Source: an uncultured Sulfitobacter sp. (GTDB lineage Bacteria; Pseudomonadota; Alphaproteobacteria; Rhodobacterales; Rhodobacteraceae). Taken from it: a stretch of DNA of 35,285 nucleotides. A program made the position numbers and the translations under genes. The notes below the pieces were generated by a model that saw nothing but the letters and a program-made list of their open reading frames with translations, had not been told where the DNA came from and made no database searches. This document shows, piece after piece, positions 1 through 35,285 of this stretch. The stretch is from contig CALKXT010000113.1 in NCBI GenBank assembly GCA_938003685.1, positions 1 to 35,285 on the forward strand, written 5' to 3'. The first letter of the stretch is position 1. Each line of letters begins with the position of its first letter.

Positions 1-1974
1 GATCAGCGTCGTCAGGCCAACGGCATATCGCTTGATGAACCAGAACAGCCCGCAGCCCATTGCAGTCGTGTGCCGCAGGATGATTGCGTTGTGTCCGCCG
101 CGATCTATCCGCCAATTGGTGTCACCCGCGTCGGTAATTCACAGGAATGGTATCTGGGGCCAGAGGTGCCCAACCCCCTGCCCCTTGACCCCGGATCATA
201 CCGCGATGGTAAGGGGCATTTGAAACGCGAGGCCGCACGGTTTCGGGTATATGGGCTAAATGCCCTGGGCGATCCAATCTGCGAACTCAACCTTGATGAT
301 CCAGATGTTGAAATCGAATGGAAAGTCGAGATCGAGAACCAAAAGGCAAGCTGGTATGAATTCCAACTCGCGCTAGATATTCCCGAAGCCGCCGCCGTTC
401 CCCCCTCAATGATGCGCAACCCAACGGTCGCAGATCGCGACAGCCTGCGGATTGCACCAAAACGCCAAAAGATCAAAGGCAAGGATGTGCATGGCAAGCA
501 ACATCACTTTGATGATGGGAAATTCCTTGGTGGAAAAGTGCCATTGGGCGAGGTCCGCACGGATGAGGCAGGGCGATTGATTGTGCTTGGTGGCTTTGGC
601 CTGTCGCAAGCCCCTGAAGGTGGCAGGGCAATCACCTTTGCCAATAACGACGGCTGGCATGACGACACCTCCGATGGTCCCGTCCATGCAAACGTCCGCT
701 ACAAAGGTGTCGCGTTGCGCGTCAAACCCGCATGGGTGATCTGCGCCCCGCCCAACTATGGCCCTGCACAGAAGTCAGTGCGTACCATGTGGGATTTGAT
801 GCGTGATGTGGCGTGTGACAACAAGATGTTACCGCGTCCAGAGCGCCCCAGCTTTACCCACGATATCCTGCCGATCTTTGAACGAATGACGACCCTGCAA
901 TGGGTCAACGCAGGCTTTGCCGCTGGCTTTGGTCATGACGGAGTGTTCAATTTCTCAACCCCTGAATGGCGCGCACGATTGGCCGATCCTAGCCCGGCAA
1001 TGATGGAAAAGCGGCGTGTGCTGGCGAATACATTCCGTAGTTTTGCGGTAGATAGCAATTCCCCAGTGCCTTGGCCGTGGCTTTATGGTGATGCCATGAA
1101 TGTCCCTCCAGCGGATACACCGCGCCAACATTCTGTGCTATCGGGCCTACAAATGTGGTCACTGGAACAATGGGTACTTGGCAATTTTGATGCCGATTAT
1201 GACCCAGATTACGAACCGCCGCGCCATATTGATGACGTACCAGCAGCCAAACAGCCTGATACATTGACCCGCGCGGCAATGGAGTTCTGCCTCGCGGATG
1301 CCTTCCATCCGGGCTGCGAAATCACCTGGCCGATGCGTCAGGCGGGCATGTATATGGAGGCATTCCGCGTTAAACATCGCCACAAACACAACCCAGAGGC
1401 CAGCTATGGTGGTCAATTGGGGGACGATTGGTCCCTGCCTGATGGTCCGATCAATGGCGGCCAAGCGCCGGGTGGTTTGACCCGTTGGATGGCTGTGCCA
1501 TGGCAAACCGATACATCATCCTGCCGCTCTGGTTATACGCCGACATATGACCCTTATGCGCCGACTTTTTGGCCTGCGCGGGTGCCCAATGAGGTGATGT
1601 CAGAAACGGAATATGAAACCGTCATGGATGACAGCCTACCCCTTAGCCAGCGTTTGCAGGCCTTTGCAAATCGCGCCAATTGGCTGGAACCATTGGGATT
1701 GGACAAATCCTATACCCATCAGATCAACCACATGATCCATCACTTTGATCAGATGGGCGTGGTTGAGGTACGCCCCGGACCTGCAGGTGATCCGAACTTT
1801 CCTGCGACGATGCAGGTGTCAGACGCCAAAGTGAAAGCCTGGGAAACAGCCAATGAACCGGACGCTGTTGCCGCAATGAAAATGGGCGACAAATTGCAGG
1901 CGGCAAGCATTGGTTTGGGCGAAGGAATCACTGACCTGTCCAGCATCGCCAAGGTCAATCGGTTCAAATACTGA
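1..1974 (+). CDS. LodA/GoxA-family CTQ-dependent amino acid oxidase (5' end open)
   Basis: This resembles LodA (lysine epsilon-oxidase) and GoxA (glycine oxidase), oxidases that carry a cysteine tryptophylquinone cofactor made from their own Cys and Trp side chains. They release H2O2 and ammonia. The N-terminal family signature IYPPIGVTRVGNS begins near base 106. The candidate CTQ Cys is in PWQTDTSSCRSGY (codon 1522-1524), with the Asp of QTD four residues before it. The candidate Trp is in FWPARVPN (codon 1570-1572). The frame is open back to base 1. A GTG at 70 would give 634 aa, but it has no clear ribosome site, so the true start may lie outside the window. The LodB-like gene follows after 13 bases, the usual LodAB pairing. 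The substrate cannot be told from sequence: LodA and GoxA relatives differ in substrate. Confidence 0.85.
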   Translation, partial: DQRRQANGISLDEPEQPAAHCSRVPQDDCVVSAAIYPPIGVTRVGNSQEWYLGPEVPNPLPLDPGSYRDGKGHLKREAARFRVYGLNALGDPICELNLDDPDVEIEWKVEIENQKASWYEFQLALDIPEAAAVPPSMMRNPTVADRDSLRIAPKRQKIKGKDVHGKQHHFDDGKFLGGKVPLGEVRTDEAGRLIVLGGFGLSQAPEGGRAITFANNDGWHDDTSDGPVHANVRYKGVALRVKPAWVICAPPNYGPAQKSVRTMWDLMRDVACDNKMLPRPERPSFTHDILPIFERMTTLQWVNAGFAAGFGHDGVFNFSTPEWRARLADPSPAMMEKRRVLANTFRSFAVDSNSPVPWPWLYGDAMNVPPADTPRQHSVLSGLQMWSLEQWVLGNFDADYDPDYEPPRHIDDVPAAKQPDTLTRAAMEFCLADAFHPGCEITWPMRQAGMYMEAFRVKHRHKHNPEASYGGQLGDDWSLPDGPINGGQAPGGLTRWMAVPWQTDTSSCRSGYTPTYDPYAPTFWPARVPNEVMSETEYETVMDDSLPLSQRLQAFANRANWLEPLGLDKSYTHQINHMIHHFDQMGVVEVRPGPAGDPNFPATMQVSDAKVKAWETANEPDAVAAMKMGDKLQAASIGLGEGITDLSSIAKVNRFKY

Positions 1975-1987
1975 AAAATGACCTCAC

Positions 1988-3043
1988 GTGTATGACGTTG
2001 CAATATTAGGCGCAGGCCCTGCTGGGGCTGCGCTGGCCTGTGCTTTGGCCGCGCGCTGGCGTGTGGTTTTGATCGATAAACAGCCAACACCACCCCCCCG
2101 CATCGGTGAAGCATTGGTGCCCGCAGCAGGTCGAATTTTGCGCGACTTGGGGTTAAGCGACGCATTTAACGCATTACAATCCGCACCCTACGTTGCCAAC
2201 CGCAGTCTATGGGGCAGTGACGTCGAAGAATACCGCGACTTCATCTCAGATCCCGAAGGATGCGGATGGCATATCGACCGCGTTGCGTTTGAAACGATGT
2301 TGCGAGATCAGGCCAAGATACGCGGGGCGGCCTGTCTGTTTCATCATCCATTGCAGGATGTGACACCCGGCTGGCATCTTCAATGTGGCGATGTGACCAA
2401 CATCAAGGCGCGCTATGTCGTGGATGCCACAGGGCGTTCTGCTGTGTTGGCACGGCGATTGGGCGCGCAACGCATTGCTGCTGACAAAATGGTGGCACGG
2501 TGGTGTCGCATCAATTCGGTGCCAGAAACCAAGACCGGGATCAGCAGTGTGATCACGACACCAAAGGGATGGTGGTATCATATTGCGGCTAAATCAGTGG
2601 ATGCCTGCGAAAGCACCGTCGCCTTTCACAGCATTGCCAACCTATTGCCACAGGGCGACAAAGCGGCGTTTTTATCAGCTGCACAGGATCATCTGGGGCT
2701 CTCTGAAATACTGCAAGGTGCAAAGCCTCTTACTGAACCAACGACCACCGCAGCGCATACCGCGCGTCTTGACCACATCAGTGGGGAAAATTGGATCGCT
2801 ATCGGGGATGCTGGTATTTGCTTTGACCCCATCGCCTCACGCGGATTGTTTCATGCGCTGTATTCCGCATATGTCGGGGCGGCCTTGATTGATGAACGGC
2901 TGCGAGGTCAAGGGGATTGCTTTGCGCTATATGACGGCGAAATGTCGCGAATATACGAGACCTACCTTGATCATCGCCGCGCTGTTTACAATGCGGAGCA
3001 GAGATGGCCACGTTCAGATTTTTGGCGCAAAGCACATGCATAA
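1988..3043 (+). CDS. LodB/GoxB-like FAD-dependent oxidoreductase (CTQ maturation)
   Basis: This is a 351 aa flavoprotein of the tryptophan-halogenase/geranylgeranyl-reductase-like fold. The dinucleotide-binding motif GAGPAG is at residues 8-13, immediately after the start. The second FAD motif, GDAGICFDPIASRGL, lies near residue 275. In LodAB and GoxAB systems the flavoprotein partner is required to form the tryptophylquinone in the oxidase. The gene follows the oxidase gene closely on the same strand, which supports that role here. The start is GTG at 1988; the ATG at 1978 is in another frame and stops after five codons. Length agrees with LodB-type proteins of about 350-370 aa. A generic halogenase-like oxidoreductase is the alternative, but the neighbour makes LodB most likely. 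Confidence 0.8.
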   Translation: MYDVAILGAGPAGAALACALAARWRVVLIDKQPTPPPRIGEALVPAAGRILRDLGLSDAFNALQSAPYVANRSLWGSDVEEYRDFISDPEGCGWHIDRVAFETMLRDQAKIRGAACLFHHPLQDVTPGWHLQCGDVTNIKARYVVDATGRSAVLARRLGAQRIAADKMVARWCRINSVPETKTGISSVITTPKGWWYHIAAKSVDACESTVAFHSIANLLPQGDKAAFLSAAQDHLGLSEILQGAKPLTEPTTTAAHTARLDHISGENWIAIGDAGICFDPIASRGLFHALYSAYVGAALIDERLRGQGDCFALYDGEMSRIYETYLDHRRAVYNAEQRWPRSDFWRKAHA

Positions 3044-3363
3044 TCTATATTCAAAACTGACACTCAAAACTCTCTTCTTCAACAAAACGCAAAACTGAAA
3101 ATTCCGTTTTCTACTGTAAGGCACACCACGCAAACCTGTAGGTCCTTATTTATAATAGGTTAAATTTCAATTTTGACGAATTGCGAAAAATCATACATCC
3201 GTATTGCGAGAATCACCATTCTCCACTAACCTTTTTCAATACTTTATAAGCAAAAATTTCACACACGTCGGTTCTTAACCAGTTTTTATAGTACAATTTT
3301 CAATTGATGATGCCAAAATTTCTGGCGGATTCTAATTTTTAAATATGATTATAGGGGAATGTT
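3044..3363 (+). promoter_or_regulatory. AT-rich intergenic leader upstream of the peptide cassette
   Basis: These 320 bases separate the LodAB-like pair from the first small peptide gene and are visibly richer in A and T than anything around them. No convincing ORF, tRNA or strong hairpin was seen. The promoter of the peptide/radical SAM cassette most likely lies here. Several weak -10-like strings occur (for example TATAGT near 3288), but none has a well-spaced -35 partner, so no exact promoter is called. A GGGGA ribosome site at 3354-3358 serves the ATG at 3364. Confidence 0.45.
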
Positions 3364-3564
3364 ATGGCTGATCAAAAAGGCTGGCCGCCAATTATACTTT
3401 ATGGTGTGATTATCAACGAAGCAATCCAAAGCGGCGACAAAGAAGTGATGCACGCAGTTGCGAAAGTCAGTAAATTTATGATGGATCGTGCTGGTCGTGA
3501 AGGCGGCGAGATGATTGATGACTGGAAAAGCGCCCACGACGACCTGATCAAAGCTCTCAACTGA
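3364..3564 (+). CDS. Small DUF1843-like peptide 1 (Y-X10-GDK), putative maturase substrate
   Basis: A 66 aa peptide and the first of four paralogs in the cassette. It shares LYGVIINEAI, then GDK, with Tyr13 followed by ten residues and Gly24-Asp25-Lys26. A variable linker leads to Trp54-Lys55 and a SAH-like tail. DUF1843 peptides known to me carry Y-X(10)-GDL and occur beside radical SAM enzymes; here Leu is replaced by Lys. There is no Cys and no signal peptide. The start is supported by GGGGA five bases upstream. It lies before the radical SAM gene, whereas the other three paralogs lie after it. The function is unknown; being a substrate of the maturase is inferred from context. Confidence 0.8.
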   Translation: MADQKGWPPIILYGVIINEAIQSGDKEVMHAVAKVSKFMMDRAGREGGEMIDDWKSAHDDLIKALN

Positions 3565-3589
3565 CATCCATATCGTTTGAAGTTTTTGA

Positions 3590-3639
3590 ACGGCCCTTTT
3601 TCCTTATCTAGTGTTTTTATATTTCAATCAGAGGGCCGT
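3590..3639 (+). promoter_or_regulatory. Long-range inverted repeat between peptide 1 and the maturase gene
   Basis: ACGGCCCT at 3590-3597 is matched by its exact reverse complement AGGGCCGT at 3632-3639, with an AT-rich 34-base loop between. It sits after the peptide 1 stop and before the maturase start. It could act as a partial terminator, attenuator or processing site that sets the ratio of peptide to enzyme. A regulatory role is inferred. Confidence 0.4.
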
Positions 3640-3670
3640 CTACAGATTATTATATATTCGGAATCCAATT

Positions 3671-4849
3671 ATGAATGATATGTCTGCTCCACGTATTTTG
3701 ACAAACCAAGATCAAAAGGATTGTGTTCCGGTCTATGTGGTTTGGGAAACGACGCTCGCGTGTAATCTTAAATGTGGTCATTGTGGATCACGTGCAGGGG
3801 ACCGCCGTAGCGATGAACTAGATACCGAAGAAGCTTTTGATCTTATTGATCAAATGGCCGCCCTTGGTACGCGTGAAATAACCATCATTGGAGGCGAGGC
3901 ATTTTTGCGCAAGGACTGGATAAGACTAATTGAACGCATAACAAGTCACGGTATTTTATGCACCATGCAAACTGGTGCATATGGGTTGAATGAAAAGATG
4001 TTGCGGCGCGCGCAAGATGCAGGGTTAGGCGGTATTGGTGTTTCAGTTGATGGGCTTGAGGATGATCATGACAAAATTCGAGGCCGCAAAGGATCATATC
4101 AGGCCTGTCTAAATGCGCTGCGTGTTGCAAAAGAATTAGGTATGGTGACAAGTGCCAACACCCAAATCAATGCAATTAGCTATCAATACCTACGCGAAGT
4201 GTTTGACGCTGTCGCAGCGGTGGGCATTTCGCATTGGCAGTTGCAGTGGACCGTGGCGATGGGCAATGCCGCTGACAATGACGACGTGTTGTTGCAACCC
4301 TTCCTTGTCAAACCTGTAATGGATGAAGTTGCCGAGATATTCAAACATGCGCAAACTATGGGCGTTACCGTGCGCCCCGGCAATAATATTGGCTATTTTG
4401 GCAAATACGAAGTGCTGTGGCGTGGTGGTCAGGGTGGTGGACATTACGCGGGCTGTCCTGCGGGTCACAACGCCATCGGTATTGAGGCGGATGGCACAAT
4501 CAAAGCCTGCCCATCCCTGCCTAAGGAACGCTATTCTGGTGGCAATATCCGTGATCTGACGCTTGAGGACATGTGGCACAATTCGCCCGAACTGGCGTTT
4601 AACCGGGATCGTGGCACCGATAAACTTTGGGGTCATTGCAAGGATTGCATGTACTCAGATGTTTGTCGCGGCGGATGTACCTGGACCGCAGATTCACTGT
4701 TTCGCAAGCCCGGCAACAATCCCTACTGCTATTACCGCGTCACCGAATTAGAAAAACGTGGCATCCGCGAACGCGTGCGCAAGATCGAAGAGGCCCCAGA
4801 TACGCCTTTTGCCGTTGGCTTATTTGAAATTATCGAAGAGGCAATCTGA
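3671..4849 (+). CDS. Radical SAM/SPASM peptide maturase (Y-X10-GDL-associated type)
   Basis: A 392 aa radical SAM enzyme. The SAM-binding [4Fe-4S] motif CX3CX2C is Cys31, Cys35 and Cys38 (CNLKCGHC). The C-terminal SPASM domain is complete: Cys262, Cys280, Cys323, Cys326, Cys332, Cys336 and Cys353, in the CX2CX5CX3C arrangement that binds auxiliary clusters. SPASM enzymes commonly modify ribosomal peptides by C-C, C-S or C-O bond formation. The neighbouring Y-X10-GDK peptides point to the Y-X(10)-GDL-associated maturase family (family name recalled, not searched). The start is placed at ATG 3671, because a GTG at 3611 lies inside the intercistronic repeat and adds residues outside the fold. 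The stop overlaps the next start by one base (TGATG). The reaction is unknown. Confidence 0.88.
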   Translation: MNDMSAPRILTNQDQKDCVPVYVVWETTLACNLKCGHCGSRAGDRRSDELDTEEAFDLIDQMAALGTREITIIGGEAFLRKDWIRLIERITSHGILCTMQTGAYGLNEKMLRRAQDAGLGGIGVSVDGLEDDHDKIRGRKGSYQACLNALRVAKELGMVTSANTQINAISYQYLREVFDAVAAVGISHWQLQWTVAMGNAADNDDVLLQPFLVKPVMDEVAEIFKHAQTMGVTVRPGNNIGYFGKYEVLWRGGQGGGHYAGCPAGHNAIGIEADGTIKACPSLPKERYSGGNIRDLTLEDMWHNSPELAFNRDRGTDKLWGHCKDCMYSDVCRGGCTWTADSLFRKPGNNPYCYYRVTELEKRGIRERVRKIEEAPDTPFAVGLFEIIEEAI

Positions 4850-5067
4850 TGGATGTTAAAGCAATGCCAAAGGGCGAGCCATCGGTTGCCCTGCCCCTAT
4901 GCCTGAATTGTGCGGAATATATCCGTGCAACGGATGTGCCTTGTCCGCATTGCACCCAAGACCCTACCAAACCGGGCGGACGTTATAAGGAAGATGGGTT
5001 TTATGCGCGCGATGCGTTGGAAAACCTGTTGGACGCAATGGAGCGTGCGGCCACCAAACAGACTTAA
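4849..5067 (+). CDS. Four-Cys zinc-ribbon mini-protein of the peptide cassette
   Basis: A 72 aa protein whose start overlaps the maturase stop by one base, so the two are probably translationally coupled. It has two CX2C knuckles, Cys18/Cys21 (CLNC) and Cys32/Cys35 (CPHC), ten residues apart: the layout of a rubredoxin-like or zinc-ribbon metal site. A charged helical tail follows (DALENLLDAMERAA). There is no signal peptide or membrane segment. It may be an accessory for the maturase, such as a peptide-recognition or electron-transfer partner. That is inference: I do not recognise a named family. Peptide gene 2 begins 40 bases downstream. Confidence 0.75.
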   Translation: MDVKAMPKGEPSVALPLCLNCAEYIRATDVPCPHCTQDPTKPGGRYKEDGFYARDALENLLDAMERAATKQT

Positions 5068-5107
5068 TATTCCGATTACCCCCACCTCTCAGATCAAGGA
5101 GAAACTG

Positions 5108-5293
5108 ATGAAAAATATTCTTCCCCCATATGGCGTCATCCTGCGCGATGCGATTGCGACCGGCGACAAAGATTTGATGCAAGCTTTTGTCAAATATAGC
5201 GATTTCATGATGAAACAGGACTTGAATGTTTCTGATAAAAACCGTGAGAGCTGGAAGGCCGCCCATGCAGAGTTGGTTTCGGCATCTGGTTAA
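5108..5293 (+). CDS. Small DUF1843-like peptide 2 (Y-X10-GDK)
   Basis: A 61 aa paralog of peptides 1, 3 and 4. It has Tyr8, ten residues, then Gly19-Asp20-Lys21, and the C-terminal Trp49-Lys50 followed by AAH. The start at 5108 is fixed by AAGGAG six bases upstream; a longer reading from 4910 merely overlaps the zinc-ribbon gene. The middle segment (KQDLNVSDKNRES) differs from the other copies while the N-terminal half and the WK motif are kept. There is no Cys and no export signal. It lies in the same direction as the maturase with short gaps, consistent with one transcript. Confidence 0.8.
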   Translation: MKNILPPYGVILRDAIATGDKDLMQAFVKYSDFMMKQDLNVSDKNRESWKAAHAELVSASG

Positions 5294-5335
5294 ATCGCTT
5301 TAATTTTACCTCCCTAAATTTTGAAAGGAAAAGAC

Positions 5336-5518
5336 ATGGCAGAAGCACGATTATTGTACGGCGTCATCATTCGCGAAGCGATGGACGGGAATGATAAGGA
5401 ATTGATGCAGGCTATTTCCAAAGTCAGTACCTTCATGTTGTCCCGCTCTGAAGGAAACGACTCCGATTTGGAAGACTGGAAGAAAGCGGATCACGATTTG
5501 AAATCTGCGCTGGGATAA
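5336..5518 (+). CDS. Small DUF1843-like peptide 3 (Y-X10-NDK)
   Basis: A 60 aa paralog with Tyr8, ten residues, then Asn19-Asp20-Lys21, so Gly of the GDK motif has become Asn. Trp48-Lys49 is followed by KADHDL, which breaks the AAH seen in its sisters. The start at ATG 5336 has GAAAGGAAA six bases upstream; a TTG at 5321 overlaps that ribosome site and is rejected. Spacing and strand match co-transcription with peptides 2 and 4. Confidence 0.8.
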   Translation: MAEARLLYGVIIREAMDGNDKELMQAISKVSTFMLSRSEGNDSDLEDWKKADHDLKSALG

Positions 5519-5534
5519 AGTGTACATTTCTAAA

Positions 5535-5555
5535 GCGCCCAAATTTTCAGGGCGC
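5535..5555 (+). promoter_or_regulatory. Hairpin between peptide genes 3 and 4
   Basis: GCGCCC at 5535-5540 pairs with GGGCGC at 5550-5555 around a nine-base AT-rich loop. No U tract follows, so it is more likely an intercistronic stem (mRNA stability or partial termination) than a full terminator. Confidence 0.4.
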
Positions 5556-5581
5556 ATACATAAAGTATTTGAAAGGAGAAT

Positions 5582-5779
5582 ATGATGTCAGACGGAAATA
5601 AAGGCGGTCCAGTTATTGTCCCCCTGTACGGCGTGCCGATCCGCGCAGTGATGGACAGCGGTGACAAAGAACTCATGAAAGCCATGTTGAAAGTGAGCGA
5701 TCATTTGATTGGACGCGCTGAGGGCGGCATTGACGATTGGAAAGCAGCGCACGAGGCGCTTGGCAAGGCCGCTGGATAA
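5582..5779 (+). CDS. Small DUF1843-like peptide 4 (Y-X10-GDK)
   Basis: A 65 aa paralog and the last of the cassette. Tyr16 is followed by ten residues and Gly27-Asp28-Lys29, with Trp53-Lys54-Ala-Ala-His near the end. It has a longer Gly-rich N-terminus than peptides 2 and 3 and a shorter middle, so the Tyr-Trp distance is 37 rather than 40-41. Two ATGs are possible (5582 and 5585). AAAGGAG ends at 5578, and the second ATG has the six-base spacing used by its sisters, so 5585 may be the real start. Confidence 0.78.
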   Translation: MMSDGNKGGPVIVPLYGVPIRAVMDSGDKELMKAMLKVSDHLIGRAEGGIDDWKAAHEALGKAAG

Positions 5780-5791
5780 GTGATGTCTGCG

Positions 5792-5814
5792 AGATCAGCG
5801 TTTTCAGCTGATCT
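5792..5814. terminator. Stem-loop between convergent peptide cassette and nirV
   Basis: AGATCAGC (5792-5799) and GCTGATCT (5807-5814) form a perfect eight-base stem with a seven-base loop containing TTTT. It sits between two operons that end towards each other and could serve both strands. The U tract is short. Confidence 0.55.
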
Positions 5815-5832
5815 TGTAGGTTCCCGAAATGG

Positions 5833-6573
5833 TCAGCTGTCTGAATTGTCAGAGACGAGGCGCACCCCAAGATGGGCGGGTGGTGACCCTACTGCGCAGC
5901 CGCCACGTGCGGGATCGCGGACAAGATAGGACATAACCGCTTCATGCTCTCCGCCCATGATGAAAGCGGGGCAGCGCCCCTTATCAGACGCCTTACCTTG
6001 TCCACTGGCACCAGCATAGCAATCTTGGGTCCATTCCCAGACATTGCCGTCCAAATCCTCAATACCTGCTGAAGTTGCCCTAAACGCGCCGCTTGGCCGC
6101 AGCGCCCTACCTGAGCGGTTTGTATCCGTTAGATAGGTAGAGGCCCATGTGAGTGCAGGGTCCGTAAAGATTGGATCGGGTTCTTCTGGCATGACCTCAG
6201 CGGACAGTTCACGCCATTCTGCGGCTGTCGGCAAACGCCATTCTATCTTGTCATGGGCATTCACCCAGTCGATATACTGCATTGCATCTTGATAACTCAA
6301 TCCAGTCGCTGGATAATCTGTATCCCTGTTAGGCAAAGACAAATCCAAAGCGCAGCTACCCGCCACATAACAGGCTTGCCACTGGTTGATTGTCACCTCA
6401 CGGGTTTGCACCTTTAATCGTTGCCCATCTTGCAACGTAACAGTTTTAGCCTTCGATTTTATCGCAGAAACAGCCTCGGGGCTGCGCAGCATTTGCACAG
6501 CCCCGAGGCCCAAGGCTAGCACACAGGCCAAAACGACTAGGGTCTTGGTTTGGATCGCCTTGGTAAGTTTCAT
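5833..6573 (-). CDS. nirV: NirV-like FGE/SUMF-domain protein
   Basis: A 246 aa protein with an N-terminal hydrophobic segment (residues about 9-27), then a formylglycine-generating-enzyme/SUMF-type fold. Landmarks are EVTINQWQACY, WRLPTAAEWREL, DLDGNVWEWTQDC and a final RGGC...LGVRLV. NirV proteins are FGE relatives encoded directly after nirK, as in Rhodobacter sphaeroides 2.4.3, and their biochemical role is unsettled. The start at 6573 lies 19 bases after the nirK stop; a longer reading to 6621 would overlap nirK. The signal-like segment suggests a periplasmic location beside NirK. True FGE activity is unlikely to be assigned from sequence alone, because the catalytic Cys pair is not clearly preserved. 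Confidence 0.82.
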   Translation of the reverse strand: MKLTKAIQTKTLVVLACVLALGLGAVQMLRSPEAVSAIKSKAKTVTLQDGQRLKVQTREVTINQWQACYVAGSCALDLSLPNRDTDYPATGLSYQDAMQYIDWVNAHDKIEWRLPTAAEWRELSAEVMPEEPDPIFTDPALTWASTYLTDTNRSGRALRPSGAFRATSAGIEDLDGNVWEWTQDCYAGASGQGKASDKGRCPAFIMGGEHEAVMSYLVRDPARGGCAVGSPPAHLGVRLVSDNSDS

Positions 6574-6592
6574 GTTCCGATGCCCCGCGCTA

Positions 6593-7810
6593 TTAGGTTT
6601 CGAATTCACGCGGCGCGACAACTTGCTCCATCAGCGCGTTGTCCCATTCGCCCTCGACCACAAAATGCGCCGTCGCACCCAGCAAGGCCGCCTCGATCAG
6701 ATTGTGGTTCACATAGGCATACACGCCCGGTTGCTCAAAGGTATACATGGACGCCATCGCAGTACCGCCACGTACAAACCATGTCTCAAGCCCGGTCAAA
6801 GGTGGCTCACTAAAGGATGTTTCCCAGACATAGTTACCATGCCCGCCAATAAGGTGGGGCCGCGAGTCACGGTTGGCTTGATTGTGGATCATCAACACTG
6901 TTTCACCGACGGCGAACTTCATCGCATTTTCGCCGGTGATCGCCCCAACAGCACCGTTAAACACACTATGTGTTGGTGTCAGGGTGCGCATCGCATCTAT
7001 GCTATCTGAGTAATCGTCACCCGCCGCCTCGTAGGTTTTGTATTCACCGCTTTCATCCTTGGGCAGGTAATAATCCTGTTCACCAATATAAGCGATTTTG
7101 TCATAAGACAGTAGATTACCGTCCTTGTCTTTCAGGCCGTCGCGCGGCAGTACCATCACCGCACCGTTCATCCCGTGACATACGTGGTACGGGATCATCG
7201 CCCCACCCGGTGCACAGTGGTAGGTAAAACAACCCGGCTTGGTCGCTTTCCAGCGCAGCACACATTCTTCGCCCGGATACACATGCGTGAGGCCACCACC
7301 GCCCAGCGCACCCGTCGAGGCGTGAAAGTCGATGTTATGTTCCATCTGGCTATCGACAGGATTGCGCAGCGTTAACTCGACCATGTCGCCTTCGTGTACG
7401 ATGATCAGAGGGCCGGGCACCGAGCCGTTGTAGGTCAATGCCCAAACGGAAGCGCCTGTGTCTTCATCCACCACCATCAGGCGTTCGGTGGTGTCCATGG
7501 TGATCTCAACGATCTTGGGGCCGCCTGTTGCGACCTGTTCATGCACCGGTGCATAGGGCGGTGCGACCATTTCTTGTTTGACGCGCGTGTAGCCCGATAG
7601 ATCAGCAGGTTTTGCGGTGCTGTCTTTGGCCTGCTCACCTGCAGCTTTATACAGATTGGCTGAGGTTGTATTCGCGATACTCAACTTGGGCGAACGCGGT
7701 GTCGCCAATGCAGCCGTACCCGTCATGGCAGCCGCACCCGCGAGGACCGATCCGCGCAACACGTTACGGCGGTTGGTTTTCATAAGTCCGGGGTTGATAA
7801 ATTTTGTCAT
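6593..7810 (-). CDS. nirK: Copper-containing nitrite reductase NirK
   Basis: A 405 aa periplasmic enzyme that reduces nitrite to NO. A twin-arginine export signal is present (RRNVLRGS from residue 14, then [13 protein letters not shown]). Two cupredoxin domains follow. By alignment from memory, type 1 copper ligands are His158, Cys199, His209 and Met214. Type 2 copper ligands include His163 and His198, with a third His in the [11 protein letters not shown] segment. The catalytic Asp161 lies in HNIDFH, and the catalytic His in RPHLIGGHG is present. The gene follows pseudoazurin by 56 bases with no obvious terminator, so the three genes probably form one unit. AAGGAAC precedes the chosen ATG at 7810. 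Confidence 0.96.
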
Positions 7811-7866
7811 CTTAGATGTTCCTTATTGCTAAATATAAGCGCTCAAAGCACTGGGTTTTTTTGGTT

Positions 7867-8298
7867 TCAAAGATCACCAAGGGCCGCTTCAAAATTCTTT
7901 TTGGCTTTTTTGGGGATGCGTCCTTCTAGGAATTCATCCGGTGCCGCGGTGGTGTCACCAACGGCGATGACCATCACCATGCCCATCGCATAATGCGGTT
8001 TGCACTTAATGCCATAAAAGCCGGGTTCAGTCAGCGTGACTTCAATCTCTTCGTTGATCTTACCTTTGAAAGGGGTCGCACCATCAGGTGCCATGCCGTC
8101 AACAGATTCTGCATTATGGCTTTTGTCAGTGGCGATGAATTTTACTGTATCCCCAGGCGCGATGCGTAGGGACGCAGGTTCAAAGATCATCCGACCGCCT
8201 TCACCTTTGTTCAGCATCTTTATCTCAAAGGTCTCAGCTGCTGCGGCCCCACCAAGGGCGATGAGAAGAGCGGCGGATGTCACTAGGGTACGAAACAT
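7867..8298 (-). CDS. Pseudoazurin, periplasmic blue copper electron donor
   Basis: A 143 aa precursor with a Sec signal peptide (MFRTLVTSAALLIALGGAAAA) and a type 1 copper fold. The ligands fit pseudoazurin spacing exactly: His61, Cys99, His102 and Met107. Pseudoazurin passes electrons from the cytochrome bc1 branch to NirK. It is the first gene of the minus-strand unit pseudoazurin-nirK-nirV. A TTG-N8-CAA box centred 70 bases upstream of its start would place transcription start near 8327, leaving a leader of about 29 bases. Confidence 0.93.
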   Translation of the reverse strand: MFRTLVTSAALLIALGGAAAAETFEIKMLNKGEGGRMIFEPASLRIAPGDTVKFIATDKSHNAESVDGMAPDGATPFKGKINEEIEVTLTEPGFYGIKCKPHYAMGMVMVIAVGDTTAAPDEFLEGRIPKKAKKNFEAALGDL

Positions 8299-8361
8299 GT
8301 CATTTCCTTTCGAATTGATCGTTGTTCACACCCCGCATAGTCCGCCCGGTTGGAGAGAACT

Positions 8362-8375
8362 TTGTTCCAGAGCAA
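8362..8375 (-). promoter_or_regulatory. Crp/Fnr (NnrR/Dnr-type) box for the pseudoazurin-nirK-nirV unit
   Basis: TTGTTCCAGAGCAA fits TTG-N8-CAA. Counting 41.5 bases downstream on the minus strand puts the start site at about 8327 and the -10 hexamer at 8339-8334, which reads TATGCG. It differs from the box at 9420-9433 at only two positions. Confidence 0.6.
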
Positions 8376-8466
8376 CCTTTTCGAAAGTACCCACGGGATG
8401 CATGATCGCTGGTGGTTTGGCTGCAATACCTTTAGCGTTAACGAATTGGGGTATTGGGAATTCGCT

Positions 8467-9156
8467 GTGCATAGACTTGACGAAAGCTTGCTAACGCCCT
8501 TGCCGCCTTTTTCTTCGTTAGAACGAGCGCAAATCAGAGATATCCTAGATCAGGCAACCAGTAGCCGCTTTGACGCTGGCGTATCAATTTTTGAAGAAGG
8601 CTTAACAGCAGAGCGGTTCTTCCTGCTGTTGGATGGCACAATCCGGGTGGTCAAGATCACCGCTGATGGCGAACAGGTGACCTCTTTGCACATACCTGCG
8701 GGCCAGTTGTTTGGCGTGGCCCAAGCATTTGGGCGCGATACATATCCAGCGACAGCTATCTCAGCATCCGAAGTGTTGATACTGTGCTGGCCGTCATCAC
8801 TGTGGCAACGCTTTGTTGCGCAGTATCCGGGGTTTGCGACGCAGACGTACAAATCCATCGGGGACCGTATGGTCGAAATGAATACCCGTATCGTTGAAAT
8901 GTCGACACAGCATGTCCAGCAACGCATTGCACGCGCCTTGTTACGTCTGGTGAAACAGTCTGGCCAAAGAACACCAGAAGGCATCGAAATAAACTTTCCA
9001 ATCACACGTCAAGATGTATCAGAGATGACGGGCACAACCCTGCACACTGTAAGTCGATTGCTGAGTGCATGGGAAAAGGATGGATTGGTCAGCAGCAAAC
9101 GCAAAAAGATTATCATCTGTGACCCCCATCGTCTGGCAGTCTTGGGAGAGGCGTGA
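8467..9156 (+). CDS. Crp/Fnr-family regulator, NnrR/Dnr-like
   Basis: A 229 aa protein with an N-terminal cyclic-nucleotide-like beta-roll (FDAGVSIFEEGLTAERFFLLLDG), a long dimer helix and a C-terminal winged helix-turn-helix (ITRQDVSEMTGTTLHTVSRLL). It lacks the N-terminal Cys cluster that binds the oxygen-sensing [4Fe-4S] of true FNR, which suits the NO-responsive NnrR/Dnr groups. The start is placed at GTG 8467 with GGGAA six bases upstream; a longer reading from 8350 would run through the regulatory box. It is divergent from pseudoazurin and lies next to nnrS, so control of this island is likely. The exact subgroup is inferred. Confidence 0.88.
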   Translation: MHRLDESLLTPLPPFSSLERAQIRDILDQATSSRFDAGVSIFEEGLTAERFFLLLDGTIRVVKITADGEQVTSLHIPAGQLFGVAQAFGRDTYPATAISASEVLILCWPSSLWQRFVAQYPGFATQTYKSIGDRMVEMNTRIVEMSTQHVQQRIARALLRLVKQSGQRTPEGIEINFPITRQDVSEMTGTTLHTVSRLLSAWEKDGLVSSKRKKIIICDPHRLAVLGEA

Positions 9157-9369
9157 TTACACTCCAGCAGCCTTGTGCAATTCAATGCGAAAGAGTTGCT
9201 CATCAAGATGATATTCCCGGCACGCATCAATGACGGTGTGAAAAGGATTCACCATACATCCGACACATAACATTTTGTGGTGCAGGAAAACGGCAATCGT
9301 TTGTGGCCATATGGTCATGATCGTATCCAGGGCCAACTCCGGATCATCGATGTCTGGCTGTCTCATCAT
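9157..9369 (-). CDS. DUF1858 (redox disulfide) domain protein
   Basis: A 70 aa single-domain protein. The core TIMTIWPQTIAVFLHHKMLCVGC fits DUF1858, a small helical domain with a redox-active CXXC (here CVGC), found alone or fused to hybrid-cluster proteins and other redox enzymes. It is common in denitrification clusters of Rhodobacterales, where its task is unknown. It converges on the Crp/Fnr gene with no gap (stop at 9157, neighbour ending at 9156). AGGA lies upstream of tandem ATGs at 9369 and 9366. The TTG-N8-CAA box at 9420 may also serve this strand. Confidence 0.82.
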   Translation of the reverse strand: MMRQPDIDDPELALDTIMTIWPQTIAVFLHHKMLCVGCMVNPFHTVIDACREYHLDEQLFRIELHKAAGV

Positions 9370-9419
9370 GTGGATTCCTCATCTACGCAGCAGCCTATCG
9401 ACATTATTTCCGTAAAACT

Positions 9420-9433
9420 TTGTTCAAGCGCAA
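9420..9433 (+). promoter_or_regulatory. Crp/Fnr (NnrR/Dnr-type) box upstream of the nnrS unit
   Basis: TTGTTCAAGCGCAA fits TTG-N8-CAA. A start site 41.5 bases downstream falls at 9468, with TATGGT at 9456-9461 as the -10. On the other strand the same geometry gives TAGGCT as -10 for the DUF1858 gene, so bidirectional use is possible. Confidence 0.6.
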
Positions 9434-9508
9434 ACTTAGGTTTTGCGATGTTCGATATGGTCGACTCAGTAAAACCCGATTGGAGGGGCCACGAGGTGAC
9501 GGGACGCC

Positions 9509-9700
9509 ATGCAGCAGCAGTCATACACCATGTTTGTCACGGGCGGGCGTTGTCACACGCGCGCTTGTTTGCCGCTGATTGGGCTGTGGGTTGGCCTGCC
9601 AGTCCTATTCGATCTATGTTTGCGACTGATCGACGTCGCCGACACAGATTCACTTTTAGGGTGCAGGCGACGCCTCACCAAAAAGGCCCCAACATCATGA
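9509..9700 (+). CDS. Small putative membrane protein coupled to the DUF6522-like gene
   Basis: A 63 aa frame with one hydrophobic stretch (residues about 20-42, LPLIGLWVGLPVLFDLCLRL), a Cys pair near the N-terminus (Cys15, Cys20) and a basic tail. Its TGA overlaps the next ATG as ATGA (9697-9700), the usual mark of translational coupling. It also fills the space between the predicted promoter at 9456-9468 and the next gene. The ribosome site is weak (GGGA four bases upstream), and I do not recognise the family, so this is a hypothetical gene. Confidence 0.45.
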   Translation: MQQQSYTMFVTGGRCHTRACLPLIGLWVGLPVLFDLCLRLIDVADTDSLLGCRRRLTKKAPTS

Positions 9701-9951
9701 AGATTGACCTTACACAGCCAAACCCCACGATTGACGCAGCAGACCTTGCAAAGGCGCTGGAACTGAATGCGCCAGATGTCAAAGCATTGATGCGCGATGG
9801 CAAAATAACCAGCCAGTTTGAAACTGGCGTGGATGAAGACGCAGGATCGCATCGGCTGACGTTTTGGTACGGCGATCTCAAGGTACGCTTTACTTGCGAT
9901 GCGTATGGGCTGGTGGTGAAAACATCGCGGATCAAAGCAAAGCGACAATAA
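9697..9951 (+). CDS. Small conserved protein, DUF6522-like
   Basis: An 84 aa cytosolic protein: an acidic helical first half (DAADLAKALELNAPDVKALMRDG) and a beta-rich second half (HRLTFWYGDLKVRFTC...). It resembles the DUF6522 family recalled beside nnrS in Rhodobacterales; that match is from memory. The start at 9697 overlaps the small upstream frame by four bases, and its stop overlaps the nnrS start by one base (TAATG), so the three are tightly packed. Function is unknown, but location implies a link to NO or nitrite metabolism. Confidence 0.7.
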   Translation: MKIDLTQPNPTIDAADLAKALELNAPDVKALMRDGKITSQFETGVDEDAGSHRLTFWYGDLKVRFTCDAYGLVVKTSRIKAKRQ

Positions 9952-11141
9952 TGACCAGTCACGCACAAACACAGCACTCAAGGGCGACCGTCCTCTTTTC
10001 GTACGGCTTTCGTCCGTTTTTCCTGTTCGGCGCGTTGTGGGCCGCCTTGGCCATGGCGTTATGGATTTCAATGCTGGCGGGTCTCACCATGCTGCCAACA
10101 CGGCTAGATCCGGTCTCGTGGCACGCACATGAATTCCTGTTTGGATATTTGGGTGCGATCATCGCAGGTTTCTTACTCACTGCGATACCAAACTGGACAG
10201 GGCGTCCGCCGGTCATGGGCTGGCCTCTGATCGGGTTATTCACCCTATGGTTCTGTGGCCGCATCGCCCTTGCGTTATCGGCGCTCTTGCCGATAGGCAT
10301 CCCAGAGGCCGTCGACGTTTTGTTTCCTCTGGCTCTGGGGGCAGTGATCCTGCGCGAGATCCTTGCAGGTAAAAATTGGCGCAACCTTGTTGTGCTGATC
10401 ATGCTGGGTGTTTTCGTTGTGGCAAATGTGCTGTTTCATCTAGAGGCTGCGCGCGGCGACTTTGCCGCGCAAGGCGCTGGCTTGCGACTGGGTGTGGCAG
10501 CTGTGATCATGATGATTTCTGTGATCGGCGGGCGCATCATCCCCACCTTTACACGCAACTGGATGGTTAAGGCGGGTCGAACTGATTTACCCCCAGCACC
10601 GATGCAGATGTTTGATAAGGGGGTCTTGCTGGTTAGTATCGTCGCGCTTGTGTCCTGGGTTACTCAACCAGCATCAAACCTTTGTGGGATTGCATTGATT
10701 GGCACAGGTCTGCTGCATCTGATGCGCCTCTTGCGCTGGAAAGGGTATACCACCTTGGCCGAGCCACTACTGGCCATTTTGCATCTTGGCTATTTGTTCG
10801 TCCCGCTTGGCGCAATGCTTGAAGGGGGTGCTATCCTCAATCCTGACATATTGCCCCCTGGACCTGCATTGCATTTGTGGATGGCTGGGGGTTTTGCGCT
10901 TATGACGCTCGCTGTCATGATACGGGCAACTTTGGGCCATACCGGTCAAGACCTGAACGCGAGTATCGGCAGTATCTTGATTTTCGTCAGCGTGATCGGG
11001 TCTGTTGCCGCCCGCGTCTGCGCAGGCATCTGGCCAGAGGGTGCGATGGTGTTTTACACACTCTCAGCGATTCTATGGATTGGGGCATTTGCCGGATTTA
11101 GCGTGGTCTTTGGTCCTGCATTGTTGCGCCTTAAAGCTTAG
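9951..11141 (+). CDS. nnrS: NnrS family haem-copper membrane protein
   Basis: A 396 aa polytopic membrane protein with about twelve hydrophobic segments. The NnrS start signature is clear: [19 protein letters not shown], then [22 protein letters not shown], with conserved His residues that would bind haem/copper, and [12 protein letters not shown] in the middle. NnrS is induced under NO-producing conditions and protects cells from NO stress, probably by limiting NO damage to metabolism. The start ATG 9951 overlaps the preceding stop. Its 3' end overlaps the ugpC 3' end by 11 bases on the opposite strand, so no separate terminator exists between them. Confidence 0.92.
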
Positions 11142-12198
11142 CAGCCTCCTCTAGGCGCAATCCGGTCTCTGGATCAAACAAATGTGCTTTGCCGGGTTGG
11201 ACGCTAAACTGCATTTCGCGGTTCTTTTCTGTCAACAAATGCACGCCCTGCATGCTCACCGTGAAGGCATCACCGAACCCCGTAATTTTGCCATGCAATA
11301 GTGTATTCGCCCCTAGCGGTTCGGTCATCTGAATCGCAACACGGATTGGCCCGTTGGGATCCAAATCCATATGCTCCGGTCTGATCCCAAGCTTCACAGG
11401 GCGATCTGTGCGGGATGTATCTGCGACCTGCTGCCCGGCCAACAGCACCTTTCCGTCTTTTACTTCAGCGTCCAAAATGTTCATCGCAGGGCTGCCAATG
11501 AATTGTGCCGCAAAAAGCGTGCGGGGAGTTTCATAAACCTCTAATGGCGTGCCAATCTGTTCTGCGATCCCACCGTTCATCACAATCATGCGGTCCGCCA
11601 TCGTCATGGCTTCGACCTGATCGTGGGTCACATATAGTGACGTAATCCCCAGCTTTGCTTGTAATTCTCTGATCTCAAGGCGCATCTGCACGCGCAGCTT
11701 TGCGTCTAGGTTCGACAGCGGTTCATCAAACAGAAACACGGCGGGCTGGCGCACAATCGCACGTCCCATCGCGACGCGTTGACGTTGCCCCCCAGACAGT
11801 TGTTTGGGCTTGCGATCTAGCAGCGCCTCAAGCTGCAACAGGCGCGCGGCCTCTTCAACTTTGGCGTTGATCTCATCCTTGGGAAGGCGGGCGATTTTCA
11901 ACCCATACCCCATATTTTGACGCACCGACATATGCGGATAAAGCGCGTAATTCTGGAACACCATGGCAATGTCGCGGTCCATCGGTTCCTTGTCATTGGC
12001 GCGCTCACCGCCAATTTCAACATCTCCAGAAGATACCGTTTCAAGCCCGGCAACCATGCGCAGCAGCGTGGATTTACCGCAGCCAGACGGCCCAACAATC
12101 ACGATGAATTCACCATCCGCAATTTCGGTTGAAATCCCGTGGATCACATCCGTTTCACCAAAGCTTTTCTTCACGTCTTTGAGCGTCACCGTTGCCAT
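11131..12198 (-). CDS. ugpC: ABC transporter ATPase UgpC (glycerol-3-phosphate type)
   Basis: A 355 aa ATPase of the MalK/UgpC class that powers uptake through UgpAE. Walker A is GPSGCGKST (residues 36-44), the signature is LSGGQRQR, Walker B is AVFLFDEP, and the His switch is in [11 protein letters not shown]-terminal TOBE/OB regulatory domain follows residue 240 (MNILDAEV...[10 protein letters not shown]). It is the last gene of the minus-strand ugp operon, three bases after ugpE. UgpC cannot be separated from other MalK-type ATPases by sequence alone; the UgpA/E/B partners decide the name. Confidence 0.9.
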
Positions 12199-12201
12199 AT
12201 T

Positions 12202-13050
12202 TTATTTCTCGCTATCCACGAGGCCGCGAATGAACAGCCGTTGCATACTGACGACGACAATCACCGGGGGGATCATCGCAAGGATCGAGGTTGCCATGAT
12301 GACGGGCCAGTCGGCCACATCATCACCCGAGGGGAACATCTGCTTTATGCCCATGACAATTGTATTCATTTCAGGGTCTGTGGTGATCAGCAGCGGCCAC
12401 AGATATTGGTTCCAACCGTAGATGAACAGGATCACAAACAGCGCTGCGACATTTGTGCGGCTCATTGGAACAACGATATCCCAAAAAAACCGCATCGGGC
12501 TTGCGCCATCCACCCGTGCGGCTTCGGCCAATTCATCCGGGATGGTGAGGAAGAACTGGCGGAACAGAAAGGTCGCCGTTGCAGAGGCGATCAGCGGAAA
12601 GATCAAGCCGCCATAGCTGTTGAGCATGCCAAAGCCTGCGACAACTTCGAATGTCGGCACGATGCGCACCTCAACGGGCAACATCAGCGTCAGGAAAATC
12701 ATCCAAAAGAACATCGTGCGGCCCGGAAAGCGGAAGTAGACGATGGCAAAGGCCGAGAGCAGTGAAATAACGATCTTGCCCACCGCAATGCCGATTGCCA
12801 TCACCAGCGAGTTGAACAGCATTGTCCCCACAGGAACATTCACGCCCGAGAACAGAGCCGCCGAATAGTTTTCGATGAAATGGCTGCCCGGCCACAGCGG
12901 CATCGGGGGTTTCACAATCTCAGGCTGGGTCACGGTTGAGGCGACAAAGGCCAGCCAGATCGGGAAAAAGATCACCAAAACGCCGAGGATCATAAAGAAA
13001 TGCGTCAGCCACAACCCTGCCCCGCGATTTTCGACCATGCCATCTCTCAT
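12202..13050 (-). CDS. ugpE: ABC transporter permease UgpE
   Basis: A 282 aa inner-membrane permease with six hydrophobic segments. The EAA loop that docks on the ATPase is present ([24 protein letters not shown]). Other UgpE-like features are [20 protein letters not shown] and the [15 protein letters not shown] end. It pairs with UgpA to import sn-glycerol-3-phosphate or related phosphodiesters. Its ATG overlaps the stop of the C39-like gene as ATGA. An internal Met (MVENRG, residue 5) is a possible alternative start. Confidence 0.9.
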
Positions 13051-13463
13051 ATTTTTCCGCTTTCACCAACAACGAGAGCTAAAAAGGGCTTCGTGCGCCC
13101 GTCTGCAGTTCTTACTTTTGGATATTCAGGATCAAGAATTTGATTATCTTCACTACAATAAACAACCCAATGGAATTTTTCTTTTGTTTCGTTCCAATTT
13201 ATACCTACAATGCTTAGCCCTTCTATTTCCTTCCAGCTCAACCCATCTTTTCTCACATAGCTTTTCACGGTGATCTTTGATTTTTCGAGCGCCAGCATCA
13301 TTTCAGCCGGGGTTAATCCTTCCATCAAGCCGATATGCTTACAAAGCTTGGCATTGAGCTTCTTTTTGACGCTTGAATATTTCTTTCTCTTAATCATCGC
13401 GATGCAAGCTATGCCACAGCCGTTTTCATCCTCTTGCTTCATGTGTTGAACTACCTCAGCCAT
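13047..13463 (-). CDS. C39-like cysteine peptidase inserted in the ugp operon
   Basis: A 138 aa protein resembling a stand-alone C39-type papain-like peptidase. Gln10 and Cys16 in [14 protein letters not shown] fit the oxyanion-hole Gln and catalytic Cys. His98 (FHWVVY) and Asp111 (ILDPEYP) complete a plausible triad. There is no signal peptide and no ABC domain. It lies between ugpA and ugpE, overlapping ugpA by one base and ugpE by four. Ugp operons normally have nothing here. Nineteen of 138 residues are Lys, and its DNA is visibly AT-richer than the flanking permease genes, which suggests recent acquisition. The substrate is unknown, and a role in glycerol-3-phosphate uptake is not implied. 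Confidence 0.75.
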
Positions 13464-14344
13464 CAGTAATGCACCCGCTTTTCGATGAACTTGAACTGCA
13501 CCACCGTGAGCAGACCCACCACAAACAACAAGATCACCGATTGTGCCGAGGATGATCCCAAATCTTGACCGACAAAGCCGTCCGAAAAGACCTTGTAGAC
13601 CAGCACTGTGGTCGATTGTTGCGGCCCGCCTGACGTGATGGTGTGGATGACACCAAAGGTTTCAAAGAAGGAATAGACCACGTTCACCACCAGCAAGAAA
13701 AACGTCGTTGGTGATAGCAATGGCAGAACAATGGTCCAGAACCTGCGCCAGAACCGCGCGCCATCAATGGCGGCGGCTTCGATCACCGATTTCGGGACCG
13801 CCTGTAGAGCTGCAAAGAAGAACAGGAAGTTATAGCTGATCCGCCCCCAAGCAGAGGCAACAACGACAAGACCCATTGCCTCACCGCCGTTTAAAACATG
13901 GTTCCAATCATAGCCCAGATTACCCAGATACCATGACACCACACCAACGCGGGTGTTGAACATAAACAGCCACAACACCCCGGCCACCGCGGGCGCAACG
14001 GCGTAAGGCCAGATCAGCAATGTGCGATAGATGCCTGCGCCTTTGATCAACCGATCGGCCACCACGGCCAAGAACAATGCCGGGATCATCGAACATAGCG
14101 TGACGAGGATGGAAAATATTGCGGTTGTGAGGAACGACGCGCGATAAAAGCTGTCACTCAGCAGGAATTCAAAATTGCCAAAGCCAACAAATCGGGACGA
14201 CAGGCCAAAGGGATCAGGGATAAACAGCGATTGCCAGATTGCCTGACCTGCGGGGTAGAAAAAGAATACCGCAGAAATCGCGACTTGTGGTGCGATCAAC
14301 AGTATTGGCAGCAACCAGCCGCGAAACGTAACGCGTTTTTCCAT
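13463..14344 (-). CDS. ugpA: ABC transporter permease UgpA
   Basis: A 293 aa inner-membrane permease with six membrane segments. UgpA-type landmarks are [15 protein letters not shown] near the N-terminus, the EAA loop [23 protein letters not shown], and [20 protein letters not shown]. It forms the transmembrane channel with UgpE. It lies downstream of ugpB, separated by a 61-base gap holding a perfect stem. Its TGA overlaps the ATG of the C39-like gene by one base. Confidence 0.92.
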
Positions 14345-14368
14345 GATCCTGCCCCCGGTGTATGGTTA

Positions 14369-14391
14369 GGCAAGCCCATGACAGGCTTGCC
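14369..14391 (-). promoter_or_regulatory. Intercistronic stem-loop between ugpB and ugpA
   Basis: GGCAAGCC and GGCTTGCC form a perfect eight-base stem around a seven-base loop (14369-14376 with 14384-14391). There is no U tract in the direction of transcription. Stems like this after binding-protein genes often protect the upstream mRNA, so that the binding protein is made in excess over the permeases. Confidence 0.55.
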
Positions 14392-14405
14392 CTATTTGCA
14401 ACCGA

Positions 14406-15716
14406 TTAACGGTTTGCGGTTTCAAAGCGACGCAGCAGTGCGTCACCGCGTGACTTGGCGCTGTCCATGGCTTCTTGGGCTGATTTGTCACCTGCCCAAA
14501 TTGCCTCAAGCTCTTCGTCGATGATGCCGCGGATTTGGTCAAATGATCCCAAACGCAAGCCCTTGGAATTGGCCGTCGGTTCATTTGTGGTCATCTGGAT
14601 CACAGCGATATCTGTGCCGGGGTTTTCGTCATAGAAACCAGCAGCGCGTGTTGCCTCGCCTGCCTCAGACGTGATTGGCAGGTATCCGGTGTTCTGGTGC
14701 CATGCGGCCTGAACATCCGAGGACGACAAATAGCTTAGGAATTCACCCGCACCTTTGTATTCTTCGTCTGAATGACCGGACATCACCCAAAGAGATGCAC
14801 CCCCGATGATGGTGTTTTGAGGCGCGTTTCCAACACCTTCCCAATAGGGCAAGGGACGCACGTCAAACTCAAATTCAGCTTCTGAACTGATGCCTGCATA
14901 TCCAGCAGAGCTTTCGGTGAAGAGCGCACAATCGCCCGCGCGGAAGTTTGCGCCACCTTCATTACGACGGCCCGTGTAGATGAATTTGCCATCCTTGGCC
15001 CACTCACCCATCGCCGTTAGGTGTGCAACTTGCGCCTCACCATTCAGCGCCAGTTCCGTATCCAGACCTGCGAAACCATTGTCTTGGGTTGCAAATGGCA
15101 CGTCATGATAGGCCGAGAAGTTTTCCAGGTGAACCCAGCTTTGCCATGCAGTCACAAGCGGACATTCTTCGCCGCCAGCCTTCAAAGCATCCAGCGTTTC
15201 ACCAACTTTCTGCCATGTGGACAGATCAGTATCAGGATCAACGCCAGCCGCTGTCATCGCATCGCGGTTTACCCACAAAACAGGCGTGGACGCGTTGAAT
15301 GGCAGTGACAGCATGTCACCTTCTGTAGTGGTGTAATAGCCTTTTACCGCACCAATATAGGCGTCAGGATCAAACGCAGCACCGCTTTCTGCCATCACTT
15401 CATGTACTGGCTTAACCGCGCCGGGGGCGGCCATCATAGTGGCTGTCCCAACTTCAAACACCATCAGGATTTGTGGCTGTTCCTGGGCACGAAATGCGGC
15501 AATGCCTGCGTTCAATGTTTCAGAGTAGTTGCCCTTGTGGCTTTCTACGACGGTATAATCGCTTTGGCTTGCGTTAAAGTCCGCAACTTGCTCTTTGACC
15601 AGTTCACCAAGGCGGCCCGTAAAGGCATGCCAGAATTGTACTTCGGTCTGTGCCATCGCAGCGATTGGCGACAGAAAAGTTGATACGGCAAGTGCGCCGA
15701 TTACAGATTTTTTCAT
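14406..15716 (-). CDS. ugpB: Periplasmic glycerol-3-phosphate binding protein UgpB
   Basis: A 436 aa extracellular solute-binding protein of family 1. The Sec signal peptide is MKKSVIGALAVSTFLSPIAAMAQ, followed by TEVQFWHAFTGRLGELV, the usual UgpB beginning. GGASLWVMSGHS and WHQNTGYLPIT are further family landmarks. It captures the substrate for UgpAE. The start is set at 15716, because the ribosome site GGGAGG lies just upstream; an ATG at 15726-15728 sits before that site. It is divergent from a LysR gene, with a hairpin and a LysR-type box in the shared 188-base region. Confidence 0.92.
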   Translation of the reverse strand: MKKSVIGALAVSTFLSPIAAMAQTEVQFWHAFTGRLGELVKEQVADFNASQSDYTVVESHKGNYSETLNAGIAAFRAQEQPQILMVFEVGTATMMAAPGAVKPVHEVMAESGAAFDPDAYIGAVKGYYTTTEGDMLSLPFNASTPVLWVNRDAMTAAGVDPDTDLSTWQKVGETLDALKAGGEECPLVTAWQSWVHLENFSAYHDVPFATQDNGFAGLDTELALNGEAQVAHLTAMGEWAKDGKFIYTGRRNEGGANFRAGDCALFTESSAGYAGISSEAEFEFDVRPLPYWEGVGNAPQNTIIGGASLWVMSGHSDEEYKGAGEFLSYLSSSDVQAAWHQNTGYLPITSEAGEATRAAGFYDENPGTDIAVIQMTTNEPTANSKGLRLGSFDQIRGIIDEELEAIWAGDKSAQEAMDSAKSRGDALLRRFETANR

Positions 15717-15728
15717 ATTCCCTCCCAT

Positions 15729-15743
15729 GCACCGTTTCGGTGC
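15729..15743 (-). promoter_or_regulatory. Hairpin in the ugpB leader
   Basis: GCACCG and CGGTGC form a perfect six-base stem with a three-base loop, ending just before the ugpB GGGAGG ribosome site on the minus strand. It could shield the leader or influence translation start. The role is inferred. Confidence 0.4.
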
Positions 15744-15845
15744 GTTGTCAGATGATGCTTCGGGTCGCTGACCCGCATCGGTTGTTCGACTACGAAACGA
15801 TACACCCCTTTAAACATAATTCAAGGCCACAAAATATTGAAAAAA

Positions 15846-15862
15846 CATAACACTATGTTATG
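15846..15862. promoter_or_regulatory. LysR-type operator between ugpB and the LysR gene
   Basis: CATAACACTATGTTATG is a perfect palindrome with seven-base arms around CTA and contains ATAAC-N5-GTTAT, a classic LysR T-N11-A box. It is 42 bases before the LysR start and about 130 before ugpB, suitable for autoregulation and for control of ugp. Confidence 0.7.
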
Positions 15863-15904
15863 CCGATTCATACGATGGCCTATCGATAGCGAAAAGAGAA
15901 TATT

Positions 15905-16825
15905 ATGAAACAAGTCCCCAGATTGCGTCAGCTTGAGGCCCTTATGGCTGCGATTCAATACGGTTCTGTGACACTCGCCGCGAAAGAAATGGGAATTAGC
16001 CAACCCGCCGTCAGCCGATTGCTTGCGGACCTCGGGCACACCTTTGGGTTTCCATTGTTTGATCGACGCGACGGGCGGCTTGTCCCCACCCAAGAAGTGC
16101 GATTCTTGCAATTAGACATTCAACGGGTGTTGGAATTGATGGGGCAAATCGGTGAGACCAGCCAAAGCATCACAGCGCGCAAAGCAGGCCATATCAGGAT
16201 CGCTTGTCTGCCAGGCTTTGCCACCAGCCACCTACCCGCTGTCATCGCCCAATTCTTAAAAGACCGCCCCGGCGTGAGCATCACAATTGAACCGGATCGT
16301 CCCGAACGCATTTTGGAATGGATGATCGACGAACACTTTGATTTTGGCATTACGGACGGATTTCGTGGCCACCCCGCCGTTCAAAGCAGCGACATTGATG
16401 TGCGTACCGTATGTATTTTGCCCGCTAAGCACCGCTTGGCTGACTACAGCGTGATTACCCCTGAGGATTTGAAAGACGAAAAACTGATACATACGCTCAA
16501 AGACAGCGACTTCTTCAAACGCTTGCTAAAGGCGTTTCAGGACAGCAACACAAAGCTGCTGACGTTGGTTGAAACACGCCAATTCACCGCCGCCTGTGAG
16601 TTGGTTCATCAAGGGGTTGGCCTTGCCGTGGTGAGTGAGCTCGACGCCATAAAGTTTGCCAGCGACACGGTTGTAATCCGCCCCTTCATGCCCGTGATCC
16701 CGCACCGTTTGTCACTGGTGCGCCCGGTTCAAAAGGCACCCTCCATGCTGACACTGGAATTTATGCATGCTTTCGAAGTCAGCCTAGAACCGTTTCGCAT
16801 AAACATTGAAAGAGCTGTGAACTAA
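15905..16825 (+). CDS. LysR-family regulator divergent from ugp
   Basis: A 306 aa LysR-type regulator. The N-terminal winged helix (RLRQLEALMAAIQYGSVTLA, then MGISQPAVSRLLADLG) is followed by a linker helix and a periplasmic-binding-like effector domain from about residue 95 (HIRIACLPGFATSHLP). It is transcribed away from ugpB, with a palindromic LysR box in between, so control of the ugp operon and of itself is likely. The effector is unknown; a glycerophosphate-type ligand is a guess from context. Some relatives regulate amino acid uptake genes, so this is not certain. Confidence 0.88.
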   Translation: MKQVPRLRQLEALMAAIQYGSVTLAAKEMGISQPAVSRLLADLGHTFGFPLFDRRDGRLVPTQEVRFLQLDIQRVLELMGQIGETSQSITARKAGHIRIACLPGFATSHLPAVIAQFLKDRPGVSITIEPDRPERILEWMIDEHFDFGITDGFRGHPAVQSSDIDVRTVCILPAKHRLADYSVITPEDLKDEKLIHTLKDSDFFKRLLKAFQDSNTKLLTLVETRQFTAACELVHQGVGLAVVSELDAIKFASDTVVIRPFMPVIPHRLSLVRPVQKAPSMLTLEFMHAFEVSLEPFRINIERAVN

Positions 16826-16885
16826 CCTCGGTTCGATCAGGGCCTTGCCAAGATCGGATCTAAAATACTGTCTTTAAAATATAAA

Positions 16886-16971
16886 TGGTGCGGGCGGTGG
16901 GACTCGAACCCACACGGGGCGAACCCCAACAGATTTTAAGTCTGGTATGTCTACCATTCCATCACGCCCGC
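16886..16971 (-). tRNA. tRNA-Leu(UAA)
   Basis: Read on the minus strand, the seven-base acceptor stem is GCGGGCG with CGCCCGC, then A and an encoded CCA (16886-16888). The anticodon loop CTTAAAA holds UAA. The T arm contains GGGTTCGAGTCCC. A long variable arm (TTGGGGTTCGCCCC region) marks a class II leucine tRNA. The TPR protein gene lies upstream on the same strand. Confidence 0.95.
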
Positions 16972-17063
16972 GTTTGGGGATTTCCCCCGCGCGCAGATAA
17001 GCCCAAGAGGTGCCCGGTGTAAATGGCCTGTTGGTACGATCCTACTATCCGTCGCAAGAAGAT

Positions 17064-17615
17064 TTATATATCTTTGCCTTTTAAGCCCAAGGGTGCGCCC
17101 TCGGCCAATAGTGCCGCTTCTGAAAGCCAAGGATTATTTTCCACCGCGATCAGCAATTGCGCGCGCGCTTCTTCCAAACGGCCCAGGTTCATCAATGTCA
17201 GTGCCCTACCTGATTGCGCAGCGACGTGATGGGGCTGCAAAACAAGAGCTGCATCCAAATCGACAAGCGCATTTGCGTGATCACCCCTCAGAAAATGAAT
17301 ATAAGCGCGTTGATTATAGCCTTCGGCATAGGTCGGGCAGTAGTCGATCAAACGATCATATTCCGTGATCGCACCTACAAAATCATAGGCATCTCGTCGC
17401 CCCATCCCGGCTTTTAGCACTTCTTGGGCTGCCTCATCAGGGGCGCGCAGCCACACTTGCCACATCTCATCAGACACTCTCCTGCCCGCATTCATATCTG
17501 GCGCGGCGTTCGCTTTGGCAATCAGGTTCAAAAGTTCTGCACTGGTGTCCTCAGGTTTGGGACACTCAGCAAAAGCCGGGGCTGCGATAACAGCCAATAT
17601 AAACATCAATTTCAT
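17064..17615 (-). CDS. Secreted TPR-repeat protein
   Basis: A 183 aa protein with a short Sec signal (MKLMFILAVIAAPAFA) ending before ECPKPED, followed by about three tetratricopeptide repeats. Repeat-like segments are DAYDFVGAITEYDRLIDYCPTY, EGYNQRAYIHFLRGDHANAL and QSGRALTLMNLGRLEEARAQL. It would be periplasmic and bind protein partners. I know no specific function. It is 31 bases downstream of the Lrp-type gene on the same strand, so a shared transcript is possible. Confidence 0.82.
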   Translation of the reverse strand: MKLMFILAVIAAPAFAECPKPEDTSAELLNLIAKANAAPDMNAGRRVSDEMWQVWLRAPDEAAQEVLKAGMGRRDAYDFVGAITEYDRLIDYCPTYAEGYNQRAYIHFLRGDHANALVDLDAALVLQPHHVAAQSGRALTLMNLGRLEEARAQLLIAVENNPWLSEAALLAEGAPLGLKGKDI

Positions 17616-17646
17616 ACCGTATCAGATGACGCGAACACCCCCTTGG

Positions 17647-18123
17647 TCAAGTCGCATCTGCCAACATGGTCTCTTTCACCGCCTCCATCGCCACATATGT
17701 CGAAGTATTGGATACATGCGGAAGCGACGAAATAGTTTCACCTAGAAAGCGACGATAGGCGGTCATATCTCGGGTGCGCACCTTGAGCAGATAGTCAAAA
17801 TGGCTGGCAATCATGTGCGCTTGTTCAATCTCGGGCACCTTAGCAACGGCCGCGTTAAACGCCCTTAGCGCCTTTTCGCGGGTATCGTTCAAACGAACCT
17901 CAACAAAGGCCACATGATCTAGCCCCAAACGGATGGGATCAAGCAGCGCACGGTAGCCAAGGATCACCCCGGTTTCTTCCAGACGACGCAAACGCGCTTG
18001 GGTGGGTGACTTTGACAAACCGATGCGTTTGGCCAAGTCCGTAATGCTGATACGGCCATCCTCTGCAAGCACGGCGAGAATCGTTGAATCAAATCGATCC
18101 AGATCATACTGCTCTTTTTTCAT
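17647..18123 (-). CDS. putR: Lrp/AsnC-family regulator of putA (PutR-like)
   Basis: A 158 aa Lrp-type protein. The helix-turn-helix is ISITDLAKRIGLSKSPTQARLRRLE (residues about 25-49), followed by the RAM ligand-binding domain with HFDYLLKVRTRDMTAY. It is divergent from putA. In Rhodobacter, Agrobacterium and other alphaproteobacteria, such PutR proteins activate putA in response to proline. PutA here lacks its own DNA-binding domain, which strengthens this role. The AT-rich gap 18124-18232 is the probable site of action, though no clear repeat was resolved. Confidence 0.85.
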   Translation of the reverse strand: MKKEQYDLDRFDSTILAVLAEDGRISITDLAKRIGLSKSPTQARLRRLEETGVILGYRALLDPIRLGLDHVAFVEVRLNDTREKALRAFNAAVAKVPEIEQAHMIASHFDYLLKVRTRDMTAYRRFLGETISSLPHVSNTSTYVAMEAVKETMLADAT

Positions 18124-18232
18124 GAAAAACCTTTCAAAAACACGACAAAAGACTGCACATTAGCCAATCATAAGGTGAAATTCCTTGTAAACCTAACATA
18201 TATTAGACGAAACATCATATTGGAGCATGTTC

Positions 18233-21200
18233 ATGGCCCACGACACATCCCTTTCTCTGCGTCATAAAATTGATGAAGGCACCTATGCTGACCCAAACGC
18301 AGTCTTGAACACTCTGGTAGACACAGCCGCCTTACCCGCGACCGAGCGCGCCGCGATCAGCGACAATGCCGCTGGGCTGGTGCGCGACATCCGCGGTGCA
18401 ACATCGCCGGGCATGATGGAGGTATTTTTGGCCGAATATGGCCTCTCAACTGACGAAGGTGTCGCCTTGATGTGTTTGGCAGAGGCTCTGTTGCGTGTGC
18501 CGGATGCGGACACCATTGATGCCTTGATCGAAGACAAGATCGCGCCCTCTGATTGGGGCCGTCATATGGGACACTCCACATCATCCCTAGTGAATGCCTC
18601 GACATGGGCGCTGATGCTGACGGGCCGTGTTTTGGACGATGATCAGCCCGGCCCAGTGCGCCACTTGCGGGCTGCGATCAAACGCTTGGGTGAACCTGTA
18701 ATCCGCACCGCTGTGTCACGCGCGATGAAGGAGATGGGGCGTCAGTTCGTTCTGGGTGAAGGCATCAATGCCGCCATGACCCGCGCAGCTGGTATGGAGA
18801 AAAAGGGATTTACGTACAGCTATGATATGCTGGGCGAAGCCGCACGTACCGAAGCAGATGCCAAACGCTACCACCTCAGCTATAGCCGCGCAATTTCCGC
18901 CATTGCAATCGCATGTAACGACCCTGACATCCGAAAAAACCCCGGCATTTCCGTAAAGCTGTCAGCGCTACATCCGCGGTATGAAATTGCCCAAGAAGAA
19001 TCCGTGATGCGTGATCTGGTGCCGCGCCTGCGCGCACTAGCTTTGCTAGCGAAATCTGCGGGCATGGGCCTGAATGTGGACGCAGAAGAAGCCGACCGTC
19101 TTGCGTTGTCTTTGGACGTGATCGACCGCGTGATGGGTGAACCCGCTTTGGCAGGTTGGGATGGATTTGGCATCGTGGTGCAAGCATTTGGCCCCCGCGC
19201 ATCTCGCGTGATTGACGCGCTTTATGACATGGCAAAACGCCACGACCGCCGCATCATGGTGCGTCTGGTGAAAGGTGCCTATTGGGATACCGAAATTAAA
19301 CGCGCTCAAGTCGAAGGCGTTGAGGGGTTCCCGGTCTTTACACAAAAAGCCGCAACCGATGTGTCCTATATCGCCAATGCGCGCAAATTACTGGGCATGA
19401 CGGACCGCATTTACCCACAATTTGCGACCCATAACGCACATACAGTCGCTGCTGTCCTGCACATGAGCGACGATCCAGAAGCTTACGAATTCCAGCGACT
19501 GCATGGCATGGGCGAAACCTTGCATAACCTTGTCATGCAGCAAAATGGCACCCGTTGCCGGATTTATGCCCCCGTTGGTGCGCACAAAGACTTGCTGGCT
19601 TATCTGGTGCGTCGCTTGTTGGAAAACGGTGCGAACTCTAGCTTTGTGAACCAAATCGTTGACGAAAATGTCCCACCAGAGGTGGTTGCCGCTGATCCGT
19701 TTGAACAGATTGGCACGTCGAATGTGAAAATTCCTACCGGGCCAGAAGTCTTCTTGCCCGGACGCGCCAATGCGATTGGTTTTGATTTGACCCATACGCC
19801 CACCCTAGCGGCAATTGAGTCTGCTCGCACACCGTTCAAAACCCATAAATGGGAGGCTACCCCCCTGCTCGCAGGTGAAGCGAAACCACAAAAAGCCGTC
19901 AAAGTGATGAACCCGGCCACCCCAAACAAATCCCCCGGCACAGTGCGCAATGCATCGATGGAAGACGTTGCCTCGGCGCTGGAAAACGCTGCCCCTTGGG
20001 ATGCGCCACTGGCCACCCGCCGCTCCGTTCTGCTTAAGGCCGCTGATCTGATTGAAGAAAACTATGGTGAAATCTTTGCTCTGCTCACCCGTGAGGCCGG
20101 CAAAGGCCAACCCGATTGCGTAGCTGAATTGCGCGAAGGCGTTGATTTTCTGCGCTATTATGCGGGGCAAGCCACCAACACCCCGGCGGCTGGCATCTTT
20201 ACCTGTATCTCACCGTGGAACTTCCCCATGGCGATCTTCTGTGGCCAAATCTCGGCGGCTTTGGCTGCGGGCAATGCTGTCTTGGCAAAACCCGCTGAAC
20301 AAACACCATTGGTCGCGCATTTCACCATCGGATTGATGCACAGGGCGGGTGTCCCTCTCAGCGCATTGCAACTCTTGCCCGGAGGCGGCGAGGTCGGCGC
20401 GGCGCTCACCTCTGATCCGCGCATTGGCGGCGTGGCCTTTACCGGGTCTACCGCCACTGCCATGCGCATCCGCGCAACGATGGCTGATCACTGCGCCCCC
20501 GGCACACCGTTGATTGCCGAAACCGGCGGCCTGAACGCGATGATCGTGGACAGCACTGCATTGCCCGAACAGGCCGTTACTGCGATTGTCGAATCTGCGT
20601 TCCAATCTGCGGGCCAACGCTGTTCGGCCCTGCGCTGCCTGTATGTCCAAGAAGACATCGCAGAAGACCTTACCAAAATGTTGATTGGTGCCATGCAGGC
20701 ATTGAGCATGGGCGACCCTTGGAAACTGTCCACTGACGTTGGCCCAGTTATCGACGAACTGGCCCGCAAAGGCATCTCAGACCACGTTGACGCCGCCCGC
20801 ACCGAAGGTCGTGTGATTGCTGAAATGCAAGCACCCGAAGGCGGGACATTCGTTGCCCCTGCCATCCTCAAGGTGAATGGCATTGGTGACATGAAGCGAG
20901 AAATCTTTGGCCCGATCCTGCACCTTGCGACGTTTAAATCACATGAATTGGACAAGGTCATCGATGACATCAACGCCACAGGATACGGGTTAACCTTTGG
21001 TCTGCACACCCGTATTGATGACCGCGTGCAGCATGTGTCCGAACGTATTGAAGCGGGCAACGTCTATATCAACCGCAACCAAATTGGGGCGATTGTGGGT
21101 AGTCAACCCTTTGGGGGTGAAGGGCTTTCTGGAACTGGCCCAAAGGCAGGCGGCCCAAACTATCTGCCGCGTTTCAGCGCGCCTGATCTACAAGAGCCGT

Positions 21201-21652
21201 CAAGTGAATGGGAGACAGCACAACACAACCTGCCAGCATTGCCGCGCCCAGATACCAAGCCAATCGAAACCCTATCGATGCCTGGGCCAACAGGTGAATC
21301 CAACCGCCTGACCACCCTACCGCGCGCGGCATTGCTGTGTATGGGTCCGGGGCAGGAAACTGCCTATGCACAGGCACGGGCGGTGGCAGCACTTGGTGGT
21401 CATGCGATTGCAGCAACAGGCCAGATTGACCCTGCCGCACTGTCGAATGGCCCTGCTTACGGCGGCGTCCTGTGGTGGGGCGACGCAGATACGGCACGCC
21501 AGATCGAACAGGCATTGGCCAAACGTAGCGGCCCGATCTTGCCTTTAATCCGCGGACTTCCAGATACGGCACGTGTACGCGCAGAGCGACATGTCTGCGT
21601 AGATACCACAGCCTCCGGTGGAAACGCGGCTCTGCTAGGCGCGGCTGGATAA
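18233..21652 (+). CDS. putA: Bifunctional proline dehydrogenase / glutamate-semialdehyde dehydrogenase PutA
   Basis: A 1139 aa enzyme that oxidises proline to glutamate. The FAD proline dehydrogenase barrel covers roughly residues 60-480 (ISVKLSALHPRYE, VRLVKGAYWDTEIK, FATHNAHT). The NAD aldehyde dehydrogenase covers about 520-1000, with Glu763 in ETGG and nucleophile Cys797 in GQRCSALR. A C-terminal extension of about 130 residues fits type B PutA, as in Rhodobacter capsulatus. There is no N-terminal ribbon-helix-helix, so it is not a self-repressor like the E. coli protein. GGAG at 18222-18225 favours ATG 18233 over the ATG at 18227. A perfect terminator follows. Confidence 0.96.
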   Translation: MAHDTSLSLRHKIDEGTYADPNAVLNTLVDTAALPATERAAISDNAAGLVRDIRGATSPGMMEVFLAEYGLSTDEGVALMCLAEALLRVPDADTIDALIEDKIAPSDWGRHMGHSTSSLVNASTWALMLTGRVLDDDQPGPVRHLRAAIKRLGEPVIRTAVSRAMKEMGRQFVLGEGINAAMTRAAGMEKKGFTYSYDMLGEAARTEADAKRYHLSYSRAISAIAIACNDPDIRKNPGISVKLSALHPRYEIAQEESVMRDLVPRLRALALLAKSAGMGLNVDAEEADRLALSLDVIDRVMGEPALAGWDGFGIVVQAFGPRASRVIDALYDMAKRHDRRIMVRLVKGAYWDTEIKRAQVEGVEGFPVFTQKAATDVSYIANARKLLGMTDRIYPQFATHNAHTVAAVLHMSDDPEAYEFQRLHGMGETLHNLVMQQNGTRCRIYAPVGAHKDLLAYLVRRLLENGANSSFVNQIVDENVPPEVVAADPFEQIGTSNVKIPTGPEVFLPGRANAIGFDLTHTPTLAAIESARTPFKTHKWEATPLLAGEAKPQKAVKVMNPATPNKSPGTVRNASMEDVASALENAAPWDAPLATRRSVLLKAADLIEENYGEIFALLTREAGKGQPDCVAELREGVDFLRYYAGQATNTPAAGIFTCISPWNFPMAIFCGQISAALAAGNAVLAKPAEQTPLVAHFTIGLMHRAGVPLSALQLLPGGGEVGAALTSDPRIGGVAFTGSTATAMRIRATMADHCAPGTPLIAETGGLNAMIVDSTALPEQAVTAIVESAFQSAGQRCSALRCLYVQEDIAEDLTKMLIGAMQALSMGDPWKLSTDVGPVIDELARKGISDHVDAARTEGRVIAEMQAPEGGTFVAPAILKVNGIGDMKREIFGPILHLATFKSHELDKVIDDINATGYGLTFGLHTRIDDRVQHVSERIEAGNVYINRNQIGAIVGSQPFGGEGLSGTGPKAGGPNYLPRFSAPDLQEPSSEWETAQHNLPALPRPDTKPIETLSMPGPTGESNRLTTLPRAALLCMGPGQETAYAQARAVAALGGHAIAATGQIDPAALSNGPAYGGVLWWGDADTARQIEQALAKRSGPILPLIRGLPDTARVRAERHVCVDTTASGGNAALLGAAG

Positions 21653-21659
21653 TCAGAAT

Positions 21660-21683
21660 GGCCCCGGTTTAACCTCCGGGGCC
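21660..21683 (+). terminator. putA terminator
   Basis: GGCCCCGG and CCGGGGCC form a perfect eight-base GC stem with an eight-base loop, followed by TCTT. It begins eight bases after the putA stop, and the rhomboid start lies beyond it. Confidence 0.75.
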
Positions 21684-21720
21684 TCTTGACCCGATGCGTG
21701 CAATCGCTCAGCGTGCGGAC

Positions 21721-22464
21721 ATGTTTCCAATACGCGATCACAACCCGTCCGGGCGCACGCCCTATGTCACTTATGCGCTGATGTTCGCGAACATCGCAGT
21801 GTTCCTGAGCTATGTGACGATCCTATCGGACAACCGCGCAACCTATGATTTTTACAACACCTGGGCTTTAGTGCCTGCGAAACTATCCTATGGGGATGGA
21901 TACGCAGGGCTGATCACGTCGATGTTTCTGCATGGTGGCTGGCTTCACCTCGCGGGTAACATGCTGTTTTTGTGGATATTTGGTGACAACATCGAAGATG
22001 AGATGGGCCATATCCCCTACTTGTTATTCTATCTTGCCTGTGGTGTTGCTGCGGGCCTTGGCCAAGTCGTGACCGAACCATCTTCTATCGTCCCTATGGT
22101 GGGCGCATCAGGCGCCATTGCCGGGGTGATGGGCGGATATCTGTTGCTCTATCCCAAAGCCAAAGTAGATATCTTGATCATCTTTATCGTATTTTTCCGC
22201 ATCTTCCCAATCCCGGCATGGATCATGCTGGCGATTTGGTTTGCCATGCAGTTTTTTGGTGGCTTGGCGTCGGACACCTCGCAAGGTGGGGTCGCCTATT
22301 GGGCACATGCTGGCGGATTTATCGCAGGTCTAGTTCTTACCATCCCCTTCTGGCTGCGCCGGGGTGGGGTCACGTTTTGGAGTCGCACAGACGGCCACCC
22401 CCCACATCCACCTGCAACATATCCAACAATAAAAAGCAGTATTCCCAGGATCAAACGCAAATGA
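21721..22464 (+). CDS. Rhomboid-family intramembrane serine protease
   Basis: A 247 aa polytopic membrane protease. The catalytic Ser is in GASGAIAGVMGG and the catalytic His in YWAHAGGFIAG. The substrate-side HGGWLHLAGNMLFLWIFG segment with its paired His and Asn is typical. About six membrane segments are seen, with a short cytosolic basic tail. The start at 21721 (MFPIRDHNPSGRTP) matches the family N-terminus; an ATG at 21694 lies only ten bases after the terminator stem and is less likely. Its TGA overlaps the next ATG as ATGA, so it is coupled to the GFA-type gene. The substrate is unknown. Confidence 0.92.
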   Translation: MFPIRDHNPSGRTPYVTYALMFANIAVFLSYVTILSDNRATYDFYNTWALVPAKLSYGDGYAGLITSMFLHGGWLHLAGNMLFLWIFGDNIEDEMGHIPYLLFYLACGVAAGLGQVVTEPSSIVPMVGASGAIAGVMGGYLLLYPKAKVDILIIFIVFFRIFPIPAWIMLAIWFAMQFFGGLASDTSQGGVAYWAHAGGFIAGLVLTIPFWLRRGGVTFWSRTDGHPPHPPATYPTIKSSIPRIKRK

Positions 22465-22838
22465 GTGATCCGTCGATGAACGTGCGCGCCACCTGTCATT
22501 GTGGTGCCGTCAAACTAGAAGCCACCCTGCCCTTTGGGTTTGACGATATCGGCCGCTGTACCTGTTCGTTTTGTGCACGCCGCCAAGCTGCGGCTGTGAC
22601 CGCCATCGCGAGTTCCGTAAACGTGCTAAAGGGTGCAGACAACCTAACGCTATACAGTTGGAACACGCATACTGCGCAGCATTATTTTTGCAAAACTTGT
22701 GGAATTTACACACACCACAAGCGCCGCGCTGATCCCAGCCAATGCGGGGTCAACCTAGGGTGCATTGAGGGCGTAAATCCTTGGGATTATGATCCCATCC
22801 GTTGGTCGGATGGCATCAATCACCCGTCAGATCGCTAA
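22461..22838 (+). CDS. GFA/CENP-V domain protein (zinc, glutathione-linked)
   Basis: A 125 aa protein of the GFA (glutathione-dependent formaldehyde-activating enzyme) / CENP-V fold. Its zinc sites are formed by CHCG (residues 12-15), CTCSFC (about 33-38) and CKTCG near residue 80. These small enzymes of the Mss4-like superfamily bind zinc and sometimes glutathione, but most members are uncharacterised, so real GFA activity should not be assumed. It overlaps the rhomboid stop by four bases. Its stop codon is inside the stem of the following terminator. Confidence 0.88.
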   Translation: MSDPSMNVRATCHCGAVKLEATLPFGFDDIGRCTCSFCARRQAAAVTAIASSVNVLKGADNLTLYSWNTHTAQHYFCKTCGIYTHHKRRADPSQCGVNLGCIEGVNPWDYDPIRWSDGINHPSDR

Positions 22839-22858
22839 GGGTTCGTTACCCCCTTAGC
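22834..22858. terminator. Bidirectional terminator between convergent genes
   Basis: GCTAAGGG (22834-22841) and CCCTTAGC (22851-22858) form a perfect eight-base stem with a nine-base loop. It includes the GFA stop codon and lies ten bases from the end of the convergent inositol monophosphatase gene. Confidence 0.6.
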
Positions 22859-22868
22859 ATAGCAGATG

Positions 22869-23654
22869 TTAGCCCCGAACAATTTTCGCAAAGCCAGAGA
22901 AAATTGCGTCGTTTGAACAAACGATCTCACCATCACTAACGACATCACCGCCCGATTTCATCGGCTCAACCAAACCACCGGCCTCTTTGGCAATGATCAC
23001 GCCAGCGGCCAAATCCCATGGCTTTAGACGGCGTTCCCAGAATCCATCATAGCGACCCGCAGCCACATAGGCCAAATCAAGCGATGCCGCGCCCCAGCGC
23101 CGCACACCCGCACAAACCGGCAGTAAACGCGCAAGGTCTTGCAATGTATCAGGCAGGTCCGCGCGCCCAGCAAATGGCAATCCGGTTGCAAAAATCGACT
23201 CGATCATCCGGTGCCGACCCGAAACACGGATGCGCGTTTCATTCATCCATGAGCCTGCGCCCTTTTCAGCAAAGAACATCTCGTCCTTAGCTGGGTCATA
23301 TACAACCCCCGCTATGATCTGACCTTTATGCTCTAGCGCGATTGAAACAGCCCAGTGCGGCAGCCCGTGCAGGAAATTCGTGGTGCCATCAAGTGGATCA
23401 ACAATCCAACGCCGTGTTGGGTCTTGGCCCTCTTCTTCGCCACCTTCCTCGGCCAGCCAGCCGTAGGTGGGGCGCGCGCCCATCAGGTCATCCTTGAGGA
23501 TCTTTTCAGCGCCAATATCGGCCTTGGTGACAAAATCCCCAGCGCCTTTGACCGACACCTGCAAATTTTCAACTTCACGGAAATCTTTGATCAACGCCCG
23601 GCCCGCACGGCGTGCCGCTTTGATCATGATGTTGAGATTTGCACTGCCAACCAT
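22869..23654 (-). CDS. Inositol monophosphatase family protein
   Basis: A 261 aa Mg-dependent phosphatase (SuhB/IMPase type). The metal-binding motifs are WLAEEGGEEE, WIVDPLDGTTNFLHG (Asp-x-Leu-Asp-Gly-Thr) and, near the C-terminus, KPWDLAAGVIIAKEAGG. It hydrolyses inositol-1-phosphate or related sugar phosphates in the cytosol. The start is placed at 23654 (MVGSANLNIMIKAARRAG), with AAAGGA upstream; a longer reading to 23723 adds 23 residues absent from the family. No operon partner is obvious: the upstream gene on this strand is a LysR regulator 99 bases away. Confidence 0.93.
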   Translation of the reverse strand: MVGSANLNIMIKAARRAGRALIKDFREVENLQVSVKGAGDFVTKADIGAEKILKDDLMGARPTYGWLAEEGGEEEGQDPTRRWIVDPLDGTTNFLHGLPHWAVSIALEHKGQIIAGVVYDPAKDEMFFAEKGAGSWMNETRIRVSGRHRMIESIFATGLPFAGRADLPDTLQDLARLLPVCAGVRRWGAASLDLAYVAAGRYDGFWERRLKPWDLAAGVIIAKEAGGLVEPMKSGGDVVSDGEIVCSNDAIFSGFAKIVRG

Positions 23655-23753
23655 TGTCCGCATCCTTTGACTAATCAGGGGCTGCGTATAGGCGCGACGC
23701 AGGCAATTGCCAAGGGGGTGCAACGCAAACGGCAGGCAGAGATATCGCCCACC

Positions 23754-24659
23754 CTAAAACGACTGTAGTTTACGCGCCTCTTGTCCGGCTAACTTCAGCA
23801 ACTGATCCATGAATGGCTTACCCAAATCGTCACTGCGCACCGCTGCAAACAACCTGCGTGTGACGCCATTCTTGGTGAGGGGGCGCGTGACATAATCAGA
23901 GCTGTATTTAACCTCGCGCACCACCCAGTCGGGCAAGACTGACACGCCCCTATTTGAAGCAACAAGCAATAAAATAACGGCTGTCAGTTCCACTTGGCGG
24001 ATTGATGCGGGTTCAACTTTGGCCGGAATAAGCAACTGGCTGAACACATCAAGGCGGGTGCGTTCAACCGGATATGTGATCAGCGTTTCACCGCGAAAAT
24101 CGACCGCATCTACGTAAGGTTTGGCAGCCAAGGGATGGGTGCTGGCCGCCACAAACACCGCATTATAATCAAAAAGCTCAACAAATTCGACGCCGGGCAA
24201 TTCCTCAGGATCGGAACTGACCACCAGATCGACTTCTTCGCGCAACAGTGCGGGCAATGCGTCAAAGGCAAGGCCCGGGCGGATATCGACATCGACGTCC
24301 GGCCAGGAACGGCGGAACTGTTCCAGCACCGGGAACAGCCATTCAAAACAGGCGTGACATTCAATCGCGATGTGCATGCGACCGGTACTACCATCGCGCA
24401 ACCCGCTAAATTCGTCCTGCAATGCCTGTACTTGCGGCAAAACCTGCATCGCCAGCTTGAGCAACCGTTGACCTGCCGGCGACAGCTTGAGCGGTTTGGA
24501 ACGGCGCACAAACAATTCCACCCCCGCTTGATCCTCTAACCCCTTCACTTGATGGCTCAACGCAGATTGCGTGATATTCATTTGCTCTGCGGCACGCGCC
24601 AACCCGCCAGCTTCGTGAATGGCCTGAATGGTACGCAGATGGCGAAACTCGATATGCAT
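23754..24659 (-). CDS. metR: MetR-like LysR regulator divergent from metF
   Basis: A 301 aa LysR-type protein. The winged helix starts MHIEFRHLRTIQAIHEAGGLARAA, then QMNITQSALSHQVKGLED. The effector domain starts near residue 90 (GRMHIAIECHACFEWLFPVLEQF), which matches MetR, the homocysteine-sensing activator of methionine genes in proteobacteria. It is divergent from metF, which supports the name. The start at 24659 leaves a 97-base regulatory gap, while a longer reading to 24818 would cover the metF start. Two inverted repeats in the gap are candidate operators. Confidence 0.85.
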   Translation of the reverse strand: MHIEFRHLRTIQAIHEAGGLARAAEQMNITQSALSHQVKGLEDQAGVELFVRRSKPLKLSPAGQRLLKLAMQVLPQVQALQDEFSGLRDGSTGRMHIAIECHACFEWLFPVLEQFRRSWPDVDVDIRPGLAFDALPALLREEVDLVVSSDPEELPGVEFVELFDYNAVFVAASTHPLAAKPYVDAVDFRGETLITYPVERTRLDVFSQLLIPAKVEPASIRQVELTAVILLLVASNRGVSVLPDWVVREVKYSSDYVTRPLTKNGVTRRLFAAVRSDDLGKPFMDQLLKLAGQEARKLQSF

Positions 24660-24661
24660 AT

Positions 24662-24675
24662 TGAGGCAAACCTCA
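24662..24675. promoter_or_regulatory. Short palindrome at the metR leader
   Basis: TGAGG-CAAA-CCTCA is a perfect five-base inverted repeat, two bases upstream of the regulator's ATG. It covers the GAGG that would be its ribosome site, so it may autoregulate by binding or by RNA folding. Confidence 0.4.
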
Positions 24676-24698
24676 TGTTCAAGATGAAAGTTATGAAT

Positions 24699-24726
24699 TT
24701 GTCTCACATTCACTTTCGTGAGACAA
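24699..24726. promoter_or_regulatory. Nine-base inverted repeat in the metR-metF region
   Basis: TTGTCTCAC (24699-24707) and GTGAGACAA (24718-24726) are perfect inverted copies, ten bases apart and 30 bases before the metF ATG. It may be an operator for the MetR-like regulator or another methionine regulator, or an RNA stem in the metF leader. It does not match the TGAA-N5-TTCA consensus of enterobacterial MetR. Confidence 0.5.
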
Positions 24727-24756
24727 GGGGACAACTTAAAAACAAGGATCAGTCCA

Positions 24757-25623
24757 ATGACCACGCCCAATGTATCTTTTGAAGTATTCCCACCGCGCAC
24801 CGTCGATGCGGCCTTCAAACTCTGGGACGCGGCGCAGGCGTTGGCCCCTCTGTCACCGCGCTTTTTCTCAGTGACCTACGGCGCTGGTGGCACGACTCGT
24901 GATCTAACGCATGATTCAGCCCACGTTTTGCGCCGTACATCCGGCCTGCCTGTCGCGGCACATCTAACCTGCGTTGGGGCCAGCCGCGCAGAAACTTTGG
25001 AAGTGGCTGATAGCTTTGCTGAGGTTGGCGTAACAGACATTGTTGCCCTGCGCGGTGATCCAGAAGATGCCGCCGCCGGATTTATCCCGCACAAGGACGG
25101 GTTTAATGATAGCTGCGAATTGATCGAAGCCCTGGCTGACACCGGAAAATTCAACATCCGTGTGGGTGCCTACCCTGATCCGCATCCCGAAGCATCTGAC
25201 CAGCAAGCCAACATTGAGTGGCTTAAGCGCAAGTTTGATGCGGGCGCAGATGAAGCGTTGACGCAGTTCTTTTTCGAAGCGGATACCTTCCTACGGTTCC
25301 GCGATGCATGCGTAAAGGCAGGCATCGACAAGCCGATCACGCCGGGCATCTTGCCCATCGTGAATTGGAAATCTGCGCGCAAATTTGCAGATCGTTGTGG
25401 CGCGCACATCCCTGATTGGGTGGATCAAGCCTTTGAGGCCGCGGTACGTGATGACCGTCATGATCTGCTTGCCACTGCGATGTGCACAGAGTTGTGCAGT
25501 GATTTAATTGATGAAGGCGTCGAAAACCTGCACTTTTATACACTGAACCGCGCTGATCTGACACGCGATGTGTGTCGTGCTTTGGGTGTGACGCCACAGG
25601 TCACTCTGTCAGACGTTGCGTAA
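24757..25623 (+). CDS. metF: 5,10-methylenetetrahydrofolate reductase MetF
   Basis: A 288 aa FAD enzyme that reduces 5,10-methylene-THF to 5-methyl-THF for methionine synthesis. The barrel begins VSFEVFPPRT with the catalytic Glu, then FFSVTYGAGGTTRD, HLTCVG, DIVALRGDP, FFFEADTFLRF and ITPGILPIVNW, all family landmarks. The C-terminal GVENLHFYTLNRADL is typical. The ATG at 24757 has AAGGA eight bases upstream. It is divergent from the MetR-like gene, which probably activates it. Confidence 0.96.
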   Translation: MTTPNVSFEVFPPRTVDAAFKLWDAAQALAPLSPRFFSVTYGAGGTTRDLTHDSAHVLRRTSGLPVAAHLTCVGASRAETLEVADSFAEVGVTDIVALRGDPEDAAAGFIPHKDGFNDSCELIEALADTGKFNIRVGAYPDPHPEASDQQANIEWLKRKFDAGADEALTQFFFEADTFLRFRDACVKAGIDKPITPGILPIVNWKSARKFADRCGAHIPDWVDQAFEAAVRDDRHDLLATAMCTELCSDLIDEGVENLHFYTLNRADLTRDVCRALGVTPQVTLSDVA

Positions 25624-25670
25624 TTTACGGCGTAACACCTTGCACTTACGGACAAACCTCATAGCATCTT

Positions 25671-25690
25671 CGGCAGCACCCTGCCGGAGA
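25671..25690 (+). terminator. Stem-loop after metF, overlapping the next ribosome site
   Basis: CGGCAG (25671-25676) and CTGCCG (25681-25686) form a six-base stem with a CACC loop, followed by GAGATTTTCTTTTG. It is terminator-like for metF. GGAGA (25686-25690), the ribosome site for the TTG-started gene, begins inside the stem, so translation may depend on this fold. Confidence 0.5.
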
Positions 25691-25697
25691 TTTTCTT

Positions 25698-26180
25698 TTG
25701 CCCCATATCGCACAATCACTTGATGATCTGTTGAGCCAATCCGAGATTTTGAGTCTATCTGGCCTCGAATTCATGCAGAAAATTTTGGACGGTACAAACC
25801 CCGGACCACCAATTGGGCAAACCATGGGCTATGCTTTGCACGCGGTTGAAGACGGTCGTGTGACCTTTCGTGGCGCGCCAGAATTCAATGTAACTAACCC
25901 TGTCGGCACGGTGCATGGCGGTTGGTATGGTACGTTATTGGACAGTGCGATGGCCTGTGCCGTCATGACAAAAGTACCCCGCGGATCGGTGTATACTACG
26001 CTGGAATACAAAATTAACATTTTGCGTGCGATCCCGCTTGGCACTCAGATCGATTGCGTTGGCACCATTGATCACGTTGGTCGTTCAACAGGTGTGTCAC
26101 ACGGTGAAATTCGCGGTGTCGCAGATGGCAGGCTTTATGCCACGGGTTCGACAACCTGCATCGTGATGAAGTTGGTCTAG
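25698..26180 (+). CDS. Hotdog-fold PaaI-type thioesterase
   Basis: A 160 aa hotdog-fold protein. The family core is HGGWYGTLLDSAMACAV, with His/Gly at the acyl-CoA site, then EYKINILRAIPLGT in the second strand pair. These enzymes hydrolyse aromatic or aliphatic acyl-CoA esters, and the substrate here is unknown. The start is a TTG at 25698 with GGAGA seven bases upstream; no ATG precedes the fold. Its last four bases overlap the end of the convergent DUF2235 gene. Confidence 0.88.
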   Translation: MPHIAQSLDDLLSQSEILSLSGLEFMQKILDGTNPGPPIGQTMGYALHAVEDGRVTFRGAPEFNVTNPVGTVHGGWYGTLLDSAMACAVMTKVPRGSVYTTLEYKINILRAIPLGTQIDCVGTIDHVGRSTGVSHGEIRGVADGRLYATGSTTCIVMKLV

Positions 26181-27271
26181 GATTTCGCAGCGCCCAGCGG
26201 CCAACTGAATTTGCTTAACACACGGCTTTTGACAGCATTACGCTCACGTTCCCCGACACTTTCATGCAGTCGCTCTGAGGGGTCTTTGCCAACGATCCGC
26301 TTGCGCCGGGTCATGAATATTTTGCCAAACCCACGCCAATTTCCCGCCGACGGCGCGCTGGCATCCTGCGGAAAGCGCAATTTCCACCCCCCTGGCAACG
26401 GCAGCCCACATTCTTCAGCGCGCGCGAGAATCCAAACCAATGGGATATTCGACAAGGGACGTGCCGCCTCGTATCCGTTGAGTTGCCCACCAACATCACC
26501 GTGACTGCCTGGAAACCAAACTTGTTCAACACGCCCTTCAAAACCCGCATGGGATTCCCAAAGGACGGGCTTATAGGCGACACGAGATTCATTTAACGCC
26601 AGCGCATGAAATCCATTTTTGACGACACCACTGAGGTCATGGTTGTGAAACGCATGAAGATGCTCTGACAGCCGCCAAAACACCGGCGCATTGATACCAA
26701 GTGATTTGACGGTATCCCAGACGCCAATCATCTCAACCTCAGCGGTTTGATGGCAATAGGCTTTGGAAAATGTCGCTGCGGCATCGCCGTCAGGGGCACA
26801 TTCGTAGTGGCGGTAAACGTCGCGAATTTTGCGTTCTGTGGCGTGTTCGGCGCGCAAAAGACCAACTTGGTCAATCACTCCGGCAAGGCTGCGCACCGCG
26901 TAGGCACCGCGCGAATACCCAAGCAAATAAATCTGATCCCCGGGATGATATCGTGACGCAAGGTAGCCATATGCGCGTCTGATTTGGCGGTTAATTCCCT
27001 TGCCCATCACCACGTCTCGCGTACTGCGCCAATCGATCCATTGCAGGCCAGGCTCGTAATAAATCGACAATTTACTACCCATTTCGCAGGCTAATTTATA
27101 CGCTAAACCAGCATTGGTTTCAAAGCCCGGCTCAAGCGACGACATCGTGCCATCCAATATGATCACATGAGTAACCGCCCCACGGCGCGGTCCAAAATCT
27201 GTAGGAGGTCTGCGCCAAAGGCTCCCAAACAGGCGGCGCAACAACGGGCTGGTACTGGTTTTTTCGCTCAC
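26177..27271 (-). CDS. DUF2235-type alpha/beta hydrolase
   Basis: A 364 aa protein with the DUF2235 hydrolase fold. The beginning THVIILDGTMSS carries the first conserved Asp. The nucleophile elbow is GYSRGAYAVRSLAG (G-x-S-x-G with Ser). Later landmarks are EVEMIGVWDTVKSLG (Asp) and QVWFPGSHGDVGG (His), giving a likely Ser-Asp-His triad. Some T6SS phospholipase effectors share the domain, but no T6SS gene is near and this looks like the cytosolic housekeeping type seen across Rhodobacterales. It overlaps the upstream small gene by four bases (ATGA), so the pair is coupled. Confidence 0.88.
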   Translation of the reverse strand: MSEKTSTSPLLRRLFGSLWRRPPTDFGPRRGAVTHVIILDGTMSSLEPGFETNAGLAYKLACEMGSKLSIYYEPGLQWIDWRSTRDVVMGKGINRQIRRAYGYLASRYHPGDQIYLLGYSRGAYAVRSLAGVIDQVGLLRAEHATERKIRDVYRHYECAPDGDAAATFSKAYCHQTAEVEMIGVWDTVKSLGINAPVFWRLSEHLHAFHNHDLSGVVKNGFHALALNESRVAYKPVLWESHAGFEGRVEQVWFPGSHGDVGGQLNGYEAARPLSNIPLVWILARAEECGLPLPGGWKLRFPQDASAPSAGNWRGFGKIFMTRRKRIVGKDPSERLHESVGERERNAVKSRVLSKFSWPLGAAKS

Positions 27272-27486
27272 ATCTGTGCCTTTACCATTTCCCTGATCTT
27301 TGCTGCTTTTTCAAAGTGGTTCAATTTATGGGTCTTGATCCACCATGTTGCGGCTTCCATCAATGCATCAGGATCATCGTTACGATTGGCAAAGAAGGCA
27401 TAGAATGACAGACCAACGCCATCACCCTTTTGGGCGATCTTTGCATCGCAGACTGCAATCACTTTGTCACGCAATACTGCCCTCAT
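27268..27486 (-). CDS. Small conserved protein, DUF6500-like
   Basis: A 72 aa protein with mixed charge: MRAVLRDKVIAVCDAKIAQK, then a FYAFFANRNDDP core and a helical end (WWIKTHKLNHFEKAAKIREM). It resembles the DUF6500 family as I remember it, of unknown function. The start is set at 27486, with GGGA upstream; a reading from 27507 adds seven residues. It is coupled by an ATGA overlap to the DUF2235 gene. Confidence 0.7.
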   Translation of the reverse strand: MRAVLRDKVIAVCDAKIAQKGDGVGLSFYAFFANRNDDPDALMEAATWWIKTHKLNHFEKAAKIREMVKAQM

Positions 27487-27549
27487 CCAAATCCCATTTC
27501 TAAGCAAAACTGGTCGCTTTGCCCTATATCTCCAAGGGAAATGGCTGTC

Positions 27550-29847
27550 TTAGTCTGCTGCGTGTGTGTCACAGTTTAACAATTCCCATACTCTGTGCGG
27601 TGTGAAAGGCATATCCGCCTGTCGCACCCCATGTTCCCACAGCGCGTCTTGCACCGCATTTGAAACAGCGGCCATGGACCCCACTGTACCCGCCTCGCCG
27701 CACCCTTTGATGCCCATAATATTGGCAGTGGACGGGACAGGTTCAGATATAAACTTAATATTAGGCAAATCTGCGGCACGCGGCATGGAATAGTCCATGA
27801 ACGATGCCGTGAGCAATTGACCGTCGTCGTCATAGACAACACGTTCTTGCACGGCTTGCCCCACCCCTTGAGCAATCCCGCCATGCACTTGGCCCTCGGC
27901 CAGCATCGGATTGATAAGATTGCCAAAATCATCAACGACCGTATAACGGTCTGTAACCACCACGCCTGTCTCTGGATCGACAACCACCTCTGAAACATGC
28001 ACGCCATTGGGAAAACTGCGCGCCTCAAGCTTCACGCGTTCTTGATAGGTCATCAGGTCGTCACGGCCCTTTGCGCGCGCCATTTCTGCGACCTCTAGCA
28101 TCGTTGGGGTCAGGTTAGATCCCTCAGCCCGGAACCGTTCATCATCAAAGGCAATTGCGTTTGCTGGAACGCCCATTTCATCTGCCAGAAACGCAGTGAA
28201 CTTTTCAGTTATTCTTGCCACTGCCGCCAGCGTCGCACTGTTCTGTGTGGTCACGGAACGCGACCCGCCTGTACCCCCACCCTGTTTGATCAGATCACTG
28301 TCGCCCTGAACGACGTTGATTATATGTGCTGGGATACCCGTCTGATCGCTCAGGAAATGGGCATAAACCGTTTCATGGCCCTGTCCGTTACTTTGGGTGC
28401 CGACATAAATCGTCACGCTGCCATCCTTTTCAAAGACCACCTTGGCCCCTTCGGCAGGATCGCCCAAAATGCTTTCGATATAGTAACACACGCCCAGCCC
28501 GCGCAGCAGGCCGCGTTTGGCATCGCTGGCTTTACGCGCAGCAAATCCGGCGCGGTCTGCTTCCTGTTCAATGCGGGTCAACAAGCGATCAAATTCACCC
28601 ACGTCATATGTTTCACCTGTCGCGGCCATGTAGGGCATCTGATCAGATTTGATGAAATTGATCCGGCGCAACTCCCATGGGTCCACACCAAGCTCACGTG
28701 CGGCGCGATCAATCAATCGCTCAAGCACATAAATCGCTTCGGGGCGTCCCGCACCGCGATAGGCATCGACCTGCGCAGTGTTGGTGTAATACCCCTCAAC
28801 CTGCAACCACGTGGTCTGCACGTCATAGACACCCGCCAAAACCCGACTGAACAGTGAGGTTTGGATGACCTGCGCAAACTGCGAATTATACGCCCCCAGA
28901 TTGCATTTCGTCTGTACGCGGTAGGCGATGATCTTGTGATTTTCATCAAAGGCGAATTCGGCAAAGGACGTCAAATCGCGCCCAGCACTATCGCTCAACA
29001 TGGCTTCGGTCCGCTCTGACATCCAGCGCACGGGACGGCCCAGCACCCGCGCAGCGGCCGCAATACACAGATACTCAGGATGGCCCATGCCCTTCATGCC
29101 AAACCCGCCGCCTGTGTCAGGGTTTGTGACACGCACGTTTTTAGGGTCGAGGCCAAAAGCCTTAACCAGATTGTCCTTGGGCACCCAAACGCCTTGGCCG
29201 TTGTTGGCAAGGTGCAACCGCGTGCCATCCCATTCGGCATAACAGCCACGCGGCTCCATCGAGTTCACGATGATACGGTTGTCGCCAACCTCAAGCGAAA
29301 CCGTTTTCGCGGCATTGTCAAAGGCGGCCTGCGTCGCGGCCTCATCCCCCATGCCCCAATCAAAGGCGCAGTTGTCTGGCGCTTGCGCGTGCAGCGCCTC
29401 GCCACCTTTGGAAATATCCACCTTGGCAGGCAGGTCATCGACATCAAACATAATCAACTCGGCGGCATCGCGCGCCTGATCATAGGTATCGGCAATGATC
29501 AGAGCGACGGATTCACCAACAAAGCGCACTTTGTCTTTTGCCAGTACAGGACGCAGCGGTGCGGCCGCTTTGGTCCCGTCACGGTTGGTTAAAATTGATG
29601 CAGACATCCCCACTTTCATACCTGATGCTTCAAGGTCCGCGCAGGTAAGGACGGCATGGACCCCCTGAGCGTCGCGCGCATCAGCGACATCCAATTCGGT
29701 GATCACACCATGGGCGACAGATGAGCGGAAGAAATACGCATGTAACGCGCCATCCGGGGAAATATCATCGACATACCGGCCATGTCCGGTCAAAAACCGT
29801 ACATCTTCGACCCGTTTGATCGACTGACTTTTGCCAAATTTTTCCAT
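27550..29847 (-). CDS. Xanthine dehydrogenase-family molybdenum subunit (form II CoxL-like)
   Basis: A 765 aa molybdopterin-binding large subunit. The N-terminal hammerhead domain (residues about 15-140, RFLTGHGRYVDDI) is followed by the Mo-pterin domains with GGGFGMKG, AYRGAGR (residues 362-368) and the active-site Glu in KGCGEAGTVGS near the C-terminus. AYRGAGR is the form II signature; form I CO dehydrogenases have AYxCSFR. CO oxidation should therefore not be assumed, and many form II enzymes act on other aldehydes or heterocycles. No medium FAD or small [2Fe-2S] subunit gene is adjacent on either side. AGGAC precedes the ATG. Confidence 0.92.
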   Translation of the reverse strand: MEKFGKSQSIKRVEDVRFLTGHGRYVDDISPDGALHAYFFRSSVAHGVITELDVADARDAQGVHAVLTCADLEASGMKVGMSASILTNRDGTKAAAPLRPVLAKDKVRFVGESVALIIADTYDQARDAAELIMFDVDDLPAKVDISKGGEALHAQAPDNCAFDWGMGDEAATQAAFDNAAKTVSLEVGDNRIIVNSMEPRGCYAEWDGTRLHLANNGQGVWVPKDNLVKAFGLDPKNVRVTNPDTGGGFGMKGMGHPEYLCIAAAARVLGRPVRWMSERTEAMLSDSAGRDLTSFAEFAFDENHKIIAYRVQTKCNLGAYNSQFAQVIQTSLFSRVLAGVYDVQTTWLQVEGYYTNTAQVDAYRGAGRPEAIYVLERLIDRAARELGVDPWELRRINFIKSDQMPYMAATGETYDVGEFDRLLTRIEQEADRAGFAARKASDAKRGLLRGLGVCYYIESILGDPAEGAKVVFEKDGSVTIYVGTQSNGQGHETVYAHFLSDQTGIPAHIINVVQGDSDLIKQGGGTGGSRSVTTQNSATLAAVARITEKFTAFLADEMGVPANAIAFDDERFRAEGSNLTPTMLEVAEMARAKGRDDLMTYQERVKLEARSFPNGVHVSEVVVDPETGVVVTDRYTVVDDFGNLINPMLAEGQVHGGIAQGVGQAVQERVVYDDDGQLLTASFMDYSMPRAADLPNIKFISEPVPSTANIMGIKGCGEAGTVGSMAAVSNAVQDALWEHGVRQADMPFTPHRVWELLNCDTHAAD

Positions 29848-29938
29848 GATGTCCTGCCCTTGCCTGCCATAGCTGCACTCAAGCAGACTGTAGCGGGCAA
29901 AAGCGGACTGTCCAGTGCCGGGGCTTGAGGTCTAGGGC

Positions 29939-31072
29939 CTAGTCCAAGTCCGAGACCATCTCTACCTTTTGCACGCCATAGCCATTGAAGGCAGTGCTCA
30001 TCGAAATCGAATATGCGCCCATGCCGCCAAAAAGCACATAATCGCCTGTGCAAGTATCTACTGGCAACGGCAGACCATCTGGCAAACGATCCAATGAATC
30101 GCATGTTGGGCCAAAAACAATGCGAGATGTGCTTTTGGCGGTGCGAGGGCCATTGGGGCCAAATACGCTTACCAATGCGCACAGCCCCATGTCGCGCAAA
30201 TCCGGCAATCCGCCATATATTCCGTCATTTAAGAAAACCACATCACCACCCGCACGCATGCCCTTGATCCGCGTCGCCAACACGCAAGACTCTGCCACCA
30301 TTGCGCGGCCCGGCTCACACAGAAGATCCGGCGCATCCGCACCAAATGCGGATGTCAGTGCCTTCTTAACACATGCAAACACCGCGCGATGATCTGGCGT
30401 ACCAAAACCACGGTCTGCGGCGAACCCGCCGCCAATGTTAATCCGCGCCAGCGTCACCCCGGCCATCGCTGCGATGCGCGCTGCCTCAATCACATAGCTG
30501 CCCCATGCGGTCGGGTCGTTGCACTGCGTACCGGGATGGAAACACACAGAAGGTATAAACCCCATCGCCGCAACCTTGCGCAATATCTTGGCCGCCTCGT
30601 CCGGAGTCGCACCGAATTTTGACCCAAAATCATACGCTGCCCCCTTAATGGGCAAGGCAAAGCGTACAGCAACTTCTGCGTTCCGTGACACGCGGTCCAA
30701 TTTGGCAAGTTCGCTCAGATCGTCTACCGACCAGCTCGCTACCCCAGCGGCGATACCCGCAGCAACCTCAGCCTCTGAGCGCACAGGATTGTTGTAATGC
30801 AAGACCGCCTGTGGACAGGCGGCACGCGCTGCTGCCATCTCTGCCGGGGACGCCACATCAAACGTGGTAATCCCAGCCGCCACCAAATTAGAAAGCACCT
30901 CAGCGCAGTCATTTGCCTTGACTGCATAGGTCACCAAACCCTCAAACTCCGCCTGAAATCGGCGCGCTGTCGCTTGCAGAACCGACGGTGCAAAAAACAA
31001 GATCGGCGCATCAGGAGCGTGCTGTGACAGGTAGGCGGTTGGGGTTGTGGTCAAAGGAAGAGAATGCTGCAT
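29939..31072 (-). CDS. Ornithine/lysine decarboxylase (alanine-racemase fold, type III PLP)
   Basis: A 377 aa PLP enzyme of the eukaryotic-type ornithine/diaminopimelate decarboxylase fold. The PLP Lys is Lys52 in YAVKAND. INIGGGF binds phosphate. The Cys-Asp of FGPTCDSLDRL, near residue 325, is the active-site Cys and substrate-specific loop typical of ODC/LDC. YVLFGGMGAYSISMSTAFNG is the C-terminal family signature. The product would be putrescine or cadaverine, and sequence alone does not decide. It is divergent from an Lrp-type gene that may regulate it. GAGG lies five bases before the ATG. Confidence 0.9.
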   Translation of the reverse strand: MQHSLPLTTTPTAYLSQHAPDAPILFFAPSVLQATARRFQAEFEGLVTYAVKANDCAEVLSNLVAAGITTFDVASPAEMAAARAACPQAVLHYNNPVRSEAEVAAGIAAGVASWSVDDLSELAKLDRVSRNAEVAVRFALPIKGAAYDFGSKFGATPDEAAKILRKVAAMGFIPSVCFHPGTQCNDPTAWGSYVIEAARIAAMAGVTLARINIGGGFAADRGFGTPDHRAVFACVKKALTSAFGADAPDLLCEPGRAMVAESCVLATRIKGMRAGGDVVFLNDGIYGGLPDLRDMGLCALVSVFGPNGPRTAKSTSRIVFGPTCDSLDRLPDGLPLPVDTCTGDYVLFGGMGAYSISMSTAFNGYGVQKVEMVSDLD

Positions 31073-31180
31073 CGGAACCTCACTACTGGCGTTTCCACCA
31101 ATAAATCCAATTTAGATGTCGATATCACGCGTCAGATCGACTAATATGACAGTATCTTACATCATTATGACGATTCCGAT

Positions 31181-31615
31181 ATGCAATTAGACGAAACCGA
31201 TCAAGCGTTAATCGCATCCCTGCAAACAAATGCCCGCCAGCCAATTGCAGATCTCGCGCGGATGCTTGGCCTTGCGCGCACAACCGTTCAGGCCCGTTTG
31301 GACCGCTTGGAACGTCAGGGCATTATCGCTGGGTACACTGTCCGGCTGGGGCAATCTGCGCAATCCATGCTAAGGGCCACGGCATTGGTCAGCATTGAAC
31401 CCCGCAGCGGCCCTGCCGTTCTGGCCCGTTTGCGGTCTTTGCCTCGCGTTGAGATCGTACACACCACCTCTGGCCGCTTTGATCTGCTGGTGCAGATTGC
31501 CGCGGACACCACCCAAGAGCTAGATGAAACGCTGGACAAAATCGGTGAAGCACGTGGCGTCAAAAGTTCAGAAAGTTTGATCCACCTCAGTACCAAGCTG
31601 GACCGCAGTGGGTAA
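31181..31615 (+). CDS. Lrp/AsnC-family regulator beside the decarboxylase
   Basis: A 144 aa Lrp-type regulator. The helix-turn-helix is QPIADLARMLGLARTTVQARLDRLE (residues about 20-44), and the RAM domain follows with GRFDLLVQIAAD and a short C-terminal strand. Lrp proteins sense amino acids. It is divergent from the ornithine/lysine decarboxylase across a 108-base AT-rich gap, so a diamine or basic-amino-acid response is plausible but inferred. The HD-domain gene follows 49 bases later on the same strand. Confidence 0.88.
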   Translation: MQLDETDQALIASLQTNARQPIADLARMLGLARTTVQARLDRLERQGIIAGYTVRLGQSAQSMLRATALVSIEPRSGPAVLARLRSLPRVEIVHTTSGRFDLLVQIAADTTQELDETLDKIGEARGVKSSESLIHLSTKLDRSG

Positions 31616-31664
31616 ATTGTGCAACCCATTAGAAACAACAGTTACCACATCGGGAGCGGACCAC

Positions 31665-32261
31665 ATGGATCAAGTCAAATTCACCCAAATGAAAGACGGC
31701 ACCCGCGCGGAATATGAATTCCTGACCGAACATGAGGTTGAGTACACCAAAGGCACCGCAGACCGCTTGTTGGATGCGCTGGTGTCACTGGACGAAAGCC
31801 TGTCTGGCTATCAAGTCACCCGCCTTGGCCATTCCCTGCAATCCGCCACGCGCGCGCACCGCGACGGCGCAGACATCGATTGGGTCGTCTCAACCCTTCT
31901 GCATGACATCGGCGACATCTATGCGCCCTACAACCACGATGAATACGCCGCCTCTATCATCCGCCCCTTTGTGCGCGAACAATGTGCATGGTGCGTGCAA
32001 ACCCATGCGGACTTCCAAATGATCTATTATGGCCACCATCTTGGCGCGGACCCGAACAAACGCGACCGCCATAAGGGCAACGCCTATTTCGACGATTGTG
32101 TGGCTTTTTGCGAACGCTGGGACCAAAGCAGTTTTGACCCCGAATACGACACGCTGTCACTCGACTTTTTCCGGCCCTTGGTACGCGAAGTTTTTGCCCG
32201 CACCCCCTATGATCCAGCTGTGATCCGCCCCGGCGCGCGCGAACCGATGCAAAACGCCTAA
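31665..32261 (+). CDS. PhnZ/TmpB-like HD-domain protein
   Basis: A 198 aa HD-domain protein. His56 (GHSLQSATRAHRDGAD), His80-Asp81 (TLLHDIGD), His91 (YNHDEYAA) and His114 (QTHADFQ) fit the ligand set of the mixed-valence diiron oxygenases related to PhnZ and TmpB, rather than an ordinary HD phosphohydrolase. PhnZ and TmpB oxidise small organophosphonates, but this protein's substrate is unknown. GGGAG lies eight bases before the ATG. It lies between an Lrp regulator and valS, and no phosphonate gene is nearby. The oxygenase call is from motif spacing only. Confidence 0.75.
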   Translation: MDQVKFTQMKDGTRAEYEFLTEHEVEYTKGTADRLLDALVSLDESLSGYQVTRLGHSLQSATRAHRDGADIDWVVSTLLHDIGDIYAPYNHDEYAASIIRPFVREQCAWCVQTHADFQMIYYGHHLGADPNKRDRHKGNAYFDDCVAFCERWDQSSFDPEYDTLSLDFFRPLVREVFARTPYDPAVIRPGAREPMQNA

Positions 32262-32336
32262 AGCGACGGACGCCACCCTTTCCCTCGCGCGCCATGTCCG
32301 TTAGATCAGCATTCAAACGGATACGGGATGATGACC

Positions 32337-35285
32337 ATGGCACTCGACAAGACATTTAACGCCGCAGAGGCCGAAGCGCGCCTTTACGCAGCATGGGAAA
32401 AAGCAGGCGCATTCAAAGCAGGTGCAAACGCCAGCCGCGATGAAACCTTTAGCATCGTGATCCCGCCGCCCAATGTCACCGGATCGCTGCACATGGGCCA
32501 TGCGTTCAACAACACGCTGCAAGATATCCTGACCCGCTGGCACCGGATGCGCGGGTTTGACACGCTCTGGCAGCCCGGCACAGATCACGCGGGCATCGCG
32601 ACGCAAATGGTGACTGAACGTGACATGGCCGCAAATGGAGAAGAAACCCGCCGCGAGATGGGTCGTGATAAGTTCCTAGACCGCGTTTGGCAGCAGAAAA
32701 TTAAATCGCGTGGCACGATCATTGGGCAACTCAAGCGCCTTGGCGCAAGCTGTGATTGGGATCGCGAGGCGTTCACCATGTCCGGCGCGCCCAATGCACC
32801 TGCGGGTGAAGAGGGCAATTTCCACGACGCCGTGATCAAAGTCTTTGTTGAGATGTATAACAAGGGCCACATCTATCGCGGCAAACGTCTGGTCAATTGG
32901 GATCCGCATTTTGAGACAGCGATTTCTGATCTTGAGGTCGAATCCACCGAAGTTGACGGCCACATGTGGCATTTTAAGTACCCACTCGCGGTTAATCCTG
33001 AGACGGGTAAACGAGAGACCTATGAATACGTTGAGAAGGACGAGGACGGCAACGAGACCCTGCGCGAGACTCGCGACTATATCTCAATCGCCACCACGCG
33101 CCCGGAAACCATGCTGGGGGATGGCGCCGTTGCCGTTCATCCATCAGATGAACGGTACGCGCCAATCATCGGAAAACTATGTGAAATTCCGGTTGGACCA
33201 AAACAACATCGCCGGATGATCCCGATCATCACGGACGAATATCCGGACAAAGATTTTGGCTCTGGTGCCGTGAAAATCACCGGTGCGCATGACTTTAATG
33301 ACTACGGCGTTGCCAAACGAAATGGCATCCCGCTGTATGCGTTGATGGACACACGCGGCGCGATGCGGGCCGATGGTTTGCCCTATGATCAGGCGACAGC
33401 ACGTGCAGGCGCGATTGCCGATGGGTCCGAGGAAGCGCCCGTTGATGCGACAGAGATCAACCTCGTGCCAGACGACTATCGCGGCCTTGATCGTTTTGAA
33501 GCGCGTAAGAAAGTCATTGCAGAAATCACCGCCGAAGGTCTGGCCGTTATGGTCTCTGTCCCCGTCATCGACGAAGAGGACGGGCAGGAAAGCTCCAAGC
33601 TGATCCCCTTCGTCGAAAACAAGAAAATCATGCAGCCGTTTGGCGATCGCTCCAAAGTGGTGATTGAGCCGATGCTGACCGATCAATGGTTTGTGGATAC
33701 CGCCAAGATTGTTGGGCCCGCGATTGACGCGGTCAAGAATGGTGAGGTCACGATCCTGCCCGAGCAAGACAAGAAGGTGTATTTCCATTGGCTGGAGAAC
33801 ATTGAGCCGTGGTGTATTTCCCGCCAGTTGTGGTGGGGGCATCAGATTCCAGTTTGGTATGGGCCGAAAATTGAAGATTCATTTGGATTTGCAATAGTCG
33901 GTCAAGAGGTTGCTTTTTGTGGGATAAATGAAACCGATGTGCGCGAGTTAGCCCAGAAGCACTATTCAAAGATCATTGGCACCGACGTTGACATAACCTT
34001 CGACGACTTTGTTCCACCTATTCAAGGTGCTGAGGATATTGCGATCGGTCGACCAGCAAAGACAGCCGCTTATCCGACAGATATCGACGGAAGAACCTCA
34101 ATATCACTTCATCGCGACCCCGACGTCCTAGACACATGGTTCTCCTCCGGCCTCTGGCCCATCGGCACGCTTGGCTGGCCCGAAGAAACGCCAGAACTCA
34201 AAAAATACTTCCCCACCTCGGTTCTGATCACCGGGTTCGACATCATCTTTTTCTGGGTCGCCCGGATGATGATGATGCAATACGCCGTAACCGATCAAAA
34301 GCCTTTCGACACTGTCTATGTCCACGCGCTGGTGCGCGATGAAAAGGGCAAGAAGATGTCGAAATCGCTCGGCAATGTCCTCGACCCGCTTGATCTGATT
34401 GATGAATTTGGTGCCGATGCGGTGCGCTTTACCGTGACGTCGATGGCGGCGATGGGGCGTGACCTGAAGCTCTCGACCGCGCGTATTCAGGGATATCGCA
34501 ACTTTGGCACCAAGCTGTGGAATGCCCACCGCTTTGCCGAAATGAACGATGTGTTCACGGACACAGCCGCGGTGATGCCAAAACCACAAGCGACATTGAA
34601 CAAGTGGATCGTCGGGGAAACCGCGCGTATCCGCGAAGATGTGGATGCGGCACTGGCGAACTACCGCTTCAACGATGCCGCCAACACGCTGTATGCCTTT
34701 GTCTGGGGAAAGGTCTGTGACTGGTATGTGGAACTGTCCAAACCGCTGTTGCAGGACGACGCACCAGAGGCCGCAGAGACGCGCCAAACCATGGCGTGGG
34801 TGTTGGATCAATGCCTCATCATGCTGCACCCGATCATGCCGTTCATCACCGAAGAATTGTGGCAAACCACCGCCAAGCGCGACAAGATGTTGGTCCATGC
34901 TGATTGGCCGACCTATGCAACTGCTGACCTGCTGGACGCTGATGCAGACCGTGAACTCAACTGGGTGATTGGCCTGATCGAAAGTATCCGCTCTGCGCGT
35001 GCGCAGATGCATGTCCCTGCGGGCCTGAAGGTGCCGATGATCGTCACAGAAATGGACGCGGCGGGCCAAGCGGCATGGGATCGCAATGAGGCGATGATCA
35101 AACGTCTGGCGCGAGTCGAAAGCCTTGAAAAAGCGGATGAATTCCCGAAAGGCACCGTTGCGATTTCTGCACCGGGCGCGACGTTTGGGTTGCCGTTGGC
35201 AGGATTGATCGACATTGACGCCGAAAAAGCGCGTTTGCAAAAGTCGCTTGATAAGCTGGCCAAGGAAATTGGTGGCCTGAACGGA
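32337..35285 (+). CDS. valS: Valyl-tRNA synthetase ValS (3' end beyond the window)
   Basis: A class I aminoacyl-tRNA synthetase that charges tRNA-Val; 983 codons lie inside the window and the frame is open at the right edge. The HIGH-type motif is [13 protein letters not shown] near residue 45. KMSKS is present as [21 protein letters not shown] and [18 protein letters not shown] frame the catalytic domain. The end is the C-terminal coiled-coil arm ([16 protein letters not shown]), so only a few dozen residues are missing. The ATG at 32337 has GGGA eight bases upstream; ATGs at 32328 and 32331 are in frame. Bases about 33867-34110 are AT-richer and divergent relative to the rest. Confidence 0.96.

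Follow-up and report, generated by a model that had tools for sequence, protein, structure and literature searches.

The window, meaning the whole stretch of 35,285 nucleotides analysed from an uncultured Sulfitobacter sp., carries a six-gene cassette at positions 3364-5779 of the forward strand. This cassette comprises four homologous genes for peptides of 60-66 aa, together with genes for a radical SAM/SPASM enzyme and a CX2C...CX2C protein (Table 1). An initial annotation had described four Y-X10-(G/N)DK peptides, a maturase and a CX2C...CX2C mini-protein at this site, and all six open reading frames are present on the plus strand where it had placed them.

Table 1. Genes of the cassette, with positions counted from the first nucleotide of the window.
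Feature	Position	Strand	Description
Peptide 1	3364..3564	+	66 aa, ...IIL-Y-GVIINEAIQS-GDK...; predicted substrate; counterpart in Amylibacter L012
Radical SAM/SPASM maturase	3671..4849	+	392 aa; lacks the zinc-ribbon domain that many relatives have at the C-terminus
Zinc-ribbon protein	4849..5067	+	72 aa, CX2C-X10-CX2C and a C-terminal stretch; by sequence a homolog of the GDL maturase C-terminal domain
Peptide 2	5108..5293	+	61 aa, LPP-Y-GVILRDAIAT-GDK; predicted substrate
Peptide 3	5336..5518	+	60 aa, RLL-Y-GVIIREAMDG-NDK; predicted substrate
Peptide 4	5582..5779	+	65 aa, VPL-Y-GVPIRAVMDS-GDK; predicted substrate

Misassignment of the contig was considered and rejected, as both halves of the window correlate at 0.96-0.97 in tetranucleotide composition with seven of the eight assembly stretches compared. 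The eighth stretch, L049, which is odd against all stretches, gives 0.92-0.93. The cassette alone yields correlations of 0.78-0.85 with the assembly stretches, a figure that comes from a short sequence and without a size-matched control. A viral origin was also set aside: viral_contigs held no relatives of the peptides or the enzyme, and phage records gave no match to the enzyme at E<=1e-20. Plasmid records produced no match to peptide 2 or to the cassette DNA, in a search whose reach stops short of distant relatives. An adjoining GoxA/GoxB-like pair was also considered as part of the cassette and set aside, since none was seen by eye among the large reading frames in 13 kb of the Amylibacter locus L012.

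Three of the window peptides carry Y-X10-GDK, and peptide 3 has NDK. A tryptophan-lysine pair had been reported at their C-terminus; it is indeed shared by all four (DWK, SWK, DWK and DWK in peptides 1-4) but sits in the C-terminal third. When the window peptides are aligned with four from Amylibacter, all three residues of YGV are invariant, together with the aspartate of GD and the tryptophan. The tyrosine lies in an X-Y-G site in all four window peptides (LYG, PYG, LYG and LYG), as it does in 4/4 Amylibacter peptides and in the single peptide of genome G1212. Tyrosine is present in every one of 30 peptides gathered from 13 operons, 14 of these peptides having been collected via the motif itself, and the position after it holds glycine 17 times, alanine 8 times, methionine three times, and aspartate and histidine once each. 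The third residue of the GD-x motif varies across relatives (L, K, V, P, I). The GDK form, once regarded as an undescribed variant, is thus one state of a variable position.

PF08898 (DUF1843) matches six of the eight window and Amylibacter peptides at E<=1, with a best E of 5.1e-4. Peptides 1, 2 and 4 score 17.3, 18.8 and 16.0 bits, respectively, all below the gathering cut-off of 23.3, and peptide 3 has no Pfam match. The window peptides show no match to Nif11, NHLP or other leader families at E<=1 in Pfam or NCBIfam. Searched against the 3.4 Mb assembly at E<=1, a profile of the window and Amylibacter peptides recovers the four copies of this cassette and no others, with E-values of 1.8e-27 to 3.5e-33 in which the profile's own rows are matched by construction. 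The pattern goes beyond chance. The structural model of peptide 3 contains three helices (mean pLDDT 83.3), and a fold search with the peptide model returned no match at E<=0.001. As modelled, the substrate would be a mini-protein of three helices with no recognised leader, in which the tyrosine opens helix 1 and G/N-D-K occupies the turn before helix 2.

The enzyme carries CX3CX2C (CNLKCGHC) and seven SPASM cysteines, counted by eye in the translation and arranged as C-X17-C, CX2CX5CX3C and C. PF04055 (90.4 bits) and PF13186 (34.5 bits) both exceed their cut-offs, in agreement with the complete motifs described initially. Among NCBIfam families, TIGR03913 (GDL-motif maturase) scores 501.7 bits over positions 5-391 of 477, below its cut-off of 591.75, and TIGR04103 (nif11-class maturase 3) scores 453.6 bits (E 5e-136), below its cut-off of 725; the next family reaches merely 155 bits. 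We take TIGR04103 to be equivalent to IPR026482, and presumably it is the class that holds the tyramine-excising splicease PlpX. The enzyme is also 50% identical over 376 aa to that of Nostoc sp. C057, which exceeds the TIGR04103 cut-off (853.1 vs 725). A detached zinc ribbon was rejected as the whole cause of the low TIGR03913 score, as enzymes with a fused domain from Aureibacter (534.9 bits) and genome G197 (433.7 bits) also fall below the cut-off. On its profile scores, the enzyme is a divergent relative of the GDL-motif maturases (TIGR03913); a tree did not place the window branch among the GDL and Nostoc rows.

The small protein downstream, with the cysteine motif CLNC...CPHC, starts within the enzyme stop codon (TGATG at 4847-4851). 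As a separate protein it matches TIGR03913 positions 425-471 (E 7.7e-5, 21.2 bits), and it is recognised at 28.3 bits by a profile of eight fused C-terminal domains from which the window protein was excluded. These matches replace the earlier idea of an undescribed partner: judged by sequence, the protein is homologous to the TIGR03913 C-terminal domain and encoded apart, a separate copy of the GDL maturase family's own domain. Among 14 enzymes examined, this domain is fused in eight, N-terminal in one and separate in five (window, L012, G716, G1116 and G1212). The split label needs three changes on the tree, and the split state may have a single origin.

A six-gene cassette in the same order, with different flanks, occurs in an Amylibacter MAG (OX044354.1, L012), and sequence comparison indicates that the four peptides are kept one-to-one between the two. 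The dN/dS between window and Amylibacter is 0.10-0.13 for four genes, and the enzyme and peptide 2 were given no ratio because their synonymous sites are saturated. In GDL-type systems, the adjacent peptide has the spacing Y-X10-GDL. A motif peptide gene adjoins the enzyme in 13 of 14 loci with an enzyme treated as GDL-type, the exception being Tropicibacter. This co-occurrence supports the initial proposal that enzyme and peptides belong together. The initial reading as a peptide-modification cassette related to the DUF1843/GDL system also holds.

Among 325 genomes from the family, two gave a match to the peptide profile, namely the own genome and G1212, both times next to a maturase. Peptide homologs occurring widely without a radical SAM partner, named initially as evidence against the proposed system, were not seen in this set, but genome G505 leans the other way: it has a PF08898 match (27.2 bits) in a 753 aa frame and no match in the TIGR03913 scan. 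The match spans PF08898 positions 13-50 only and therefore does not cover the tyrosine part. Within the phylum, PF08898 exceeds its cut-off in 3 of 398 genomes, G505 being one of them. Annotated loci elsewhere already combine a single maturase with two or three DUF1843 peptides, so that the novelty attached to the fourfold expansion was overstated. The cassette is an offshoot of the known, little-studied GDL/DUF1843 family, which has annotated members in more than one phylum.

PlpX (class IPR026482), together with PlpY, excises tyramine from Xaa-Tyr-Gly, as described in passages of PMC11002830, and its natural sites are MYG and LYG according to a passage of PMC10533398. The GDL/DUF1843 systems are merely assumed to be of XYE type in a passage of PMC12114271, and the literature passages found did not show their reaction. 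Because the sites read X-Y-G and the enzyme shares 50% of its residues with a nif11-class maturase 3, tyramine excision is predicted here, and a reaction first listed as unknown can be narrowed in this direction. The main reading, with a probability of roughly 0.6, is that the cassette is self-contained and modifies four small proteins by radical chemistry, each at a single tyrosine, with predicted tyramine excision yielding alpha-keto-beta-amino residues. The enzyme would cut tyramine from the X-Y-G of each peptide, and the zinc-ribbon protein would dock on the enzyme like the fused domain, helping to keep the folded substrate in place. Least supported is the final step, in which the product may have an intracellular role, perhaps that of a reactive ketoamide or protease inhibitor. 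Glycine after the tyrosine is not family-wide (17/30), so the chemistry may differ between branches.

A more specific proposal, tentative and rather doubtful as a whole, is a leaderless tyramine-splicing branch, in which folded three-helix substrates would be recognised by their C-terminal body (the GDK turn and the invariant Trp). A detachable zinc-ribbon module, a stand-alone protein here but joined to one or the other end of the enzyme in relatives, would present the four substrates to one splicease. If so, each of the four peptides would carry a reactive ketoamide at its helix start. Splicing of X-Y-G in this branch would place DUF1843-like mini-proteins among ribosomally made proteins with beta-amino acids, and would provide a leaderless splicease for protein labelling. 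Because the zinc ribbon is encoded separately, the role of the domain would be testable by adding or omitting one protein.

The same invariant tyrosine could instead undergo other radical SAM/SPASM chemistry, for example cross-linking or decarboxylation of the PqqE or MftC kind, with the X-Y-G of this branch being coincidental. Tyrosine is kept throughout the gathered peptides (30/30, 14 of them found through the motif) while the next residue varies, and the Trp, also invariant in this branch, is a possible second site. Additionally, the enzyme is matched by the maturase models for mycofactocin (110.9 bits) and PQQ (93.9 bits), and in the PDB it comes closest by sequence to SkfB (69.8 bits) and PqqE (64.6 bits). 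However, the TIGR04103 score exceeds those of the mycofactocin and PQQ models by a factor of four to five, and X-Y-G is the PlpXY site in the passages of PMC11002830; such chemistry is considered unlikely, though the likeliest of the alternatives.

It is far less probable that structural assembly is the main role of the peptides, which are repeated as paralogs within the operon, and that modification by the enzyme is secondary. In passages of PMC10994174, a DUF1842-DUF1843 protein was picked since repeated paralogs per operon suggested self-assembly, but it was likely a monomer with no higher-order assembly; the three-helix domain modelled for peptide 3 would fit such an assembly, whereas the adjacency of motif peptides and maturase in 13/14 loci argues against a mainly structural role. 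There is similarly little reason to expect the zinc-ribbon protein to be an independent regulator or metallochaperone outside the maturase. Its separate gene in five loci and its poor model (mean pLDDT 54.5) would fit such a role, but eight relatives carry the homologous domain as part of the enzyme itself, at its C-terminus, and the 28.3-bit match came from a profile built without the window protein.

Tyramine excision by a self-contained cassette, the preferred reading, can be set beside known systems. The spliceotide system PlpXY shares the X-Y-G sites, its enzyme being compared via the Nostoc C057 member. In the Nostoc locus, a precursor ending ALYGLPPELF is followed by the rSAM gene and then by the overlapping gene of a 71 aa protein; as in the window, a small partner gene overlaps the 3' end of the enzyme gene. 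In contrast, the window peptides have no recognised Nif11 or NHLP leader, and the window partner, a zinc ribbon, has no detectable similarity to that of Nostoc (the zinc-ribbon profile was compared with this one 71 aa protein, which has no Cys). In the DUF1842-DUF1843 fusions of G515, G918 and G972, with domains scanned for G515, the DUF1843 part has Y-X10-GDL and adjoins a maturase above the TIGR03913 cut-off. There, DUF1843 is fused to DUF1842 and the zinc ribbon to the enzyme, and six fusion proteins have X-Y-A, unlike the X-Y-G of the window. On plasmid AZO_p3 of Azospirillum lipoferum 4B, an enzyme 53% identical to that of the window is accompanied by a homologous zinc-ribbon domain and adjoined by two or three small Y-X10-G/N-D peptides. 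The window proteins differ in falling below the TIGR03913 and PF08898 cut-offs and in the motif, GDK/NDK instead of GDL or NDV, and the window cassette encodes its zinc ribbon separately and has four peptides that flank the enzyme on both sides.

The cassette is real and of a known kind, and it combines a useful split layout with a testable reaction. It lies on contig C113 of a 3.4 Mb assembly that is 84.6% complete. Open reading frames and translations of the window bear out the coordinates and motifs of the initial annotation; its Trp-Lys pair is also present, but in the C-terminal third of the peptides and not at their C-terminal end. The start of the zinc-ribbon gene overlaps the stop codon of the enzyme gene (TGATG), and Shine-Dalgarno-like purine-rich stretches are visible by eye 5' of peptides 2-4. 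An identical six-gene order occurs in the Amylibacter MAG OX044354.1 (locus L012), with an enzyme 91% identical to that of the window; between the two cassettes the proteins are conserved and synonymous substitutions have reached or nearly reached saturation. When the eight window and Amylibacter peptides are made into a profile, it finds four copies in the window's own assembly at E<=1, every one within the cassette. The six genes are thus a real unit. By eye, the genes flanking L012 differ from those of the window, where a GoxA/GoxB-like pair lies upstream and FGE-like, multicopper oxidase and azurin-family genes lie downstream. The GoxA-like protein reaches 407 bits against NF038173 (cut-off 750), a search of 61 other genomes of the genus at E<=1e-60 gave no match to the GoxB-like protein, and the multicopper oxidase is NirK-like by eye.

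Features of the window and of a related contig from genome G197
Feature	Locus	Position (strand)	Remark
GoxA-like CTQ amino-acid oxidase, then GoxB/LodB-like flavoprotein	window	70-3043	
Peptide 1, radical SAM/SPASM enzyme, zinc-ribbon protein, peptides 2, 3, 4	window	3364-5779 (all +)	cassette, in gene order
FGE-sulfatase-domain protein, two-domain multicopper oxidase, plastocyanin/azurin-family protein, Crp-family regulator	window	5833-9156	directly downstream of cassette
Papain-like cysteine peptidase family protein	L020 (G197)	107-1150 (+)	one 7.6 kb contig
IS110-family transposase	L020 (G197)	5475-6596 (-)	same 7.6 kb contig

The window enzyme scores 501.7 bits against TIGR03913 (GDL motif peptide-associated maturase, cut-off 591.75) and 453.6 bits against TIGR04103 (nif11-class maturase 3, cut-off 725), under the cut-off in both cases. 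Relatives at 44-54% identity occur in six plasmid records, annotated as GDL maturase in three from Azospirillum, as radical SAM protein in Aureibacter and Tropicibacter, and as nif11-class maturase 3 in Nostoc. Among seven relatives scanned against both profiles, the Nostoc enzyme exceeds the TIGR04103 cut-off (853.1 bits) and that of Azospirillum B510 the TIGR03913 cut-off (760.6 bits). The other five fall under both, with TIGR03913 as the best match in each: Aureibacter (534.9 bits), genome G1212 (509.9), Amylibacter (503.8), genome G197 (433.7) and Tropicibacter (430.9, a near tie with 427.6 for TIGR04103). The TIGR03913 cut-off is also exceeded in genomes G515, G918 and G972, with G716 (497.0) and G1116 (499.3 bits) under it; the maturase frame of G1116 (locus L026) has one in-frame TAG, and the gene may be broken or the assembly wrong. 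The label GDL-type is given here to every relative except Nostoc, and beyond close groups a tree of 15 rows has little resolution.

This enzyme is rare. Used as query at E<=1e-80, it matches 3 of 390 genomes of the order, its own included, and TIGR03913 at the same threshold matches 3 of 398 genomes of the phylum. At E<=1e-60 its own genome is the only one of 62 in the genus, and matches are found in 3 of 198 genomes of the family of G515 and 2 of 149 of that of G716. The cassette has a GC content of 0.483; 76 same-length blocks average 0.532 (SD 0.024), and four of them are equally low. This fits horizontal gain without proving it.

The zinc-ribbon protein, a partner that looked undescribed in the initial annotation, is by sequence comparison a known domain encoded apart. 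Within the 477 positions of TIGR03913, the window enzyme spans 5-391 and the zinc-ribbon protein matches 425-471 (E 7.7e-5). A homologous CX2C-X10-CX2C domain is fused C-terminally in 8 of 14 GDL-type enzymes (three Azospirillum, Aureibacter, G515, G918, G972, G197); the ribbon is a separate next gene in five loci (window, Amylibacter, G716, G1116, G1212) and in Tropicibacter it sits at the N-terminus with a spacing of 14. When built from the eight fused domains alone, a profile gives the window protein 28.3 bits (E 6.9e-8, with the number of sequences set nominally to 1000); in this test, which left out G1212, it gave 60.8 bits for G716, 54.6 for G1116, 30.2 for Amylibacter and a weak 13.4 for the Tropicibacter N-terminus.

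The proposed partnership of peptides and maturase is upheld by the neighbourhoods, as a motif peptide adjoins the enzyme in all but one of the 14 GDL-type loci. A Y/F/W-X10-G/N-D scan of 13 kb of Tropicibacter, a pattern that would miss variants like the GEV of G716, gave no candidate gene; this locus (L030, Tropicibacter oceani plasmid NZ_CP124618.1) also encodes two further radical SAM-annotated proteins, a trypsin-like and an M23 peptidase. Peptides widespread without a radical SAM partner, which would speak against the partnership, are not seen in the family: a narrow peptide profile gave two matches in 325 genomes, a list from which the presence of G197, with its more distant peptide, is not evident, and both (the window's genome and G1212) have the maturase. 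An Azospirillum peptide as query matched four plasmid records, all four with the enzyme. In the phylum, PF08898 (DUF1843, cut-off 23.3 bits) matches 5 of 398 genomes at E<=0.001; in G515 and G716 the matching peptide adjoins a maturase, and the other three (G505, G536 and G514; loci L035, L036 and L037) gave no TIGR03913 match in the phylum search, if identical genomes were sampled, as their handles suggest. There the match lies inside open frames of 750-774 aa and spans profile positions 13 or 14 to 50, the Tyr part being absent; among these three only G505 exceeds the cut-off (27.2 bits). They are taken as a different context.

The peptide set comprises 30 sequences, 29 from 12 operons and one from G1212. 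Sixteen were collected without the motif (11 annotated DUF1843 from Azospirillum and Aureibacter, four PF08898 matches from G515 and G716, and G1212 by profile); the other 14 were found via the motif, and their register is partly by construction. For G918 and G972, 1.5 kb on either side of the enzyme was covered, and a stand-alone peptide like that of G515 may be missed. Tyr is present in 30/30, position +11 is G or N in 29/30 (S in G1212), and +12 is D in 28/30. The GDK variant exists, but as one of several third residues, with L the commonest (L 16, K 7, V 4, P 2, I 1). Tyr is preceded by L (16), P (7), M (4) or V (3) and followed by G (17), A (8), M (3), D (1) or H (1); X-Y-G-V and a Trp in the C-terminal third occur in all nine window, Amylibacter and G1212 peptides. 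An AlphaFold2 model of peptide 3 from eight sequences (mean pLDDT 83.3, only 61 over the first ten residues) has three helices, 8-17, 21-37 and 43-59, with Tyr beginning helix 1 and NDK at the turn preceding helix 2.

Several neighbours of related cassettes are recorded here. A plasmid of Aureibacter tunicatorum (Bacteroidota; L029) carries a GDL-type cassette in which three peptides are DUF1843 and the gene immediately 3' of the maturase encodes a class I methyltransferase. In G197, the papain-like peptidase lies directly upstream of an X-Y-G peptide and a fused maturase. In 3/3 Azospirillum plasmids (L028, L031, L032) the genes after the GDL cassette encode a solute-binding protein and a polyamine ABC transporter, and in B510 an agmatine deiminase comes next; that this has to do with an amine by-product is only a thought.

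In the available text of PMC12114271, a co-expressed DUF1842/DUF1843/GDL-maturase cluster of Chromobacterium is under quorum sensing, the DUF proteins are called functionally uncharacterised, and an XYE-type system is assumed. Excerpts of two further papers describe the solved main fragment of a DUF1842-DUF1843 protein, its terminal domain unresolved (PMC10994174), and DUF1842/DUF1843-type genes up in a stationary-phase study (PMC12322963). The accessible portions of published work on DUF1843, GDL maturases and, among the papers listed, spliceases make no mention of GDK or a separate zinc ribbon. That the product acts intracellularly is a guess from the absence, by eye, of an exporter or protease among the six genes; protease inhibition is said, in the part of PMC10373908 available, to come from spliced beta-residues.

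According to the available sections of PMC11002830, PlpX (IPR026482 class) and PlpY excise tyramine from Xaa-Tyr-Gly, leaving an alpha-keto amide. PlpY is described there as a truncated RRE, and in the accessible text of PMC12710340 as too small for the RRE fold. MYG and LYG are natural PlpXY sites in the portion available of PMC10533398, where a further 27 characterised or 939 predicted systems are mentioned. The occurrence of X-Y-A, -M, -D or -H in other GDL-type operons counts against such a reaction here, and sequence alone is no proof of chemistry. Excision of tyramine is nevertheless predicted for all four X-Y-G sites of peptides 1-4, with a probability somewhat above even, because of this PlpXY chemistry, the 50% identity of the window enzyme to Nostoc maturase 3, and the like layout of the Nostoc locus, where the adjoining precursor ends ALYGLPPELF and a small partner gene overlaps the enzyme gene, as in the window.
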